From the IMG/VR virus record IMGVR_UViG_3300032236_002285, positions 62,001 through 126,000 of that record: 64,000 bases of DNA; one strand, 5' to 3'. Both the position numbers and the translations under genes were made by a program. Shown here in pieces: positions 1 to 64,000 of this stretch (its first letter is position 1; each line of letters opens with the position of its first letter). The notes below the pieces were generated by a model that saw only the letters and a program-made list of their open reading frames with translations, did no database searches and was not told where the DNA came from. The stretch is from a virus.

Positions 1-2
1 AC

Positions 3-38
3 GTTACTGCGATTATGGAAAGATTCAAAAACATCTAA
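3..38 (+). CDS. C-terminal tail of an upstream gene (possibly scaffold gp22)
   Basis: The frame starting at base 3 ends VTAIMERFKNI followed by TAA. Only eleven residues are visible. In T4 the gene before the major capsid gene 23 is the scaffold gene 22, whose product ends in a short amphipathic helix, so position and character fit. This is inference from gene order; the other two frames also close nearby and cannot be excluded. Confidence 0.35.
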   Translation, partial: VTAIMERFKNI

Positions 39-81
39 TCTATAAAAAATCCACACTTACGAAAATCAAGTAAATAAAGGG

Positions 82-91
82 TTATATATAG
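82..91 (+). promoter_or_regulatory. Late-type promoter motif before the capsid gene
   Basis: TTATATATAG lies 23 bases before the capsid start codon. The same TATATA core recurs just upstream of most virion-type genes in the window, on both strands, which is why it is read as the phage late promoter (functionally like TATAAATA of T4). Confidence 0.6.
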
Positions 92-114
92 ATCATAAAA
101 AAAAATAAAAAATT

Positions 115-1809
115 ATGTCACACATTAGAATAGACAAAACAAAAGCAGTTAAGAAATGGGCTCCTGTATTGGAGAACATGGGCGTTGCTGCTGATAGAGT
201 TGAATGGATGTCAGAAATGGCTGAGTATCACTCAATCAATGAAAACGCATATGTAAATGCTTCTAACGTAGCAGGTATGGGTAGTGTATTGAATCCAGTT
301 GTTGGTTCATTAGCTGGTAACCCAGGTAACTACACAAATGCTTACGGTAACGTAGCAGGTTCTGGCGACGTAGGTCAAAACTTACTTCCAGTAGCTATGA
401 AAATCGCGGGTCAAACTATCGGTTTAGACTTAGTAGCTGTTAAACCAACTCCTGGTCCAAAAATCGATTTGTTATATATCGACTTCCAATATGACGATAT
501 TAACACATCATCAAATGAAAGACCACAAGTTTTCAAATTGACTTGTGATAACGTAGCAGCTATCGAAGCAGCTATTACTTCTGATCTTTCTGGTTATTCA
601 ATTAATCAAAGTCAAGGTGGTTTACAAGGTGGTAGAGTATTCTACGGTATTACTGCATCTAGCGTTTATAAAACAACAACTGAACCAGGTACTAAAACAA
701 ACATCGTTGAGTTCTTAGGTTTCTCTCGTGTTGATGGTTTACCAATGTTCAGAGCTTACAGACAAAATAACTCTACAGCAGTAGGTGCTTATAATAACAC
801 TTTTGACGCAACTAAAAACACTTTTGACCAAACTAGTCCAATAGTTTCTCAAATTTTAAGTATCTCTGGTGTAACTCCAACAGCTAACTCTAATAAAGCA
901 GTTCAATTAGTATCTGCTCTTGAAGATCATCTTCCTGGTTTCTCTGCAAACTGGACATCTTCTACAGGTGCTGCTTCTGGTAACTACCCAATGGGTCGTC
1001 AAGCAGATGATGACAGCTATGCTGGTGTTATCGGTCCAAAAATTTCTTCTAAAACTGTTGCAGTTGGTACTATTGAAGTATCTTCAGCTCTTAGAAGAAC
1101 TGAAATTGAAGATATCAAAGCTAATACAGGTATGGATATCGTTCAAAAAATGGAATCAATCCTTGTTAACGAACTTTCTCAAACAATCTCTAAACAAATT
1201 GTTGCTAAAGTATTCGAAATGGGTGATTTGAACAGAACAGGCGCTCCTGCTTCTTCTGCAACTGCTAACCCTAACTCACTTTCAGGTTGGACAATTTTTG
1301 ACTTGGATACTGCATACGCATCTAACCAAGTTGGTGGTGAAACAACTCACGCTGTTCAACGTAAGTTGATCACTAAGATTGCTCACGCTTCTAACTATAT
1401 CGCAACTGAAGGTCGTGTTGGTCCTGCTCAATACCTTATCACAAACGGAGGTCTTGCTGCCGCTTTACAAGATATCGCTGGTTATACAATTAACCCAGTT
1501 AAATCTAAATTAAACGGTCAAGGTCAACTTTATCCAGTTGGTTCAATCGGAGATATCTCTATCTATGTAGATCCATATCAAAGATACAACGATAATAGAA
1601 TCGTTCTTGGTAGAAAAAACAACCCAGATCAACCAGGTATCATTTTCGTACCTTACTTGATGGCTCAGTCTATCTCAGTTATCTCTGAAGCTACATTCGC
1701 TCCACGTATGTTACTTCGTTCAAGATACGCTGTAACTGAAGTTGGTTGGTACCCACACAAGCAATACATGACTATTAAAGTTAATGATGCTGCTCAATTA
1801 CTTAACTAA
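115..1809 (+). CDS. 23: Major capsid protein, T4 gp23 family
   Basis: 564 residues, close to the usual gp23 length (T4 521). Family-typical stretches are KIAGQTIGLDLVAVKPTPGP near residue 93 and IYVDPYQRYNDNRI near residue 482, with the FAPRMLLRSRY segment of the C-terminal domain. It should form the HK97-fold hexamers of the head. Residues 41-43 are I-N-E, a good match to the prohead protease consensus (L/I)xE, so maturation may occur after Glu43; T4 gp23 is cut at residue 65. Codon use is richer in C-ending codons than in neighbouring genes, as expected for a very highly expressed gene. A strong terminator follows at once, so it is probably the last gene of its unit. Confidence 0.97.
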   Translation: MSHIRIDKTKAVKKWAPVLENMGVAADRVEWMSEMAEYHSINENAYVNASNVAGMGSVLNPVVGSLAGNPGNYTNAYGNVAGSGDVGQNLLPVAMKIAGQTIGLDLVAVKPTPGPKIDLLYIDFQYDDINTSSNERPQVFKLTCDNVAAIEAAITSDLSGYSINQSQGGLQGGRVFYGITASSVYKTTTEPGTKTNIVEFLGFSRVDGLPMFRAYRQNNSTAVGAYNNTFDATKNTFDQTSPIVSQILSISGVTPTANSNKAVQLVSALEDHLPGFSANWTSSTGAASGNYPMGRQADDDSYAGVIGPKISSKTVAVGTIEVSSALRRTEIEDIKANTGMDIVQKMESILVNELSQTISKQIVAKVFEMGDLNRTGAPASSATANPNSLSGWTIFDLDTAYASNQVGGETTHAVQRKLITKIAHASNYIATEGRVGPAQYLITNGGLAAALQDIAGYTINPVKSKLNGQGQLYPVGSIGDISIYVDPYQRYNDNRIVLGRKNNPDQPGIIFVPYLMAQSISVISEATFAPRMLLRSRYAVTEVGWYPHKQYMTIKVNDAAQLLN

Positions 1810-1830
1810 TTTGAGTTACCAAATATTGAA

Positions 1831-1858
1831 AAAAGACCCTTTATGGGTCTTTTTTCTT
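1831..1858 (+). terminator. Rho-independent terminator after the capsid gene
   Basis: AAAAGACCC, a five-base loop and GGGTCTTTT form a perfect stem followed by a T run. Confidence 0.9.
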
Positions 1859-1877
1859 TTTAAACAATTTTGAATTT

Positions 1878-1886
1878 AATATATAC
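1878..1886 (+). promoter_or_regulatory. Late-type promoter motif AATATATAC
   Basis: The motif ends three bases before the ATG of the NFACT-R gene, leaving almost no leader. The same tight spacing recurs at 13009 and 59200. Confidence 0.6.
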
Positions 1887-1889
1887 TTT

Positions 1890-2576
1890 ATGAAAAAATA
1901 CTTACTTATTGAGGTAAATTCTGATGATGATATCATTGTTAAGTACTTTGATGATTTAACTGATGTACATTCTTATGTTTGTCATGAGTTAATGTACGAG
2001 GACTTAGATATAGAAGATTTTAAAAATGACCCATATGGTAGTGTTGAAGAAAGAATTGAAGAACATGAGTCAAGTTTTTACTTATTTGAAGATGAAAAAG
2101 AATTATTTCATTTGATAATAGGTGATATAAAACAAGGTGATTGGGATAAATTTACAGATTTATGTTTAAAAACTATGAAAGAAAGTAAAATTATGAACTT
2201 TAAATTGTTCACAGAGGGTAAAAAAGACAAATTTCCTAATATTCAAAAAGTTGATATTGATGGATTTGTTGTTTATGTTGGTAAAGATGCTAAATCTAAT
2301 GACCACTTAACATTTAATGTTGCTGATAAAGAAGATATATGGATGCATGTTAAAGGTGTTCCTGGCTCACACGTTGTTATTCGTGTTAGAGAAAATCTAC
2401 CTGCTGAAAATGTTATAAAAGCAGCAGCACAATTGGCTAAAAAGAATAGTAAAGCTTCTAAAGATGATAGTGCTACTGTTGTTTATTGTCAAAGAAGATT
2501 TGTTAAGAAAGAACCTGGTATGAATGATGGTCAAGTTAAAGTTGATTATACAAATTCATATCAAATTGTAGTTTAA
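1890..2576 (+). CDS. NFACT-R (DUF814) domain protein
   Basis: 228 residues. Residues about 115-228 match the NFACT-R RNA-binding domain of RqcH/Tae2/NEMF: GxDAKSNDHLTF, then DIWMHVKGVPGSHVVIR, then a helix with AAAQLAKKNSKAS and a final V-DYT strand. In RqcH this domain helps bind the 60S/50S-peptidyl-tRNA complex during ribosome-associated quality control. The NFACT-N and helical domains of full RqcH are missing. The first 100 residues are acidic and unrecognised. An internal Met at residue 102 starts MNFKLFTEGKKDKF, resembling the capsid-targeting N-terminus seen elsewhere, so a shorter virion-targeted form is possible. It lies 1.9 kb upstream of a tmRNA gene. The domain call is firm; its phage role is unknown. 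Confidence 0.8.
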   Translation: MKKYLLIEVNSDDDIIVKYFDDLTDVHSYVCHELMYEDLDIEDFKNDPYGSVEERIEEHESSFYLFEDEKELFHLIIGDIKQGDWDKFTDLCLKTMKESKIMNFKLFTEGKKDKFPNIQKVDIDGFVVYVGKDAKSNDHLTFNVADKEDIWMHVKGVPGSHVVIRVRENLPAENVIKAAAQLAKKNSKASKDDSATVVYCQRRFVKKEPGMNDGQVKVDYTNSYQIVV

Positions 2577-2580
2577 TAAT

Positions 2581-2590
2581 TAATATATAC
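2581..2590 (+). promoter_or_regulatory. Late-type promoter motif TAATATATAC
   Basis: It lies 21 bases upstream of the M20-like peptidase start, in the short gap after the NFACT-R gene. Confidence 0.55.
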
Positions 2591-2611
2591 ACTAATAAAA
2601 TAAATTAAGAA

Positions 2612-3967
2612 ATGGCTGATAAAAAATCTACACGAGTTAAATTTTCTGAAGAATTACATGATTTACTAAGAATCCTTGAGGATGATGGTAGTTATGTTGC
2701 TTTTGAATTACTTTGGTTAAATGAACCAGATTCAAAATATCATAATGGATTAGATGTTGAAGATGTTGATATATCCAAAACAAGATCTTGCTTAGATGTT
2801 AATATTAGAGGTAGAGTTCATCCTATGAAAATAGAAAACTTTATTAAATATTTTTTCAAAAATTATTTCCAATCAGATGTTGTTTTAGATTTTATTGAAC
2901 AATATAACATATTAGCTGGTGGTGGCGGTGAGTTACAAGATACAAGAACTAAAATTATACCAGAACCTTTTAAATATAATCCTAAAGACGTTAGAAGTAC
3001 ATTTATTTCATTAGTTACTAAAACATATCCACACGGACATGAAGAAGAAGTTATGCAGTTTATGCCTAAATTGGATAAAGATTCTGTGGGTAACTATTAT
3101 AAAATTATTGGTGAGAATCCAACAACTATGTTTACATCTCACTTAGATACTGCTGATAGAAAACAAGGAATCACTAAACTTCTTTCAATGAAAGACGAGA
3201 ATGGTGATGAAATTATCTATACTGATGGTTCTACTATCTTAGGTTCGGATGATAAAGCCGGTGTTGCTGTTATGTTATATATGATGGCTCATAATATACC
3301 GGGTCTTTATTATTTCTTTATGGGTGAAGAAAGAGGTGGTATCGGTTCAGGTTTACTTTCTTCTGTGTATGATGAAACTCCTTATCTTAAAAATATTAAA
3401 AGGTGCGTTTCATTTGATAGAAGAGATGTTAAATCGGTTATTACTTCTCAATTAGGTAGAACTTGTTGTTCTGATACATTTGGTACTGCTTTATGTAAAG
3501 AATACAATGCTCATGGTCTTAAATTATCTTTAGATCCTACGGGTATATACACAGATTCTGCTTCATTTATTGACCAGATTCCTGAGTGTACTAACATTTC
3601 TGTTGGTTATTATAATGAGCATACTGGTAAAGAAAGACAAAACATTAACTATTTAGAGAGATTAGCTAAAGCAAGTGTTTTGGTTAATTGGAATTCTCTA
3701 CCAACTGCTAGAAAGATAGGAATTGATGAGGAAGTTATCAGAAAATATGGTAGATTCATTAATGAGCTAAAGGCTACTCCAATGGGAATTGATATCAAAG
3801 TTATGGCTGAAGAAGGTGGTGGTACTGTAATTGCTTGTGATATGGAAGAGGGTTATATTGATGCAACGTATGAGTCACTGACAATGTTACAATTCTTATT
3901 AAATAAACATAAAATCAATCAAACAGTATATTTTGATGGTGATTATATAAAAATAGATTTATCATAA
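2612..3967 (+). CDS. M20/M28-type zinc aminopeptidase-like protein 1
   Basis: 451 residues. The co-catalytic zinc peptidase signature is visible: SHLDTAD near residue 174, LGSDDKAG near 210, MGEERGG near 238 and NEHTGKE near 335. These are the H-x-D, bridging D, E-E and final H positions of clan MH peptidases such as PepT. The first 130 residues and the last 80 are not recognised and may bind a substrate or partner. A shorter paralogue is encoded at 16143. The stop codon overlaps the next start by one base, so the two genes are probably translationally coupled. The substrate is unknown; peptide salvage or removal of a specific host peptide is possible. Confidence 0.8.
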   Translation: MADKKSTRVKFSEELHDLLRILEDDGSYVAFELLWLNEPDSKYHNGLDVEDVDISKTRSCLDVNIRGRVHPMKIENFIKYFFKNYFQSDVVLDFIEQYNILAGGGGELQDTRTKIIPEPFKYNPKDVRSTFISLVTKTYPHGHEEEVMQFMPKLDKDSVGNYYKIIGENPTTMFTSHLDTADRKQGITKLLSMKDENGDEIIYTDGSTILGSDDKAGVAVMLYMMAHNIPGLYYFFMGEERGGIGSGLLSSVYDETPYLKNIKRCVSFDRRDVKSVITSQLGRTCCSDTFGTALCKEYNAHGLKLSLDPTGIYTDSASFIDQIPECTNISVGYYNEHTGKERQNINYLERLAKASVLVNWNSLPTARKIGIDEEVIRKYGRFINELKATPMGIDIKVMAEEGGGTVIACDMEEGYIDATYESLTMLQFLLNKHKINQTVYFDGDYIKIDLS

Positions 3968-4404
3968 TGAAACTTAAAAAATTCAACCAGTTATTTGAAC
4001 GTGAAGGATTTGATGATATAGACCAACCTTTTGACGAAGAAGACGAATATTCAATTCCTGAAGAAGATGATTATGATCCAAGTAGTGATGATGATATGGA
4101 ACATCTTTGTTACTTATTAAGACAAATGTTTAATAATAGCAATATTGATGTTAGTGTTGAGAATAGCGGACTGGATGTATCTATAACTGCTCAGTTTGAT
4201 AGAAAAGAATCATTAAAAGATGTTATAAGACTATTTGAGATTGTTAAAAAGATTAAAAAAGATATTCTTGCTCAGTATGATTCTTCATATGAGATGTGGG
4301 AAACAAGATCTGGTAATCCTATGATTACTTTTGATTTTAATTTAGATGAAGATTCTGATAAAGATGGTGTTACTACTGGTGATAAAGATGATTATCCTTG
4401 GTAA
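3967..4404 (+). CDS. Small acidic protein with capsid-targeting N-terminus
   Basis: 145 residues, beginning MKLKKFNQLFEREG. This fits the shared N-terminal tag (basic, aromatic, then L-F-E) and could be cut after Glu11. The rest is very acidic, with runs of Asp and Glu, and has no recognised domain. It is coupled to the peptidase gene upstream. By analogy with T4 internal proteins it may be packaged in the head. Confidence 0.7.
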   Translation: MKLKKFNQLFEREGFDDIDQPFDEEDEYSIPEEDDYDPSSDDDMEHLCYLLRQMFNNSNIDVSVENSGLDVSITAQFDRKESLKDVIRLFEIVKKIKKDILAQYDSSYEMWETRSGNPMITFDFNLDEDSDKDGVTTGDKDDYPW

Positions 4405-4450
4405 TATTTAAATAAATTTCAAACTTTTTTCTATTTTGAAATATTATATA

Positions 4451-4458
4451 TATCTTTG
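4451..4458 (+). promoter_or_regulatory. Host-type -7 element before the tmRNA
   Basis: TATCTTTG fits the Bacteroidetes TAnnTTTG -7 box and lies 19 bases before the predicted 5' end of the tmRNA. A well-spaced -33 TTTG is not seen; the nearest TTTTG is only about 12 bases away. Confidence 0.55.
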
Positions 4459-4476
4459 TAAGATAATAACACACTT

Positions 4477-4855
4477 GGGGATGTTTTAGAATTGATTTGC
4501 GGATTAGTGGTAGTTATGCAGGTATCGGATGGTTAAGTACCCGATTAATAAATTAAGTGATAAATTTGTAAACGGCAACGTTAATGAAGTAGCAAGCAAT
4601 GAAGACTTAGTATTTGCTCTACAAAACAACATGCTCTTGGTAGAAGAGCCAGCAACTGTCTAACAGCAGTTCCTGTAGAAAAATTCTCCACCTTGTATCA
4701 CACAAGAATAAAATGGTGAAATGGGTTTTTGTTACTTATTAGAGTTTATCAAAAAAAGTAAATAGTTTGTGAGTTTAGAAAAATTTAACAAGCCTGTAAA
4801 TGAATAATTATTAATAACTGAAAAAGACACGATGGGCAGTACATCGTCATCTCCA
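4477..4855 (+). ncRNA. ssrA: Transfer-messenger RNA, divergent
   Basis: The ends pair as a 7-bp acceptor stem: GGGGATG at 4477 with CATCTCC at 4848-4854, the Bacteroidetes tmRNA pair, followed by A and no full CCA. The 5' part resembles tmRNA (GATTTGCGG, then TTATGCAGG). TGCAGG at 4517 pairs with CCTGTA at 4793 as helix P2, and ATCGG/CCGAT at 4524/4541 fits pseudoknot 1. An open frame from GGC at 4574 to TAA at 4661 could be the tag; it contains GNVNEVASNEDLVFAL but does not end in the usual ALAA. The T-arm is odd: stem CGATG/CATCG has loop GGCAGTA in place of TTCRANY. It would rescue stalled ribosomes. No SmpB gene is in the window. Two terminators follow. Confidence 0.75.
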
Positions 4856-4860
4856 CAAGT

Positions 4861-4882
4861 CCGATAGTAATATCGGTTTTTT
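4861..4882 (+). terminator. First terminator after the tmRNA
   Basis: CCGATA, a short loop and TATCGG followed by six T. Confidence 0.85.
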
Positions 4883-4912
4883 AGACCTCACTTCCTGTGA
4901 GGTCTTTTTTAT
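4883..4912 (+). terminator. Second, tandem terminator after the tmRNA
   Basis: AGACCTCAC and GTGAGGTCT form a 9-bp stem followed by a T tract. Tandem terminators suggest that the RNA is made at a high level and insulated from downstream genes. Confidence 0.9.
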
Positions 4913-4937
4913 TTTATGAAAATTTGAAAAAATTATA

Positions 4938-4945
4938 TATATTTG
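4938..4945 (+). promoter_or_regulatory. Host-type -7 element TATATTTG
   Basis: It lies between the tandem terminators and the gene at 5002, and fits TAnnTTTG. A ten-codon frame (MKNLRDRVDM) begins just downstream at 4950 and may be a leader peptide or chance. Confidence 0.45.
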
Positions 4946-5001
4946 TGTTATGAAAAATTTAAGAGATAGAGTAGATATGTAAGTAAAAATAAACTTACAT
5001 T

Positions 5002-5325
5002 ATGTCTAAACACAATAATAAATACTGGTTGAGAGAAAAGCAATACCGTTCTTTACTAAGAGAGCGTGAATCTATATGGGATGAAACCACTTGGAGATAC
5101 GGTCTTAGATCTCAACATAAAAGACTTCAAGAGATATATGAAATCTTAAAGCAAAGATTCTACGATGAAGAATATGGCTGGTATCAAACTGCGCCTAAAC
5201 ATTATCGTAAAACCTTGAACCGTATCCAAAGAGCTAAACAAAAACAAGTAATGCACAAAATTATCTCTGGTGAAGAAAACTTTGTTTTTGAGGATAGTTA
5301 TAAAGATGCTCCTTGGTACTGGTAA
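5002..5325 (+). CDS. Hypothetical basic, aromatic-rich protein
   Basis: 107 residues, rich in Arg, Lys, Tyr and Trp (starts MSKHNNKYWLREKQYRSL, ends DAPWYW). It is predicted to be mostly helical, with no signal peptide or recognised motif. It stands directly after a host-type promoter and before the NADAR gene, so it may be an early small protein that binds nucleic acid or a host factor; this is only inference. Confidence 0.65.
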   Translation: MSKHNNKYWLREKQYRSLLRERESIWDETTWRYGLRSQHKRLQEIYEILKQRFYDEEYGWYQTAPKHYRKTLNRIQRAKQKQVMHKIISGEENFVFEDSYKDAPWYW

Positions 5326-5354
5326 ACTTTATCCTATTCATTAATATAATAATT

Positions 5355-5873
5355 ATGATTGATAAATTTGAAGGTCGTTGGAGATTTCTTTCTAATTTCT
5401 ATGCTTGTCGTATAGAACACCAAGGTATTACATATCCTTCGGTTGAACACTTCTATGTAGCGATGAAAGTAAATGACCAACAACTAATTGATGGTAGATA
5501 TTACACACCTGGTGATTTCAGAGAAATGATTGCTAGGATTTCTAATCCAGGTTCGGTTAAAAGAATTGGCTCTAAAGTTAAGCTAAGAAGTAACTGGGAT
5601 GAAAAGAAATTAGATATTATGAATTGGGCCGTTCGTCAAAAATTCAAAGATGAATCTTTAGCTCAAATGTTATTATCTACTGATGGTCAGGAATTAATTG
5701 AAGGTACTTACTGGCATGATAAATTCTGGGGTATATGTACCTGTGCAAAGTGTTCTAATAAGGGTGAAAACCACTTAGGTAAGATTCTTATGCAAGTAAG
5801 AGAAGAATTAAAATTAGCACATCAAAAACCTTCAATAGAAGATATAATAAAAGATAAAAATAAATTAAATTAA
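5355..5873 (+). CDS. NADAR domain protein (YbiA/RibX-like, DUF1768)
   Basis: 172 residues from ATG 5355; an upstream TTG in frame adds an unlikely hydrophobic leader and overlaps the previous gene. Diagnostic features are FEGRWRFLSNFYACR at the start, YPSVEHFYVAMK near residue 30, GTYWHDKFWGI near 115 and GENHLGKILMQVREEL near 138. NADAR proteins cleave N-glycosidic bonds, and members paired with DarT1 remove ADP-ribose from guanosine in DNA. A phage copy could reverse host ADP-ribosylation defence such as DarTG, or act in NAD/riboflavin metabolism as YbiA does. The family is clear; the substrate is inferred. Confidence 0.88.
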   Translation: MIDKFEGRWRFLSNFYACRIEHQGITYPSVEHFYVAMKVNDQQLIDGRYYTPGDFREMIARISNPGSVKRIGSKVKLRSNWDEKKLDIMNWAVRQKFKDESLAQMLLSTDGQELIEGTYWHDKFWGICTCAKCSNKGENHLGKILMQVREELKLAHQKPSIEDIIKDKNKLN

Positions 5874-5923
5874 TTTATTTTTTGATAGTAGGTTAAATTA
5901 CTTCGGAGGGAAATGGTATTTTT

Positions 5924-5933
5924 TTATATATAG
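5924..5933 (+). promoter_or_regulatory. Late-type promoter motif TTATATATAG
   Basis: It ends three bases before the homing endonuclease start. Confidence 0.5.
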
Positions 5934-5936
5934 TAT

Positions 5937-6758
5937 ATGAGAAAATTAAAAGACCTATCTGATATTGAAAAATCAGAAATTTTAAATCAAAGAAAACTTG
6001 GAACTACAGAAAAAGAAATATCATCTAAATTTGATATTTCTTTAAGGCAATATTATAACTTATTGAAGCTAAATAACGTTGAAAGAAAAAACAAAGTAGT
6101 TAGGTATAATTTTGATGAAGATTATTTTGAATCTATAGACACTGAAGATAAAGCTTACTTTTTGGGATTTATTGTTGCTGATGGTTGTATTAGTGATAAG
6201 ACAAATACTATTAAGATAATACAGAAGGAAATTGATATATTATATGAATTTAAAAAGTATATTAATTCAGACGGTGGTATATTTACATCAAAAAATAGAA
6301 ATATTTCAAGCTTTAGTGTATCATCTGCTAAGACTAAAGATGATCTTGAAAAGTTGGGAATACATTCAAATAAAACAATGGTTGTTAAATATCCAAGTAT
6401 TCCTGATAATTTACAAAATCACTTCATGAGAGGTGTCTTTGATGGAGATGGTTGTATTACATTGAGAACAGATAAAAGAGACAATCAACAAAGAGGACAA
6501 GTAAATATATGTTCAGGTAGTTATGATTTTATAAAAGAATATTATGATAAATTAGTATTATTTGCTAATTTATCAGGTAGGAATAAAATAAGATGCCCTA
6601 AAGGAACATATCATGTGGTTGACTGGGGTGGTTTATCAGATGTTGAGAATATTTATAATTTTTTATATAAAGACTCAACTATATACCTCAAACGAAAAAA
6701 AGAAACTTTCGAAAAAGTAATTAGTATAACTAAAGATAAAAATAAATATAGAAAATAA
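5937..6758 (+). CDS. LAGLIDADG homing endonuclease with N-terminal HTH
   Basis: 273 residues. Residues 1-45 look like a helix-turn-helix (LGTTEKEISSKFDISLRQYY). Two LAGLIDADG helices follow: YFLGFIVADG near residue 75 and FMRGVFDGDG near 163, each ending in the catalytic acid, so it should work as a monomer. It is free-standing, not inside an intron, and sits between the NADAR and Dam genes with one base before the Dam start. Such genes spread between related phages by cutting genomes that lack them. Confidence 0.88.
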   Translation: MRKLKDLSDIEKSEILNQRKLGTTEKEISSKFDISLRQYYNLLKLNNVERKNKVVRYNFDEDYFESIDTEDKAYFLGFIVADGCISDKTNTIKIIQKEIDILYEFKKYINSDGGIFTSKNRNISSFSVSSAKTKDDLEKLGIHSNKTMVVKYPSIPDNLQNHFMRGVFDGDGCITLRTDKRDNQQRGQVNICSGSYDFIKEYYDKLVLFANLSGRNKIRCPKGTYHVVDWGGLSDVENIYNFLYKDSTIYLKRKKETFEKVISITKDKNKYRK

Positions 6759-6759
6759 T

Positions 6760-7746
6760 ATGGCATGTATAAGTTATTTTGGTGGCAAGAGTTCATCAGT
6801 ATTCCAAGAGTTTATTAACTCAAAAATCCCTAAAGATGGTACTATTAAAACGTATTTAGAACCATTTTCTGGCTCAATGGGAACGTATATGGACGACCCA
6901 AAACTAAAGTTTGATGTAGTTATCTATAATGATAAAAATCGTCACCAGGTGAACTTATATAAGTGTTGTGCTCAACCTGAAATCTTTGCTCAGCATTTAG
7001 AGAATCTTAAAAATACTTTACTTCATACAACTGAAACTGATCCGTTAAAAAAGTGGGATTTTTACAAAGCTATTTACAAAGAGTATATTAAGAATGATTT
7101 CTTAGATGACATGAACTTTGAGATTGGTGATTACGAAAAAGCGGCTATCTATGCTTTCTTAATTACTTCAGCTCACAATTCAGTTTATCCTCGTGGTGCT
7201 GGTTTTAATGGTTATAAAAAAGATAAAGACCGTTTGAAATTAGAAGTTCTTATTAAGAAGTTAAAAAAGAATGATTATACAGATAAGTTAAAATCTATTA
7301 CAGAATATCTTAATATTGACTTTGAAGAGTTGATTAATAAATACGACGCAGAAGATACTTATATGTATTTAGATCCACCATATGCTCGTTTTGATGAGGC
7401 TAAAGGTGAAGATGATGCTAAAAGATTGTTCTGGTATGGTGCAGATAAAGATGGTATGTTTGGACCAGCTTCTCATAGAAGATTATTAGAACTAATTAAA
7501 AAATCCAAATCTCGTTGGTCATTATCTTATTACTATTTTCCTTTGTTAGAAGAATTGTTACCAAGAGACCAATATATCTGGACTGAAAAAGAAGTATTTA
7601 GAAGTTCAGCTCAAGGTGGTAATAACTCAGATGGTAAAGGTGAACAAGCTAAAGGTGTTGAGTTGTTGATTATGAACTACGATCCAGCTACTGGTAAAAA
7701 ATTAAACATTCAAGATGGTGTATCCGTTACCGAGACAAAGATATAA
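6760..7746 (+). CDS. dam: DNA adenine methyltransferase, D12 (Dam) class
   Basis: 328 residues. FGGK at residues 6-9 and EPFSGSMG near 36 are motifs X/I of the D12 class; YLDPPY near 204-208 is catalytic motif IV (DPPY) for N6-adenine transfer from S-adenosylmethionine. T4 carries a Dam of this class. No restriction partner is nearby, so it most likely protects phage DNA from host restriction. It is followed without a gap by the DUF1653 gene. Confidence 0.92.
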   Translation: MACISYFGGKSSSVFQEFINSKIPKDGTIKTYLEPFSGSMGTYMDDPKLKFDVVIYNDKNRHQVNLYKCCAQPEIFAQHLENLKNTLLHTTETDPLKKWDFYKAIYKEYIKNDFLDDMNFEIGDYEKAAIYAFLITSAHNSVYPRGAGFNGYKKDKDRLKLEVLIKKLKKNDYTDKLKSITEYLNIDFEELINKYDAEDTYMYLDPPYARFDEAKGEDDAKRLFWYGADKDGMFGPASHRRLLELIKKSKSRWSLSYYYFPLLEELLPRDQYIWTEKEVFRSSAQGGNNSDGKGEQAKGVELLIMNYDPATGKKLNIQDGVSVTETKI

Positions 7747-7915
7747 GCATTATAAAGGTGGTACTTATGAAGTAATTACTTTAGCCACTCATACAGAAAC
7801 AGGGGAAAAGTTAGTAGTCTATAAGTCTATTAACTTTGGCTCTATTTATGTTAGACCTTTGGATATCTGGAATTCAACATCAGAAGATGGACAAAAAAGA
7901 TTTGAACTTATATGA
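7715..7915 (+). CDS. DUF1653 family small protein
   Basis: 66 residues. The pattern YKHYKGGTYEVI, AxHTETGEKLVVYKS and WVRP-like YVRPLDIW is the whole DUF1653 domain, a small SH3-like fold of unknown function common in bacteria and phages. The start overlaps the end of the Dam gene by 32 bases and its stop overlaps the next ATG, so the three genes form a tight operon. Confidence 0.8.
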   Translation: MVYPLPRQRYKHYKGGTYEVITLATHTETGEKLVVYKSINFGSIYVRPLDIWNSTSEDGQKRFELI

Positions 7916-8661
7916 GTAATATAGTTGATTTATTTAATAATAACTCTAAAGAGTTTATTGTCACCCAGCGTTGGATGGTTGAAAATAAAAACCTTACCAA
8001 CTTTGAGACTAGGAAGTTCTCAGTTCCGGTTTTAACATCAGAAATGAAAAATGAATATCTTAACATGGATATGACACCTCATCTAATTAGTGTTATTAAA
8101 AAAGAAATTAGTCAAGATGTAAATAACTTATTTAATAAAAAATTATTTACTACTAATAAGTTTGATTATTTAGATTTAAGACCTGATGGTTCTTTAATGA
8201 CAGGTAGATTATATCTTGAGAAATTGGTGAGTTTGATACTTAGTAATAATTACAAGAATTTAATTACTACTATACTTATATCTTCAGAGTTACAAGATAG
8301 TGCTTTTTTTTCGTCTTATATGACAACACATGACTTAAAGACTAGTGGTTTGCTTGAGTGTTATGGTAAATTGGGTAGTGTTGAAGTTTATGTCGACCCA
8401 TATATGAGGTATAATGATGGAAGAATATGTTTATTCAATGAAGTTGAGTTCAATATAGGCGAAATGAAGGCTTATGAGACTACACAAATTGGCTCCTTGG
8501 TTCCTAGAATTATTATAGAATATGATATTGATTATAATGTGGGAGATTCAAAATTAATCTTTGTTATTGAGAATGAAAAATCTGAGGCATATATGCAGTA
8601 TAAATCTCTACAAAGAGATATAAAAATTGACAACATTTTAGATGGCGGCACTACTTCCTAA
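7912..8661 (+). CDS. Capsid-like paralogue (gp23-family shell fragment)
   Basis: 249 residues. Residues about 25-80 align with gp23 of this phage in the segment ending in the ELSQTISKQIVAKVF helix (here EISQDVNNLFNKKLF), and residues about 158-175 (GSVEVYVDPYMRYNDGRICL) match IYVDPYQRYNDNRIVL of gp23. The N-terminal part of gp23 is missing, so it is less than half length. It could be a divergent vertex or decoration protein derived from gp23, or a decoy for capsid-sensing immunity. Its start overlaps the DUF1653 gene (ATGA). Confidence 0.7.
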   Translation: MSNIVDLFNNNSKEFIVTQRWMVENKNLTNFETRKFSVPVLTSEMKNEYLNMDMTPHLISVIKKEISQDVNNLFNKKLFTTNKFDYLDLRPDGSLMTGRLYLEKLVSLILSNNYKNLITTILISSELQDSAFFSSYMTTHDLKTSGLLECYGKLGSVEVYVDPYMRYNDGRICLFNEVEFNIGEMKAYETTQIGSLVPRIIIEYDIDYNVGDSKLIFVIENEKSEAYMQYKSLQRDIKIDNILDGGTTS

Positions 8662-8863
8662 TACATTTCAAGTTACTAATCCAGGAGGATCAAACGCAAT
8701 GACTGTTGATCCGGATGGTAATACAGTTATAAATAAACTGGTTCTTTTAGATGAGAAAACTGGTAATAAATGGCAAGTTAAAATATCAGATGGTGAATTG
8801 GTCGTAGAACCACTAGAATTAGAAGATAAAAGAGAATTTAAATTAAATGAAATACTAAAATGA
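8642..8863 (+). CDS. Small hypothetical protein, fibre-like
   Basis: 73 residues. The pattern TVDPDGNTVINKLVLLDEKTGNKWQVKISDGELVVEP resembles the beta-strand repeats in phage fibre or appendage proteins. The start lies inside the capsid-like gene and the stop overlaps the next start, so it is part of the same translationally coupled cluster. No function is assigned. Confidence 0.6.
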   Translation: MAALLPNTFQVTNPGGSNAMTVDPDGNTVINKLVLLDEKTGNKWQVKISDGELVVEPLELEDKREFKLNEILK

Positions 8864-9408
8864 AAAAGTACAAAGTTTCTATATATGGATATGGAGCAGA
8901 AGTAACAATTGGCTCTGTAACTGAAGAACAAAAATTACTACTAACTAATCCTGATAAAGAATTGGTTGATTGTGTTCTTGAAGATTTAGAAGATTGGGGT
9001 GGATGGTATGAGATTGATAATCAGTACCATCGTTGGGGAGCCGCTGGTAATTTTACTATTCTTATTGAAGATGAAGAAGGTAAGATTTTGTATAAAATTG
9101 ATTCTGAGAATATTCATCAATTTGATACAGATGATTTTGAATTAGTTGACTATGAGTGTATTGAAGTTGATGAATCTCAAGACTTATTAATGTGTGTTGC
9201 TTATGAAAAAGGTTCTTTCTTTGAAGGTGATATTGAAACTGATGATTTTAATATTTCTAAATTGAGAATTAGAATTGACGGTGAGATTGGAATTGATGAG
9301 TGTTACTATGGTGATATGGTTCGTGGTGTTTACTATGATGATGAAGAAGTAGATAACTATGGTGGTAGCACCGATGGTAAATCATTTGAAGTTTATAAGA
9401 ACTTTTAA
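8860..9408 (+). CDS. Hypothetical acidic protein
   Basis: 182 residues, strongly acidic with many Asp-Asp and Asp-Glu pairs, beta-rich, no Cys cluster or membrane segment. Not recognised. It ends the operon begun at the Dam gene and is followed by a bidirectional terminator. Confidence 0.65.
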   Translation: MKKYKVSIYGYGAEVTIGSVTEEQKLLLTNPDKELVDCVLEDLEDWGGWYEIDNQYHRWGAAGNFTILIEDEEGKILYKIDSENIHQFDTDDFELVDYECIEVDESQDLLMCVAYEKGSFFEGDIETDDFNISKLRIRIDGEIGIDECYYGDMVRGVYYDDEEVDNYGGSTDGKSFEVYKNF

Positions 9409-9412
9409 AAAG

Positions 9413-9442
9413 AAAAAACCTCAGAGAAATCTGAGGTTTTTT
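9413..9442. terminator. Bidirectional terminator between convergent genes
   Basis: AAAAAACCTCAG, six-base loop and CTGAGGTTTTTT; the A and T runs let it act on both strands. Confidence 0.9.
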
Positions 9443-9456
9443 AATTTATTAATATT

Positions 9457-9897
9457 TTACATCCAACCACCTTGTTGATTACCATGTGGATTTATTTCTT
9501 GACCATCCACCATTAAGTGAATTTCACCACCAATATTTTTTAGAGCGTTTTGTATAGCTTTAACAGCATATCCTTTTACAAGACCTTCTCCCTCAATTGA
9601 GATGTTACAAATACCTGGTGAGCCACCAAATTCTTCGTTAGTACCTTCTAACTCTTCAATTGCGTCAATTTTATCTTCAATCTCAGCTGGACTTAAATCG
9701 TCCATTTTATGAGTTACTTTATTGTACTTATATCTTGAATTAGCAAAATTCTTTTGATGCTCATCAGAATTTGGCTTGTTTTGTCTGTCCATTTTCTTCA
9801 ATTCTTCTTTTTCAGCATTAGGATTAGCCAAGAAGTCCTTGAAGTTAACCACTTTTCTATTTACATTGAAAGTTGGTTGGTTATCTTTATAGGTCAT
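9457..9897 (-). CDS. Hypothetical protein, possibly virion-associated
   Basis: 146 residues, hydrophilic. The stretch VVNFKDFLANPN near residue 16 vaguely recalls the capsid-targeting tag but is not at the N-terminus. The C-terminal half has Gly-rich beta segments and ends NPHGNQQGGWM. No domain recognised. Confidence 0.6.
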   Translation of the reverse strand: MTYKDNQPTFNVNRKVVNFKDFLANPNAEKEELKKMDRQNKPNSDEHQKNFANSRYKYNKVTHKMDDLSPAEIEDKIDAIEELEGTNEEFGGSPGICNISIEGEGLVKGYAVKAIQNALKNIGGEIHLMVDGQEINPHGNQQGGWM

Positions 9898-9967
9898 TTT
9901 ATAGAATTACTTTTTTGTATATATTAATTATCAAATCTCATTTATTTTATTTCAGAGACTCGGTTTT

Positions 9968-9977
9968 TTATATATAA
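9968..9977 (+). promoter_or_regulatory. Late-type promoter motif TTATATATAA
   Basis: It ends two bases before the start of the ligase-like gene. Confidence 0.5.
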
Positions 9978-9979
9978 CT

Positions 9980-11347
9980 ATGATAGAAAACAAAAATCAA
10001 AAAATAGTGTATAATAAAGACATGAGTAAATTAGTAACATTAAACGGAAATAATGACCAAGAACTATTAAGTTCAATTTTCGACAATGAAATTGTTGTAT
10101 TTGAAGATATTCAAGGGTCAAAGATATGGGTAAATTGGAACGGTAAGGAATTTATTATTAAGCCAAAATCTACAAATAATGACCCAATTAATCTTATTGA
10201 TATGGCTATTCAAAATTATTACAATCCGGGTATTAAATACTTAGAGTCTTTAGATACAAGAGTTAAGTCATTATTGAATAAAAAATGGTGGTTTTGTTTT
10301 GAGTACTTTCCAGATGAGCAACCAGCTAATATTGAATATTCAAAAGTTCCTAAGAATCATTTAGTTTTAACAGCTATTAATAAAGGTGGTAAATACGACT
10401 TTAGTATTGAAGAGTTGGATGAGTATGCTAGATTGTTTGATGTTGATATGTTACCTATAGTTTTTCAAGGTAAGTTAAATGAAAGAATGATTGAAGCTAT
10501 TAAGTACTTTATTAATACAAGTGAAGATGATTTAGAGTATGTATTTGGTGAAAAGTCATTTTCTTTTTTCTTCTATAAGATATTAAATCCAAGTTCTACA
10601 AATTCTTTTTTAATGGATGATGAGAATTATCAGTCAAATTTAGAAAAGTTAATTGTTAGAACTAAAAAAGGTGATATTTCATTTGAAATATTAAATCCTT
10701 TATATAAAAGATTGAGTGATAATAACTCAACTGATTTTGTTGAAATTTATACATTGATATTAGTTAACTTCTTAAATTTCTGTCAGTCATTTAACTTAGA
10801 TGAGATTAAGTTAAAAGGTGAAAAAAGAGACGAGGTTTATATTTACCTAATGTCTAAGTTATTCAATGTTTATGTATCTGAAGTAAAACAAGATTTATTG
10901 GATTTTGACTTTGTGGTTCCTGAATTTTTTGATAAAGAAAAATTCAAAATCAATACAGAATTAATTCCTAATAAATTAACTAAAGACTACATTAAAGAGT
11001 CTGACAAGTTAGAATATATTTTTAAAGTTGTTCTTGGTTCATTTAACAAGAAAAGAAAAAAAGCCATTGGTGTATTTACTGATAATACCGTTATTTTATT
11101 TAATACGTTTGTTAATGATATTAACACTTATATTGAAAAGTATTTAAATAAAGTTCATGAGGTTGAGCTAACAAGAGCAGGTCTTTTAGATTTTGGTGAT
11201 TTCTTTGAAATTCAATATGACCAAGATTCAGAAGGTGATGTTTATCCAGATGTTTATTCTGAATTTGAAAAAGGCGCACCAGAGCAAAAGAAAAAAGGTA
11301 AAGGCGGTAAAGGCTTGCCTGTACCAGAAAGTCCATCTAAAAAGTAA
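9980..11347 (+). CDS. Nucleic-acid-ligase-like protein, catalytic lysine not evident
   Basis: 455 residues. Residues 30-130 resemble the nucleotidyltransferase domain of phage RNA/DNA ligases: EDIQGSKIWVNWNGKEF sits where motif I (KxDG) is expected, and WWFCFEYFPDE with PKNHLVL resembles motif III. The motif I lysine is replaced, so it may be inactive or work differently. The rest is helical and unrecognised, ending in a Lys/Gly/Pro-rich tail. A second possible start is at the MSKLV methionine (10021). It overlaps the next gene by one base. Confidence 0.45.
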   Translation: MIENKNQKIVYNKDMSKLVTLNGNNDQELLSSIFDNEIVVFEDIQGSKIWVNWNGKEFIIKPKSTNNDPINLIDMAIQNYYNPGIKYLESLDTRVKSLLNKKWWFCFEYFPDEQPANIEYSKVPKNHLVLTAINKGGKYDFSIEELDEYARLFDVDMLPIVFQGKLNERMIEAIKYFINTSEDDLEYVFGEKSFSFFFYKILNPSSTNSFLMDDENYQSNLEKLIVRTKKGDISFEILNPLYKRLSDNNSTDFVEIYTLILVNFLNFCQSFNLDEIKLKGEKRDEVYIYLMSKLFNVYVSEVKQDLLDFDFVVPEFFDKEKFKINTELIPNKLTKDYIKESDKLEYIFKVVLGSFNKKRKKAIGVFTDNTVILFNTFVNDINTYIEKYLNKVHEVELTRAGLLDFGDFFEIQYDQDSEGDVYPDVYSEFEKGAPEQKKKGKGGKGLPVPESPSKK

Positions 11348-11547
11348 TGAAGTCTATTGATCTTAATATAAACTCTGTTGAAGTTAAAACCAGTGTAAAA
11401 TCTATTAAATCTACTTGGACTCAACAGCTAGCTTTTGATTTAGAATCATTCCATGGTGTTGATATGAATGAGTTTGAAAGAGTTTTTATTAGGGAAAAAA
11501 GAAAAAATGATAGAAAAAAATCTATCAATAAAATCTTCCAAAATTAA
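11347..11547 (+). CDS. Capsid shard: 66-residue gp23-like peptide with basic tail
   Basis: Residues about 11-45 (VKTSVKSIKSTWTQQLAFDL, then ESFHGVDMNEFE) fit the T4-type gp23 pattern R-x-L-K-A-x-x-T-x-x-LA-DL-x-x-x-HGxD, better than the gp23 of this phage does. The remainder is a basic tail ending KKSINKIFQN, a motif also found at the C-termini of the proteins at 15568, 20093 and 46673. It is coupled to the ligase-like gene. It may be a relic of a second capsid gene or a functional peptide. Confidence 0.6.
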   Translation: MKSIDLNINSVEVKTSVKSIKSTWTQQLAFDLESFHGVDMNEFERVFIREKRKNDRKKSINKIFQN

Positions 11548-11579
11548 GAAACATACACTTTAATTTTCATATAATTTGT

Positions 11580-12815
11580 ATGACGGTTTCAAGTGTAATT
11601 AAGTTAAGTGATATAGAATCATATTCATCAATCAAGAAGAATTTAGAAGGTAAAAAGTGTAGTTTACAATTTCTTCCAATTTCGTTAGAAACAATTTCCA
11701 AACAAAAGAATTTTACTTATAAAGGCCAAAAGCTGAAGTCAGCTTATTTAATTGATATTATTCATAATTTAATACTAAAGTATTATTTTAAGAAGGATAA
11801 TAAATTTCACTTAATGTCTCCTATTCTAAAGGAGAAGTATGGCTACTTATATAACTATTATATGGACTTCCTTATAGATAATGGCGTTCTTGTTTTATTA
11901 TCAAAGCATCAAAAAGGCAAAAGCTCAAGAGTATATGCTATTAGTGAATATATTCTAAGAGGAAGTATTATACGATTCAATAATAGTGATAAAGTCTTAT
12001 TAAAGAAATATAAGGCAAAAGTATCTCAGATTGAAGAAGATAAAATGGAAAATTCCTTAATAGATAATGATATCAAGATTAAATTAGTTAATGACTTATT
12101 TAAGGTCCAAGTTCAATTTGACCGTTCTATATTTTACTTAGATTCATTAAAAGGTGATGATGTTGATATCTATAATAGAAATAGATATTCAGTAGAATGT
12201 ATTAACGACAAACACATATTTTATCACTTTGATAGTTATGGTCGTATGCACACTAACTTTACCATCTTAAAATCATTTATTAGAAAGAATTGTTTATTGA
12301 TTAATGGTGAAGAAACCGCAGAAATTGATATTAAAAACTCTCAACCACTTTTCTTAACTAAGTTAATACAAGATTCTGGGTCTAAATGGGTTCATAAAGA
12401 CGAGTTTGAGTTGTTCAAAAGTCTTACAATAAATGGTACTTATTATAATTACATAATGGATCATCTTGGTACAAAAGATAGAGGTATGGTAAAAGAATTA
12501 ACTTATAAAGTTCTTTTTGGTAGAAATGGTGTTAATAGTAAAGCTGATAAGATTTTTAGTAGTTTATTTCCTACAATACATTATTTTATTAAACTTTATA
12601 AGAAAGAACATGGTGATTATAAAGTGCTAGCTTATGAGTTACAAAAGTCTGAAAGCAATCTTGTTTTCAATAAAATAATTAGACAAGTAATGACACTTTA
12701 TCCAGAAATAAATTTAGTTACCGTTCATGATAGTATAATCATGCAAAAGTCTTACAGGGATTCGGTTTGGGCTATATTTCAGACTAAACTTTATGAAGAA
12801 TTTGGGCTTATTTAA
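11580..12815 (+). CDS. Minimal family A polymerase-like protein
   Basis: 411 residues. ETAEIDIKNSQPLFL near residue 245 looks like motif A (catalytic Asp), TYKVLFGRNG near 309 like motif B, and LVTVHDSII near 380 like motif C (VHD) of family A DNA or single-subunit polymerases. No exonuclease domain and only a short N-terminal region of unknown fold precede. It could be a primase-polymerase, a gap-filling enzyme, or a mobile-element type replicase. The three motifs are in correct order and spacing, but the assignment rests on motifs only. Confidence 0.5.
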   Translation: MTVSSVIKLSDIESYSSIKKNLEGKKCSLQFLPISLETISKQKNFTYKGQKLKSAYLIDIIHNLILKYYFKKDNKFHLMSPILKEKYGYLYNYYMDFLIDNGVLVLLSKHQKGKSSRVYAISEYILRGSIIRFNNSDKVLLKKYKAKVSQIEEDKMENSLIDNDIKIKLVNDLFKVQVQFDRSIFYLDSLKGDDVDIYNRNRYSVECINDKHIFYHFDSYGRMHTNFTILKSFIRKNCLLINGEETAEIDIKNSQPLFLTKLIQDSGSKWVHKDEFELFKSLTINGTYYNYIMDHLGTKDRGMVKELTYKVLFGRNGVNSKADKIFSSLFPTIHYFIKLYKKEHGDYKVLAYELQKSESNLVFNKIIRQVMTLYPEINLVTVHDSIIMQKSYRDSVWAIFQTKLYEEFGLI

Positions 12816-12826
12816 GTATTAAAAAA

Positions 12827-12836
12827 TTATATATAG
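12827..12836 (+). promoter_or_regulatory. Late-type promoter motif TTATATATAG
   Basis: It lies four bases before a 53-codon gene, supporting that gene as real. Confidence 0.5.
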
Positions 12837-12840
12837 TTAT

Positions 12841-13002
12841 ATGGAATTCAAACAATATCATTTAAAATCTAAATCAGCAAAAGAAACATTTGCTAAATAT
12901 ATGGCATCTAGTTTAGAAAGTGCTATTGAATATTTCTCAAGATTAAAAAGATTGCCTGTCCAGGATTTACTTGAAATCTATATTGTTACAGATCAAGTAT
13001 AA
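12841..13002 (+). CDS. Small hypothetical protein (53 residues)
   Basis: It starts MEFKQYHLKSKSAKETFAKY and ends EIYIVTDQV; predicted to be helical and weakly basic. Supported by the promoter motif immediately upstream, AT-rich coding bias like its neighbours, and an exact fit between promoter-bearing gaps. Function unknown. Confidence 0.6.
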   Translation: MEFKQYHLKSKSAKETFAKYMASSLESAIEYFSRLKRLPVQDLLEIYIVTDQV

Positions 13003-13008
13003 TATTTT

Positions 13009-13017
13009 AATATATAC
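13009..13017 (+). promoter_or_regulatory. Late-type promoter motif AATATATAC
   Basis: Followed by TTT and the ATG of the next gene, the same spacing as at 1878 and 59200. Confidence 0.6.
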
Positions 13018-13020
13018 TTT

Positions 13021-13560
13021 ATGATCGGATTAGAACACAAAGATGCTTCTTTTATTTTACTTTCTTCCACAAGGCTTGAAGATATGATTTCAATTCTTTA
13101 TGCTAAAGAATATCAAATTATCCCTATAAAGGGTTATTATAAAGGTCAATACGAGGATTCTGTTATGGGTTATGGTCGTGTTGATAATGATACTCTAAGA
13201 AATGATGTTCTTTTCCTATTAAACCACTTTCATGAAGAGTGCGCTATCATTAAATATAATGGTGAAACTAACGCTAAAAAGATATTCAGAGATGGCTCTG
13301 AAAAACCAATGGGTATTGTGATGTATAATACAGATGCTGATAACATGTCTTATTTATATAATGGTACATCATTTTCTTTTGTTGAGTCAAAAAGATATTG
13401 GAAACCAACTAAGAAAGAAGATTTCAGAGTTGGTATGTTAGTTGAGTATTTTAATAATAATAAGTGGTATGAAAAGCTTGTTGAAAATCCTAGTGATGAA
13501 TATGAAAAGCTTTATAAGTTACTTATAAAGTATGATAAAGTTAGAGTAGCTTCTAGATAA
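13021..13560 (+). CDS. Hypothetical protein
   Basis: 179 residues, mixed alpha/beta, no signal peptide. It contains a Gly/Tyr-rich stretch (KGYYKGQYEDSVMGYGRV) and a C-terminal EYxKLYKLLIKYDKVRV helix that could be a repeat end. Not recognised. Its 3' end overlaps the convergent capsid-like gene by eight bases. Confidence 0.65.
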   Translation: MIGLEHKDASFILLSSTRLEDMISILYAKEYQIIPIKGYYKGQYEDSVMGYGRVDNDTLRNDVLFLLNHFHEECAIIKYNGETNAKKIFRDGSEKPMGIVMYNTDADNMSYLYNGTSFSFVESKRYWKPTKKEDFRVGMLVEYFNNNKWYEKLVENPSDEYEKLYKLLIKYDKVRVASR

Positions 13561-14329
13561 TTTCAAACCAATTTATACACTTTTCAAAATTTGGTGTTTC
13601 TTTTAAGAAATATCTCATGTCATTTGGACAATTTATTACATTTAATCCATTATCAGTTTTCTGAACATTTCTCATCATAATAATCTTATTTGATTTAATA
13701 TAAGGAGAAGGTATAACATTCATACCGTTAATATTTCCAGTTACAACACCGTCATTACTAGAAACCATCATTACATAAGACATAAGAAGATATTTATAAG
13801 CATCTAAACCAACTATAATAGTATTAGCTAACCCCATTCTACTTGTAGAAGCTATTAAATTACTAATCATTGATATTCTTGTCATAATTCTTTTAGATTT
13901 AGACATTTCATTTTCATAATCAGTTAGATTTCCATCTTTTATATAACTAATATTTAGATTTTGTGGAATATTCATAGGATTTGATGTTAATAATTCTAAA
14001 GTATTCATAACATCTGTATAAATATCTGTTAAATCTAAATATGTTTTACCTTGTACATTAATAGAATTAACCTTAGGTGATATAGTTGACATATATCCTT
14101 CATTGTCTAATGAGTTTAAAAACGGTTCTCTATTCTTAAACTCTTCTACTTTACCATCTACAATAGCATCAATAGCAAGTTCTCTATTCTTTCTTTTTAA
14201 CTCTCTTTGATACTCTTCATTTGGAGTTTCTTCAAAATCAATATACATCATCAATGTTTGAGGTTGTGATGGTTTTGTAGATTCTACATAGTTACAGATT
14301 TTTTCTAAATCTTTAGATGAAATTATCAT
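13553..14329 (-). CDS. Capsid-like protein (gp23 A-domain fragment)
   Basis: 258 residues. The stretch RIMTRISMISNLIASTSRMG near residue 146 aligns almost position by position with KLITKIAHASNYIATEGRVG of the gp23 in this window, followed by A-x-x-x-I-V and a G-x-I-N-G-x-x-V-I-P strand. It carries only the second half of the capsid fold. The start overlaps the glycosyltransferase gene upstream, so the two are coupled. Role as minor capsid protein, host decoy or relic is open. Confidence 0.6.
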   Translation of the reverse strand: MIISSKDLEKICNYVESTKPSQPQTLMMYIDFEETPNEEYQRELKRKNRELAIDAIVDGKVEEFKNREPFLNSLDNEGYMSTISPKVNSINVQGKTYLDLTDIYTDVMNTLELLTSNPMNIPQNLNISYIKDGNLTDYENEMSKSKRIMTRISMISNLIASTSRMGLANTIIVGLDAYKYLLMSYVMMVSSNDGVVTGNINGMNVIPSPYIKSNKIIMMRNVQKTDNGLNVINCPNDMRYFLKETPNFEKCINWFEII

Positions 14330-15074
14330 ACTTATTCTTCATTCCAATTTTTGGCAATTGGTTAAGAATAACCTTTTGTAATTGTGATTTGTCCATATTG
14401 GCAGTTGTGTTTAGTATTTGTAAGTTTCTTTGATACCATCTTGTATCTGGTTGAACTTTTTCATGATAAAGATGAAAACAACGAGCTTGTAATTCTGTCC
14501 AGGTTAAAAAGTTTTTTACTTTTAATGTTTGAAAATCATCTTCTCCACCCCAACCAATAAAGTCTTCATTCCAGCCTGCAATTCTCGTAATAGCATCTCT
14601 TCTAAACATAGCAATACCACCTGAGATATTAATTTTTTGATTATCATTTTCACCTCGACCAGGTCTGTTGATTTGAATCATTTGCTCAAATGGTAAAGTG
14701 CTTTCTTGTTGTGTTAAATCAACAACTGAGTGATAAGGGCTAACCATTTCATATTGGTTTAATTCATTCAAGCCTGTGATAAATTGATTTGGTTCCATGA
14801 TTAAGTCAGAGTCACCAAATACAATGATATTTGAATTAGCATTTTTTATAGCCACATTGAATGCCCAAGAACGATTGTAAGGCATATTTGATCTTGTGAA
14901 TATTTGTTTGGCTTTAAGATTTAGATGAGATATTTTAGAGTGTTTATCTTGTTCTATAAGAAGAACTTCAACATTCGCAAACCCATTAATCCAATCGAGA
15001 ACCCTTCTTAGATTTTGTAATCTTTCGGGATTGTGTCGATAACCTATAACATAGGTGAAGGAGTAATTTGACAT
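14313..15074 (-). CDS. Glycosyltransferase, family 2 / GalNAc-transferase-like (GT-A fold)
   Basis: 253 residues. VIGYRHNPERLQNLRRVL is the nucleotide-sugar-binding start, VFGDSDLIM near residue 90 contains the DxD metal motif, and GGIAMFRRDAI followed by GWNEDFIGWGGEDDF near 170 is the acceptor-side signature of the galactosyltransferase C-terminal family. T4-type phages use such enzymes to glycosylate modified DNA or virion proteins; here the target is unknown. It is cotranscribed with the capsid-like gene, which makes capsid glycosylation worth considering. Confidence 0.85.
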   Translation of the reverse strand: MSNYSFTYVIGYRHNPERLQNLRRVLDWINGFANVEVLLIEQDKHSKISHLNLKAKQIFTRSNMPYNRSWAFNVAIKNANSNIIVFGDSDLIMEPNQFITGLNELNQYEMVSPYHSVVDLTQQESTLPFEQMIQINRPGRGENDNQKINISGGIAMFRRDAITRIAGWNEDFIGWGGEDDFQTLKVKNFLTWTELQARCFHLYHEKVQPDTRWYQRNLQILNTTANMDKSQLQKVILNQLPKIGMKNKYDNFI

Positions 15075-15188
15075 TATGAATATTATTTTTTATTTATATC
15101 AAATACTCTTCTTTTGTTTACTATCAATTTTTATTGATTTGGTAACTTTTTTATTTTTTTAATATACAATTAACATTAAATGTAATTA

Positions 15189-15590
15189 ATGGATAAAAAA
15201 GTAGGAAGAACTGAAAGTATTTCTTTTCCAGAACTAAATATAAAAAGCGTTAATGCTAAGATTGACACGGGTGCTTATGGTGTTGTAATGCATGTGGATA
15301 ATGTGGAATTAATTGATGATAAGTTGCACTTTTCAATTAATTCTAATACATTTGTATATGATAAATTTAAAACCATATCTGTTAAAAACTCTTTTGGTAA
15401 AGTTCAAAATAGATTTTCAATTTTGACTAAAATAGTAATTGGTGATTCAATATATAATTTTTATGTATCTTTAACCAATAGAAAAAAGATGAGATATCCT
15501 GTTTTAATAGGTCGAAGATTTCTTTATAAATTCAACTATTTAGTTGATGTAACAAAAAAGAATATAAATGATAGAAGTAAAGAGGTGTAA
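15189..15590 (+). CDS. Retropepsin-like protease (RimB / DUF785, ATP-dependent Zn protease family)
   Basis: 133 residues covering the whole family pattern: GRTESISFPELNIKSVNAKI, then the catalytic D26-T-G-A, NSFGKVQNRF, and the C-terminal VLIGRRFLYKFNYLVDV. The fold is that of a single-lobe aspartic protease, active as a dimer. In bacteria the family includes RimB, which trims poly-glutamate added to ribosomal protein S6 by RimK. A phage copy might modify host ribosomes or process a peptide tail. It overlaps the next gene by 23 bases. Confidence 0.8.
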   Translation: MDKKVGRTESISFPELNIKSVNAKIDTGAYGVVMHVDNVELIDDKLHFSINSNTFVYDKFKTISVKNSFGKVQNRFSILTKIVIGDSIYNFYVSLTNRKKMRYPVLIGRRFLYKFNYLVDVTKKNINDRSKEV

Positions 15591-16083
15591 TTATATAACT
15601 GGTAATCCTTCAGATGTTTCTTATGCAGTCAAAAAAATAGTTGACTTTTTAGAAATTGAAGGTAGAAACCCTCTTTTGCTTTATAAACCCTCTGAATCCA
15701 ATATCAAGTACTTCTTGTCTACAAAAATAGAATTTAATAATCTTAACCAGTTTATAGAAGTTATACATGATAAAAGTAAGCTTTTCAGAGTAGATTTACT
15801 TATTTTTGATTTCTGGCATTTAAGTGTTTCATCTATTATTGAGTATAAGTCACACATAGACAATTTAGGTATTGACTATATAATACTCGCTAAAGAATAT
15901 CATTATAAATCATCTGATGATGTTAATGATTTTCATGTTAAGTCTGAAAGAAAAGAAAGTTTTTCTAATGAATATTGGATAACTGATAAAATATCTGGAT
16001 GGACCTCTGATCTTTCTGGTCTTACAAAATCCTACATTCGTAATAAAAAAATTGATGATATCTTTAATAAAGATTCTGAATAA
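15568..16083 (+). CDS. Degenerate P-loop-like protein
   Basis: 171 residues. The layout beta-strand (NYITGNPSDVSYAVKKIVDF), second strand (PLLLYKP) and hydrophobic strand DLLIFDF resembles a RecA-type ATPase core, but the P-loop lacks GKT. It parallels the protein at 20093 in layout and in the C-terminus (NKKIDDIFNKDSE). Function unknown; a regulatory or clamp-bound partner is possible. Confidence 0.45.
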   Translation: MIEVKRCNYITGNPSDVSYAVKKIVDFLEIEGRNPLLLYKPSESNIKYFLSTKIEFNNLNQFIEVIHDKSKLFRVDLLIFDFWHLSVSSIIEYKSHIDNLGIDYIILAKEYHYKSSDDVNDFHVKSERKESFSNEYWITDKISGWTSDLSGLTKSYIRNKKIDDIFNKDSE

Positions 16084-16115
16084 TTTGTATATTGTTAATA
16101 AATTATTTATATTTG
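16084..16115 (+). promoter_or_regulatory. Host-type promoter (TTTG, 20 bp, TATATTTG)
   Basis: TTTG at 16084-16087 and TATATTTG at 16108-16115 have the 20-bp spacing of Bacteroidetes housekeeping promoters. It drives the second M20 peptidase, so that gene may be expressed early by host polymerase. Confidence 0.65.
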
Positions 16116-16142
16116 TATAAATAGTAATATAATAGCAATATA

Positions 16143-17237
16143 ATGAGAATTAGACGCAAGTTTTTACAACTTACAAGATATACTTATCCTTATGGTACAG
16201 AAGGATTTCTAAAGTCATATCTACCCGAAGGTACTAAAAAAGATGCCTATGGTAACTACTATCACCTGGTAGGAGAAAATCCAACAACTATGTTTACTTG
16301 TCACTTAGATACCGCTTGTTCAAAGCAGGTTAAAGTGAATCATGTCTTAGTAGGAAATACAATTAAAACTGATGGTAAAAGCATTTTAGGTGCTGATGAT
16401 AAAGCCGGTATGGTTGTTGTTCTTAACATGATTGAAAATAAAGTTCCAGGGCTTTACTATTTCTTTATAGGTGAAGAAGTTGGTTGTATTGGCTCTGGTA
16501 AATTAGCAGAGAATTGGGCTAATATTAAATTTAGTAATACTATTTCCAAAGTTGTTTCTTTTGACAGACGAAGTGATTGTTCTGTTATTACACATCAATT
16601 TTATGGTCGTTGTTGCTCTGATGAATTTGCTGAAGAGCTTTCTTTTAGATTAAATTCAACTGGTCAAAGATTAAATTTAGAACCAGATGATACAGGCGTT
16701 TTAACTGACTCGGCTCAGTTTATGGAGATTGTACCAGAGTGTACAAATATTTCTGTTGGTTATATGTATGAGCATACTACAAATGAGTGCCAAGATATTG
16801 ATTATCTTCAAAGATTATGTAAGGCTGTTTGTTTAATTGACTGGGAATCTTTACCAGTTGAAAGAGATCATACAGAAGAAGAATATGATTATGATTACTA
16901 TGATGAAGATGATTATGAATATGAGGAGGTTAAGTTTGTTGAGGATTTCTACTCATATTTTTTGGTGAATGGTAAAACTAAAAAGATGTATATATCAAGT
17001 GATGTGATTGCAAAAGAACATGATATAATTTTTAATTGGTTACAAGCTTATGGCTATTCTGAATTAGAAAGTATTGACTGGAATGGTAACTCGTTACATG
17101 TTAAAACTAGTAATGGTGCTCAAGAGTTTGTTGGAAATAGAGTTGAACTTATGGAGATGATTTCTGAACTAAGTTCAGTTCCTATGAGTAAGATTAAAGA
17201 GAATTTAAATAATGATAAGTCGGAATTAGTACTTTAA
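16143..17237 (+). CDS. M20/M28-type zinc aminopeptidase-like protein 2
   Basis: 364 residues, a paralogue of the protein at 2612. Catalytic motifs are intact: TCHLDTAC near residue 54, LGADDKAG near 82, IGEEVGC near 109 and YEHTTNE near 210. The long N-terminal domain of its paralogue is absent, while residues about 240-262 form a very acidic Asp/Glu/Tyr insertion and a further C-terminal domain of about 100 residues follows. A host-type promoter suggests early expression; the paralogue has a late-type motif. The substrate is unknown. Confidence 0.8.
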   Translation: MRIRRKFLQLTRYTYPYGTEGFLKSYLPEGTKKDAYGNYYHLVGENPTTMFTCHLDTACSKQVKVNHVLVGNTIKTDGKSILGADDKAGMVVVLNMIENKVPGLYYFFIGEEVGCIGSGKLAENWANIKFSNTISKVVSFDRRSDCSVITHQFYGRCCSDEFAEELSFRLNSTGQRLNLEPDDTGVLTDSAQFMEIVPECTNISVGYMYEHTTNECQDIDYLQRLCKAVCLIDWESLPVERDHTEEEYDYDYYDEDDYEYEEVKFVEDFYSYFLVNGKTKKMYISSDVIAKEHDIIFNWLQAYGYSELESIDWNGNSLHVKTSNGAQEFVGNRVELMEMISELSSVPMSKIKENLNNDKSELVL

Positions 17238-17238
17238 T

Positions 17239-17267
17239 AAAAAAGAGGACTTTAAGTCCTCTTTTTT
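17239..17267. terminator. Bidirectional terminator
   Basis: AAAAAAGAGGACTT and AAGTCCTCTTTTTT form a 14-bp stem with one unpaired base, between convergent genes. Confidence 0.9.
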
Positions 17268-17455
17268 TATCCTAATATCAAACCAGGTGTTTTATATTGT
17301 TTTTGAGATACAATTTCTAACATTTGGTTAGTTGATAATTCTTTTGGATTCCAACCTTTACTTTTAGAGTATTCGTTTAAGAATTTTTCTCTTAGTAAAT
17401 TTAGTTCTTGTTGTGATAAACTTGAATTTTTGATTAATTCTGAATCGTTGTTCAT
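17267..17455 (-). CDS. Small hypothetical protein (62 residues)
   Basis: Hydrophilic and helical, with GWNPKELSTNQMLEIVSQKQ near the middle, resembling small phage proteins that bind DNA or virion parts, though not assignable. It overlaps the terminator at its stop. Part of a two-gene minus-strand unit with a membrane protein. Confidence 0.6.
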   Translation of the reverse strand: MNNDSELIKNSSLSQQELNLLREKFLNEYSKSKGWNPKELSTNQMLEIVSQKQYKTPGLILG

Positions 17456-17472
17456 AAAAATTTATTTATTTT

Positions 17473-17901
17473 TTATAATAGGAATAGGTATATAAAAACT
17501 TGAGCTAGTATACCAACTGACATAGCCAAAGTTCTTTTTTTATAAGATGTTAATGGCGTAAATGGTGGAAAAGTTTTGGACTCATCTGTCCATCTTTTTG
17601 GATAAGACCTTCCGTCTAATTTATTTCTTGTGTAATAGTAAGTTCCGTTATGAAAAAAGCTAAACATAAACACCATTGAGGCTACACTGAGTATTGAAAT
17701 AATACCTAAGCTTAAAAATAAAAAACCTCCCATTGTTAATAAAACTAAAGCTCTTTGTAGATTAAATATTGGATTGATGTCAAAGTCACATACTCTTCTG
17801 CTATTATTTTCATAATGCCAGTAAAAACCTTCTCGTACACCTTCTGTTAGTGCATATCCAACCCAAATTAAATTTGATAATATAAGTGTAGTTAATATCA
17901 T
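17473..17901 (-). CDS. Hypothetical membrane protein
   Basis: 142 residues with hydrophobic segments at about 2-18, 50-85 (long enough for two spans) and 125-142. A central loop has KRWTDESKTFPPF. Not recognised; could act at the host inner membrane. A late-type motif (GTATATATAAA at 17919 on the plus strand) lies upstream, back to back with the host-type promoter of the next gene. Confidence 0.6.
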   Translation of the reverse strand: MILTTLILSNLIWVGYALTEGVREGFYWHYENNSRRVCDFDINPIFNLQRALVLLTMGGFLFLSLGIISILSVASMVFMFSFFHNGTYYYTRNKLDGRSYPKRWTDESKTFPPFTPLTSYKKRTLAMSVGILAQVFIYLFLL

Positions 17902-17915
17902 ATTCTTGATTATTT

Positions 17916-17947
17916 ATTGTATATATAAAATTTTATTTGTATCTTTG
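17916..17947 (+). promoter_or_regulatory. Host-type promoter; near-leaderless start
   Basis: ATTG at 17916 and TATCTTTG at 17940-17947, about 20 bp apart. The transcription start expected about seven bases beyond the -7 box falls next to the ATG at 17952. Confidence 0.6.
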
Positions 17948-17951
17948 TATC

Positions 17952-18425
17952 ATGTTAGAAATGAAAGGCATATTAGAATTTGACCCAGTTAACGTCACCA
18001 AGAAGCACTTAGCTCAGTCTTCTTGGAAGAGAACTGCTATGGTTCGTTTTGATTGTGACCTTTGGGAATACTATGCTTGGTTTCTTCAAAAAAGATTCAA
18101 CTTAAAGTTAAATAAGCCTTTAAGAGGAACCCACTTAACTATCATTAACGATAGATTTGAATCTGATGAATTATATGCTCAAGCTCGTCAATTATTTCAT
18201 GGTAAAGAAATTACCGTGCAATATGACCCTTCTAAAATAAGAGCAAATAATAAAGGTCACTGGTGGATAAATGCTGATAGTGCAGATGCTAGAAATATTA
18301 GAAGTGTAATAGGATTAGATCCTAATCCTTACTTTGGTTTCCACATCACTATTGGTTTGGCTACTCACTTGCAATTAGAACACTCTAAATATATCTTAGA
18401 TCAATGTATAAGATTCAACCTGTAA
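17952..18425 (+). CDS. 2H phosphoesterase, candidate anti-CBASS protein (Acb1-like)
   Basis: 157 residues from ATG 17952; an in-frame TTG at 17937 lies inside the promoter. Two HxT motifs, H61-L-T-I and H131-I-T-I, are 70 residues apart with a small alpha/beta domain between, as in 2H phosphoesterases. T4 Acb1 (57B) is a single-domain protein of similar size with the same two motifs and cleaves cyclic nucleotide signals of CBASS and related defences. LigT-like RNA 2',3'-cyclic phosphodiesterase activity is the alternative. The host-type promoter fits an early counter-defence gene. Family likely; exact substrate inferred. Confidence 0.65.
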   Translation: MLEMKGILEFDPVNVTKKHLAQSSWKRTAMVRFDCDLWEYYAWFLQKRFNLKLNKPLRGTHLTIINDRFESDELYAQARQLFHGKEITVQYDPSKIRANNKGHWWINADSADARNIRSVIGLDPNPYFGFHITIGLATHLQLEHSKYILDQCIRFNL

Positions 18426-18892
18426 TAGATCATATTCAGAAAGCATATGGATTTGAAATTGTCCCTTGTTCAATACCAAGGGACAATTTTCAATATTTTA
18501 AAATGTTTGTTTATTTATTTATACTTGATAAAGTAAGCAAGAGGTTGTTCTTCTTTTTAAGAGATAAAGTTTCACCTATTAGATATTTAGATGAAAGACC
18601 AAATAAAGAACTTTGGTTTTGTAAAAAAAATTCAAATGGTAAAGTTTTAATGGAAGTTGAGATAAAGCCTATTCTAGTTTCAGCGTGTATTTATACAACA
18701 GATTATAAGAATATATTTAAACCAACCTGTGGAAATTATAAAGTAAAGTTATATTTACAAGGTCAAGGTGAAATAATGACTTTTCCTCTAAATCATATTA
18801 GAGGTATTGAAAATATAGATGCTCATTTTAGTGATGTTCTGGAGTTGAAAGAGATATTAAGAGATTATAAATTAAAAAATATTCTAAACTAA
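18404..18892 (+). CDS. Hypothetical protein
   Basis: 162 residues, beta-rich with a hydrophobic YFKMFVYLFILDKVSKRLFFFL stretch near residue 30 that may be buried strands rather than a membrane span. It overlaps the end of the 2H phosphoesterase gene by 22 bases and touches the next start, so it belongs to the same early operon. The C-terminus RDYKLKNILN resembles the short motif shared by several other proteins here. Confidence 0.6.
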   Translation: MYKIQPVIDHIQKAYGFEIVPCSIPRDNFQYFKMFVYLFILDKVSKRLFFFLRDKVSPIRYLDERPNKELWFCKKNSNGKVLMEVEIKPILVSACIYTTDYKNIFKPTCGNYKVKLYLQGQGEIMTFPLNHIRGIENIDAHFSDVLELKEILRDYKLKNILN

Positions 18893-19242
18893 TGGATGAC
18901 TTCTTTGATAGTTTTAAGGGTAAACCAAAACACGATCATAAAGTCAGAGTAGTTCACTTTAAGAAAGAACCTTTTGATATTTATATTGGTCGTCTTCCAA
19001 ATGGTAAATATAACAAATGGGCCTACCCAAAAGAACTGCGTGAAAGCTTTCCAGAAGGTACTCCTCGAAAAGTTATTGTAGATGCTTATGAACAATATCT
19101 TCTTTCTAATGAAGAACTAATGAATGATTTACATGAACTAAAAGATAAAGTTCTTGGTTGTTGGTGTAAAAATGAAGGTGGTGGTGGTAAATCTTGCCAC
19201 GGTGACATACTTGTTAAATGGGTTAAGAAAACTTGTAACTAA
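18892..19242 (+). CDS. DUF4326 family protein
   Basis: 116 residues. The pattern VRVVHFKKEPFDIYIGRLPNG, WAYPKELR, YEQYLLSNEEL, LKDKVLGCWCKN and CHGDILVKW is the complete DUF4326 domain, including the C-W-C and C-H-G-D positions that may bind zinc. Function is unknown, but the domain is frequent in phages. It shares its first base with the preceding stop. Confidence 0.8.
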   Translation: MDDFFDSFKGKPKHDHKVRVVHFKKEPFDIYIGRLPNGKYNKWAYPKELRESFPEGTPRKVIVDAYEQYLLSNEELMNDLHELKDKVLGCWCKNEGGGGKSCHGDILVKWVKKTCN

Positions 19243-19268
19243 AATTTGATATAATCAATATCAAATTT
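19242..19268. repeat. Perfect 11-bp inverted repeat upstream of the glycosylase gene
   Basis: AAATTTGATAT, five-base spacer AATCA, ATATCAAATTT. It lies immediately after the DUF4326 gene and seven bases before the Fpg/Nei start. There is no T run, so an operator is as likely as a weak terminator. Confidence 0.7.
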
Positions 19269-19275
19269 ATATCAG

Positions 19276-20061
19276 ATGCCAGAACTAGCAGAAATCAAAA
19301 TAATGTCCGATTATATTAATCATCATAGTAAGGACAGAACATTCAAAAAAATATATCACGTTGAAAAGGGTAACATACCCGTTGACTCAAATCTAATTGA
19401 AAACTTCAAAGTAGAAGCTGTTTCTAATGGTAAAGAGTTAGTTCTAAGGGTCTATCATGATGATGCCGATCTTAAATTCTCAATATTTATGGGTATGTCT
19501 GGTAATTGGCTATTTACGCCAACTGAAAGTTGGTCTGATAGAAAGTTCACCAGAATGAGATTAGATACAACTGATGGTAACTCACTTTTACTTTATGGTC
19601 TTTATATGGGTCCTAAATATCGTTTAGGTGGCTTTACTGGTGTTAAGAGAGGCTTTGATCCAACTAAAGAATTTGATAGCTTCAAAAAAGAAGTTATTTC
19701 TAATTTAGATAAAAAGGTATTTGACAAACCTATCTGTGAGGCTTTATTAGACCAAAAATACTTCAATGGCATCGGTAACTATTTAAGAAGTACAATACTT
19801 TATTACTTAGATGTTAATCCATTTGAACAAGCAAGAAAAGTTATCAAGGATTTTCCTAATGTTTTAGACTTATGTAAGGATATTCCATTAATGGCTTATA
19901 AATTAAATGGTGGTCAGTTAGCTGATTGGAAGAATCCTTTTGATAGTGACTTTGAAGAGTTCAAAAAGTGGGTATTTTATCAAAAAGGCATTTCTTGTAA
20001 GGATAAAACAGGTAGAACTTTTTGGTATAATGAAAAGTGGAAAGATGATTGTCCATACTAA
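19276..20061 (+). CDS. Fpg/Nei-family DNA glycosylase
   Basis: 261 residues. It starts MPELAEIK, giving the catalytic Pro2 and Glu3 of formamidopyrimidine/endonuclease VIII glycosylases. NGKELVL near residue 55 holds the conserved Lys, and DQKYFNGIGNYLRSTILY near 165 is the helix-two-turn-helix. The C-terminal CKDKTGRTFWYNEKWKDDCPY keeps the DNA-binding Arg, but the classical four-Cys zinc finger is incomplete. It should excise oxidised bases and nick the AP site. Confidence 0.88.
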   Translation: MPELAEIKIMSDYINHHSKDRTFKKIYHVEKGNIPVDSNLIENFKVEAVSNGKELVLRVYHDDADLKFSIFMGMSGNWLFTPTESWSDRKFTRMRLDTTDGNSLLLYGLYMGPKYRLGGFTGVKRGFDPTKEFDSFKKEVISNLDKKVFDKPICEALLDQKYFNGIGNYLRSTILYYLDVNPFEQARKVIKDFPNVLDLCKDIPLMAYKLNGGQLADWKNPFDSDFEEFKKWVFYQKGISCKDKTGRTFWYNEKWKDDCPY

Positions 20062-20092
20062 AACATATTTACAATAATTAATATAATAATTG

Positions 20093-20572
20093 ATGTTTGA
20101 TAAAAATTTCAATATTATACATGGTGATAGAGTGTCTGGTAGAACTCAGTTTATACTCACTATATCTAGAATTTTCAATGAGTCAGGTGTTAAACTTTTC
20201 TTTTTAGCTTGTGCTGGTGATAATATTGATAGTTCTCCTTTTGACGATTATAGAATAATAAACACATTTGATGAGGTTAATAATCAAAAAGTTATAGAGG
20301 TTATTAAAGAACTAACAGATAAAAAGAAATATAATTTCCTAATTATAGATGATATTGACTATTTACCAAAATCTTGTTTAGATTTATTATCGAATATAGA
20401 TGTAATTAAAATAGCAACTTGTCTAACAGATAATTGTAAAAAATTACCAGAAGAATCAAACTTTTATAATATTAATGATGTTAGTGACTTATCTGATATC
20501 AATGATTTTATAAAGGGTATAATTAGAAATCAAAAAATAAATTCAGTATTAAAAGATGATAAAAGCAGATAA
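20093..20572 (+). CDS. P-loop-like ATPase with K-to-R change
   Basis: 159 residues from ATG 20093 (an in-frame TTG precedes). IIHGDRVSGRTQF near residue 9 has Walker A spacing but Arg replaces Lys; YNFLIIDDIDYLP near 80 is a good Walker B. It resembles a minimal RecA/AAA core. C-terminus RNQKINSVLKDDKSR parallels the protein at 15568. It overlaps the thymidylate synthase start by 17 bases. Confidence 0.5.
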   Translation: MFDKNFNIIHGDRVSGRTQFILTISRIFNESGVKLFFLACAGDNIDSSPFDDYRIINTFDEVNNQKVIEVIKELTDKKKYNFLIIDDIDYLPKSCLDLLSNIDVIKIATCLTDNCKKLPEESNFYNINDVSDLSDINDFIKGIIRNQKINSVLKDDKSR

Positions 20573-21395
20573 GTATTACATTGACAATCTTAAAAGAATT
20601 GTCTATGGAGATGGTGATGGTACTTGGGATGAAAATCCAAGACCAAAATATGCCGATGGTCAACCTGGTCATAGTAAATTTATAACCCAAGTTTTTGAAG
20701 AATATGATATTTCAAAAGGTGAGTTTCCAATTACTACATTAAGAAACACCGCAATTAAAACCGGTATTAGAGAAGTGCTTTGGATTTATCAAAAACAATC
20801 TAACTCATTAGAAGTTGCTAGAGAAATGGGTATCAATTGGTGGGATGAATGGAATGTTGGTGATGAAACAATTGGTCAAAGATATGGAGCAACGGTTCAA
20901 AGATATGACCTAATGAATAAGTTATTAAAATCGTTAAAGGATGATCCTTTTTCAAGAAGACATATTATGAATATGTATCAAGAGTCAGATATGGCTGAAA
21001 CTAAAGGTTTACATCCTTGTGCTTATGAAACTATGTGGTCTGTTAGAAGAGTTGATGGTGATTTTTATTTAGATTTAACATTAAACCAAAGAAGTAACGA
21101 CTACATTATGGCTGGATATATAAACAAAATTCAGTATGTGGCTTTACAAATGATGGTAGCTTCTCACTTATGTTATAAAGTAGGTAAGTTCTGTCATTTT
21201 GTTCAGAACCTACATGTTTATGATAGACACTTTGAAGCAGCATCTGAGTTGTTAAATAGAACACCATTAGATAAACAACCTATGATTGAATTAACTTCTA
21301 ATAAGTCATTTTATGATTTTATGGTAGATGATTTTAGAATTATAGATACTGATGGTATTAAAAAAATAGAAAGTAAGTTAGAAATAGCTATATAA
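20556..21395 (+). CDS. thyA: Thymidylate synthase
   Basis: 279 residues. Catalytic Cys155 lies in GLHPCAYETMW; SRRHIMNMY supplies the phosphate-binding Arg pair; NQRSNDYIMAGYINKIQY and VQNLHVYDRH are the folate and dUMP contacts. It converts dUMP and methylene-tetrahydrofolate to dTMP. With NrdA and a MazG-like protein in this window it forms the nucleotide supply of the phage. The usual H-x-Y-x-N-H ends Asp-Arg-His here (HVYDRH), and the N in the family's NxxQ pattern is as seen. Confidence 0.93.
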   Translation: MIKADKYYIDNLKRIVYGDGDGTWDENPRPKYADGQPGHSKFITQVFEEYDISKGEFPITTLRNTAIKTGIREVLWIYQKQSNSLEVAREMGINWWDEWNVGDETIGQRYGATVQRYDLMNKLLKSLKDDPFSRRHIMNMYQESDMAETKGLHPCAYETMWSVRRVDGDFYLDLTLNQRSNDYIMAGYINKIQYVALQMMVASHLCYKVGKFCHFVQNLHVYDRHFEAASELLNRTPLDKQPMIELTSNKSFYDFMVDDFRIIDTDGIKKIESKLEIAI

Positions 21396-21409
21396 AAATA
21401 TTTATAAAA

Positions 21410-21883
21410 ATGGGAAGATATGATAATTTAGTTAGTCAGATTCAAAGTATAGAAGTTGAACAGATTAAAGACTGGGATTCTAATACTGATCCGGCTATGA
21501 AAATAGTAGAAGAACAAAAAGTCTATATTTGGATGAGGCTTTATCTAAAAGAAGAATCTAATGTTGAAATTGGTGATGATATTATGATGACTTATACACC
21601 AAGTGGTGAGAAGTTGGAAACTAAGTTTATTTGTTACGGTAAAACTGATATGGGTAAGGATCATGATGATGAGATTATTAACTATAATCCAGAAGATGAT
21701 AAAAAAGTTCTTTGTTTAATGGTGGATCAAGAAAAGATTAATAAAGGAACTGATATACCATTTATTAGAACTTTATTTAAGAATTGCGCACACTATCAAG
21801 AACAATTATTTAAAAGAAGTGAATTACTATTCATGAATAACAGAACTGGTGAGAGTTTAGAATATTTTGATTGTGATTATTAA
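21410..21883 (+). CDS. Hypothetical protein
   Basis: 157 residues, acidic, mixed alpha/beta, with MxxTYTPSGEKLETKF near the centre. Not recognised. It lies 14 bases after ThyA and probably shares its transcript. Confidence 0.6.
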   Translation: MGRYDNLVSQIQSIEVEQIKDWDSNTDPAMKIVEEQKVYIWMRLYLKEESNVEIGDDIMMTYTPSGEKLETKFICYGKTDMGKDHDDEIINYNPEDDKKVLCLMVDQEKINKGTDIPFIRTLFKNCAHYQEQLFKRSELLFMNNRTGESLEYFDCDY

Positions 21884-21910
21884 AAAGTAAAAAAGTGATT
21901 TTTATAATAT

Positions 21911-21919
21911 AATATATAC
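21911..21919 (+). promoter_or_regulatory. Late-type promoter motif AATATATAC
   Basis: It lies 24 bases before a gene with the capsid-targeting N-terminus. Confidence 0.6.
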
Positions 21920-21943
21920 ATTATAAAAATTAACAGATCTAAT

Positions 21944-22465
21944 ATGAGATATTTAAAAACTTATGAATCATTTCAAGTAAATGAAGAATTGTTTGGTGGT
22001 GCTAAATTACCTTCAAGAGAAGAATTGAAAAAACTAATGGATGAGGCTAGAAATAAACCAGAGTATAAACAAGCTTTTGCTAATTTAGATTCTGAGTTGA
22101 GTAAACTATCACCTGAAGCTAAGGCTGATTTAAAAGAACTTTCAACTAAAAGTCCTGAAGAAATTAAACAAGAACTTCCTGATTCAGTAGAAAAAGAAAT
22201 GACAAACGAAAGTCTTATTCTTGAAGAAATAGATTGGAAAAATATTGCTTCTAAATTCTTTAAGGGTTTAGGTATCTTAACCGTATCTAGTGGATTGATA
22301 TCATCTATAATCGCTGTAATTAAAATGAGTATTACAGGTTCTGGTTATTCTGAATTATTTGGATCACAAGCAGGTCACGTTGCTGGTATGGGAATGGTTA
22401 CTATGTTATGTGCCCTTATTCCAATGGCAATCTCTATCTTATTAGAACCTAAAGAAGCACGTTAA
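21944..22465 (+). CDS. Capsid-targeted membrane-active protein candidate
   Basis: 173 residues beginning MRYLKTYESFQVNEEL: the shared tag with a V-N-E site at residues 12-14. A helical, charged middle region follows, then two hydrophobic helices at about 108-128 and 145-166. If packaged and cut after Glu14 it would enter the cell with DNA and could insert in the inner membrane. No homologous family is recognised. Confidence 0.7.
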   Translation: MRYLKTYESFQVNEELFGGAKLPSREELKKLMDEARNKPEYKQAFANLDSELSKLSPEAKADLKELSTKSPEEIKQELPDSVEKEMTNESLILEEIDWKNIASKFFKGLGILTVSSGLISSIIAVIKMSITGSGYSELFGSQAGHVAGMGMVTMLCALIPMAISILLEPKEAR

Positions 22466-22486
22466 TTTTAATTAATTTAATATAAT

Positions 22487-22517
22487 AAAAAAGAGTGAGA
22501 ATTAATTCTCACTCTTT
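22487..22517. terminator. Bidirectional terminator
   Basis: AAAAGAGTGAGAA and TTCTCACTCTTTT form a 13-bp stem with a TTAA loop between convergent genes. Confidence 0.9.
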
Positions 22518-22732
22518 TCTTTTTGTTCTTTGTAGTATTGCTTAGCTAATTCATCTAATCCACTCATTTTTAATGAGAAATTAGAAGTAAAGTAAGCAAT
22601 TACTAAAGCAAAGATATCAAATAAAGGATTTGCCATATCAGCTTTAAATCCAGCTAATAAAAAAATACCAAAAGTTATTGCGATTCCACAGATGTGAAAC
22701 ATTGCTTTGTAGTTGTTGAAGAAAAATTTCAT
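22502..22732 (-). CDS. Small two-span membrane protein
   Basis: 76 residues with hydrophobic segments at about 10-29 and 35-54 and a charged C-terminal tail (KQYYKEQKEKSEN). Size and topology are holin-like, but no lysis enzyme is adjacent, so holin is only one option. Confidence 0.55.
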   Translation of the reverse strand: MKFFFNNYKAMFHICGIAITFGIFLLAGFKADMANPLFDIFALVIAYFTSNFSLKMSGLDELAKQYYKEQKEKSEN

Positions 22733-22858
22733 AATTGTAGTGATTATTTTGTTTATTTATTACTCAACAAAGATATGACATTTTATTTAAAATACAAAAT
22801 AAAATAACTTTTTTATAAAAATATTCTATAATTAGAGTAAAAATATAAAAATGATGAA

Positions 22859-24385
22859 ATGTTAATTGAAACACAATATTTAACAAATAGTAAGAAATTA
22901 GTAGTTAGTTACGTTGATAAAAGTGGTGATATAAAGCTTAAATATTATAATTGGGACAATCCAATGAAATATGTTGCTTGTGAAGACAGCGATCCACTTA
23001 GACACCCTGAGTTTAAATCTTGGGATGGTAAACACGTTAAGCAAGTAGAAGTAAATCAACCTGATAGATATGCTATCTATGAATTTTTAGATGGCTTGCC
23101 TGAATCAGAAAAAAATGAAATCTTTGAATTTAATCTTCCTAAGATTTACTTTATAGATATTGAAACTGAAATCGTTGATGGTTTCCCTGAAGCAGCTGAT
23201 GTTAAAGATGTTAATGGTAATGTAACTAAAGAAGGTGCTTCAACACAAGTTCTTTCTATCTCTATTGTTTATGATGATAAAATCATTCTTCTTGGTTTGA
23301 AAGAAATGCCAGAGGAAATGCAAGATAGAATTATCACTAATACTAATAAATACTTTGAAAAGTTTGGCACTGAGTATAAATTCAAATATATCAAATATGA
23401 TGATGAATTTGATATGTTGTATGCTTTCTTTTATAAGATGATTCCTAAGATGCCTATCTTAACTGGTTGGAACTTCTTAAAATATGACTGGTTATATTTA
23501 GTAAATCGTTCAAGAAAAATTTCAAAATGGGCTAATGGTAAAGAATATAAAATTGACCCAGCTGTTTCTTCTTTAACAAAAAGAATGAACAAGATTTGGT
23601 CAACTGAATTTGAAGTACCGGCACATCGAATGATTTTTGACTATATGCAGTTGTATGAAATCTGTGATACTTCTATTAAAGTAAAAGAATCATCATCATT
23701 AGACTTCGTTGCTAATAAACTGGTGGGTGTTGAAAAGATTAAGTATAATGGATCTTTACAGAAATTATATGAAGATGACTTTGAAACATTTATGTACTAT
23801 AACGCTGTCGATAGTGTACTTGTTCAAAAAATACATGATGCTCGTAACTATATCTCAATCATTTACGCGATTTCATCATTAGCTCAAATCAGAATTATTG
23901 ACGTTGTTTCTCAGATGAATAATGCGTTAGGTTCTTTGGCTATTACAGAAGGTGTTTTAAGAAATAGATTCCGTAAGATGGATAACATTGTTCTTTTCCG
24001 AGATGAGAAAGGAGATGCTGAATCTACAATTGCTGGTGGTTGGGTTAAGGATCCTGTAGTTGGTATGAATCAGTGGTGTGTGACCTATGACTTTGCGTCA
24101 CTTTATCCAACAACTCAAAGACAATTTTACATTGCACCAGAAACATTTGTTGGTCTTCAAGATGAAAAAGATAAATCTAAGTGTACAAATGGTAGACCAA
24201 TTGATTTAACTAAGCACGTTCTTTGTGTGAATGGTGTTGTATTTGAAAAGAGAAAATCGCCTACTTTGCTTATGCTCGAAGATGTTTATGCTGATAGAAA
24301 GAAAGCTAAGAAAGTGATGATGGATAAGAAAGAAGATTTGAAAAAAATAATGGATGAGATTAAACAATTAGAAGCAGAAATATAA
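22859..24385 (+). CDS. 43: Family B DNA polymerase, N-terminal half (split gp43)
   Basis: 508 residues. The 3'-5' exonuclease motifs are present: FIDIETE near residue 98, NFLKYDW near 206 and YNAVDSV near 320. The polymerase domain starts with motif A, DFASLYPTTQ near 411. The frame stops within the finger helices, before motif B (K-x3-NSxYG) and motif C (DTD). The stop codon lies inside a strong terminator, and no C-terminal half follows in this window. T4-type phages with gp43 in two subunits are known among Aeromonas phages, so the second half is probably encoded elsewhere and the halves assemble. Confidence 0.88.
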   Translation: MLIETQYLTNSKKLVVSYVDKSGDIKLKYYNWDNPMKYVACEDSDPLRHPEFKSWDGKHVKQVEVNQPDRYAIYEFLDGLPESEKNEIFEFNLPKIYFIDIETEIVDGFPEAADVKDVNGNVTKEGASTQVLSISIVYDDKIILLGLKEMPEEMQDRIITNTNKYFEKFGTEYKFKYIKYDDEFDMLYAFFYKMIPKMPILTGWNFLKYDWLYLVNRSRKISKWANGKEYKIDPAVSSLTKRMNKIWSTEFEVPAHRMIFDYMQLYEICDTSIKVKESSSLDFVANKLVGVEKIKYNGSLQKLYEDDFETFMYYNAVDSVLVQKIHDARNYISIIYAISSLAQIRIIDVVSQMNNALGSLAITEGVLRNRFRKMDNIVLFRDEKGDAESTIAGGWVKDPVVGMNQWCVTYDFASLYPTTQRQFYIAPETFVGLQDEKDKSKCTNGRPIDLTKHVLCVNGVVFEKRKSPTLLMLEDVYADRKKAKKVMMDKKEDLKKIMDEIKQLEAEI

Positions 24386-24397
24386 TTTCTGCTTTTT
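24372..24397 (+). terminator. Terminator overlapping the polymerase stop codon
   Basis: AAGCAGAAAT, ATA, ATTTCTGCTT followed by six T. The last codons and the TAA are part of the stem-loop, which shows this is a settled gene end and not a recent frameshift. Confidence 0.9.
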
Positions 24398-25047
24398 TAT
24401 TTTACTCTAATAGTTGTAAAATCCAAGTTAGGTAGTTTTTCCTTAACTACTTTAGTAGCTTTTTTGATATATTTAGCGTTGTCATCGTAAAATATAGCTT
24501 TAGTAAACCCTGTTTCATTTATTAACTCAACTATCTTTTCGCCTTTCCAAGTTCCTAGGTTTTTAGCACCGGTTGGGGCCATATGTAAACCGTACTTTGG
24601 AAGTTTTAGACCAAGTTGTTCTAATCTACTAACAATTTTGTTTCTGATAGATTCATCTCTAGCTGTAATTATACATTTGTTTTCAACTGATTTGTATAAA
24701 TCAGATATTTCTGTTTTAAGAGATTTTGGTAAACTAATATCAGCTGTGTGAAAAGAATTTGGTGAGAATAGATATAATCTATCACCTTTTCTAATCCAAT
24801 TAGCATATTCTTTATATTTGTGTTCTGGATCTAAAATATAGATTTTACCATCTTGCCATTTTAAATCTTTTAATGAGACACCTATTCTATTAACTGATTG
24901 ATTTAATAAATCTTTGATTGTTATATCTTCTTTTAAATATTCTATTGCTAAATCTTCAAAGCTTGGGGAATTTACAAGCGTGTCATCAAAGTCAAAAATG
25001 TAAAATACATTCTCACTTGTAAAATCATTGTAGTTTTTAATCTTCAT
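24397..25047 (-). CDS. HAD-family phosphatase with capsid-targeting-like N-terminus
   Basis: 216 residues from ATG 25047 (a TTG lies two codons upstream). FYIFDFDDTLVN holds the catalytic DxD, CIITARDES is motif II and AIFYDDN motif IV of HAD hydrolases; it resembles HAD domains associated with nucleic-acid repair. The N-terminus MKIKNYNDFTSENV fits the shared tag. It may be a 3'-phosphatase or nucleotidase; the substrate is unknown. Overlaps the preceding gene by 11 bases. Confidence 0.75.
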   Translation of the reverse strand: MKIKNYNDFTSENVFYIFDFDDTLVNSPSFEDLAIEYLKEDITIKDLLNQSVNRIGVSLKDLKWQDGKIYILDPEHKYKEYANWIRKGDRLYLFSPNSFHTADISLPKSLKTEISDLYKSVENKCIITARDESIRNKIVSRLEQLGLKLPKYGLHMAPTGAKNLGTWKGEKIVELINETGFTKAIFYDDNAKYIKKATKVVKEKLPNLDFTTIRVK

Positions 25048-25222
25048 ATTCAAAAAATATATCTATAATATCTTTAAACTCTTCACCAAAGTGTTTAAGA
25101 CATAGACTATATATTTCTTCCTTCAACTCATATCCTTGTAAAAGTAGTTGCCCTACATAATTTTCTACATCATCCGTAGATGTGTATATGTTGAATTCGT
25201 CATAGTCTGGTATCATTAGCAT
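25037..25222 (-). CDS. Small acidic hypothetical protein
   Basis: 61 residues, acidic (ends DIIDIFFEYED), one Cys. Upstream of and overlapping the HAD gene, so cotranscribed. Not recognised. Confidence 0.5.
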   Translation of the reverse strand: MLMIPDYDEFNIYTSTDDVENYVGQLLLQGYELKEEIYSLCLKHFGEEFKDIIDIFFEYED

Positions 25223-25333
25223 AAAAAGAGAATATATTTTAGTGTATATATTACCAAAAACCTTTGAAAAATTGATTTTTTCAAACTATTTTTGAAAAAT
25301 TAATATAATTTTTACAAAAAAGATCTAAGAAGT

Positions 25334-27001
25334 ATGTCGTTGAAGAAAGACCTTGCTAAATACAAGCCCAGAACAGAACAAAGAGAAGCGTTAAATTTTA
25401 TTGAATCAGAATATCAAAAGAATAAATTAAATAAATTTTTCTTATTAAATCTTCCAGTTGGTTCTGGAAAAAGCCATTTAGCATTAATGATTGCTGATTG
25501 GTATAAAAAGAATGTTAATAAATTAGCTAAAGTTGACATTATTACAAATAGCAAGATTTTACAGGATCAGTACTCTGGTACTTATGAATCTATTTCCGAT
25601 CTTAAAGGTAAAGAAAACTATGAGTGTGAATCTTATGCTTGTTCTTGTGCTCAAGGGTCTGAATTTAATCGTTTGAATAAAACATCTTGTGAATCTTGTC
25701 CTTATACTTTTGCTAAAGAGTCTTTTATTAGTGGTAATATATCATTAACCAATTTTTACTTATACATACTTTATGCCATCTATAATCCTAAGTTATTAGA
25801 AAGTAGAGATTCAAGAGTTCTTATTGTTGATGAGGCTCATGAGTTTGATGATGTTATGTCTGACTTTATAACTATTAAAATAACTGAAAACATAATTAAA
25901 AGATTCAAGTTTGGTGGTGAATATGATATATTAAAAAAACTTAAAGATGTCACCACAATTAATCAATATGTTGAGTTTTTAAGATATTTAAATGGTGAAG
26001 TTGTTCAAACTCTTGACTCTATGGAAAAAGGAATGTCAAAGACACCAAGAAATGTAAAGCAAGATAAAAGAGATTTAAAAATCAATAAACTTATTGGTGG
26101 TAAAAACTCTGATGTTAAGATGATGCAATTGGCAACTGATTTAAGACAACTTCAATTAAAAATTGAAATTTTCTTAAAAGAGTATAAAGAAAATCCTAAC
26201 AATTGGGTTTTAGAAACATACTATAATGAAAAAGTAAAGCAAAAAGAATTATCACTTGAACCAATTTGGGCATATGATTACTTAGATAAGTATGTTTTTA
26301 GTAACTATGATATGGTTATTTTAATGTCAGGTACTATTCTTGATAAGAATCTATTTTGTCAATTAAATGGCTTGGATGTAACTAAAGCTGTTTATTATTC
26401 AATTCGTTCACCTTTCTCGGTTAAGAATAGACCGATTTATTATATGCCTTTAGGTAAGATGTCTTATAAATCTAAAGAAGAAACTTTTAAGAAGTATGTT
26501 CCTTATATTAAGAAGTTACTTGAGAAGTATAAGAATAAAAAAGGCATTATACATACTAACTCTTTTGAATTGGCTAAATGGATTGAACAATCAATTCAAG
26601 ATCCAAGATTGATATTTCATGATTCTTCTAACAAAGATGAGATGTTAAGGCTTCATAAAGAATCAGAAGAGCCAACGGTTATTGTTAGTCCTTCTATGGA
26701 TACTGGCGTTTCTTTTGACAATGATGATGCTCGTTTTCAAATTATTGCTAAAGTTCCTTATCCATCTTTAGGTTCTCAAAAGAATAAGTTAAGACAATCA
26801 AATAATCCTGATTGGTACTCATGGAAAACGGTTGCTGGTTTAGTTCAGATGACTGGTAGACCGGTTCGTTCAGAGATTGATTATGCTGACACTATCATAT
26901 TAGATGGTTCATTTGGTGATGTTATTAAACATAGTTCACACTTTATACCTGATTGGATTCAAGAGGCTATAAAAAAGATTAATATTAATACTACTGCATA
27001 A
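25334..27001 (+). CDS. DinG/XPD-like superfamily 2 helicase
   Basis: 555 residues. Walker A is PVGSGKSH near residue 42, the DEAH box is VDEAHE near 165 and motif VI is QMTGRPVR near 505. Between motifs I and II four cysteines in YECESYACSC and SCESCPY can bind an iron-sulphur cluster, as in DinG, XPD and Rad3. Expected activity is 5'-3' DNA unwinding in repair or recombination-dependent replication. A strong terminator follows. Confidence 0.85.
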   Translation: MSLKKDLAKYKPRTEQREALNFIESEYQKNKLNKFFLLNLPVGSGKSHLALMIADWYKKNVNKLAKVDIITNSKILQDQYSGTYESISDLKGKENYECESYACSCAQGSEFNRLNKTSCESCPYTFAKESFISGNISLTNFYLYILYAIYNPKLLESRDSRVLIVDEAHEFDDVMSDFITIKITENIIKRFKFGGEYDILKKLKDVTTINQYVEFLRYLNGEVVQTLDSMEKGMSKTPRNVKQDKRDLKINKLIGGKNSDVKMMQLATDLRQLQLKIEIFLKEYKENPNNWVLETYYNEKVKQKELSLEPIWAYDYLDKYVFSNYDMVILMSGTILDKNLFCQLNGLDVTKAVYYSIRSPFSVKNRPIYYMPLGKMSYKSKEETFKKYVPYIKKLLEKYKNKKGIIHTNSFELAKWIEQSIQDPRLIFHDSSNKDEMLRLHKESEEPTVIVSPSMDTGVSFDNDDARFQIIAKVPYPSLGSQKNKLRQSNNPDWYSWKTVAGLVQMTGRPVRSEIDYADTIILDGSFGDVIKHSSHFIPDWIQEAIKKININTTA

Positions 27002-27028
27002 AAAAACCCACCAAATTGGTGGGTTTTT
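27002..27028. terminator. Bidirectional terminator
   Basis: AAAAACCCACCAA, AT-centred loop, TTGGTGGGTTTTT between convergent genes. Confidence 0.9.
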
Positions 27029-27046
27029 ATTTTATATTAATTTTAA

Positions 27047-27562
27047 TTATTTCTTTTTCTTTGCTTCAATTGCTTTTCTTAAACCTTCTGGTAATTTCTT
27101 TTGTGCTGCAGTTAAACCTTTTCCTTTAGATTCTTCTTTTTTGCCTTCTTTTTCTTTAGCTTCTTTAGCTGCTTTTTTCATAGGCTCTTTTTTATCACCA
27201 TCTTTGTCTAAATCTAAGAAGTCAGGTTTAGCTTTTTTGCCACCTTTTTCTTCTTTCTTTTTTCCAGCTTTTTTATCTAAGTAAGCTTGAAAACCAGCGT
27301 TGATTTTTTTCTTCTCAACTACTTCGTCACCCCAAACTTTACCTTTTTCTTCTTCTCTTTCTTCTTCGTAAGTTTCATCTTCATGACCTTCTTCTTCGTC
27401 ATCATCTTCTTCGTGATGATGTTTGTATTCATCTTCTTGCATGTCTTCATCCTCGTCAAACGCTTGTTCGTTTTCTTCAGGGCTAATCATAGACATTTTA
27501 TTTTCTTCTTCATCAGAGAATCTACCAAGGTCGAAGTTTTCGAATTTTTTTAAGTATTTCAT
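27047..27562 (-). CDS. Prohead core-like protein with capsid-targeting N-terminus
   Basis: 171 residues from ATG 27562; an in-frame upstream extension is hydrophobic and runs through the promoter. It begins MKYLKKFENFDLGRFSDEEE, then a long Glu/Asp/His acidic region and a Lys-rich C-terminal half with LDLDKDGDKKEPMKKA. This strongly charged, low-complexity build recalls T4 prohead core proteins gp67/gp68 and internal proteins. It probably fills the prohead or condenses DNA. Confidence 0.7.
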   Translation of the reverse strand: MKYLKKFENFDLGRFSDEEENKMSMISPEENEQAFDEDEDMQEDEYKHHHEEDDDEEEGHEDETYEEEREEEKGKVWGDEVVEKKKINAGFQAYLDKKAGKKKEEKGGKKAKPDFLDLDKDGDKKEPMKKAAKEAKEKEGKKEESKGKGLTAAQKKLPEGLRKAIEAKKKK

Positions 27563-27585
27563 TTTAGCACAATAATTTTTTATAA

Positions 27586-27597
27586 CATATATATTAA
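27586..27597 (-). promoter_or_regulatory. Late-type promoter motif, minus strand
   Basis: TTAATATATATG on the minus strand, 23 bases upstream of the core-like gene. Confidence 0.55.
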
Positions 27598-27677
27598 TTG
27601 TAAAAGTCGGAATCTTATATTTTTTAGTTGTTTTGAAAAATATTTTTAATATTAATAAAAATGATAGTTTATAAAAT

Positions 27678-27686
27678 AATATATAC
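27678..27686 (+). promoter_or_regulatory. Late-type promoter motif AATATATAC
   Basis: It ends five bases before the start of the next tagged gene. Confidence 0.6.
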
Positions 27687-27691
27687 CTAAT

Positions 27692-28477
27692 ATGAATATT
27701 CAAAGATTTAGTGATTATAATTTACAATATGAAATGGCTGATGAATTCTTAAAATCATTTGATAGAATGGTTAAAGAATCTGAAGGTGGTTCATTTAAAA
27801 GAGTCGCTAAAAAAGTATTGTCTGACTTAAAACTTAATACTAGCCTTGTTTTAACTTTTGGTGCTGGTATTGGTGCTTGTTATCCAGTTGTTGAGAGTTT
27901 AATGAAAAATATGGGAATCGATTCTTTTAATTTATCTGAAGAATCTATAGTTCTTTTAACTATTTGTGCCCTTACTATAATTTATTTAGAAGAAAAGAAG
28001 TTCAAATCCTCTAAAGAAGAAGTACAATTAACTAAAGATTCTAAATCTATGTTAGAAGAATTAAAATTGAGAGGTTTTGGAAATGGGATTGTTAAAAAAC
28101 TTATTCAAGGTTTAAAATCAATCAAAAACATATTTTCAATAATTGGAAAACATCTTGGTGCTGTTGTTGGAGGTGTTATTGATATGTTTGCTTATACATC
28201 ACTTTTAATACCTATATTAAATGGTGTTATGGCTGTTATACATAAATATAATTTGAATATGGAAAGCCTGCCTCAAAATTTCTTAGGTTTAGCAACCGGT
28301 GTTGGTACAATTATAGCTAAGCACGGAATTGTTGAAATTATTAGCAGACTTAAAAGTAAATTTACTATCAATCAAAAAGAAGTTTTAGACGAAATAGAAA
28401 CGCCAGTTATTCAGAAATTTGCAACATTTGGTGATTCTGAGAAGAAACAATCAGGGGATTTAATCAAGGAGCAGTAA
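27692..28477 (+). CDS. Tagged multi-span membrane protein
   Basis: 261 residues beginning MNIQRFSDYNLQYEMADE, a looser version of the shared tag. Hydrophobic helices lie at about 48-70, 86-100, 150-180 and 195-215. There is no recognised transporter or pore motif. It may be a virion-delivered membrane protein or an early membrane factor. Confidence 0.6.
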   Translation: MNIQRFSDYNLQYEMADEFLKSFDRMVKESEGGSFKRVAKKVLSDLKLNTSLVLTFGAGIGACYPVVESLMKNMGIDSFNLSEESIVLLTICALTIIYLEEKKFKSSKEEVQLTKDSKSMLEELKLRGFGNGIVKKLIQGLKSIKNIFSIIGKHLGAVVGGVIDMFAYTSLLIPILNGVMAVIHKYNLNMESLPQNFLGLATGVGTIIAKHGIVEIISRLKSKFTINQKEVLDEIETPVIQKFATFGDSEKKQSGDLIKEQ

Positions 28478-28533
28478 GTTAATTTTAAACTTAGTTCTAT
28501 CATTTGATATAATATAAAAATGAAAATGGTTAA

Positions 28534-29868
28534 ATGACTCCACAACTAGAAAAGGTATTTTTTAATTTTATACTCAAGAACAAGAAGTACTTTGATATTG
28601 TAAAGCCTTACTTTTTTAGAAACTCTGAAATCCAATTTGTATATGGTGTTATTCGTGAGTACATGATTAAAGGTAACGATACTCAAACTCCGACACCCCG
28701 TCAGATTTTGGATATGGTTTCTTTAGAAGATAAAGAAGGCATTATTACAAAGGAGATACTTAAATCTATTTTACAGATTGATCTTAAAGAATATGATGAG
28801 AAAAACTTTATCGAACCTAAGTTTAATGCTTGGGTGCTTTCTAATAGATTAAAAACTGGTACCGTAGATATTATAGATGAAACAAGAAATCTTGACTCTA
28901 TATCTGATTTTGAAAAGGCTATTGAAGCCGCTGATAGAATTAGAAGTATAGTTGATGAGATGTCATCTACCAATTTCGTACAAGATGATGATATGGGTTC
29001 TGACTTTGATGACCCAGAAAATCACGTTCAAGACTCCTCTAAATTTAAAGTAAAATGTGGATTTGAATCTATTGACCATATGTTAGGTGGTGGATGGGAT
29101 ATTTCAACTCTTAATGTTGTAATGGCTGAAACTAATAATGGTAAGTCATTATGGATGCAGAATTTTGCTTTTAAGGCGGCTGATATGGGTAATAACGTTC
29201 TTTATATAACACTTGAAATGAGTGAAAGAAAAGTTATGAAAAGGATTGGTGCTATGCGTTTGAGAATTCCTATTAATGATTATGATGTCATGTCAAAAGA
29301 CACTGAAATGATTAAGAAGAAAATTCAAGGTCTTAGTAAACCAGATGGTGGTGGTACTGACTTATTTGAAAGAAAAGTTGGTAAAATCTACACTAAGTTT
29401 TGGGCGGCTGGTACAGCAACGGTAAATGATTTTGATAATTATATCCAAAAGCTAAAAGAAAAAAAGGATATTAAAATCGATTTAGTTATTGTTGACTATA
29501 TCACTCTTGTAACAGCTGGTAAAGTTGCTGCCGCTGATAACCTTTACACAAAAGGTAAATTTTTAGCAGAAGCTCTAAGAGCTTTGGGTGCTAAATATAA
29601 AGTTCCGGTCATTACCGGTGTTCAAGTAGCTAAGGATGCTTGGAACTCAGCTGATATTACATTAGAAAGTGTTCCAGAATCTAAAGCAATAGCTGAAACT
29701 GCTGACACATTTTTTGCTATAATAAGAACAGAGGAAATGAAAAGACAAAATATTTATAGATTCAAACTATTAAAACAAAGAGATGGTGACTTCTTAAAAT
29801 CACAAATCAGATTAAGTTTGAATCCTATTTATTTGACTCTTGAAAATGACCAGTTTATAGACCAATAA
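28534..29868 (+). CDS. 41: Replicative DNA helicase, T4 gp41 / DnaB family
   Basis: 444 residues. An N-terminal DnaB-like helical domain is followed by CGFESIDHMLGGGWDISTLN, Walker A AETNNGKSLW near residue 200, the DnaB-type LEMSERKVMKR, Walker B IDLVIVDYITLV near 317 and a GVQVAKDAW sensor strand. It should form the hexamer that unwinds DNA at the fork with the split polymerase. Confidence 0.93.
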   Translation: MTPQLEKVFFNFILKNKKYFDIVKPYFFRNSEIQFVYGVIREYMIKGNDTQTPTPRQILDMVSLEDKEGIITKEILKSILQIDLKEYDEKNFIEPKFNAWVLSNRLKTGTVDIIDETRNLDSISDFEKAIEAADRIRSIVDEMSSTNFVQDDDMGSDFDDPENHVQDSSKFKVKCGFESIDHMLGGGWDISTLNVVMAETNNGKSLWMQNFAFKAADMGNNVLYITLEMSERKVMKRIGAMRLRIPINDYDVMSKDTEMIKKKIQGLSKPDGGGTDLFERKVGKIYTKFWAAGTATVNDFDNYIQKLKEKKDIKIDLVIVDYITLVTAGKVAAADNLYTKGKFLAEALRALGAKYKVPVITGVQVAKDAWNSADITLESVPESKAIAETADTFFAIIRTEEMKRQNIYRFKLLKQRDGDFLKSQIRLSLNPIYLTLENDQFIDQ

Positions 29869-29897
29869 TCGGTCTAAAAAAAATTAACAAAAACTCT

Positions 29898-30872
29898 ATG
29901 GCTAAAAAAGTTAGAGATGAAGAGGAATTTGATGATCTAGAAAATGATGATGAAATTGAATCAAGTGAGGAAGTTTTAGAAGAAGATCAGAAAGATGAAT
30001 CTGAAGATACTGATTTAGAAGGTGAAATAAGTATTAATGATGATGATGATGATGACATCGACCTTGTTATTGAAATAGACGAGGATGATCTTGATATTAC
30101 TGAACCTGATACTGAGGTGAAGACAGAAGAAACCACAGATGCTGAAGATGTTGTGCTTTCTAAACATAAAATTGAGGGTAAGCACTCATTAAAATATGAC
30201 TCTATCTTCAAAGGTAAAAAAGAAGATCCTTTAGATGAAGAAGATGGTAGTGGTTCTTTTGATTTATATCAAAAAGATACAATTGAAGTAGATAGATCGT
30301 CTAACTATTATTTTGAATCTATTGATAATGAAAAATATATTAGAGCTAAATTAGTTAAAGAAAAAGTATATGAAGTACTTGCTGAAAATACTACAATTAA
30401 TTTCTTAAATAATCGTAGAAAGCCTTCTAGAGCTGATTTTAATCAATATTATAATATTTTGAAAAACAATCTTCAAAGTGAAAGCTTCACTAATGTTGAG
30501 TTGTTTAATGAATTAGCTGTTTATTTCTCAGATAATTTATTTAATATGTTCAAATTGTTAGATAAAAAATGGAGAAATCTTATAATAACTGAATTACAAG
30601 ATCATATTGGCAGAACTACCAACTCCAAAGAAATTACTAATAGAAATATTTATGAAGGTACTGAGATTGAGTTTCAATGGCTTGATGAATTCTCAAATCA
30701 CTACATAACAATCACTGGTGATGTTGTTGAAGTTGATTATGAAAATTCAAAGTTTAAAGTTAATTCTTATGAAAGAATTTATGATGTAAATCTTGACATG
30801 ATTAGTAAGATCCTTAACAACACTAAGTTTAAACACAATCTAAATAAACTTAATAATATTGATTTTTTATAA
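29898..30872 (+). CDS. Hypothetical replication-region protein with acidic N-terminus
   Basis: 324 residues. The first 110 are almost wholly Asp/Glu-rich and likely disordered; the C-terminal 200 form a folded domain (FNQYYNILKNNLQSESF, NLFNMFKLLDKKWRNL). The final residues LNKLNNIDFL recall the hydrophobic clamp-binding tails of T4 gp33 and gp55, so a transcription or replication accessory role is possible. Not recognised otherwise. Confidence 0.6.
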   Translation: MAKKVRDEEEFDDLENDDEIESSEEVLEEDQKDESEDTDLEGEISINDDDDDDIDLVIEIDEDDLDITEPDTEVKTEETTDAEDVVLSKHKIEGKHSLKYDSIFKGKKEDPLDEEDGSGSFDLYQKDTIEVDRSSNYYFESIDNEKYIRAKLVKEKVYEVLAENTTINFLNNRRKPSRADFNQYYNILKNNLQSESFTNVELFNELAVYFSDNLFNMFKLLDKKWRNLIITELQDHIGRTTNSKEITNRNIYEGTEIEFQWLDEFSNHYITITGDVVEVDYENSKFKVNSYERIYDVNLDMISKILNNTKFKHNLNKLNNIDFL

Positions 30873-30970
30873 TTTTTTAGGGTGTATAAAAAACCTCAAA
30901 AAAACAAAATTATAGAATTTTTAGTAAAAAAACGAACCAATATATAAAAGACAAAAAAAATTAATAAAGT

Positions 30971-33517
30971 ATGAACATAAAAGTAGTAAAAAGAAATGGG
31001 AAGAAAGAACCGGTAATGTTGGATAAAATCTTAGATAGAATTACACAGCAGACATATGGTTTAGATAAGTTGATTATCCCTTTTGAGGTAGCTCAAAAAG
31101 TAATTGAAGGTATCACTCCGGATATTAAAACATCGACATTAGACCAATTAGCAATGGAAACTGCTGCGGCTTTGGCAACAAAACATCCAGATTACTCAAT
31201 CTTAGCGGCAAGATTAGCAATCACAAACCTACACAAAGAAACTAAAAAGAGTTTTTCTGAAACGGTTACTGATTTGTATAAGTATATTGATCCAAAAACT
31301 GGTAAGCACTCACCAATAGTTTCTGAAGACTTCTATAACATCGTTAAGAAAAACGCAGATGATATTGATTCAGCTATTGTTCACTCAAGAGATCATAACT
31401 TTGATTACTTTGGTTTTAAAACATTAGAAAAATCATATCTTTTGAAACTGGATGGTAAAGTTGCAGAACGTCCTCAATATATGTATATGAGAACAGCTAT
31501 TCAAGTATGGGGTGAGAACTTAGAAAAAGTGATAGAGACTTATAATACACTATCAGAAGGCTACTATACGCATGCAACACCAACTTTATTCAACTCTGGT
31601 ACAACAAGACCACAATTATCATCTTGTTTCTTATTAGATTTAGAATCAGATTCAATTGAAGGTATCTTTAATACTCTTAAAGAATCGGCTCAAATCTCTA
31701 AAAACGCTGGTGGTATTGGTATTGCTTTCACTAAAGTAAGAGCTAAAGGAACTTACATCGCTGGTACTAACGGTACTTCAAACGGTATTATTCCTTTCTT
31801 GAAAATTTATAATGAAACTGCAAGAGCCGTTGACCAAGGTGGTGGAAAACGTAAAGGTTCAATTGCTATCTATATGGAACCTTGGCACTCAGATATTATG
31901 GAGTTCTTAGACCTTCGTAAAAACCAAGGTAAAGATGAAGTTCGTGCTCGTGACTTATTCTTGGCTATGTGGATGAATGATTTGTTTATGGAAAGAGTTG
32001 AACTTGATGAAGATTGGACTTTAATGTGTCCTCATGAGTGTTCTGGCTTAACAGAAACTTATGGTCAAGAGTTTAGAGACCTTTATATTAAATATGAAGG
32101 TATGGGTAAAGGTAAAAAAACTCTTAAAGCAAGAGAAGTTTGGAATAAAATTCTTGAATCTCAAATTGAAACAGGAACTCCTTACATTCTTTACAAAGAC
32201 TCTATCAATGAGAAATCAAACCAAGCTAACATCGGTGTGGTTAGAAGCTCTAACCTTTGTGCTGAAATTGTTGAGGCTACAGGTATTACAAAGACTCAAG
32301 GTGATATTTTGAAAAACAAAGAATTACTTACTAAATTAGGATTAGGTGAGTTTTATGGTCAAGAATCGGTAAATGAAACAGCTGTTTGTAATTTAGCTTC
32401 TATTGCACTTCCTAAGTTTGTTAATAAAAACAAAACTTATAATTTCAATAAATTGTATGAAGTTGCTTATGCTGCTACAATCAACTTAAACAATGTAATT
32501 GATGTGAACTTCTACCCATCACCTGCTGCTAAGTTTTCTAACTTATTACACAGACCAATTGGATTAGGTGTTCAAGGTTTAGCTGATGTATTCTTTATGT
32601 TAGGTTTGCCTTATGAGTCAGACGAAGCTAAAGTATTAAATAAAGAAATCTTTGAAACTATTTATTATGCTTCTATTAAAGCTTCTTGTGACTTAGCTAA
32701 AACAGAAGGCGCTTATGCTACTTATGAAGGATCACCTATCTCTCAAGGTAAATTACAATTCGACTTATGGGGTGTTACTCCAACTAAGAGATGGGATTGG
32801 GATAAATTAAGAGAAGATATTAGTAAGTATGGTGTTAGAAACTCGTTAACAACTTGCATCATGCCTACAGCTTCTACAGCATCTATTTTAGGTAATGAAG
32901 CATCTTGTGAAGCTCAAACTTCAAATATGTACACTCGTTCAGTTCTTTCTGGTACTTTTATCTTAGTTAATAAATATTTAGTTAAAGAATTGATTAAATT
33001 GAACTTATGGGGTGATTCTTTAAGAAAGAAAATTATTGCTGAAAATGGTTCTGTTCAGAATATTCCTGAAATACCAACAAATATTAAAGAAGTATTCAAA
33101 ACCGTTTATGAAATTAAACAAAGGGATGTTATTGATATGGCGGCTGATAGAGGTGCTTTTATCGACCAAACACAATCAATGAATATCTTTATGGATTCTC
33201 CAAACTTTGCGAAATTAACTTCAATGCACTTCTATGGTTGGGGTAGAAGAAACTTCATCTTAAATGCTGATGGTACTCCAAACATTCCTCAAGGTGATAC
33301 AATTGAAATCATTTATGATAAAGATGGTAAACCAAGATGTTATCGTGATAAGAAATCAAATCTTAAAACTGGTATCTATTACTTGAGAAACAAAGGTGCT
33401 ACTGATGCTGTTAAGTTCACAATTCAAGAAGAACAAAAGAAATCAGTTGAAGAACAAATGTCTGAAATCAGTTGTTCACTTGATAATCCAGATGATTGTT
33501 TAGCTTGTGGTGCTTAA
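30971..33517 (+). CDS. nrdA: Ribonucleoside-diphosphate reductase, class I large subunit
   Basis: 848 residues. The N-terminal ATP-cone (VVKRNGKKEPVMLDKI) covers about residues 1-95. LSSCFLL near 217, NLCAEIVE near 425 and the NETAVCNLAS segment near 465 carry the substrate and redox Cys and active-site residues; the tail CSLDNPDDCLACGA has the C-x2-C pair reduced by thioredoxin or glutaredoxin. It reduces ribonucleotides to deoxyribonucleotides. The small subunit NrdB is not in the window. Confidence 0.95.
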   Translation: MNIKVVKRNGKKEPVMLDKILDRITQQTYGLDKLIIPFEVAQKVIEGITPDIKTSTLDQLAMETAAALATKHPDYSILAARLAITNLHKETKKSFSETVTDLYKYIDPKTGKHSPIVSEDFYNIVKKNADDIDSAIVHSRDHNFDYFGFKTLEKSYLLKLDGKVAERPQYMYMRTAIQVWGENLEKVIETYNTLSEGYYTHATPTLFNSGTTRPQLSSCFLLDLESDSIEGIFNTLKESAQISKNAGGIGIAFTKVRAKGTYIAGTNGTSNGIIPFLKIYNETARAVDQGGGKRKGSIAIYMEPWHSDIMEFLDLRKNQGKDEVRARDLFLAMWMNDLFMERVELDEDWTLMCPHECSGLTETYGQEFRDLYIKYEGMGKGKKTLKAREVWNKILESQIETGTPYILYKDSINEKSNQANIGVVRSSNLCAEIVEATGITKTQGDILKNKELLTKLGLGEFYGQESVNETAVCNLASIALPKFVNKNKTYNFNKLYEVAYAATINLNNVIDVNFYPSPAAKFSNLLHRPIGLGVQGLADVFFMLGLPYESDEAKVLNKEIFETIYYASIKASCDLAKTEGAYATYEGSPISQGKLQFDLWGVTPTKRWDWDKLREDISKYGVRNSLTTCIMPTASTASILGNEASCEAQTSNMYTRSVLSGTFILVNKYLVKELIKLNLWGDSLRKKIIAENGSVQNIPEIPTNIKEVFKTVYEIKQRDVIDMAADRGAFIDQTQSMNIFMDSPNFAKLTSMHFYGWGRRNFILNADGTPNIPQGDTIEIIYDKDGKPRCYRDKKSNLKTGIYYLRNKGATDAVKFTIQEEQKKSVEEQMSEISCSLDNPDDCLACGA

Positions 33518-33536
33518 TCATTAATAATTAATATTG

Positions 33537-33567
33537 AAAGAGATTGTAACAACAATCTCTTTTTTTA
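33537..33567 (+). terminator. Terminator after nrdA
   Basis: AGAGATTGT, AACA loop, ACAATCTCT and a seven-base T run. Confidence 0.9.
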
Positions 33568-33594
33568 TTATATAAAATAAAAAGAATAATTTTT

Positions 33595-34239
33595 ATGAAT
33601 AAAATTGAAATAGATGGTAAGTTAGATAAAAGCTGGGTCATTGAATTGATGGCTAATGGTTATAACACTTATGATATAGCTACAAACTATGAACTACCAG
33701 AAGAAACTATTTTAGAATGTGCCGATCTTTTAGATAAAGAAGTTCTTTTACAAGGTTTGAACTTTTCAGAGAGTTTTATAGTTAAAGCTATAAAGTCTGA
33801 GTTCTTTTCTACTGAAGATATTGGTGAATTAAATATGACAACTTATTCTAATTTATCAAAAGAGTTTATATCTAAGTATGAAAATTATATTAATTGGAAT
33901 AGAATGATTCTTTATATTTCTACTCAATCAGATTCATTTGATAAATATACTGATATTATTGATAGTAAAGGCTTGTGGAGAGTTATAAGTGTTAATGACT
34001 TACCAATTGATTTTATTAGACAATGGAAAGATAAATTAGATTGGTCTTATTTATCAATGGTTAAATATTTTAGCGAAGATGAAAAGCTAGAATTTGCTGA
34101 TTATATAATGACACCTGTTCAGAAAGATTTGGGTAGTGAAAGCCTTATTAATACTGATGATTTGAAGTTTACTGATAAGATGTCTGATGAAGAATTGGAA
34201 AATTTAATTTACGAAATTTCTAAACATATTGATAAATAA
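33595..34239 (+). CDS. Hypothetical repeat protein with N-terminal HTH-like segment
   Basis: 214 residues. Residues 12-40 (ELMANGYNTYDIATNYELPEETI) look like a helix-turn-helix. Two related units follow: LSKEFISKYENYINWNRM and LPIDFIRQWKDKLDWSYL, a repeat with conserved F-I and D/N-W seen in phage and giant-virus proteins. Function unknown. Confidence 0.6.
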   Translation: MNKIEIDGKLDKSWVIELMANGYNTYDIATNYELPEETILECADLLDKEVLLQGLNFSESFIVKAIKSEFFSTEDIGELNMTTYSNLSKEFISKYENYINWNRMILYISTQSDSFDKYTDIIDSKGLWRVISVNDLPIDFIRQWKDKLDWSYLSMVKYFSEDEKLEFADYIMTPVQKDLGSESLINTDDLKFTDKMSDEELENLIYEISKHIDK

Positions 34240-34296
34240 AACATATAACTTGTCTGTAAATAATCCACCTTTGAAAAAATTGAAATTTTAGAGGTT

Positions 34297-34305
34297 GATA
34301 TATAC
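34297..34305 (+). promoter_or_regulatory. TATATA-type promoter motif before the structured RNA
   Basis: GATATATAC stands where a promoter for the noncoding RNA is needed; it differs from the common motif in its first base. Confidence 0.45.
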
Positions 34306-34319
34306 TAAACAAAATAAAA

Positions 34320-34804
34320 ATTGAATTTTTTTTTGAAGATTTAAAACTTTTTGAATCTTCTTATATAAAAGAAAGACAATTAAATTATTCCAGTAGTGAA
34401 TTGAAGTGTTACTTCGCTAGGATTGAAAAAACACACTTTGATAACTTACTCTGGTCAACATAATTAAAACGCAAGCATAGCGATAGTTTGAGATACTTCG
34501 ATACAAATATCAATTACTATGACAGCCAAAGTGCCGAGCCGACAGCAAAGCTACCACCGACAAGTGTCACACTTGTAGGTTCAATCTCTAACGAGTTTGG
34601 TAAAATGGTGAAAAGTCCGAAAAGCAACCACGTTAAAGGTCTAAGGAATTCAGAAACTTCCTTTAAATAAAGAACTGAGTGAGATAGTCACTATAACCAT
34701 CGGCAAAGTTTCGGGAGAATTCTTTGTAACGCTTAGGCTAAATTTACTTGTTTGCGATAATTATAAAAGACCAGATTAACAGAAATGTTATCTGGTCTTT
34801 TTTT
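34320..34804 (+). ncRNA. Structured noncoding RNA upstream of ro60 (Y RNA candidate)
   Basis: A 600-bp gap without a credible gene ends in a strong terminator and has a promoter-like start. Local stems visible: ACAAGT/ACTTGT (34560), AAGGAA/TTCCTT (34643), AGTGA/TCACT (34678) and CAAAG/CTTTG (34704). TAGG-TTCAATC-TCTA at 34576-34590 is a tRNA-like T-arm with a canonical TTCRANY loop, as in bacterial YrlA RNAs. AAGTGTTAC (34404) could pair with GTAACGCTT (34726). The next gene encodes Ro60, whose bacterial homologues bind Y RNAs encoded beside them. At up to 480 nt it is longer than known Y RNAs. Parts (ACAGCAAAGCTACCACC and GGTAAAATGGTGAAAAG) also resemble RNase P RNA conserved regions, so the class is not settled. 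Confidence 0.6.
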
Positions 34805-34808
34805 TTTG
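34766..34808 (+). terminator. Terminator of the structured RNA
   Basis: AAAAGACCAGAT, loop, ATCTGGTCTTTT followed by a long T tract. Confidence 0.92.
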
Positions 34809-34841
34809 TAAAAAAATTAATAAAAATTAAAAATATAGATT

Positions 34842-36293
34842 ATGTCAAAATTTAACACAACAATGCCAAAGGCAAAGACTTTAACTGAAAACTTAGCAGG
34901 TGGACAAGCTTATTCACAATCTGATGAATTGGCTTTGGTATCACTATTATTAACATCATTTGTTAATGACCAGTTTTATAGAAATGCTCAAACATCATTA
35001 GATGAGTTGAGAAGACTTTCTGCTAAAGTGAAAGATAAAGAGTTTGTTGCTAAGGCGGCTATCTTTGCTCGTGACCGTTTCGGTATGAGAAGTATTACTC
35101 ATGCTCTTGCTGGTGAATTAACTTCACAACTATCGGGTGCTGAGTGGGGTAAAAACTTCTACGACAAAGTAGTTGTTCGTGTTGATGATATGACTGAAAT
35201 CATGTCATACTACTTAGCTTATAAGACTTCTAAAGATAGTCCTAAGTTTCCAAACGCCTTGAAGAAAGGTTTTGCTAAGGCTTTTGATAAGTTTGATGGT
35301 TACCAATTAGCTAAGTACAAAGGTGACAACAAAGAAGTGAAACTTGTTGACTTGGTTAACATTGTTCACCCAGTTCCTACCTTTAGAAACAAAGCGGCTC
35401 TTGAGTCACTTGTTAAAGGTGAGTTGAAAAACACACAAACTTGGGAATCTATGTTGTCTCAAGCTGGTCAAGTAGCTGAGTCTGAAGAAGACTTGACTAA
35501 ATTGAAGTCTGATGCTTGGTCTGAATTGATTTCTACTAAGAAGATTGGTTACTTTGCGCTTCTTAGAAACTTGAGAAACATTATCACTCAAGCCCCAACA
35601 GCTGTTAAATCAGCTTGTGAAATGTTAGTTGATGAAAAGTTGATTAAGAACTCAAGAGTTCTTCCATTCCGTTTCTCAACTGCTTATGAAGAAATCAGTA
35701 AGATTGGTTCTTCTAAAGAAGTAAGAGATGTTCTTATGGCAATTAACCAAGCGCTTGATATTTCTGTTGCTAACGTACCAGTATTTGACGGTGAAACACT
35801 TGTTGTTATGGACGTCTCTGGTTCTATGAGTGGTAGACCATCTGAGATTGCGTCATTGTTTGGTGCTATCTTGGCTAAAGTTAATAACTGTGATGTTATG
35901 ACTTTCTCTACTGATGCTAAGTATATGTCTTATAATCCAATGGATTCTGTAATGACTATTAGAAATAGCTTCAGATTCTCTGGTGGTGGAACAAACTTCC
36001 GTTCTATCTTCCAGAAGGCTAACAAGAAGTATGACAGAGTTATTATCTTGTCAGACATGCAAGGTTGGGTGGGTTATACTAGTCCATCTGCGGACTTTTC
36101 TCAGTATAAAAAGAAATACAGTGCTAACCCATTTGTATATTCTTGGGATCTTGCTGGTTACTCTACACTTCAATTCCCAGAACAAAATGTCTTTGCTTTG
36201 GCTGGATTCAGTGATAAGGTTTTTCAAATAATGTCTCTTCTTGAAGAAGATAAACAAGCATTATTGAATGAAGTCAGAAGCATAAAAATATAA
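34842..36293 (+). CDS. rsr: Ro60/Rsr-like TROVE and vWA domain protein
   Basis: 483 residues. Residues about 15-300 form the helical TROVE ring (RFGMRSITHALAGEL, NALKKGFAKAFDKFDGYQLAKY, MLVDEKLIKNSRVLPFRF), and the C-terminal von Willebrand A domain has a full MIDAS: DVSGSMSG near residue 324, GGGTNF near 382 and LSDMQ near 402. Ro60 holds misfolded RNA ends in its ring and Y RNA on its outer face; in bacteria Rsr partners PNPase and RNases. Mycobacteriophages such as Bxz1 also encode a Ro-like protein. The structured RNA directly upstream is the probable partner. Confidence 0.92.
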   Translation: MSKFNTTMPKAKTLTENLAGGQAYSQSDELALVSLLLTSFVNDQFYRNAQTSLDELRRLSAKVKDKEFVAKAAIFARDRFGMRSITHALAGELTSQLSGAEWGKNFYDKVVVRVDDMTEIMSYYLAYKTSKDSPKFPNALKKGFAKAFDKFDGYQLAKYKGDNKEVKLVDLVNIVHPVPTFRNKAALESLVKGELKNTQTWESMLSQAGQVAESEEDLTKLKSDAWSELISTKKIGYFALLRNLRNIITQAPTAVKSACEMLVDEKLIKNSRVLPFRFSTAYEEISKIGSSKEVRDVLMAINQALDISVANVPVFDGETLVVMDVSGSMSGRPSEIASLFGAILAKVNNCDVMTFSTDAKYMSYNPMDSVMTIRNSFRFSGGGTNFRSIFQKANKKYDRVIILSDMQGWVGYTSPSADFSQYKKKYSANPFVYSWDLAGYSTLQFPEQNVFALAGFSDKVFQIMSLLEEDKQALLNEVRSIKI

Positions 36294-36303
36294 TTATGCT
36301 TCT
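36276..36303. terminator. Inverted repeat formed by two convergent gene ends
   Basis: AGAAGCATAA, 8-base loop, TTATGCTTCT. The arms code for the last residues of Ro60 on one strand and of the HNH protein on the other. It probably terminates both; no strong T run is present. Confidence 0.65.
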
Positions 36304-36758
36304 GGTTTTCTAACCTCATTATTTTCATGTCTTTTTATCCAATTACAATTATGACATAATATTTGATAAGTGTTATCGGTATCCGATAACACTTTTTTGT
36401 AATATGAAAAAACAGATGAACGACTTTTAAGCTCTTTATAACCACCTCCATTTATATGATCTATACATAAAGCTCTCTTGTCTTCAAATCCACATCTTGA
36501 ACAAGAGTGTCCTAGTTTGTCAAATATTTTTTCTTTAATATCACCTAATTTGTCTTTAGACCATTCTTTTTGATATACTCTTCTATAATCCTTATTATTT
36601 TCCTTCCACTCTTTTTGTTTCTCTTTCTTTCTTAAAATTCTTTCAGGATTTTCCAATTTATCCTTTTCATATTTTTTTTTATTTAGAGCTTTAATTTTTT
36701 CTGGATTATTTTTTCTCCATTGTCTAATATATTCTCTTTTTTCTTCTATTGTTTTCAT
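36294..36758 (-). CDS. HNH endonuclease
   Basis: 154 residues. A Lys/Glu/Arg-rich N-terminal half is followed by CSRCGF, LCIDHINGGG and QILCHNCN, the zinc-binding CxxC pairs and the HNH catalytic core. It is a free-standing homing-type endonuclease. It abuts the end of ro60 and is preceded directly by a 46-residue HTH gene, its likely partner. Confidence 0.88.
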   Translation of the reverse strand: MKTIEEKREYIRQWRKNNPEKIKALNKKKYEKDKLENPERILRKKEKQKEWKENNKDYRRVYQKEWSKDKLGDIKEKIFDKLGHSCSRCGFEDKRALCIDHINGGGYKELKSRSSVFSYYKKVLSDTDNTYQILCHNCNWIKRHENNEVRKPEA

Positions 36759-36899
36759 TTACTTATTATCATTTTTTATATCAATGTAGATATATCTACC
36801 TGATGGAAGTGTTTCTACTTTTATCCATCCTTTTTTAACCCAATTACTAAGAGTATTTCTTGTAATGTTGTATTTTTCCATTATTTCTTTTGCTTTCAT
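36759..36899 (-). CDS. Small helix-turn-helix protein (46 residues)
   Basis: MKAKEIMEKYNITRNTLSNW, then VKKGWIKVETLPSGRYIYID. This is the excisionase/MerR-type HTH with the typical wing ending in an S-G-R strand. Its stop directly abuts the HNH start and a late-type motif stands upstream, so it is a real gene. It may provide DNA target specificity or repress the endonuclease. Confidence 0.75.
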   Translation of the reverse strand: MKAKEIMEKYNITRNTLSNWVKKGWIKVETLPSGRYIYIDIKNDNK

Positions 36900-36902
36900 A
36901 AT

Positions 36903-36913
36903 TTATATATTAA
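36903..36913 (-). promoter_or_regulatory. Late-type promoter motif, minus strand
   Basis: TTAATATATAA on the minus strand, four bases before the HTH start codon. Confidence 0.5.
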
Positions 36914-36996
36914 ATCAGAAAAATCATTTTTGTATATTTTTGTATATTTAATAACAAGGTCTTAATAAAATAATATATAAAGAAAATAAAAATGAC

Positions 36997-37284
36997 ATGA
37001 AAATAGATAAATTTAATGAATTTGTTAGCTCTGAAATATACACTCTTATAGAAAAATCTGAATCCACGCCATTGTCTGATCCAATAGCTATTTCACAAAG
37101 AGATTCCTACAAAAAGTTACTATCTATGGGTGATAAAGTACTACCATATATTTTAGAAAGAAAATCATACATATGGAATATAGCTCTTAAAGAGTTAACC
37201 GGTGTTGAACCTATTGGTGATAAGAGTAGTGAGATAATGGAATTTTGGGAAAAATGGTCAATTGAAAATGGTTATAAGAAGTGA
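36997..37284 (+). CDS. Small tagged protein
   Basis: 95 residues beginning MKIDKFNEFVSSEIY, matching the shared N-terminal tag. The remainder (SYKKLLSMGDKVLPYILE, YIWNIALKELTGVEP, FWEKWSIENGY) resembles a small bacterial family of unknown function found beside toxins and repeat proteins. A TATATA motif lies 15 bases upstream. Confidence 0.65.
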   Translation: MKIDKFNEFVSSEIYTLIEKSESTPLSDPIAISQRDSYKKLLSMGDKVLPYILERKSYIWNIALKELTGVEPIGDKSSEIMEFWEKWSIENGYKK

Positions 37285-37696
37285 TATTGAATATTGGTTT
37301 CCTAATATAGTAGGTAAAAATTTTAAAATAATAAAATCTGAAGGTGATTTTAATTGTGTCTCATATACATTGGATATATATGATGGTTGGATGTGGACAA
37401 ATACTGAAATTTGGCCATATGATAAAATACCCAGAGATTCAGGAATTAATGGTTTTAAAAATTTATATAACTTATATGGATATTTTGAGTGTGAGAATGC
37501 AAATTTTGAGGAGGGATTTGAAAAAGTAGCATTTTATTCAAAAAATGGATATCCAACTCATGCTTCTAAACAATTTGGTAATATTTGGCGCAGTAAACTA
37601 GGTCCCTCTGTTATAATAGAGCACGAAAAAAGTAAACTAAAAACCCACTCAATTGAGTGGGCTTTTTTAATCTCTAAAAATATAATCATCGATTGA
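37268..37696 (+). CDS. DUF7689-like protein
   Basis: 142 residues from ATG 37268 (a TTG lies two codons upstream). WPYDKIPRDSGINGFKNLY, YGYFEC, EKVAFYSKNGYPTHASKQ and WRSKLGPSVIIEH match a family of small bacterial proteins of unknown function (DUF7689). The C-terminal 20 codons run through a terminator hairpin, and a -1 shift at the run GAAAAAAG would end the protein just before it. The annotated end is therefore uncertain. Confidence 0.65.
   Translation: MVIRSDIEYWFPNIVGKNFKIIKSEGDFNCVSYTLDIYDGWMWTNTEIWPYDKIPRDSGINGFKNLYNLYGYFECENANFEEGFEKVAFYSKNGYPTHASKQFGNIWRSKLGPSVIIEHEKSKLKTHSIEWAFLISKNIIID
37644..37668. terminator. Terminator inside the 3' end of the DUF7689 gene
   Basis: CCCACTCAATTGAGTGGG, a self-complementary stem, followed by a T run after one C; it lies inside the coding frame and at the end of the convergent gene. 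Confidence 0.8.
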
Positions 37697-38386
37697 GTTG
37701 GTTATTTCAATTTCATCTATTGTGAATTGTTTAGTTGTTTTATTATATGATCCTACTCTGTATAAATCATCATTAACGAAAACACCAACTTGAATATAGT
37801 CTTCATCATCAACGGTATCCATATATCTATCAAAGTCTATATTATCCTCTTTATAAATATCTCTAAGTCTTTTTAATCCAGCTAAATATTCTTTATCTTG
37901 AAAATTAATATAATCTGTATAAGATTTTTTCAATTCTTCTGTACTTATTTCATTGCTAATAAAATATATTTCAAAAGTATGAACAACTCTTTCATGTCCG
38001 TTTGTTTTATCTATATTATATTCACTTTTTTCAAGTTTTAATCCTTCTTCTTCAACTCTATCTATCATTTCTTCTACAGAAATTTTAATAGTATTTAGAT
38101 TTTCAAGAACCTTATTGAAATTATTTTTACCTGGAACTAAACTGTATTGAATTTGACAAGTGTAAAGTAATCTATATTTTTCATTATCATCAACCTCAGT
38201 ATTAACAGCATGACCTTTTGAGTCAATTAGATATCTGTAGTTATTAACTCTAGCAAAGTCTTTGACATCAACTAAACTATCATTGAATATATCGGTTGAT
38301 ATAGCTTTAGATTTTATGAAATCCGAATATTCTTGAGATGTTCCAAAAGACTCTTTAATAAAGTCATTATACCTCTTTAATCTCAT
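37667..38386 (-). CDS. Tagged hypothetical protein
   Basis: 239 residues beginning MRLKRYNDFIKESFG: the shared tag with I-K-E at residues 10-12. The rest is hydrophilic alpha/beta with no recognised domain. The start overlaps the stop of the tagged methyltransferase (ATGA), so the two are translated together. Confidence 0.7.
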   Translation of the reverse strand: MRLKRYNDFIKESFGTSQEYSDFIKSKAISTDIFNDSLVDVKDFARVNNYRYLIDSKGHAVNTEVDDNEKYRLLYTCQIQYSLVPGKNNFNKVLENLNTIKISVEEMIDRVEEEGLKLEKSEYNIDKTNGHERVVHTFEIYFISNEISTEELKKSYTDYINFQDKEYLAGLKRLRDIYKEDNIDFDRYMDTVDDEDYIQVGVFVNDDLYRVGSYNKTTKQFTIDEIEITNSIDDYIFRD

Positions 38387-39219
38387 TTGAATGATTGATT
38401 TTTTAATATCATTTTAACATGAGTCGAATGAGTTAAATCTACATTAAAGTCTCTTTTTACTTCTTTTTTCAAATAAGGTAACACAAAATCATCTTCATAT
38501 TGAATTGAATAGTCAGATGGTATTTTAGACTTTAGTGTTTCTAATGTTATTGGTAAATAGTTTTCATTTACTTCTCTTTGCCAGTTGTCAGTATATTTAT
38601 ACTTTAGTAAGAAATGTATAAAGTTTCTATAATCTGAGTTTATACTACCCCATATGTTTTCAAAAGAAAGAAGATAGTTTTTGTCAGCTTTTCTTCTTAC
38701 CTTTTTAGCGTCCTCTTTGAAGTTATTAATCTCATTTCTTGTTAATTGTACAGATGGCATCATATCTCTTATTGTGATATATTTAAAATTACCACCAAAA
38801 ACTTGACTATTCCAAAACTTATTAACCGTTAAACTATTTGAATATGAATAAACCTCATGTATAACAGAACTTAAATTTAGCAAAGGATGTTTTAATCCTG
38901 ATAACTCTTTGATTACAATTTGCCAATCGTTAGTTAATATTGCATTCTTTGGTAATTTACCAGAAGCTTTATCTAACATTGTTTGGTCTAAATCATACCC
39001 AATGATTTTAACATTTGGTCTCATCTTAGATACACTTTGTAAAAAAGAACCATCGGCGCAACCAAAGTCAACAATAACATCAAATTTTACCTCTTCTAGA
39101 AAGAATAACTTATCAGACATGGTTGTATTCATGTCGATGATATACTTATCATAGTTAGATATAGGTTTTTCACCTACTAATTCTTCTAAAAATAATTGCC
39201 AAGATAAAATTCTATTCAT
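38383..39219 (-). CDS. SAM-dependent methyltransferase with tag-like N-terminus
   Basis: 278 residues. VIVDFGCADGSFL near residue 49 is the class I SAM-binding motif, IIGYDLD near 72 the acidic loop that binds the ribose. The N-terminus MNRILSWQLFLEELVGE resembles the capsid-targeting tag with an L-E-E site. The target (DNA, RNA, protein or small molecule) is not evident. If packaged, it would act at the start of infection. Confidence 0.72.
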   Translation of the reverse strand: MNRILSWQLFLEELVGEKPISNYDKYIIDMNTTMSDKLFFLEEVKFDVIVDFGCADGSFLQSVSKMRPNVKIIGYDLDQTMLDKASGKLPKNAILTNDWQIVIKELSGLKHPLLNLSSVIHEVYSYSNSLTVNKFWNSQVFGGNFKYITIRDMMPSVQLTRNEINNFKEDAKKVRRKADKNYLLSFENIWGSINSDYRNFIHFLLKYKYTDNWQREVNENYLPITLETLKSKIPSDYSIQYEDDFVLPYLKKEVKRDFNVDLTHSTHVKMILKNQSFK

Positions 39220-39222
39220 AGT

Positions 39223-39233
39223 GTATATATTAA
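39223..39233 (-). promoter_or_regulatory. Late-type promoter motif, minus strand
   Basis: TTAATATATAC on the minus strand, three bases before the methyltransferase start. Confidence 0.6.
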
Positions 39234-39234
39234 A

Positions 39235-40005
39235 TTATTTCCAAATTTTTTCCAGGTCTATCTTTGAGTTTATATCAATTACTTTATTACCTTTCTTTAA
39301 TGAGTACTTTTGAATAGGTTGGAACATTTTAATTATTTTCTTAACTTTTTTAGCATCAGAATCATCTATATCATAATTAAATATCTGAATTAGATTTTCT
39401 ATCTCATTAAAATTAATACTTTTCTTATTACCTAAAAAGTATATAAAATCATAGTTATACTTATTATATCTAACTGCATCTGGCTCATCTGATTTACTTA
39501 TAAGGTAATTAGTTAAACAATTCTCAACACCAATTGATGGTAGACTAAATTTAAAATCTTCAATGATAAACTCTTTTGATTCAGCATTGTAGCTTTTCAT
39601 TACATCTTTATCAATCTTGAAGTAATTAAAATAATTTGATGAAAACTCAATATCAGTTTCTTGTCCTTTGTCATCATCAAAATATTTTAGACTTATAGCT
39701 TTTCCTTTTGTAAATCTTACTATTTCTAAGAATAAGAATACTATGTCAATGCTTTTTAGGTCGTTAAATGAGTAGCCATTTAGGAATATGGCATTTTTTT
39801 CTACAATTTTTTTAAGTTTAGTTATTACTAAACCCAAATCATCTTTGATGTAATTGTACTCGTATTCAATAATGTCCTCAATGTCGGCTTTTTTAATCAC
39901 AACTTCAAAGTCATTATTGTAGAATAAACCTTGAGAAGGAAGTGATTTAGTATCTACTTTCTTTTGAAGATTTAATAACCCCTTTAATAGATTAGATAGA
40001 TTCAT
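39235..40005 (-). CDS. T4-type baseplate hub assembly protein (gp26/gp51-like)
   Basis: 256 residues. KSLPSQGLFYNNDFEVVIKK near residue 20, DIIEYEYNYIKDDLGLV and SIDIVFLFLEIVRFTKG resemble the T4 baseplate family that includes the hub assembly proteins. These act in building the central baseplate hub and are present in small amounts. Assigned by remembered pattern, so medium confidence. Confidence 0.5.
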   Translation of the reverse strand: MNLSNLLKGLLNLQKKVDTKSLPSQGLFYNNDFEVVIKKADIEDIIEYEYNYIKDDLGLVITKLKKIVEKNAIFLNGYSFNDLKSIDIVFLFLEIVRFTKGKAISLKYFDDDKGQETDIEFSSNYFNYFKIDKDVMKSYNAESKEFIIEDFKFSLPSIGVENCLTNYLISKSDEPDAVRYNKYNYDFIYFLGNKKSINFNEIENLIQIFNYDIDDSDAKKVKKIIKMFQPIQKYSLKKGNKVIDINSKIDLEKIWK

Positions 40006-40058
40006 ATTTTACTGGTTATTTTTTATTATATATTATTTTTATGAAGGTCATGTTGTCG

Positions 40059-40067
40059 AATATATAC
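40059..40067 (+). promoter_or_regulatory. Late-type promoter motif AATATATAC
   Basis: It ends four bases before the methyltransferase ATG at 40072 and overlaps a preceding in-frame TTG, which argues for the ATG as start. Confidence 0.6.
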
Positions 40068-40071
40068 TTTG

Positions 40072-40788
40072 ATGATTTTACAAGGTGATTGTTTTGAATT
40101 AATAAAAAATGTTGAAAGTAAGTCTGTGGATTTGATTTTAGTCGATCCACCTTATTTAATTTCAAGAGATTCAAACTTCAAAAGTTATTCAGATGATGCT
40201 TCAAAAGAACTAATAACTAAGTATGGTAAAGTATCAATAGACTTTGGTGACTGGGATAAAGGTGAGTTAGATTGGGATTTTTTATTCAAAGAATACAATC
40301 GTATTTTAAAAGACGGTGGTACTTTAATTATCTTTTATGATGTTTGGAAATCAACCGAGATTAAGGCTATGGCTGATAAATACAAATTCAAACAACCAAG
40401 AGTTTGTCAATGGCAGAAATCAAATCCAGTTCCTATTAATTCTAAATTGAATTACTTATCAAATGCTATTGAATTCTTTTTCACTTTTGTAAAAGGAAAG
40501 AAACCTACTTTTCATTCAGTTTATGATAATGGTGTTTATAAATATCCAATTTGTCACGGTAAAGAAAGATATGAACATCCAACTCAAAAGCCATTACAAC
40601 TGATATCAGACATTATAAACAAACATTCAAATCCGGGTGATGTGGTGCTTGATAATTTTGCTGGTACTGGTACAACAGCACATGCTTGTATATTAAATGA
40701 TAGAAGATATATAGTTATTGAAAGAGATGAGAAGTATTTTGAAATAATAAAATCAAGAATTGATGGTTTAGTAGAACCAATAAAATAA
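40072..40788 (+). CDS. DNA methyltransferase, beta class (N4/N6)
   Basis: 238 residues. DLILVDPPYLI near residue 22 is the catalytic DPPY motif and lies before the SAM motif DNFAGTGTTAHA near 197, the circularly ordered layout of beta-class (MboII/DpnA-type) enzymes. HPTQKPLQLISDII is motif X. It modifies adenine N6 or cytosine N4. With the Dam at 6760 it gives the phage two independent methylation specificities. Confidence 0.9.
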   Translation: MILQGDCFELIKNVESKSVDLILVDPPYLISRDSNFKSYSDDASKELITKYGKVSIDFGDWDKGELDWDFLFKEYNRILKDGGTLIIFYDVWKSTEIKAMADKYKFKQPRVCQWQKSNPVPINSKLNYLSNAIEFFFTFVKGKKPTFHSVYDNGVYKYPICHGKERYEHPTQKPLQLISDIINKHSNPGDVVLDNFAGTGTTAHACILNDRRYIVIERDEKYFEIIKSRIDGLVEPIK

Positions 40789-40799
40789 AATATAAAATT

Positions 40800-41195
40800 A
40801 TGTCTATTGTAGTAAGAAACTCAGATTTAAATGAAGAAACGTTAGCCGCTTTAAATAAATTGGTTGATGTTGATATTAATGCCTCGGTTGCTTTTAAGTT
40901 AATGAGAATTATTAAAGAAATTACATCTATTGTTGATGATAAAACTAAAATGGAACAACGCCTTATTAATAAACACGCCGAAAAAGATGAAGATGGTAAT
41001 GTTATTAGAGTTCAAGATGATAATGGTAATCCAGTTGGTGTTAATATTAAAAATATGGATGCTTACTCAGCTGATATGGCTAATCTAATGGAGATTGAAA
41101 ATGAAATAGGTTATGAAAAGATTAACTTTGAAGACTTAAATCTAAAGACAGCAAGAGTAAAGGATTTAATAAGATTAGAATTTCTTTTTAATTAA
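40800..41195 (+). CDS. Hypothetical protein, possibly tail-related
   Basis: 131 residues, helical, with NxDLNEETLAALNKLVDVDI at the start and FEDLNLKTARVKDLIRLEFLF at the end, a build typical of phage tail chaperone or connector proteins. No firm family. It lies between a methylase and fibre-like genes. Confidence 0.55.
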   Translation: MSIVVRNSDLNEETLAALNKLVDVDINASVAFKLMRIIKEITSIVDDKTKMEQRLINKHAEKDEDGNVIRVQDDNGNPVGVNIKNMDAYSADMANLMEIENEIGYEKINFEDLNLKTARVKDLIRLEFLFN

Positions 41196-41219
41196 TCCAA
41201 TAAATAGTCTTGTCTTTTT

Positions 41220-41228
41220 AATATATAC
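41220..41228 (+). promoter_or_regulatory. Late-type promoter motif AATATATAC
   Basis: It lies 19 bases before the first fibre-like gene. Confidence 0.6.
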
Positions 41229-41247
41229 AAAAAAAGATTACGACTAA

Positions 41248-42843
41248 ATGCCAGCTACATATAGTATAAATGTTGGAACTCCAACAGAAGCTTTAAGAAA
41301 GCAAGATATTAATAGTGTACTATTAGATTTACCTGATAATACTCAAAAACTAATATCCCCTAAAGATGTTAGAGATGCTTTTCTATCAGCTTGGGCTACG
41401 TCAGCTTTTAAACAAACAATTGGTCAGGCAAGTATAGAATATCTTGGTATTGATTCAGGTAATCCTGATAATAGAGATATTAAAGAAAAGATTTTCATTG
41501 GTAAGAGAAGTTATACTGGATTGGATATAATGAACAATTCTCTTCTTGGTGATAGTAACAACGATATTTATATTTATAATACTAAGCCGGACTCGGCTAC
41601 TCAGAGTACTAAAATTGTTATTTTAGCTGGCACTAACTCATCATTACATGTTAATGCTCCTTATATTCAATCAAGCTCTGTAAATTCTAGCACAGCACTT
41701 GATTTAAATTTAGTTAACCCTTCTTTATTTTCAGGTCCTATTAACATTTATAGTAATACTGGTAGAGTGGCTATCAATGGTATAACTTTTCCAACCGTTG
41801 CTGAAACATCAGCATCAGCATCAAATGGTAAAATTTTAAAGTATTATGGTTCTTATCCAAATGGTGTTCTTAAATGGGCTGATCCATCTGTAAGTATAGC
41901 TTCTATTGGTACGCCTGGTTCACCAACAAACATTTATGGTAGTCCAAGTAATGTAAATGGTCACTCATTAGAGTTTGTTGATAATACAATAGTTCCTTTA
42001 AGTGTTGGTGGTGTTCAACAAGGAAGTTCTTTTTCAGCTGGTTCTTATCAAGGTCAGAATTGGCCTTTATCAGAGGTTATTAGAAAGCTATTATACCCTT
42101 ATGTTCCACCAACCTTGTCTTGTAGTGTGACAAATACACAAAATAGTACAAATTATTTTTCAACCGGATTAACATATTCTTCAGGTTATCCAGGTGCTTT
42201 ATTTAGATATTCAATTACCAGATATTCAAGTGATATTAGTAGTTATAATATAAGTGGTACAACATATTCAGGCTTATCATTTTCAGGAAATGTAGGTAGT
42301 CAATTAGTTGCTACTTTTAGTTCTGCTATTTATAGTAATACTGCTGGTACTCAAAGTTATGTTTTAAATGTTAGAGATAACAATGTACTTATGACATTTT
42401 CATATAGTGCTACTGCTTCCGCTGTATTTGTTCATCCTTCTTTTTATAGCTTTAACTCAACCTATATTGACTTTTTTGGAGGAATACCATCAACTGTTTC
42501 TGCTCAAGTTGGTGCTTTAATGAATTCTTCAACTAGATTGGCTTTTCCTTATATAGCATCGAATTCTATATTTCATAGACAAGATATATCTCTGAACTAT
42601 GTAGGTAGTGGTTACATATATTTTGTAATTCCATCTTCGTATCAATTATCACAGATTAAGGATCCTAATGGATTTATAGTACATGACTATACAAGAGTAG
42701 GTTCATCGGCGTTTACTTATTCAAATCCTATTACTCCAACGGGTGGTAATAATTTACCAACTCCACCTACAACATGGGTGGTGTATAGAACAATAGCAAC
42801 TTGTAGTTATACAGGTGGTGGTAATTTTGAATTTATATTTTAA
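41248..42843 (+). CDS. Fibre-like virion protein 1
   Basis: 531 residues, rich in Ser, Thr, Asn, Gly and Tyr, as in beta-stranded fibre or adhesin proteins. It shares an N-terminal domain with its neighbour (INVGTPTEAL, then SPKDVRDAFLSAW, SSFKQT-like SAFKQT, KxFIGKRSY), which probably attaches to the virion, and a common central GSPTNIYGSPSNVNGHSLEF element. C-terminal parts differ, as expected for receptor-binding tips. Confidence 0.7.
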   Translation: MPATYSINVGTPTEALRKQDINSVLLDLPDNTQKLISPKDVRDAFLSAWATSAFKQTIGQASIEYLGIDSGNPDNRDIKEKIFIGKRSYTGLDIMNNSLLGDSNNDIYIYNTKPDSATQSTKIVILAGTNSSLHVNAPYIQSSSVNSSTALDLNLVNPSLFSGPINIYSNTGRVAINGITFPTVAETSASASNGKILKYYGSYPNGVLKWADPSVSIASIGTPGSPTNIYGSPSNVNGHSLEFVDNTIVPLSVGGVQQGSSFSAGSYQGQNWPLSEVIRKLLYPYVPPTLSCSVTNTQNSTNYFSTGLTYSSGYPGALFRYSITRYSSDISSYNISGTTYSGLSFSGNVGSQLVATFSSAIYSNTAGTQSYVLNVRDNNVLMTFSYSATASAVFVHPSFYSFNSTYIDFFGGIPSTVSAQVGALMNSSTRLAFPYIASNSIFHRQDISLNYVGSGYIYFVIPSSYQLSQIKDPNGFIVHDYTRVGSSAFTYSNPITPTGGNNLPTPPTTWVVYRTIATCSYTGGGNFEFIF

Positions 42844-42846
42844 GAT

Positions 42847-44346
42847 ATGATGACATTTAGTATTAATATAGGAACTTCTACCGAAGCATCAAACTACAAC
42901 ATAATTGGTGCTACAGCTGTTGATTTATCACCGGTGCTAAATGTTCTATATGATAACACAGATAAAGAGATAAATCCAAAAGATATAAGAGATGCTGTTT
43001 TGACCTCTTGGTCAAGCTCATCATTTAAGCAAACATTAGCAACACAATCCTCAATAAGCTATATTGGTATTGATAATGATAATACTGACTATTCAAATAA
43101 AGATGTTAAAAGTAAATTTTTAATAGGTAAAAGGTCTTATTTAAATACCGACATAATGTCACCTTCTTTATTAAATTCTGATGGTGATATATTTTTGTAT
43201 AATACTAAAAAAGATACCGTTTCTAATAGTAAAACAAGAATTTCTATTTTATCTGGTACTAACTCTTCTTTATATTCATACTCCCCTTATATACAATCAC
43301 AAATAATTACGGTTGGTACTTATTCATCCTTATCTTTGGATATAGTAAACCCTACTTTAACTGGTGGAACTGCGACAACTATTAACTTAAATAGTAGTTA
43401 TGGTACTGTTTCAATTAATAATATATCATTCCCTACTAATCAAGAATCTGGTCTATCTGCTTCTGATGGTAGAGTTTTAGCTTGGAATAACGGCAAATTA
43501 ACTTGGAGTGATATTACTTTTTCGGGTAGTAATTATATTGGTACTACTGGTAGTGCTATAAATATCTACGGTACTCCTGTTAGTGTAAATGGTCATCCGT
43601 TTGAGTTTACTTCTACTGATCCTTGTACAGTGGCAATCGGTGATATTAATTTAGGAGAAACTTTTAATTCAGTTTCAATTGTTGATATGTTGAGAAGAAT
43701 TGTTTATCCTTATTTACCACCTTTGTGTAGTTTATCAATTTTACCACCATACTCTTCGGGGTATGTTGAAGTTGGTTCGGCTCCTATAGTAAGTTTGTCA
43801 TATACTATTAACAAAAGAAGTTTACCTACATTAACAACTTCATTATCTTATATGATACCAAGTAGCTATCCACCTATAAGTAGCTCAGGTCAATCTACTA
43901 TTTCAGGTACGGCTAATGGTGTTGTTATAACTCCGGTTACCTCAGCAACTTCATCTTTTACTATAACAGTTACTGATGGTACACAATCAAACTCTTCAAC
44001 TGCTACTCTTACTGGTGTTTATCCTTATTTTTATGGATTTAGTTCGTTACCAACAATGACAACAGCTGGTTTGGCTTCTTTAACAAAGATTATTGAACCA
44101 AAAAGTGATAAATCTGTAGATATTTATGGAAGTGGTAATTTATATTTTATTTATGATAGTAGTTACCCTGCGTTGAGTAATATTTACGATGAACATAATA
44201 ATGTAATTTCAAGTTCTTTTTCATCAAGTTTGTTGACTTTATCATCACCGACAGGTCTTTGGGCTTCAAAACAATTTAGAGTTTATCAGTGGAATGGAGT
44301 TCCTTTAATTGGACCACCATCGGTAATTTACCAATTCAAATATTAA
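42847..44346 (+). CDS. Fibre-like virion protein 2 (paralogue)
   Basis: 499 residues. It matches the preceding protein in the N-terminal module (INIGTSTEAS, NPKDIRDAVLTSW, SSFKQT, FLIGKRSY), the central INIYGTPVSVNGHPFEF and the VYPYLPPLCSLSI segment, then diverges. A tandem duplication with diversified tips is the likely origin. Three bases separate the two genes. Confidence 0.7.
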   Translation: MMTFSINIGTSTEASNYNIIGATAVDLSPVLNVLYDNTDKEINPKDIRDAVLTSWSSSSFKQTLATQSSISYIGIDNDNTDYSNKDVKSKFLIGKRSYLNTDIMSPSLLNSDGDIFLYNTKKDTVSNSKTRISILSGTNSSLYSYSPYIQSQIITVGTYSSLSLDIVNPTLTGGTATTINLNSSYGTVSINNISFPTNQESGLSASDGRVLAWNNGKLTWSDITFSGSNYIGTTGSAINIYGTPVSVNGHPFEFTSTDPCTVAIGDINLGETFNSVSIVDMLRRIVYPYLPPLCSLSILPPYSSGYVEVGSAPIVSLSYTINKRSLPTLTTSLSYMIPSSYPPISSSGQSTISGTANGVVITPVTSATSSFTITVTDGTQSNSSTATLTGVYPYFYGFSSLPTMTTAGLASLTKIIEPKSDKSVDIYGSGNLYFIYDSSYPALSNIYDEHNNVISSSFSSSLLTLSSPTGLWASKQFRVYQWNGVPLIGPPSVIYQFKY

Positions 44347-44351
44347 AAAAT

Positions 44352-44361
44352 TTATATATAC
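44352..44361 (+). promoter_or_regulatory. Late-type promoter motif TTATATATAC
   Basis: It ends three bases before the third fibre-like gene. Confidence 0.6.
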
Positions 44362-44364
44362 ACT

Positions 44365-45504
44365 ATGTCAATACAAATTATAGATGGTTTTCAAGTAAAT
44401 ACAGCCTTACCAATAGATAATAGAATCGTAGCTTCTGGTTCAGTGGCTAGAAATGCTATACCTTATAAATATGAGGGTTTAAGAGTATTTGATACTTTTG
44501 ATGGTATTCCTTATGTTTGGTTAAATGGTGCTTGGGTTGGTGAAAATGCTTCAGGTGTTGCAGGTGCTGGTTCAGCAAGTCATATTCCTTTGTACACCTC
44601 GTCTAATGTTATTGGTAATAGTTTATTATATCAATCAGGTTATAACATTCTTACTGTTGACGCGGGTGGTGGTGCTAATAAAATCTCAATGAATGCAAAT
44701 AACGGTTTAATCATTGCTGCTTTTAGTGGTAATGGTGCCCAAGTTACTAATATTGATGCTGGTAATATATCAAGTGGTCAATTGAGTCTTAGTAGATTAA
44801 CTAACGGTTCTACTAATTATATTCTAACAGGTGGTTCAGGTGCTCCAGTATATACAGATCCAAGTCAAGTTACGGTTGGTACTGCTTCGGTTGCTGTTGT
44901 TGCTAATGTTGCAACCAGTGCTAATGTTTTGAATAATGTGTCAAATACTACAAACTATTTAACTTTTGTTTCTGGTACTTCATCTCAAAATATTAAAATA
45001 AATTCTTCTGGCTTATCATATAATCCATCGACTGGTGTTTTAAATACTAATGGTGGTGATATTTATTTATCAGCATCTGCTAATGGATATGTTATAAATA
45101 GTTGTCGTAATTATTCAGCTAGTGGTATAGGTTATGTATCTGGAAACATAATGATAGCTAGTGTTGTTGTTCCTTCTCTTGCTTCTATAACTGTTGAAGT
45201 AACATTTACTGGTAATATCAAAGAATATTCTGGATTCTCAATTGTTGGTTCTCAATATAGAAGTGCTAAATTTGTTGCAGCTTATAGCACAAGTAATACT
45301 GGTGTTATAACACAATCTGGATCAACAAATACAATTTTGGATGTTGCTTCTTTGGGTTCTGGTTCCGCAACTTTAAGTACCGGTACAATAAATATATCAA
45401 CTGCTGGTGTAATAAAGTTCTATCAAGGTTATACAGGTCCTTCTACTAGTGGACATACAGGTGCTGTGAATCTTACGGTTGATTACAAAATAACTATTAG
45501 TTAA
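44365..45504 (+). CDS. Fibre-like virion protein 3
   Basis: 379 residues, Gly/Ser/Ala/Thr-rich beta protein. The start (IQIIDGFQVNTALPIDNRIV, then YKYEGLRVFDTFDGIPYVWL) is typical of baseplate-proximal fibre attachment domains, followed by repetitive ISSGQLSLSRLTNG strands found in phage tail fibres and a C-terminal beta-sandwich. Different attachment module from the two preceding proteins. Confidence 0.7.
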   Translation: MSIQIIDGFQVNTALPIDNRIVASGSVARNAIPYKYEGLRVFDTFDGIPYVWLNGAWVGENASGVAGAGSASHIPLYTSSNVIGNSLLYQSGYNILTVDAGGGANKISMNANNGLIIAAFSGNGAQVTNIDAGNISSGQLSLSRLTNGSTNYILTGGSGAPVYTDPSQVTVGTASVAVVANVATSANVLNNVSNTTNYLTFVSGTSSQNIKINSSGLSYNPSTGVLNTNGGDIYLSASANGYVINSCRNYSASGIGYVSGNIMIASVVVPSLASITVEVTFTGNIKEYSGFSIVGSQYRSAKFVAAYSTSNTGVITQSGSTNTILDVASLGSGSATLSTGTINISTAGVIKFYQGYTGPSTSGHTGAVNLTVDYKITIS

Positions 45505-46190
45505 TCTTCTATTTTCTCAAACCACCAATTAAAGTAGATATAATTGTCACCGACTAGATTATAATAATCTGTTTCGTATTTAACAATTATTTTATTATCA
45601 TGTGCTCTAACTACTTCAATTTCGATTCCTTTTTCCATTTTTAATTGTTTACCAGTTTCTGTTGAATAACAATATAGTTCATCGTTTAGTAGTTTATACA
45701 TACCTGGTTCAGGTTTTAACCAAGTTTTTATTGTTTTAATAACAAGACCTTTTATTTTAATAACCCATTCTTTACTTTGATGTAGGTCAAAGTCTTTAAA
45801 AACTTCTGATGTAAATTCAGGATTAGCACTCATAATATTTTCAACAACGCCCCAATACTCTTCACCATCAATGATAAAAGTAATATAAACATCATAAAAA
45901 ATACTATTTGATTTAACTATTCTAAGAATTTTCATCTTTTGGATATCTTGATGCTCTAGTGCTAGTTTGCTTCTTAAATTTCTATAAGCATTTGTACCAG
46001 AAAGGTTATAAAGAATGTCATTAATTCTTGACATTGCTTGTCTAATACCATCAGCATATCTATCAAACGCGTTTGTAGACAAAGTAGGATCATTTACCTG
46101 ACCACCAATTGCACCAGCTGCTGAGTCCGGATTCATTCTTTGTAAATTAAATTCTGTGAATTCTAAGATAAGTTTATTCCTGCGTTTCAT
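45501..46190 (-). CDS. Hypothetical protein with prohead-type N-terminus
   Basis: 229 residues beginning MKRRNKLILEFTEFNLQRM, which contains an I-L-E site and an aromatic pattern related to the shared tag, then NPDSAAGAIGGQVNDPTLS. The C-terminal half is beta-rich, ending YIYFNWWFEKIED. Possibly a head or neck component. The stop overlaps the convergent fibre gene by four bases. Confidence 0.55.
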   Translation of the reverse strand: MKRRNKLILEFTEFNLQRMNPDSAAGAIGGQVNDPTLSTNAFDRYADGIRQAMSRINDILYNLSGTNAYRNLRSKLALEHQDIQKMKILRIVKSNSIFYDVYITFIIDGEEYWGVVENIMSANPEFTSEVFKDFDLHQSKEWVIKIKGLVIKTIKTWLKPEPGMYKLLNDELYCYSTETGKQLKMEKGIEIEVVRAHDNKIIVKYETDYYNLVGDNYIYFNWWFEKIED

Positions 46191-46192
46191 AA

Positions 46193-46209
46193 TTAAATAT
46201 ATATATTAA
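46193..46209. promoter_or_regulatory. Shared bidirectional late-type promoter
   Basis: TTAAATATATATATTAA is nearly palindromic and lies in the 36-bp gap between two divergent genes, giving each a TTAATATATA-like box in the right orientation. Confidence 0.55.
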
Positions 46210-46226
46210 AATATCAAACTATTATT

Positions 46227-46544
46227 ATGAAAATTAGAAGATTTAATGAAGATGAACAAGTAGATATCTCATCTGAAAGAATTAGTGAAATAAATGACCA
46301 ATTAAAAGATTTTGCTGCTACTATGTTAGATAAGTCAAAATATGTTGAATCTCTTCTAAACGAACTTAATAACTATAAGAGTGATTCTACAAAGGGCAAT
46401 GACCAGATAGATGATTCTATTGCTGCTTTACAAGTTATTAAAAAAGACGTAGATGATTGTAATGATAAGATTGATACTGTTATTAATAATCTAACTGATT
46501 ATAATGATGGTGGAAGAAAATATATGTACACTGAAAACAAGTAG
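46227..46544 (+). CDS. Small tagged coiled-coil protein
   Basis: 105 residues beginning MKIRRFNEDEQVDISSE, a short form of the shared tag. The rest is a predicted coiled coil (ISEINDQLKDFAATML, LQVIKKDVDDCNDKID). It could be a scaffold or an internal protein. Confidence 0.6.
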   Translation: MKIRRFNEDEQVDISSERISEINDQLKDFAATMLDKSKYVESLLNELNNYKSDSTKGNDQIDDSIAALQVIKKDVDDCNDKIDTVINNLTDYNDGGRKYMYTENK

Positions 46545-46565
46545 TTAGATTTTTAATATAAATTT

Positions 46566-46730
46566 ATGGCTATTTGGGAAAATATTCCTTTGATTAAAAG
46601 AGAATCTATAAAAAAATCTTTATATAGATTTGATAGAATACAAAGCAGGAAAAAGAAAATTATCAATTTGTTATGTCATTTGCAAGAGGTTGGGGTAAAG
46701 ACGGCTGGAAACACAGACAAGAAGATTTAA
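46566..46730 (+). CDS. Basic microprotein 1 (54 residues)
   Basis: MAIWENIPLIKRESIKKSLY, then RFDRIQSRKKKIINLL. Highly basic; first of three overlapping small frames. A TTTTTAATATAAATTT promoter-like stretch precedes. The RKKKIINLL segment is related to the K-I-N-x-I-F motif of the next two frames. Confidence 0.45.
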   Translation: MAIWENIPLIKRESIKKSLYRFDRIQSRKKKIINLLCHLQEVGVKTAGNTDKKI

Positions 46731-46831
46731 TGAAGGAATCTTGGGAGATTTTCAGAATAACAAATAGAAAAAGAATAAGAAAATCTAAAATTAATAACAT
46801 ATTTAATGAAGTTAGGAAAGAAGTCAAGTGA
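46673..46831 (+). CDS. Basic microprotein 2 (52 residues)
   Basis: MSFARGWGKDGWKHRQEDLM, then a basic stretch RKRIRKSKINNIFNEVRKE. It overlaps the frames before and after. The KINNIFNE end repeats the motif in the proteins at 11347 (SINKIFQN) and 15568 (KIDDIFNK). Confidence 0.45.
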   Translation: MSFARGWGKDGWKHRQEDLMKESWEIFRITNRKRIRKSKINNIFNEVRKEVK

Positions 46832-47066
46832 TTTAGAACCAGGTTATGTTTATGTTCCTTATATTCCAATAACAACATCACAAGTTATAGTTGGTTATGG
46901 TTCTAAAAACATAAATAGAAAAAGAAAGATTAATAAAATATTTGATTTAGGTTTAGATATTAAAGATGAATTCTCACCAAGTAAATCAATTATGAGTAGA
47001 TACTCAACAAAGAATATAAATAGTAAATATTACGGAACTATAGAAATAAAAAATCCCACTTTATAA
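46806..47066 (+). CDS. Capsid shard: gp23 C-terminal-like peptide with basic insert
   Basis: 86 residues. DLEPGYVYVPYIPITTSQVI corresponds to the gp23 segment QPGIIFVPYLMAQSISVI, and FSPSKSIMSRY, then YYGTIEI, corresponds to FAPRMLLRSRY, then QYMTIKV. Between them is an insertion, NINRKRKINKIFDLG, carrying the basic K-I-N-K-I-F motif. The order of the capsid elements is kept. Its role is unknown. Confidence 0.55.
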   Translation: MKLGKKSSDLEPGYVYVPYIPITTSQVIVGYGSKNINRKRKINKIFDLGLDIKDEFSPSKSIMSRYSTKNINSKYYGTIEIKNPTL

Positions 47067-47075
47067 GTGGGATTT
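47051..47075. terminator. Bidirectional terminator
   Basis: AAATCCCACTT, TA, AAGTGGGATTT between convergent genes; it overlaps the end of the microprotein frame. Confidence 0.85.
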
Positions 47076-47078
47076 TAG

Positions 47079-47978
47079 TTAAATTTCATCCATGAATAAT
47101 GAATCTAAGTAGTCAATTGTTTCTTTATAACCACCATTTAATTCCCAATTGTCTTCTAAGTAACCAGCAATTTCTGTTGATTTTTCCTCAACTGATAAAT
47201 TATCATCATTTGCTACTTCCATGAATTTATTGTAAAGGTCTTCTTTACCATCATATAATTCAAAATCTTTTTCATTTAACCAATCTTGAAATTTATTCCA
47301 ATGTGATTCGTATCCATTTGAATCAAACTCTTCATTAAATCTTTTAAGATTCTTTAATTTCTTACTTTCACCAATTGACCAGATTTCTCTACCTTGTTCA
47401 TCTTCACCTTTTTTCTTCATCTTTAATTGATTCATTTTATCTAATGCTGCATCAATTTCTTCTTCTGATAAACCACCGGCAATTGCATTTAACTCTTCTT
47501 CTGAGAAAGTGGCCATTAATTCCATTGCTTGTTTGATTTGAATTATTTGATCATAATCTTCTTGAGTTAAAAGATTTTCACCACACTCAGGACAAGGTTT
47601 ATTAATTGACTTTTCATAGTCACTAAATGGAACTGACATATCACTCCAATTGCAATTAGGATTATCACACTTCAATCCGTGTACATCTAAACCTTCTGGT
47701 AAATCATGATTCTCAGATAGGAATTTTTCACCATCTAAATTTTTATTAGAAGGTTTGTTAGGTTTTCTTAAATTAACTTTAGGGTCAGCTAAGAATTTCT
47801 CACCATCTAATTTTTTATTAGAAGGCTTAGATGTTTTCATTGAAACATCCGCATCACTTAAAGATTTATCTGCATCTAATTTTTTATTAGATTGTGGTTT
47901 AACATGATCTTGTTTTTTCATATCCTTTGATAAATTTGATAATTTATCATTAACTGGATGTTTCTTAATGTGCTTCAT
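47079..47978 (-). CDS. Repeat and zinc-ribbon protein with internal tag
   Basis: 299 residues. Three imperfect repeats of about 25 residues occur near the N-terminus (SNKKLDADKSLSD, SNKKLDGEKFLADP, SNKNLDGEKFLSEN). A zinc ribbon follows (CDNPNCNW and CPEC near residue 105-135), then acidic helices. Residues about 210-222 read LKNLKRFNEEFD, an internal copy of the shared tag, suggesting fusion of two genes. Function unknown; packaged role plausible. Confidence 0.6.
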   Translation of the reverse strand: MKHIKKHPVNDKLSNLSKDMKKQDHVKPQSNKKLDADKSLSDADVSMKTSKPSNKKLDGEKFLADPKVNLRKPNKPSNKNLDGEKFLSENHDLPEGLDVHGLKCDNPNCNWSDMSVPFSDYEKSINKPCPECGENLLTQEDYDQIIQIKQAMELMATFSEEELNAIAGGLSEEEIDAALDKMNQLKMKKKGEDEQGREIWSIGESKKLKNLKRFNEEFDSNGYESHWNKFQDWLNEKDFELYDGKEDLYNKFMEVANDDNLSVEEKSTEIAGYLEDNWELNGGYKETIDYLDSLFMDEI

Positions 47979-47979
47979 A

Positions 47980-48546
47980 TTATTTATTGTAGGTTAATTT
48001 GTAGATAGTTCTATATAACAAGGCTACTACCTCGTCTACTAAATTATGTAGATGTGTATCTTTCTCATCAAAGCATTTTCTTTCTGCTCTTATCCATTCA
48101 ACAACTTCTTTGAAGTAGTCTAATTTATCTTTAGATTTAGTATCTGTTGTATCAATTTCGTCATATCCTTCAAGTAGACCATATTGACCTTGATAAACCT
48201 CAACAATTTCATCAATATGTTCAATTACGCCTTCATAGTAAGCTTCTAAAGCTAGGTGAGCAGCGTGTGAACCCATATCACCTTTAACTGTCCAGTGATA
48301 AACTTGAGCCATTTCTCTTGATTGTAATAATTTAGACATGAATTTAACAACGGTTACATCACCTGTTGTTTCTGTTTTTTCTTCTTCGGCCTCATCTTTA
48401 TTATCTTCGGCTTCTTTAGTCTTAGATTGACCAGCCATTAACTTAATCAATTCTTCTTTTGACATATCTTCATAGTTTTCAGGAAGATTAGCTTCTGATT
48501 CGAATATCTTCTTTTTAACTGGTTTAAAATCTGAAAATTTTTTCAT
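47980..48546 (-). CDS. DUF5856 ferritin-like protein with capsid-targeting N-terminus
   Basis: 188 residues beginning MKKFSDFKPVKKKIFESEAN (I-F-E site). After an acidic linker, the domain VVKFMSKLLQSREMAQVYHW, HAAHLALEAYYEGVIEHIDE and VEVYQGQYGLL matches DUF5856, a four-helix Dps/ferritin-like family of phages. It may bind metal or DNA inside the head. Confidence 0.75.
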   Translation of the reverse strand: MKKFSDFKPVKKKIFESEANLPENYEDMSKEELIKLMAGQSKTKEAEDNKDEAEEEKTETTGDVTVVKFMSKLLQSREMAQVYHWTVKGDMGSHAAHLALEAYYEGVIEHIDEIVEVYQGQYGLLEGYDEIDTTDTKSKDKLDYFKEVVEWIRAERKCFDEKDTHLHNLVDEVVALLYRTIYKLTYNK

Positions 48547-48569
48547 TTTTAATTTTTAATTTTTATAAA

Positions 48570-48579
48570 GTATATATTA
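48570..48579 (-). promoter_or_regulatory. Late-type promoter motif, minus strand
   Basis: TAATATATAC on the minus strand, 23 bases before the DUF5856 gene. Confidence 0.6.
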
Positions 48580-48582
48580 CTT

Positions 48583-48786
48583 TTATAAATCCGATATTCT
48601 TTCATCGGTTTGTTCAATATTATCTATTGTATAGTTAGAACCGTTTTCAATTGATGACAAAGCTGAATCTGCTAAGTATCCTGCTTCACCTTCATTTTCG
48701 GCTGGTATGATTAACTCAACTTGAGCAATTACTTTGTAGTATTTCTGATTTGAGTTATTTTCTAGTATTTTACTGAATTTCTTCAT
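48583..48786 (-). CDS. Small tagged protein
   Basis: 67 residues from ATG 48786, chosen because it gives the shared tag MKKFSKILENNSN (I-L-E site); a Met three codons upstream is the alternative. The rest, YYKVIAQVELIIPAENEGEA, is a small beta-alpha domain. It overlaps the metalloprotease gene upstream. Confidence 0.65.
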   Translation of the reverse strand: MKKFSKILENNSNQKYYKVIAQVELIIPAENEGEAGYLADSALSSIENGSNYTIDNIEQTDERISDL

Positions 48787-49891
48787 TTTTATCATTTATT
48801 ATTTTTGATATTTTCTTTTTAATGTTGTCACCATTTTTATTGAACTGTCTACCCCAATACTCAATAAACTGTTTACAACTCATTTTTCTGAAAGTATCTA
48901 AAGGTATAATTGGTTTTGCATTTTGGTCTTTTACTTCTTTTTCATAAACTTCAACCCACATTTGTTTTAACTTATCAGCAACTTCTTTTTCATCTTTACA
49001 ACCAGCTAGAAGCTCATTACTCGTATCTTTCCAATTGTAGTGAGCCGATATTTCATTAATTAGATATACATAAAACATATCAGCATCAAATTTTTGCATC
49101 TTATCAAATGTTTGCCAAATTTTAAATTCTTTAACATCCTTCTCAGGATATTTTGTAATAAAGTATTTAATTTCTTGAACATTGGCGTTCATCTCGTGTG
49201 ATTCACTCATATAAATATACTTTAGAAATTCACTATTCCATTTTTGCCAAATAGCTTTAGGGAATTTCCATTTGTTATTTTCAGCGTATGTAAGAGATGT
49301 GTTAAAGCTTCTATCATAAATAGGTCTATACTCACCTCTTTTTGTTCCTTTTTTAGTTCTTTTATAGTGTTCGTAACAGTGATTTAACTCATGATATAAA
49401 GTAGAAGCTATCCCATCTATTATAGATTCTTTATGTTCTGGTTTATTTATATCAAAATTAATTTTATCAATATCAATACCAACAGATAATTGAATAATAA
49501 GTCCGTGATCTGTAACTTGTTTTACTGGTTTAACAATTTTAGAATAATTTTTCCAGTTTTTATTACCAAATCCTGAGGCATAACCACCTATGGCTGTGTA
49601 ATTTGCATAACCATATAAAGAATTAAATTTTAAAGGCATCATTTTTTTGAAATCTAATATTAGTTCAAATCCAACTACTGGGAAGTCAGCATATAATTGT
49701 TTATCCTTTATATAAGGAACTAATGTTCTGTATTTTATCTCAACTCTTTCGTCTAATTTTGTTTCTTTTGAATTTAAAAAATCTATAAAACTATAGTATG
49801 TTTTATTCTCAAGAACATCAACAAACATTAAACTTGATTCGGAAACACCATGTCTTTCTAGTAGAAACTGTTTAAAATTAAAAATCCCCAT
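48770..49891 (-). CDS. Zinc metalloprotease (HExxH) with capsid-targeting N-terminus
   Basis: 373 residues. H167-E-L-N-H171 in TLYHELNHCYEHY is an HExxH zinc site; SESHEMNAN near residue 231 offers Glu234 as third ligand, in gluzincin style. The N-terminus MGIFNFKQFLLERHG fits the shared tag with L-L-E at 10-12. The protein family is not otherwise recognised. If packaged it would be a protease injected with DNA, comparable in concept to enzymes packaged by T4 (Alt). The start codon lies inside a hairpin that also encloses its promoter. Confidence 0.72.
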   Translation of the reverse strand: MGIFNFKQFLLERHGVSESSLMFVDVLENKTYYSFIDFLNSKETKLDERVEIKYRTLVPYIKDKQLYADFPVVGFELILDFKKMMPLKFNSLYGYANYTAIGGYASGFGNKNWKNYSKIVKPVKQVTDHGLIIQLSVGIDIDKINFDINKPEHKESIIDGIASTLYHELNHCYEHYKRTKKGTKRGEYRPIYDRSFNTSLTYAENNKWKFPKAIWQKWNSEFLKYIYMSESHEMNANVQEIKYFITKYPEKDVKEFKIWQTFDKMQKFDADMFYVYLINEISAHYNWKDTSNELLAGCKDEKEVADKLKQMWVEVYEKEVKDQNAKPIIPLDTFRKMSCKQFIEYWGRQFNKNGDNIKKKISKIINDKNEEIQ

Positions 49892-49922
49892 AAGTCTATA
49901 TATTAAAAACCTATGGGGATTT
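49881..49922 (-). promoter_or_regulatory. Terminator hairpin enclosing a late-type promoter
   Basis: On the minus strand AAATCCCCATA pairs with TATGGGGATTT, followed by TTAATTTT: a terminator for the gene upstream. The loop contains TTAATATATAG (49896-49906 on the plus strand), the promoter of the metalloprotease, and the 3' arm contains its ATG. Confidence 0.75.
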
Positions 49923-49937
49923 ATTTAATTTATTAAA

Positions 49938-50375
49938 TTAGTTTTTACTATCTAATACGTCACTGAGTTGTTTGTTTCTTAAAGATTGAATATCAATATC
50001 AGTTTCAACATACTCAAAGAAATCTAATTCTACCATTTCTCTGTATTTTTTTGATTCTTCTTCATTGGCCATGTTGTGTAGTCTATTTTCAACTGACTCC
50101 CATTTATTTTTAGCCTCTGGTTTACCATATTTTTTATTGAGAGATTCATTGAATTTTTCATATTCTTCGATGCTGACTCTTAGGATATCTTCCATTTCAT
50201 ATGTGTACTCACTAATAGAACACTCCTTAAACTCTTTAGTGTTCAGTTCATCAACTTTTTGTTGAGCTTCTTCTTTTGAAAAAACTATTAGATTTGGATT
50301 CCCACCTTCTGTTGGGTTGTAAATGTTATCATCATATTCAAATCCTTTTCTTAAAATTACATACGCTTTTTTCAT
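49938..50375 (-). CDS. Hypothetical protein
   Basis: 145 residues, acidic and helical after a beta-rich start (KKAYVILRKGFEYDDNIYNP) and FSKEEAQQKVDELN, a pattern common in small phage proteins of unknown function. It lies one base from the MazG-like gene and is cotranscribed with it. Confidence 0.6.
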   Translation of the reverse strand: MKKAYVILRKGFEYDDNIYNPTEGGNPNLIVFSKEEAQQKVDELNTKEFKECSISEYTYEMEDILRVSIEEYEKFNESLNKKYGKPEAKNKWESVENRLHNMANEEESKKYREMVELDFFEYVETDIDIQSLRNKQLSDVLDSKN

Positions 50376-50376
50376 A

Positions 50377-50862
50377 TTACTTTATTTCTATATTAGTTAA
50401 CCATTTATTTACTTGATGTTCCGCCATATCACAAATTTGTTCCTTTGTGAAGCCCATATTTGTCATTATATCAAATATCATTATTAAACAATCGGTTGAT
50501 TCTAATAAGATATTTTCTTTTATTTTTTCTTTACTTTCGTTACTTCTTTTATACTCAATTAGTTTAAGGATTTCTGCTGATAACTCACCATACTCTTCTC
50601 CTAATTTTAAACCTCTTTCTAAAAGACCGTGTTTTTCATACTTAGAAGCATTTGTAACTAAGTCATATACATAGTCTATCAGTGGTTCTGTTGTTATATC
50701 TTCTTTTGTTGGGTTTCCTTTTCTTTCAAATTCTTCCATTAGAATTTCTAAAATTTCAACATTGTTGGATTCTTCTTCGTTTAGCTCACTATGGAAGATT
50801 GATTCTAAGTATTTCTGAGCTTGATTGTAATCGTATAGTGTTCTAATTGGTTTTATTTTCAT
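50377..50862 (-). CDS. MazG-like pyrophosphohydrolase with HigA-like N-terminus
   Basis: 161 residues. Residues about 85-160 show the all-alpha NTP pyrophosphohydrolase pattern: GEEYGELSAEILK and ESTDCLIMIFDIM, with the acidic residues that bind magnesium. The first 50 residues (MKIKPIRTLYDYNQAQKYLE, then EILEILMEEFE) closely follow the N-terminal helix pair of HigA-type antitoxins, without their DNA-binding domain. It may clear aberrant nucleotides or alarmones. Confidence 0.72.
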   Translation of the reverse strand: MKIKPIRTLYDYNQAQKYLESIFHSELNEEESNNVEILEILMEEFERKGNPTKEDITTEPLIDYVYDLVTNASKYEKHGLLERGLKLGEEYGELSAEILKLIEYKRSNESKEKIKENILLESTDCLIMIFDIMTNMGFTKEQICDMAEHQVNKWLTNIEIK

Positions 50863-50890
50863 AAAAAGTTAATTTCTTGAGTGTGAAAAA

Positions 50891-50900
50891 TAATATATAC
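50891..50900 (+). promoter_or_regulatory. Late-type promoter motif TAATATATAC
   Basis: It lies 21 bases before a run of three tagged genes. Confidence 0.6.
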
Positions 50901-50921
50901 TACAAATATAATTGTTTATAC

Positions 50922-51167
50922 ATGAAATTAATAAAAAAGTTTGAAGAATTTGTTTACGGTGCTGGTTCACCTGCTCCTTCTACAAATCCTACTACAGCAC
51001 CTACAAAGCCTGCTACAAGACCTTCTACAAAGCCTGGTAAACCTAGTCCAATTAGAAGAGATAAGCCAGCTGTTGAACCAGCTCCTAAAGCTGAGAAGAA
51101 ATTAAAAACAGCTACAATGGAAGAGGTAATTCATAAGTTTGCGGACTTAACAAATCAAAAATACTAA
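50922..51167 (+). CDS. Small tagged Pro/Thr-rich protein
   Basis: 81 residues from ATG 50922 (in-frame upstream sequence passes through the promoter). It begins MKLIKKFEEFVYGAGSPAPS, followed by a Pro/Thr/Lys-rich linker and a helix (MEEVIHKFADLTNQKY). Probably an internal head protein or a linker peptide; basic and unstructured, like T4 internal proteins. Confidence 0.65.
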   Translation: MKLIKKFEEFVYGAGSPAPSTNPTTAPTKPATRPSTKPGKPSPIRRDKPAVEPAPKAEKKLKTATMEEVIHKFADLTNQKY

Positions 51168-51168
51168 T

Positions 51169-52686
51169 ATGAAAGATTTTAAAAAATTCTTAGAAGAAGT
51201 AACTATAAAAGGCAACCCTGGTGTTCCAAACGAAGGTGATAAAAGACCTGGTGATAAAGACTATCTTAAAGATACTGAAGCAAGAGCTAAGGCTCGTTTA
51301 GGTTTATCTGGTCGTGAACACCCTATGCAAATTGGCCCTAGATTAATGCAGTTGGTTGATCAATCTCAACAAGCAACTCGTGGACACGAAGAAGAGTTAG
51401 AAAACTTAGCTAAGGAAATTATTACACAAAATTATGGTGAGATTCTTGATGGTGTTGAACTTGATATTAAATTATTAAGATCTGGTTCTCAAATTGCTCA
51501 ATTTATGCAAGACTGTGAAGAAGAACAAGATGAAGAAAAAGAAGCTCCAAAGTTTAGACAAATTCAAGATCCTGCTACAATTAATAAAATACACAAGGCT
51601 AAATTAGGTAATAATATTATTCAAGGTGAAGCTAAAAACACTAAACATATTATTGCTACTGAAGAAGTTAAGAATGGTTTGATTGATATTTTTGGACCAA
51701 AAGCTGATCAGATTTTAAATATGTGGAAAGAAATTAGTAATCTAGCTGATAAAATGGATTGGATTATTCCTATTGAAGTTAAGGCTGATATGATGGAAAG
51801 AGCTCCACAAGGTATGGCTGGTGCTGTTTCTGTTGATTGGAAACCTAAACAAAAAGAAGAAGAGGAAGAAAAAGAAGAAAGTGATGAAGACTTTGCTACT
51901 AGAATTCTTAATGACTTAGCAAATAGTGAAGAACCAAATGAAGAGGATAAAGAAGAATTTGGTGAAGAAGTTCAAGGTGCTACTCCAAGAATTAGAGCTC
52001 GTGGTATTGACTTTCCAATGTTGATTCATGAAACTGTTAAAGGTATTTATGAATTGATTGCTTCAATTCAATTTCCAGCTGAAGGTTCTTCAGAAGAAGA
52101 AGTTAAAATGGCACAAACTGTTAAATTAAATGTTTCTTCATTTGAAGATGAAGCTGAGGATTTCAGAACAGGTCCAGAGATTGCTGCTGACTTTAGAGAT
52201 TTTATCAATGAGAATCCAAATGTTGAACATCCAAATATGAGAGCATTTATTTTTGGTAAATTAATGGATTCAAATTACATTTCTGATGCTGACTTCTTAA
52301 AATTATTTAGAGGTATCTTAAATAAAACTCCAGAGGCTCGTAGAAAAATCGATGAGATGATTGATGAGATTAATCAAGAGTTAAATAGATATGAATTGGG
52401 TCAAGTTCTTGATGTTGAAGAACCATATGAACAAGAGCATGAAGAAGATGATGATACTATGATGCCAGGTAAAGCTGAGCAAGAGGTTCCTCAAAAAGCG
52501 GCTGAAGTAGATTATTCTGAATTGACTCAAAGAGAATTACAAGAATTAATTGATGATGCTTTGGATGAAGGTGATTATGATAAAGTTAGAATGTTATCTC
52601 AATATATGAAAGAAGGTAAAGAAATTTATCTAAAAGAATTAGAAAGAATTAATGAAGGTCATAACTTTCATACAAGAAGAAAATAA
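51169..52686 (+). CDS. Large tagged acidic protein, possible scaffold or core
   Basis: 505 residues beginning MKDFKKFLEEVTIKGNPGVP (L-E-E site). Mostly helical and acidic, with Glu-rich linkers near residues 125 and 230, and a C-terminal helical region (SELTQRELQELIDDALDEGD). No domain recognised. It is the middle gene of three tagged genes and is one base from the first. Size and charge suit a major internal core component. Confidence 0.65.
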   Translation: MKDFKKFLEEVTIKGNPGVPNEGDKRPGDKDYLKDTEARAKARLGLSGREHPMQIGPRLMQLVDQSQQATRGHEEELENLAKEIITQNYGEILDGVELDIKLLRSGSQIAQFMQDCEEEQDEEKEAPKFRQIQDPATINKIHKAKLGNNIIQGEAKNTKHIIATEEVKNGLIDIFGPKADQILNMWKEISNLADKMDWIIPIEVKADMMERAPQGMAGAVSVDWKPKQKEEEEEKEESDEDFATRILNDLANSEEPNEEDKEEFGEEVQGATPRIRARGIDFPMLIHETVKGIYELIASIQFPAEGSSEEEVKMAQTVKLNVSSFEDEAEDFRTGPEIAADFRDFINENPNVEHPNMRAFIFGKLMDSNYISDADFLKLFRGILNKTPEARRKIDEMIDEINQELNRYELGQVLDVEEPYEQEHEEDDDTMMPGKAEQEVPQKAAEVDYSELTQRELQELIDDALDEGDYDKVRMLSQYMKEGKEIYLKELERINEGHNFHTRRK

Positions 52687-52695
52687 TTATAAAAA

Positions 52696-54651
52696 ATGAA
52701 ATTATTTAAGTATAACCAATTTTTAGGTGATAAGCCATTAAATGAGAATCTAGACAAAGCTAAAAAGTTCTTGAAAGATAGATTTTTATTAAAGACTGCT
52801 GCTACTGATCTTGGATTTGTTCAAGGTGAGTTAAAAGCTCAGTTAGATCATAAAGAAAAAAGAAGCTTAGTTTTAGGTGATTTTACACCAGAACAACAAG
52901 AAGAGATAAAAGGTAAACTAAGAACTCTTAAATTAAAAGATGATGAAGTAAGAACTATTGAGAGAGATCCTGAGTTCTTAAAAATCAGAGAAGCTTTAGG
53001 TCAGCAATATATTGGTTGGACTTATCCTTTTACTTATTTCTACTTTGTTGAGATGGTTTCTATGGATGAACTATTCACAAATGAAGGAAGTATATTCAAT
53101 AAACTTATTGAGTATAAAGGTTTGTTAGATAAACTACCTAAGAAATTTGACCAAAACTTTATTGACACAAATATTCCTAACAATGCTGAGGTTTTAATTG
53201 ATGGATTAGATTCTTTAGAAGATTATAGAAAGATTAAGAAGGTAATTGATAAGTTAACACCGGTTCTTAAAAAAGACTATATGGATTCACCAGAAGTTAT
53301 TAAAGGACAATTTGCCGATGTTTGTAGAGGTTTTGACCAATTAGGTGGTGAAGATGAAGTTAAAAAAGAAAAACTATGGAAGTCATTCTTTGGTGAAGTT
53401 AGAACTATTGATACTGACCAAGTTATTCACGGTAAAGCTTATAAGAAAGGTGATAAAAGATATTTTGGACCACTTAACAGATATACTAACATTAGAGAGT
53501 TTATTAAAGCGGCTCAAAATTATTTAAAATCATCTGAGAATGAAACGGTTCTTGCTTTCTATGATAAGATTAATGCTTGTAACGAAAAATATGGTACACA
53601 AGGCGCTGATACAGTATTTGAAGAAAATGGTATTTTAATTATTGAAGTTAAATCTTTCCAAGCTAATCAATTCTTAAATGGTCACACAAGACACTGTATT
53701 AAAGATTACTCTTCACAATGGGAAAACTATGTGGCTTCACATAACAATAAACAATATTATATTTATAACTTTAATATTCCTCAATATGATAACCTCTCAA
53801 CTATTGGTATCACAATTGAACCTGGTCAAAAAATTAGAGCTTGTCACCTTAAAGATGATGCTGGATATTCGAGTAGTATTAAATCTACTTTGTCTAAATG
53901 GCAAAAAGAATATGATATTAAAGAAGACCTTTTTGCTCAACTTAAACCTATGACTGAAGAAGAAATTAGAAGAAGAGAAAGAGCTAAACTTGCTGAAAGA
54001 GAAATTATTAAGAAAGGTTTATCAATTGAACAAATTAAACAATATGTTAGAGAAGATGGTGCTAATATCAATAAAGATAATTGTGTAGCTCTTTTACATG
54101 CTGTTGAAGAAAACAACCACGAGAAAGCTAAAGTTATTTTAGAATTAGGTGGTTCTCCAAACTTGAGAAGTAAAGCAGATGCTATTATTAATAAGGCACA
54201 AGACTTAGATATGATTAAACTACTTGTTGCTAATGGTTCTGAATTAACAGGTGAGGTATTTAATAACATTTGTAATGACCTTGAGGCAGTTGAATATTGC
54301 TTAAAACAAGGATTAGATCCAAACTTTGATAACTCACTTCCAATCAGAAGATGTTGTAAAGGTGGTTGGAAATCTAAAGATGATATTGGTGAAGGTTATT
54401 TTGATGTATTCCAGTTACTTGTTAAATATGGTGCTAGATTAGCAGACGAGGGTGGTAGAAATATGGCTATCAAATGGGCGGCTGAATATGGTAGATTAAA
54501 CTTTATTGATTATATGATTAGTAAAGGTGTTAAAACAGGTTTCAAAGCAGCTTTATCTTGGTTAAATCATAGTAGAAAAACACCAGATAATGTTAAGAAA
54601 ACAACGGTTGCTTATCTTGAAGATAAAATTAAACAATACGGTGATGTATAA
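52696..54651 (+). CDS. Tagged ankyrin-repeat protein
   Basis: 651 residues beginning MKLFKYNQFLGDKPLNENLD (L-N-E at 15-17). Residues about 270-420 contain a phage domain with FLNGHTRHCIKDYSSQWENY and YYIYNFNIPQ. From about 450 to the end there are ankyrin-like repeats (CVALLHAVEENNHEKAKVIL, IINKAQDLDMIKLLVANGSE, VFQLLVKYGARLAD, NMAIKWAAEYGRLNFIDYMI). Ankyrin repeats bind proteins, so it may be an effector delivered from the virion. A terminator follows. Confidence 0.75.
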   Translation: MKLFKYNQFLGDKPLNENLDKAKKFLKDRFLLKTAATDLGFVQGELKAQLDHKEKRSLVLGDFTPEQQEEIKGKLRTLKLKDDEVRTIERDPEFLKIREALGQQYIGWTYPFTYFYFVEMVSMDELFTNEGSIFNKLIEYKGLLDKLPKKFDQNFIDTNIPNNAEVLIDGLDSLEDYRKIKKVIDKLTPVLKKDYMDSPEVIKGQFADVCRGFDQLGGEDEVKKEKLWKSFFGEVRTIDTDQVIHGKAYKKGDKRYFGPLNRYTNIREFIKAAQNYLKSSENETVLAFYDKINACNEKYGTQGADTVFEENGILIIEVKSFQANQFLNGHTRHCIKDYSSQWENYVASHNNKQYYIYNFNIPQYDNLSTIGITIEPGQKIRACHLKDDAGYSSSIKSTLSKWQKEYDIKEDLFAQLKPMTEEEIRRRERAKLAEREIIKKGLSIEQIKQYVREDGANINKDNCVALLHAVEENNHEKAKVILELGGSPNLRSKADAIINKAQDLDMIKLLVANGSELTGEVFNNICNDLEAVEYCLKQGLDPNFDNSLPIRRCCKGGWKSKDDIGEGYFDVFQLLVKYGARLADEGGRNMAIKWAAEYGRLNFIDYMISKGVKTGFKAALSWLNHSRKTPDNVKKTTVAYLEDKIKQYGDV

Positions 54652-54653
54652 TA

Positions 54654-54681
54654 AAAAACCCACTTAATTAAGTGGGTTTTT
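54654..54681. terminator. Bidirectional terminator
   Basis: AAAAACCCACTTAATTAAGTGGGTTTTT, fully self-complementary. Confidence 0.92.
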
Positions 54682-54735
54682 AATTTTAAATACTTGAGAA
54701 TATTTATTTCTGAATACAAATATACGGAATATTTT

Positions 54736-55455
54736 TTATCTCTCCCTATTCCCTTTGAGGATTTGATATAAAAGCCACCCATCATTTATATCTTCATATG
54801 GTTTAGGTATTGTTGAAACAGCCATAAGTTCATCTTTTATAGATTTACAATGCTTAGACCAGAAGTCATTTATTTTATCATTTTCAATTATTGAAAGGGC
54901 CATGTCATTTTTGGTAAATTTACCACCAGGTATGCCTAACTTATTTCTATATTCTTCAACTATCTTAATCTTTTTGATACCAGTTTCTTTTCTAATTGGT
55001 TCATATGCCAGCTTACAAGCTTCTAATTTAAGAGTTGATGGAGACATAACTAAAATGTCTTCAGACACCTGGTCAAACAATTTTTTTCTCAAAAGTGTTG
55101 AGAAAGTTACTAAGTCAATAAGGTCACCTACTTGAGCACCAAAGTTATAACCTTCAATGCCTATTTTAGTTTCTTTATTAGGGTCAATATTTGCTAAGAT
55201 ATCTTCAATTATTTGATCAGTTATTGCATCATAATCTTTTAACTTAGTTAATTCACCTTCTGAATAATCCTCAAATTCTCTATACTCAATGAACTTATAA
55301 GTTACATATTGTTCAGCGGATTTGAACCATTTAGTGATTCCTTTTTTACCAAATACTTTAGATTCTCTACAATAGTTGTAGATTTTAAAACTATCACCAG
55401 AACTTACTACAAGTGCGGTTGATATTAATGAAGGGTCAATTGCTACTATATTCAT
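54736..55455 (-). CDS. RuvC/RNase H-fold nuclease
   Basis: 239 residues from ATG 55455; the in-frame extension to 55473 overlaps the promoter motif. NIVAIDPSLISTALVV holds the first catalytic Asp, KIGIEGYNFGAQ the Glu, and the C-terminal YEDINDGWLLYQI the final acidic pair of RuvC-like resolvases. It probably cuts Holliday junctions or branched DNA before packaging, the task of gp49 in T4. Confidence 0.72.
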   Translation of the reverse strand: MNIVAIDPSLISTALVVSSGDSFKIYNYCRESKVFGKKGITKWFKSAEQYVTYKFIEYREFEDYSEGELTKLKDYDAITDQIIEDILANIDPNKETKIGIEGYNFGAQVGDLIDLVTFSTLLRKKLFDQVSEDILVMSPSTLKLEACKLAYEPIRKETGIKKIKIVEEYRNKLGIPGGKFTKNDMALSIIENDKINDFWSKHCKSIKDELMAVSTIPKPYEDINDGWLLYQILKGNRER

Positions 55456-55459
55456 AATT

Positions 55460-55470
55460 CTATATAGTAA
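55460..55470 (-). promoter_or_regulatory. TATATAG-type promoter motif, minus strand
   Basis: TTACTATATAG on the minus strand, four bases before the ATG of the RuvC-like gene. Confidence 0.45.
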
Positions 55471-55480
55471 CAATTCATGT

Positions 55481-55882
55481 CTACCACTCTCTTTCTTTAT
55501 CTTTTGGTTTGTGTCCTATTTTAGATATTACTAATTCATAGTAGGCATCAGTTTGACCAAAATCTGAAGAATACACATATAAATTAAACTCTTTTAGATG
55601 TTCATTTACATCATTAATTAGTTCAAATATCTTTGGTTCAACATAATGTAAAACAGATAAATCAATCATAGATTCATATCCGGACTCATTAAATACAATA
55701 ATAAAACAATTATCATCTTTTTCAATTAAAGATGATTGTAAAGAATCTTCTACATAGTATTCTAATTTAGGGAACTCATCAGTTATATGATAAAGTATCT
55801 CACTTAAATCTTGATATGATATATCAAAATCATTTTGTAGTGAAAATCTTTCTGTTATAAATTGATTGTATTTCTTTATCAT
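55481..55882 (-). CDS. Tagged hypothetical protein A
   Basis: 133 residues beginning MIKKYNQFITERFSLQ (I-T-E at 8-10), the closest match in the window to the T4 IPIII N-terminus. The rest is a small acidic alpha/beta domain. Two bases from the next gene, which begins with the same tag. Confidence 0.7.
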   Translation of the reverse strand: MIKKYNQFITERFSLQNDFDISYQDLSEILYHITDEFPKLEYYVEDSLQSSLIEKDDNCFIIVFNESGYESMIDLSVLHYVEPKIFELINDVNEHLKEFNLYVYSSDFGQTDAYYELVISKIGHKPKDKEREW

Positions 55883-55884
55883 AA

Positions 55885-56358
55885 TTAAACTAAGCTAAGG
55901 ACTATAGTTCTCAAATCTTTCATCCCTACGTTCATTTTTGTTTTTTCTTTGTATTCACCTTTAAGATACTGTTCAAGTTCTTCCCAGGATAAGAGTTTAT
56001 CACTTAGTCCACCAAATGATTTTTCAATATAGTATAACATTTTTACTCCTGATATTTCTTTTTCAGATATAAGATATTTTATTCTAGGTGTTACGAAGTC
56101 AATAAACTTATCATATTTTGACTTTATTTCATCTATATTATACTCATCTTTTAAACGTCTTCTATTATACTCTTCTGAATCATGATATATCTTGTCAATT
56201 AAAGCAAATACTATTGATGGTCCACGATCACTAAAGTTTTTAGAATAGTAGCAAACAGGAATACCAAAGTATTCATTGATATCCTCAATAAGGTCAACAA
56301 CTAATATTTCTAAATCATCTTTAGATTCGTTTAGAAATTGATTATATTTCTTTATCAT
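55885..56358 (-). CDS. Tagged hypothetical protein B
   Basis: 157 residues beginning MIKKYNQFLNESKDDLE (L-N-E at 9-11). The first eight residues are identical to those of protein A, while the bodies differ. No recognised domain. Predicted to be packaged. Confidence 0.7.
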   Translation of the reverse strand: MIKKYNQFLNESKDDLEILVVDLIEDINEYFGIPVCYYSKNFSDRGPSIVFALIDKIYHDSEEYNRRRLKDEYNIDEIKSKYDKFIDFVTPRIKYLISEKEISGVKMLYYIEKSFGGLSDKLLSWEELEQYLKGEYKEKTKMNVGMKDLRTIVLSLV

Positions 56359-56361
56359 AAA

Positions 56362-56372
56362 GTATATATTAA
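56362..56372 (-). promoter_or_regulatory. Late-type promoter motif, minus strand
   Basis: TTAATATATAC on the minus strand, three bases before tagged protein B, back to back with the host-type promoter that follows. Confidence 0.6.
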
Positions 56373-56404
56373 TTTTGACAATTCAAGTATTTTCTTTATC
56401 TTTG
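56373..56404 (+). promoter_or_regulatory. Host-type promoter (TTTTGACA, 19 bp, TATCTTTG)
   Basis: TTTTG at 56373-56377, 19 bases, TATCTTTG at 56397-56404: the best Bacteroidetes housekeeping promoter in the window. Confidence 0.75.
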
Positions 56405-56422
56405 TATTATAAATCACTACAA

Positions 56423-56875
56423 ATGCAAGGTCGTAAGTTAAAAAATTCAGATGCTCTTAAATTTATGTTTGCTGGTAAATCTATTGTTACTTTTTTGAAT
56501 ACCAAAACCGGCAATCGTTTTACTTTTAAGATAAAAGCCGCTAAAGACTCTAATATGTTTTTTGTTAGTATTTTGAATGGTCCTGAAAACTTTACTTATA
56601 TTGGAACTTGCATTGAAGGTAAGTTTAGACACGGTAGCAAATCTAATATATCAGCTGATGCTCAGTCTGTAAAAGTATTTGATTTTGTTTTAACTAAGCT
56701 TGTATTAGGAACTTTACCAGAGTTTGTTGAAGTTTGGCACGAGGGTCATTGTGGTAAATGTGGTAAAAGATTAACAGTTCCTTCTTCTATTAAAAATGGC
56801 TTAGGACCGGAGTGTATTAAAACTCTTACTAAGATGGAAAAAAGAGATAAATTTTTACAATTGATACTATCATGA
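56423..56875 (+). CDS. DUF6011-like zinc protein
   Basis: 150 residues from ATG 56423; an in-frame TTG at 56375 lies in the -33 box. The C-terminal HCGKCGKRLTVPSSIKNGLGPECI is the DUF6011 signature, a small zinc-binding element. The N-terminal 110 residues form a beta-rich domain (IVTFLNTKTGNRFTFKI). Early expression is likely from the host-type promoter; function unknown. Confidence 0.72.
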   Translation: MQGRKLKNSDALKFMFAGKSIVTFLNTKTGNRFTFKIKAAKDSNMFFVSILNGPENFTYIGTCIEGKFRHGSKSNISADAQSVKVFDFVLTKLVLGTLPEFVEVWHEGHCGKCGKRLTVPSSIKNGLGPECIKTLTKMEKRDKFLQLILS

Positions 56876-57351
56876 TTGTAGCTTTAATGCCTTTTATTTT
56901 TATTGCTTATTATATTTTTCTAATTAAAAAAAGAAAGAGTATTTCATATGATCTTAAACATGGTTTAAGATGCTTTTCTTGTAAAGAAGAAATAGAAATG
57001 AGTGATATTGATAAATATAATCTACTATCTGATATACTTAATAAGTTAAAAAATAATGAAGATGCAAAGAAATTTACCATTTGTAAATCCTGTGAGCGAA
57101 ATCAAAAATTAGATGATTTAGTTACACACAAAGGAGTATCAAGAATTAATAAATTAAAAATATTTCTTATATCTGAAAAATCAAATAAATTAAATTTATG
57201 GTTAATATTTGGCTTAGTTTTATTTCTGTTAATAGATGTCTTTTTTAGGATATTTTTTAAAATTAACTTTTTCAGCTATATTTATAATATCTATCTGTGC
57301 TTTTACTGGTGTATTATGATATACAAACAAAAAATTACTTCAATAAAATAA
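56872..57351 (+). CDS. Membrane protein with CxxC pairs
   Basis: 159 residues. An N-terminal hydrophobic segment (residues 2-17), a cytoplasmic part with CFSCKEE and ICKSCERN, which could bind zinc, and one or two hydrophobic segments at about 107-150. It overlaps the DUF6011 gene (ATGA). Not recognised. Confidence 0.6.
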   Translation: MIVALMPFIFIAYYIFLIKKRKSISYDLKHGLRCFSCKEEIEMSDIDKYNLLSDILNKLKNNEDAKKFTICKSCERNQKLDDLVTHKGVSRINKLKIFLISEKSNKLNLWLIFGLVLFLLIDVFFRIFFKINFFSYIYNIYLCFYWCIMIYKQKITSIK

Positions 57352-57387
57352 AAAAAACCTCTGAAAATTAATTCAGAGGTTTTTTTA
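57352..57387. terminator. Bidirectional terminator
   Basis: AAAAAACCTCTGAA, AATTAA loop, TTCAGAGGTTTTTT. Confidence 0.9.
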
Positions 57388-57390
57388 GGG

Positions 57391-57423
57391 CCGACTGGAT
57401 TTGACTCCCTTCCGCATCCACCA
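57391..57423 (+). other. tRNA 3'-end-like fragment
   Basis: TTTGACTCCC followed by TTCCGCATCCACCA looks like the T-loop, T-stem 3' strand, acceptor 3' strand and encoded CCA of a bacterial tRNA. The matching 5' T-stem and the rest of the tRNA are absent. Possible relic of a tRNA or of recombination at a host tRNA 3' end. It may also be chance. Confidence 0.4.
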
Positions 57424-57425
57424 CC

Positions 57426-57644
57426 TTATTTTTCTAAACAAGGAAACTTATTCGTTTCGATATAACTAATTATACCTCTTATGAATAATTCTTTTATCAC
57501 AGACTCACAAGTGTATGTTTTATCTGAATAAAATTCAATGTTATTTCTAACATTATCCATTCCAATCTTATATAGGACATCATCTGGAAAGTTTTTAGTT
57601 TCCACATTTCTTTCTAATAATAATTGTCTTATCATCTGTTTCAT
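57426..57644 (-). CDS. Small hypothetical protein
   Basis: 72 residues beginning MKQMIRQLLLERNVETKNFP; helical, two Cys. The start carries L-L-E but lacks the aromatic residues of the shared tag. Not recognised. Confidence 0.5.
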   Translation of the reverse strand: MKQMIRQLLLERNVETKNFPDDVLYKIGMDNVRNNIEFYSDKTYTCESVIKELFIRGIISYIETNKFPCLEK

Positions 57645-57660
57645 TGGAATGTTATTTTTT

Positions 57661-57831
57661 TTACTTTTTACCTTCTTCAGTAGATGCTGCTCTGTAAGGA
57701 GTAACTAATTTCTTAATTTCACCTAAAGCTTTTCTTGCTCTTGAATCAGACACTTTGCTAGTAGCATTGTGATTTTTTTCAAATTCATCCCAAAGTTGTT
57801 TCAATTGATCAAAAATTTCTTACTTTGTCAT
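57661..57831 (-). pseudogene. Histone H1-like protein gene with in-frame stop at codon 4
   Basis: The frame reads MTK, TAA, then EIFDQLKQLWDEFEKN and SDSRARKALGEIKKLVTPYR with a Lys tail, 56 codons in all. The body resembles the small histone H1-like (Hc1) proteins of Bacteroidetes, with the RxRKALGELKKL core. The TAA differs from CAA or GAA by one base. Either the gene is broken, or translation starts at the ATT of codon 6, or the stop is read through. No other ATG is available. Base composition and position before uvsX look like a normal gene. Confidence 0.6.
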
Positions 57832-57879
57832 TTTATTTTATTTTATTTTTGTAATCCCTTAGTATTAAAGGGATTTAGT

Positions 57880-59106
57880 TTATCCGAAAATATCGTCAGC
57901 GTCAGATGAGTCAGTGAAACCATTTGAATCATCTTCTTCGCCTATCATTTCATTAAATTGACTCTCTACTTTATCCATCTCATCAATTGACTTAAATCTA
58001 AAGTAATCGTTTACAATCGGAGCCATTTTTTGTAAAACTTCTGGTGTGAAAACATCAGAGTTAAATAATTGTTTAGTTGTTACTGTTTTATCTAAATGAG
58101 AAACATACCAACGATTTCCACCAGGAACAAATGTCATTTCACCTGTTTTTTTATCAACATCCATTTTACCTTGCGCAATACCAATTTGATTAAAGTATTC
58201 AGGACGACAAAAAGCATCTAAACCAGTATATGGATTAAGACCATTTAAGAAAGAGATATCAAATCTAATTTTCTTAGGTTTAGCTAAACGATTCTTTTGA
58301 GTTTTGAAAAGAACTGAAATACCTGATTGACCTAAGTCCATATCATCTTCTTCTCCAGTTTTTAATTTAGATTTAGAAAGAAATCCTAAAACTGATGCTG
58401 AGTAAACAAGACCCATACCACCTTTAGAAATCTCTTTTGGAAATAAATCCTGTGTTAAATAAGTGTGGTTACAACAAACCATTGGAATATCAAGATAACC
58501 TAAGTCAGAACTAATACTTCTGAAAAGAGCATTTAATTGTTTAGCTCTTGTCATATCTTGTTTGATATCACCTTTTAATAAGTCAGCTTTTTCTTTGTTA
58601 GATGACATCATACCAATAGAGTCAAGTACTACTAAGATTTTTGGAATTTCAAATCCACCCATTTTAGCTTCTTTTAATTCATCTAATAGTTGAGTTAAAG
58701 AGATATTAATATCTTCAACTTTGTTAGATCTAATTAATCTAAATTTGTTTGTATCATTGTCAATACCCATTTTAGTAATACCTTCTAAGTCAATAGAGTT
58801 TTCTGTGTCAATATAGATAACTGAGTAGCCATCTTTTTGAGCTGATTTACATATTGAGTAGGCAATAAATGATTTACCTGCTCCTGATTCACCTAATAGA
58901 CCGAAAATACGACCTGCTAAGATACCACCACCTACTAGTTTAGCTGATAGAGCGGCATCTAATAAATAAACACCTGTAGAGATGTAACTTCTTTCTTTAA
59001 TTTCTTTTTCAATTTGAATTGGAACTGACTTTGCTATGTTGTCCAAAATAGTCCCTACTTTACTGAATTCAAACTTCTTCGTTTCTTTTCCTGTTGCTTT
59101 TGCCAT
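57880..59106 (-). CDS. uvsX: RecA-like recombinase UvsX
   Basis: 408 residues. Walker A is GESGAGKS at residues 72-79, Walker B KILVVLDSIG near 155, and VIYIDTENS and CCNHTYLTQD fit the RecA/UvsX core. The C-terminus is acidic (EEDDSNGFTDSSDADDIFG), as in T4 UvsX where it modulates DNA binding. It forms filaments on single-stranded DNA for strand exchange and recombination-dependent replication. Confidence 0.94.
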   Translation of the reverse strand: MAKATGKETKKFEFSKVGTILDNIAKSVPIQIEKEIKERSYISTGVYLLDAALSAKLVGGGILAGRIFGLLGESGAGKSFIAYSICKSAQKDGYSVIYIDTENSIDLEGITKMGIDNDTNKFRLIRSNKVEDINISLTQLLDELKEAKMGGFEIPKILVVLDSIGMMSSNKEKADLLKGDIKQDMTRAKQLNALFRSISSDLGYLDIPMVCCNHTYLTQDLFPKEISKGGMGLVYSASVLGFLSKSKLKTGEEDDMDLGQSGISVLFKTQKNRLAKPKKIRFDISFLNGLNPYTGLDAFCRPEYFNQIGIAQGKMDVDKKTGEMTFVPGGNRWYVSHLDKTVTTKQLFNSDVFTPEVLQKMAPIVNDYFRFKSIDEMDKVESQFNEMIGEEDDSNGFTDSSDADDIFG

Positions 59107-59129
59107 TTTAATAATTTTTATTTTATAAT

Positions 59130-59140
59130 TTATATATTAA
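59130..59140 (-). promoter_or_regulatory. Late-type promoter motif, minus strand
   Basis: TTAATATATAA on the minus strand, 23 bases upstream of uvsX. Confidence 0.5.
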
Positions 59141-59150
59141 GAAACTTACT

Positions 59151-59189
59151 CCCCCTTTCAAAAAAAATTAAAATAATTTTGAAAGGGGG
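59151..59189. repeat. Inverted repeat between divergent uvsX and endonuclease genes
   Basis: CCCCCTTTCAAAA, 13-base AT spacer, TTTTGAAAGGGGG. Runs of five C and five G are exceptional in this AT-rich sequence. It lies between two divergent promoters and could be an operator, an insulator or an intrinsic terminator remnant. Confidence 0.75.
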
Positions 59190-59199
59190 TTAGGATTTT

Positions 59200-59209
59200 T
59201 TATATATAC
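59200..59209 (+). promoter_or_regulatory. Late-type promoter motif TTATATATAC
   Basis: Followed by TTT and ATG, the same spacing as at 1878 and 13009. Confidence 0.6.
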
Positions 59210-59212
59210 TTT

Positions 59213-59896
59213 ATGACAAGATTTGAATTCTTAGAAAAAGCAAGAAATATACACGCTTATAAATACAATTATTTAGATTTGTCGTTTAAGATAACCTTAA
59301 ATGACAAGATTAATATTGAGTATAAAGGTGAAGTATATACTCAAACTGTTTCTAAACATTTAATGGGTAGATGTCCAGAAAAAGCAACTAAAAGAAAAAC
59401 AACACAAGAATTTATTTCAGAAGCCAAGAATATATGGGGTGATAAATATGACTATTCAATTACTGAATATACCGGTGCTTTGAATGATATTAAAGTTATT
59501 TATAATGGCATTGTTTATGAACAAAGAGCCAGTTCTCACTTATTAGGTCTTGCTCCTGAATTTAGAAATAATGAAGATAGTTTATTAAGAGATAAAGTAA
59601 ATCAATCAGATAAAGAAGGAATTAATGATATTAAAGAGTTCTTAAAAAAGTATCAGATTGAATACGAAGTGAATAAAAGCCTATATAATAATATATTTCA
59701 GTTTTATTTACCAAATAGAAGAACTGTAATAGAATACCTAAGTAAAGAACATTATCTAATTAAAGAATTAGATAAAAAGAAAGAAGACTACTGTGAGGAT
59801 AACTATATTGATTTAATTAAAATTAACTACAACCAGTTTGATGATATTTATAGAATACTTTGGGATAACCTAATTAAAACAAAAAAGACTAGTTAA
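59213..59896 (+). CDS. Putative homing endonuclease, VSR-like, with two DNA-binding repeats
   Basis: 227 residues. Two repeats of about 55 residues (RFEFLEKARNIHAYKYNYLD and TTQEFISEAKNIWGDKYDYS, each with a VSKHLMGRCPE or ASSHLLGLAPE end) match the DNA-reading repeats of phage homing endonucleases. The C-terminal part (INDIKEFLKKYQIEYEVNK, FQFYLPNRRTVIEYLSKEHY) has the VSR-like nuclease layout, but acidic positions expected in F-D-F and E-Y-D-G are Gln and Leu, so activity may be lost. Confidence 0.65.
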   Translation: MTRFEFLEKARNIHAYKYNYLDLSFKITLNDKINIEYKGEVYTQTVSKHLMGRCPEKATKRKTTQEFISEAKNIWGDKYDYSITEYTGALNDIKVIYNGIVYEQRASSHLLGLAPEFRNNEDSLLRDKVNQSDKEGINDIKEFLKKYQIEYEVNKSLYNNIFQFYLPNRRTVIEYLSKEHYLIKELDKKKEDYCEDNYIDLIKINYNQFDDIYRILWDNLIKTKKTS

Positions 59897-59909
59897 AACT
59901 AGTCTTTTT
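59882..59909. terminator. Bidirectional terminator
   Basis: AAAAAGACTAGTT, AA, AACTAGTCTTTTT; overlaps the end of the endonuclease gene. Confidence 0.9.
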
Positions 59910-59911
59910 AA

Positions 59912-60298
59912 TTAAATATAATCATCATCATCAAAGTCATGAAATGTTTTTAGATTAATGAAGTATTTTTTACCATCTTCAGTTTCTATATTAAGCAGAT
60001 GACTAATACTTTCATCATCATCTTCGATAGTTACATACATATCAGTAACATCTTTTTTATTTTCGTTTAATAAAGATTCTTCAACCTTTCCAGGTATTTC
60101 TAAATATTGATCCAATACTTCTTTAGTTTGATGATCAGTTTCATCAAATTTAACCTCATTATCATAAAGGCTAACTTTCTTATCAGCAATCAACTTTTGT
60201 AAAAGCGGCTCGCTTGTAAATAAACTCACTTCTTCTGGAGTAAGTTTTACTGATTTTGAGTGTGATTCCTTAATGAAATCTGCGTATTTCTTTATCAT
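59912..60298 (-). CDS. Tagged hypothetical protein
   Basis: 128 residues beginning MIKKYADFIKESHSKS (I-K-E at 9-11). The remainder is acidic, ending DFDDDDYI, with no recognised domain. It overlaps the PQ-loop gene upstream by 29 bases. Confidence 0.7.
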   Translation of the reverse strand: MIKKYADFIKESHSKSVKLTPEEVSLFTSEPLLQKLIADKKVSLYDNEVKFDETDHQTKEVLDQYLEIPGKVEESLLNENKKDVTDMYVTIEDDDESISHLLNIETEDGKKYFINLKTFHDFDDDDYI

Positions 60299-61049
60299 TG
60301 TTTTCTGTTTGAGGTTTTATTTTATAAAATAATATAACTGCTAATATTAAAATATTAGTAGCGTAATTTAATAGTAATGGTAAATCTAATTTATCATAAA
60401 CATATGCTAAAGCAAAGATTTCACCGAATGCCCAAAGAAGAACAAACCCCCAAGAAATTCCGTGAGAATGTTTATCTTTGATTGATTGCCAAGCTTGTGG
60501 AATTCCACAAATAGCTAAACATATAGAACCTAACCAACCAAGAATTTCAAATAGTGACATTCCTTTTGTTTGTTCTGATATACCAGCCGCTGAAATTTCA
60601 TCCAAATTTTTTGGTTCAATCTTATAATCGTATTTATTTTCAATATGTGATGATAGCTTACTAAATAATTCTTTGAACTTTTCTTGATCATTATTTTTTA
60701 TATTAGATTTAATTTCATCTAATAAAGCAGATAATTCAGCGTCTTTAGAAATATCTTCTTTTTTTCTTATATCAGAAATTTCTTGAGCTTTATTCTTAAA
60801 AACAATAACACCATCTTTTTCAGCAGTAATAGTTGTTGGTATTATATCTTTACTTTGAGACATAGCCGGAGTTGATGTTAGAAGTGACCCAGCTAATGAA
60901 GCTCCTATTAAACCTTTCTTCAAATCTAATTCTTCTTTCACCTTGGTTACTTTAACTTTAGGATCTGGCATCCAACCATATGTCTTTTTAGATGGTTTAG
61001 GATTGAAATTTGATTTCAAAAATTGTTGATATGTTTTTACCTTTTTCAC
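60270..61049 (-). CDS. Tagged PQ-loop membrane protein
   Basis: 259 residues from a GTG start: MKKVKTYQQFLKSNFNPKPS, close to T4 IPIII. Residues about 45-65 are hydrophobic. The C-terminal 85 residues form three helices with CGIPQAWQSIKDKHSHGISW, the PQ-loop of SemiSWEET-type proteins. A half-transporter carried in the virion would be unusual. A late-type motif (TTAATATATAAC) stands a few bases upstream. Confidence 0.7.
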   Translation of the reverse strand: MKKVKTYQQFLKSNFNPKPSKKTYGWMPDPKVKVTKVKEELDLKKGLIGASLAGSLLTSTPAMSQSKDIIPTTITAEKDGVIVFKNKAQEISDIRKKEDISKDAELSALLDEIKSNIKNNDQEKFKELFSKLSSHIENKYDYKIEPKNLDEISAAGISEQTKGMSLFEILGWLGSICLAICGIPQAWQSIKDKHSHGISWGFVLLWAFGEIFALAYVYDKLDLPLLLNYATNILILAVILFYKIKPQTENNDKEIRRFH

Positions 61050-61060
61050 TTAGTTATATA

Positions 61061-61582
61061 TTAATTTTCATTATCATTTTCATCTTCAATTAAGTCAGCT
61101 GCTTTATTCATATTGATTTTAATATGATCAATTCTTTTGGCTTCTTTATCATTCTCATATACTGATTTGACCAATTCAACTAATTCTTTAAGTATTTTTG
61201 GATTAGCTTTACAATTTTCAGGTTCTCCTTCACAAATAATATTTAACTTATAGAATTCTTTATTATTATATTTTGAAATTTTTTTACTTGCTAAAAATTC
61301 CTGACTTTGTAAGTCAAAACCACCAGATTTGAAAGAAATAACAGCCCAGAGCTTAATTGGTGTATCTTCAAAATCAACTGTCCATTTATCAACTTTATGA
61401 CTTGTTTGTCCATGAATCGCATAGCCACCATCGTTTTGCGTACTAGTAAATTCAATCTTGTATGGTGAAATATCTTTAACTTTCTTTAAACGAGCTATAT
61501 ACTCTAAAGCGATTTTATCATCTTCAGTTGGTTGACTCTTAAAGAAGTCAAAGAAACCTTCATATGTTTTTAGATTCTTCAT
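61061..61582 (-). CDS. Tagged protein, paralogue of the gene at 63085
   Basis: 173 residues beginning MKNLKTYEGFFDFFKSQPTE. It shares with the 63085 protein DDKIALEYIARLKKVKDISP near residue 20 and the C-terminal KRIDHIKINMNKAADLI. The central domain is beta-rich. No known family; the pair flanks the CAP and OmpA-like genes. Confidence 0.7.
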   Translation of the reverse strand: MKNLKTYEGFFDFFKSQPTEDDKIALEYIARLKKVKDISPYKIEFTSTQNDGGYAIHGQTSHKVDKWTVDFEDTPIKLWAVISFKSGGFDLQSQEFLASKKISKYNNKEFYKLNIICEGEPENCKANPKILKELVELVKSVYENDKEAKRIDHIKINMNKAADLIEDENDNEN

Positions 61583-61588
61583 TAAAGT

Positions 61589-61599
61589 GTATATATTAA
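61589..61599 (-). promoter_or_regulatory. Late-type promoter motif, minus strand
   Basis: TTAATATATAC on the minus strand, six bases before the tagged gene, back to back with the next promoter. Confidence 0.6.
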
Positions 61600-61600
61600 T

Positions 61601-61631
61601 TTTGATTTTATCAAAAAATGTAGTATATTTG
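61601..61631 (+). promoter_or_regulatory. Host-type promoter (TTTG, 19 bp, TATATTTG)
   Basis: TTTG at 61601 and TATATTTG at 61624-61631. Only four bases separate it from the ATG, so the mRNA is probably leaderless. Confidence 0.7.
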
Positions 61632-61635
61632 AAGT

Positions 61636-62151
61636 ATGAGAACTGTATTATTTATCATCTTAATGATTATTAACTCAATTGGTTTTGCTCAAACTAAGCT
61701 TGATAGTTTAGTTTTTGTTAAAGTAAATGAGTATAGAGTTTCTTTAGGTCTTAATAAAGTAGAATTTGATACCGCTTGTTATAAAGCTGCTGATTGTCAA
61801 GCTACTTATCAAATGGCTAATAATGTTTGTGGCCATACTCAAAAATCACCTGGATTTGAAACCTTAGATAAGAGATTGAAATACTTTGGTAGAAAGAATT
61901 ATATGTTTGCTGGTGAAGTTTGTGCCGCAGTTCCTGTTAATGGTCGAGTTACTGATACTACTGTTTATGATAGATTAGCTACTGCTATAGTTGAAGGTTG
62001 GAAACACTCACCAAGTCACAATGAAGTTTTAATGGATCCAAAATATAAATACGCAGGTGTTAGTTGTAAGTTACAAATTACATCAAGTGGATTTAAGAAC
62101 ATCTTACACTACTTCTCTTTTGATAGTATGGAGTTTTTTGATAAAAAATAA
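61636..62151 (+). CDS. Secreted CAP (SCP/PR-1) domain protein
   Basis: 171 residues. An N-terminal signal peptide (MRTVLFIILMIINSIGFAQ) is predicted with cleavage near residue 19. The CAP domain shows VNEYRVSLGL, CGHTQKSPGF, and EGWKHSPSHNEVLMDP with the conserved His and Glu positions. It would act in the host periplasm or outside. Phage CAP proteins are uncommon; a role in envelope remodelling or superinfection exclusion can only be guessed. Confidence 0.8.
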   Translation: MRTVLFIILMIINSIGFAQTKLDSLVFVKVNEYRVSLGLNKVEFDTACYKAADCQATYQMANNVCGHTQKSPGFETLDKRLKYFGRKNYMFAGEVCAAVPVNGRVTDTTVYDRLATAIVEGWKHSPSHNEVLMDPKYKYAGVSCKLQITSSGFKNILHYFSFDSMEFFDKK

Positions 62152-62175
62152 AACCTCTCAATTGAGAGGTTTTTT
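62150..62175. terminator. Bidirectional terminator
   Basis: AAAACCTCTCAATTGAGAGGTTTTTT, self-complementary, between convergent genes. Confidence 0.92.
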
Positions 62176-62176
62176 A

Positions 62177-63073
62177 TTAAAATCCAAAACACTTTGATAT
62201 ATTCTTATAATGCTTAACTTTTCCGTGATGATGGAATAGTTTAATATGTGGGAATTTAATTTTAATTCTGTGATATTCTTGAGATTTAACATCCTTACTT
62301 AAATAGTAAGTTTTTGATTCTTCCGGTGATATTTTTTTAATAGTATTAGATTTAATTACTACATCATTCTCTAAGTAAATAATTTTTACAGTTACAAATC
62401 TTGCTGATGGATCTTGTTTTCCTTGTCCCATTTCAAAAAGATGTGCAGTATCAATTAAGCTATCATCAATACCTTCATTCTCAATGATGTATTTTGAAAT
62501 AGATTCACATCTTGCTTTAGCTAAACCTTTATTATTTGGTTCGTAACCTTTTGCTTTAAGTTCGTTTTGTAGTTTTATTGACAAACCTTGTTTATCAGTT
62601 GATGATTGAATTTGAATACCAATGATTGTATGGTTACTTGATTCAATATTATTAATTACTTGTGAAACACTATCAGCCATTTCAGGTGAAATAGTATAAA
62701 CGCCAGAAGCAAAATATTGATTATCGCCAAAAATAATCTTTTCACCTTTTATAACTGTTTCAGGTGCTGTTTCTGTCAATTCTTTAAAAAGTGTATCAAC
62801 AACTGTTGAGTCTAAGTTATAACCTTTTTTTTGTAATCTTTCTAATGATTTTTCATCAGTTACTTTTTTATGTAAAGTTTTTGTAACTTCTTTACCAGGC
62901 CACTTAACCTCGATGCCACTTTTGTTTACTTTTATAGGTCCAGGTCCACTTGGTGATGCCTTCATTTGACCGGGTAATAATGAACCAGCAGCTATAGCAG
63001 TACCTAAAAGAGCATCTTTCCAACCCTCTTCCTCATTGATTTGAAATTCATCAAATTTTTTAATATTCTTCAT
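62177..63073 (-). CDS. Tagged OmpA-like protein
   Basis: 298 residues beginning MKNIKKFDEFQINEEEGWKD (I-N-E at 12-14). A short hydrophobic segment follows (LLGTAIAAGSLLPG). Residues about 150-230 (IIGIQIQSSTDKQGLSIKL, KGLAKARCESISKYIIENEG, RFVTVKI) resemble the peptidoglycan-binding OmpA C-terminal domain. It may bind the host cell wall after delivery, or be a virion structural protein. Confidence 0.65.
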   Translation of the reverse strand: MKNIKKFDEFQINEEEGWKDALLGTAIAAGSLLPGQMKASPSGPGPIKVNKSGIEVKWPGKEVTKTLHKKVTDEKSLERLQKKGYNLDSTVVDTLFKELTETAPETVIKGEKIIFGDNQYFASGVYTISPEMADSVSQVINNIESSNHTIIGIQIQSSTDKQGLSIKLQNELKAKGYEPNNKGLAKARCESISKYIIENEGIDDSLIDTAHLFEMGQGKQDPSARFVTVKIIYLENDVVIKSNTIKKISPEESKTYYLSKDVKSQEYHRIKIKFPHIKLFHHHGKVKHYKNISKCFGF

Positions 63074-63077
63074 AAGT

Positions 63078-63087
63078 GTATATATTA
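63078..63087 (-). promoter_or_regulatory. Late-type promoter motif, minus strand
   Basis: TAATATATAC on the minus strand, four bases before the OmpA-like gene. Confidence 0.6.
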
Positions 63088-63888
63088 TTTAAATTTATTT
63101 GGGAATATATGTCTCCACTCGTGACCTTGTGGAACATCTGAGACTTTAACACCAAATATCTTTTTTTCTGGACAAGTGTCCTTACCATCCATTAAGAAGT
63201 TATTATTACAAGCCCAAACTTCTACATTTCTTTGTAGTAATTGACCTACTGAAAAAGGAAATCTAATTCCTGTTTCATTTTCAATACCAGTGATTCTACC
63301 ATCTGGTGATTTAGTAACAACTATTTCTAATCTTGGGTTTCTTTTATTAGTGAATTTAACTTCTCTTTCGTGTATAGACTCATCAATTAAATCAGCCGCT
63401 GGATTGATTTCAGTTTGAATTCTATCCATTCTTTTTCTTTCGTTATCTTCTTTATAGATTTTATCTATTAGTTTGAATAATTTAATTCTATAAGATTCTT
63501 TAGATCTAATTCTTTCACATAAACCGGAATTATTACCAATAAATAGTTTCCATTTATTTACACACTTTTCTTCTCTTGCTGGAAGTCCAGTATCTGTGTA
63601 TACTAGAGTATGTCTATCATTTGATATAATTAAATCAACATCATCAAATCTAACAACATATATAACGCTATAATATTCTGATTTAACTCCATTTTCAACA
63701 CTATCTGCTGCTTTAGACATCCAAGCAGGTAACCTCATTTCTTCACTCTGTATATCATGAATTTCATATGGATTATTGTCTTTGACTTTTTCAAGACGAT
63801 GTATCATATCCAATGTGATTTTATCATCATTGGTATCTTTCTTAAAGTAATCTAAGAACCCTTCATTATAAGATTTTAAGTGTTTCAT
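63085..63888 (-). CDS. Tagged protein, longer paralogue of the gene at 61061
   Basis: 267 residues from ATG 63888; an in-frame GTG at 63894 lies in the promoter motif. It begins MKHLKSYNEGFLDYFKKDTN, shares DDKITLDMIHRLEKVKDNNP and KRMDRIQTEINPAADLI with its paralogue, and has an extra C-terminal domain of about 85 residues (VVTKSPDGRITGIENETGIR, YxPEKKIFGVKVSD). Unknown function; predicted to be packaged. Confidence 0.7.
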   Translation of the reverse strand: MKHLKSYNEGFLDYFKKDTNDDKITLDMIHRLEKVKDNNPYEIHDIQSEEMRLPAWMSKAADSVENGVKSEYYSVIYVVRFDDVDLIISNDRHTLVYTDTGLPAREEKCVNKWKLFIGNNSGLCERIRSKESYRIKLFKLIDKIYKEDNERKRMDRIQTEINPAADLIDESIHEREVKFTNKRNPRLEIVVTKSPDGRITGIENETGIRFPFSVGQLLQRNVEVWACNNNFLMDGKDTCPEKKIFGVKVSDVPQGHEWRHIFPNKFK

Positions 63889-63893
63889 TAACA

Positions 63894-63903
63894 CTATATA
63901 TTA
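63894..63903 (-). promoter_or_regulatory. TATATAG-type late promoter motif, minus strand
   Basis: TAATATATAG on the minus strand, five bases before the ATG at 63888. Confidence 0.55.
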
Positions 63904-63906
63904 TTT

Positions 63907-64000
63907 TTAGAAACAAGAAAGATATTTTTCTCCTCTATCACATAATATAGTAATGATATTACCTTCCATATCTGGGTATTTTTCTAACAATCTTTCTGAT
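63907..64000 (-). CDS. C-terminus of a cysteine synthase-like gene (partial)
   Basis: The last 30 codons read SERLLEKYPDMEGNIITILC, then DRGEKYLSCF. This resembles the end of PLP-dependent cysteine synthases (VVxIxPDxGERYLS). The gene continues beyond the window. A phage copy could supply cysteine or sulphide metabolism, but only the end is visible. Confidence 0.5.
   Translation of the reverse strand, partial: SERLLEKYPDMEGNIITILCDRGEKYLSCF

Follow-up and report, generated by a model that had tools for sequence, protein, structure and literature searches.

The roles ascribed to Y RNAs are gating of the Ro60 ring and recruitment of partners. Ro60-Y RNPs function in RNA quality control and, in Deinococcus, in PNPase tethering (PMC4726728), and the YrlA RNAs, which measure 90-150 nt, carry a tRNA-like effector domain (PMC8394870). 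Ro60 and YrlA of phages are known or have been suggested (PMC7824862, PMC7765460, PMC12282133): TROVE proteins have been noted in jumbo phages (PMC7824862), and for Listeria phage CKA15 the authors suggested adjacent Y RNAs (PMC12282133).

Here we analyzed a 64-kb stretch of DNA (hereafter, the window) that covers positions 62001-126000 in the virus record of a huge phage (476,236 bases). Like Thermus phage phiLo (9l5y), the jumbo phages with TROVE proteins, and Listeria phage CKA15, this phage encodes a Ro60. The RNA directly upstream of the gene probably belongs to a phage Ro60 particle as an oversized Y RNA with two predicted Ro60 sites, and the insert of its second Y module would serve as the effector domain (Table 1). 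Like YrlA (RF02553), it would have a basal stem of 5' and 3' strands for Ro60/Rsr, a distal effector domain, and a gene beside Ro60/rsr; unlike YrlA, which has one stem and a tRNA mimic, it is ~440 nt long, has two stems and a two-pseudoknot domain, and does not match RF02553, although YrlA-type units are present elsewhere in the same phages. A large two-module Y RNA with a phage Ro60 was found neither in Rfam nor in the literature searched, a search that left most subscription papers, including the main ones on YrlA, outside its scope.

Table 1. Features of the Ro60 locus, in window coordinates.
Feature	Positions	Strand	Description
AT-rich element AATCCACC..GAAATTTT..GGTTGATATATAC, conserved	34262-34305	+	5' of the RNA; recurs in type A relatives by reading
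Promoter-like AAACTTTTT-N-TATAAAA	34344-34370	+	Just 5' of Y1; sole match in window, 0.23 expected by chance
Y module 1 (Y1)	34387-34459	+	P1 CCAG 34390-34393 / CTGG 34451-34454; P2 34401-34409 / 34433-34441; TACTTC at 34410
Y module 2 (Y2)	34471-34755	+	P1 GCAAGCA 34471-34477 / TGTTTGC 34749-34755; P2 34484-34492 / 34732-34740; TACTTCG at 34494
PK1, predicted H-type pseudoknot	34541-34617	+	Hairpin-loop GAC 34541-34543 with GTC 34615-34617 after A-run
PK2, predicted H-type pseudoknot	34678-34701	+	Stem AGTG/CACT 34678-34681/34689-34692; loop GATAG 34683-34687 with CCATC 34697-34701
Hairpin CAAAG-TTTCGGGAGAATT-CTTTG closing the insert	34704-34726	+	Compensatory pairs, RNAalifold on 15 sequences
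Intrinsic terminator	34765-34809	+	Perfect hairpin and T-run; 5' arm 34769-34775 complementary to Y1 3' strand 34450-34456
Ro60 (TROVE and vWA)	34842-36293	+	ORF, 483 aa; Pfam, MIDAS residues, AlphaFold model, Foldseek

The gene order at the locus is a ribonucleotide reductase gene, an ORF without a Pfam match, a noncoding gap of ~600 nt, and then Ro60. The Ro60 ORF matched the Pfam TROVE family (PF05731) at 65.5 bits (cut-off, 23), and its match to vWA_Ro60, at 26.9 bits, fell slightly below the cut-off of 27.7. The MIDAS residues (DxSxS; D324, S326, S328, T384, and D405) were invariant among 19 aligned sequences. An AlphaFold model of the protein, with an input alignment (A7) made from the window and the related loci, had a mean pLDDT of 82, and the best solved structures that Foldseek returned for it were all Ro60, TROVE, or Rsr proteins, including the Ro60 of Thermus phage phiLo. 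The product is a full Ro60 with TROVE and vWA domains, as the original prediction had it, down to the intact MIDAS, and we regard the call as secure. Directly 3' of the gene, on the minus strand, lies a 154-aa ORF (36294-36758) that looks HNH-like by eye and had no convincing match in Pfam. Elsewhere among the related contigs, the Ro60 gene is split in L023, L024, and L025, at about 5471-6160, by an insert that contains an HNH/NUMOD3-type ORF and in which no Rfam intron model matched, and the reading frame in contig L017 is broken at 5390-5416, which may reflect gene decay or an error in sequencing.

The body of the noncoding RNA runs from about 34372 to 34809, directly upstream of Ro60. Folding of 34360-34815 gave -105.9 kcal/mol (z = -4.1), a stability that none of 100 shuffled sequences reached; the structured RNA with a strong terminator that had been proposed here is upheld in its fold and its terminator, and its length is corrected from 480 bases to ~440 nt. 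A string like the promoter-like sequence is present in many relatives, and from this sequence we infer a transcription start near 34372. The AT-rich element, which has no second copy within 3 mismatches in the 476-kb record, is possibly an upstream promoter or regulator site. The RNA is also conserved outside this phage: a 71% identical copy precedes the Ro60 gene of an uncultured phage of 634 kb, and in about 30 contigs from related phages the RNA lies immediately 5' of Ro60. A search with the Ro60 protein yielded 26 viral contigs, with a noncoding gap before Ro60 in those inspected, and a wider search yielded 80 viral and 26 bacterial loci. RNAalifold, run on 15 sequences, identified compensatory changes in 18 of 50 pairs and independently recovered the upper Y1 helix, both Y2 helices, the hairpins, and the terminator.

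The two Y modules were recognized by different routes. In distant phages and bacteria (for example Hymenobacter and Clostridium), Ro60 is preceded by arrays of short units that follow one common plan: a basal helix, a GTAGTGA strand, a second helix, TACTTC, a loop, and 3' strands with TTTTCTC. We built a covariance model (R1) from 25 such units of other phages and bacteria, none of which came from the clade of the window. These units had 142 double-change cells versus 46 ± 5 in shuffles that ignore relatedness, and the covariation signal was lost when the partner was shifted by one column. Over the 64-kb window, R1 returned a single convincing site, Y1, at 45.5 bits (E = 1.4e-10), with the second-best site at 10 bits (E > 2), and it found the module in all 24 related loci. 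R1 missed Y2 in the window, presumably because of the long insert: ~230 nt separate the halves of this module, where other Y RNAs have a short loop or a tRNA mimic. Y2 was instead recognized by reading, and the case for it consists of stem covariation and a motif match. With its two strands joined by a spacer, the Y2 stem displayed 23 double-change cells across 17 distinct sequences, compared to 5.5 in shuffles that ignore relatedness. When the 68 TACTTC sites of the window were scored by a scheme trained on other Y units, Y2 (41.9) and Y1 (40.0) ranked above the next site (26.0), and the others averaged 4.7 (sd 8.2).

By sequence and covariation, then, the predicted RNA comprises the Y1 and Y2 stems, a two-pseudoknot domain within Y2, and a terminator, in a fixed place upstream of Ro60. 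It has the basal stem with the Ro60-clade motif that marks Y RNAs (by R1 at Y1 and by stem covariation at Y2), and in the clade of the window it directly adjoins Ro60. Y RNAs are usually about 80-150 nt with one stem, and this RNA departs from them on both counts; as size is only a norm, we limit the claim to a variant of Y RNA. The two Y-type stems, indicated by the R1 match, the covariation of Y2, and the TACTTC ranking, support the pairing of Ro60 with an adjacent candidate Y RNA that had been proposed for this locus.

The pseudoknots of the Y2 insert were assessed separately. In type A, PK1 spans just 3 bp; among relatives its pairs change in step (AAC/GTT, GGC/GCC, ATCC/GGAT, ACTC/GAGT, and GGTC/GACC, with GAC/GTC in the window). 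MAFFT alignment across types left the loops out of register, and PK1 was tested by partner swapping: pairing with its own partner scored 162, versus 81 ± 14 with swapped partners (0 of 5000), on segments chosen by eye and with relatedness ignored. PK2 forms 4 of its 5 loop pairs in the window, with one A-C mismatch, and gave 24 double-change cells against 7.8 in shuffles that ignore relatedness. Contig L035, which was left out of the structure derivation, has the RNA and then Ro60, and both pseudoknots fit, with a GAC loop facing GTC for PK1 and GATGT facing ATATC for PK2. The insert is thus predicted, with support from covariation, to be a two-pseudoknot domain that has no Rfam relative, which fits the original suggestion that the RNA, being longer than known Y RNAs, might represent a novel class or a fusion with some other function. 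Upstream of Ro60 in another phage group (L121, L127, L129, and L027), we observed a Y unit whose ~200-nt insert seems to be unrelated; Y RNAs may thus have become enlarged on more than one occasion.

A link to YrlA by tRNA mimicry had also been proposed, on the strength of a T-arm-like TAGG-TTCAATC-TCTA. The string is present at 34576-34590, but this stretch is absent from all 14 aligned relatives, and we therefore consider the resemblance to be due to chance. A tRNA search of the RNA found none, RF02553 did not match it, and it has no tRNA-like D, T, or acceptor arms, so that the proposed mimicry falls away for this RNA. Two further resemblances noted by eye were rejected: GAAAAAGTCC recalls a conserved segment of RNase P, but no model matched and the stretch covaries with the PK1 loop, and a possible group I intron core had no match.

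Y modules combined with tRNA-like structures do occur elsewhere in the record. One R1 match, at 257506-257624 (locus L152, 1501-1619), is a Y module in a tRNA cluster; its loop contains a tRNA body, which ARAGORN called as tRNA-Leu(taa), and similar units were seen in L180, L181, L184, and L185. Relatives likewise have tRNA-bodied Y modules in tRNA clusters, along with some YrlA-type units. In this phage, a YrlA-type unit sits beside a tRNA gene at 233486-233523 (locus L198), with the layout Y stem, T arm, closed acceptor, D arm, and copies of it are found in LR745206.1 and G015. Two tRNA-like genes at ~220253-220396 and ~221076-221203 (locus L154, about 2254-2397 and 3077-3204) have acceptor, D, and T arms; in place of the anticodon arm stands a Y stem with its strands in inverted order. 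In their secondary structure as drawn by eye, these predicted tRNA-Y chimeras of the 220-221 kb region follow the YrlA plan in circularly permuted form. Three other phages (G006, G008, and G015) have orthologues. Of the two chimeras, the first had the stronger support from single-sequence folding (z = -2.5, versus z = -1.4 for the second). The Rfam tmRNA and YrlA models match the two genes weakly; the one RF02553 match in the phage, below the cut-off at 25.2 bits, is a tRNA-Y chimera outside the RNA upstream of Ro60.

Beyond the strands listed in Table 1, the flanking linkers of the Y1 3' strand and the terminator 5' arm also pair. This complementarity scored 316 for own partners versus 263 ± 9 for swapped ones (0 of 5000; relatedness ignored, strands extracted by hand), and it is kept through sequence change in relatives, reaching up to 11 bp in L092. 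The terminator ends about 33 nt before the Ro60 ATG, which makes read-through a likely source of Ro60 mRNA. The complementarity suggests that Ro60 may attenuate its own gene: the Y1 3' strand would pair alternatively within Y1 or with the terminator 5' arm, so that Ro60 bound to Y1 would favor termination and shut off its own gene in a negative feedback, and the free RNA would favor read-through into the Ro60 gene.

Such a switch raises the question of whether the RNA is mainly a cis-acting leader, in which Ro60 on Y-like stems controls termination and no separate Y RNP function exists. Its invariable position directly upstream of Ro60, the covariation of the Y1 3' strand with a terminator arm this close to the ATG, and the Y units that adjoin the Ro60 ORF in other phages are all consistent with a leader; however, the conserved terminator would free a discrete RNA, a two-pseudoknot insert exceeds the needs of an attenuator, and some Y modules are located among tRNA genes, a long way from Ro60. 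We consider a leader alone unlikely. Far more improbable, to the point of being nearly negligible, is that another known structured RNA (GOLLD, ROOL, RNase P, tmRNA, or a group I intron) lies beside Ro60 by chance. The RNA is indeed large, structured, and in a phage, and it shares with GOLLD and ROOL the character of a large, ornate noncoding phage RNA; unlike these, it is built on Ro60-type Y stems, which are conserved together with their linkage to Ro60. Nothing in Rfam matched it when the whole window was searched at gathering cut-offs, and covariance searches of the region found no YrlA, with GOLLD, ROOL, RNase P, tmRNA, and introns absent up to E = 10.

The main functional rival concerns what the Y2 insert does: instead of tethering a degradation enzyme, it might be displayed on Ro60 as a decoy or inhibitor of host RNases or RNA-targeting defenses, with pseudoknots in this RNA and tRNA mimics in the other Y RNAs. 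The predicted pseudoknots of the insert have a parallel in type III antitoxin RNAs, which are pseudoknots, and tRNA-bodied Y RNAs lie inside phage tRNA clusters. The tRNA-like domain of YrlA has been proposed as a competitive inhibitor of anticodon nuclease (PMC7790460). Against this, the insert matches no antitoxin RNA family in Rfam by sequence or structure and has no candidate target, and we hold a decoy to be a rather doubtful reading that still deserves some weight.

Returning to the two-site Y RNA, we propose that Y1 and Y2 would dock Ro60 through their stems, in the manner of other Ro60-Y RNPs, and that the Y2 insert would act as an effector domain, which would tether, regulate, recruit, or block another factor and would fill the place of the tRNA mimic in YrlA. 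As in the Deinococcus RYPER (Rsr-Y RNA-PNPase), the Y RNA would by analogy tether an effector to the Ro60 ring (PMC4726728); unlike in RYPER, the phage record has no PNPase domain and the insert has no Rfam match. Neither RNase_PH (PNPase-type) nor RtcB domains were found in the 476-kb record, and the partner is therefore likely to be either an RNA-processing enzyme of the host or some other protein of the phage, an argument whose weak point is that the record is possibly incomplete.

More tentatively, and with appreciable doubt, these phages may have a modular Ro60 system, in which one Ro60 is served by several Y RNAs with swapped effectors that control or decoy RNA processing during infection, autoregulated by a Ro60-sensing terminator. 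The effectors in this modular system would be the two-pseudoknot domain, a YrlA-type tRNA mimic, a tRNA grafted onto a Y stem, and a circularly permuted tRNA in which the Ro60-binding stem takes the place of the anticodon arm. The RNA would add a structured class that is absent from Rfam. An enlarged Y RNA, its defined but variable effector domain, and natural tRNA-Y chimeras, circular permutants among them, are concrete modules for testing, and the chimeras bear on the origin of YrlA-type tRNA mimics.
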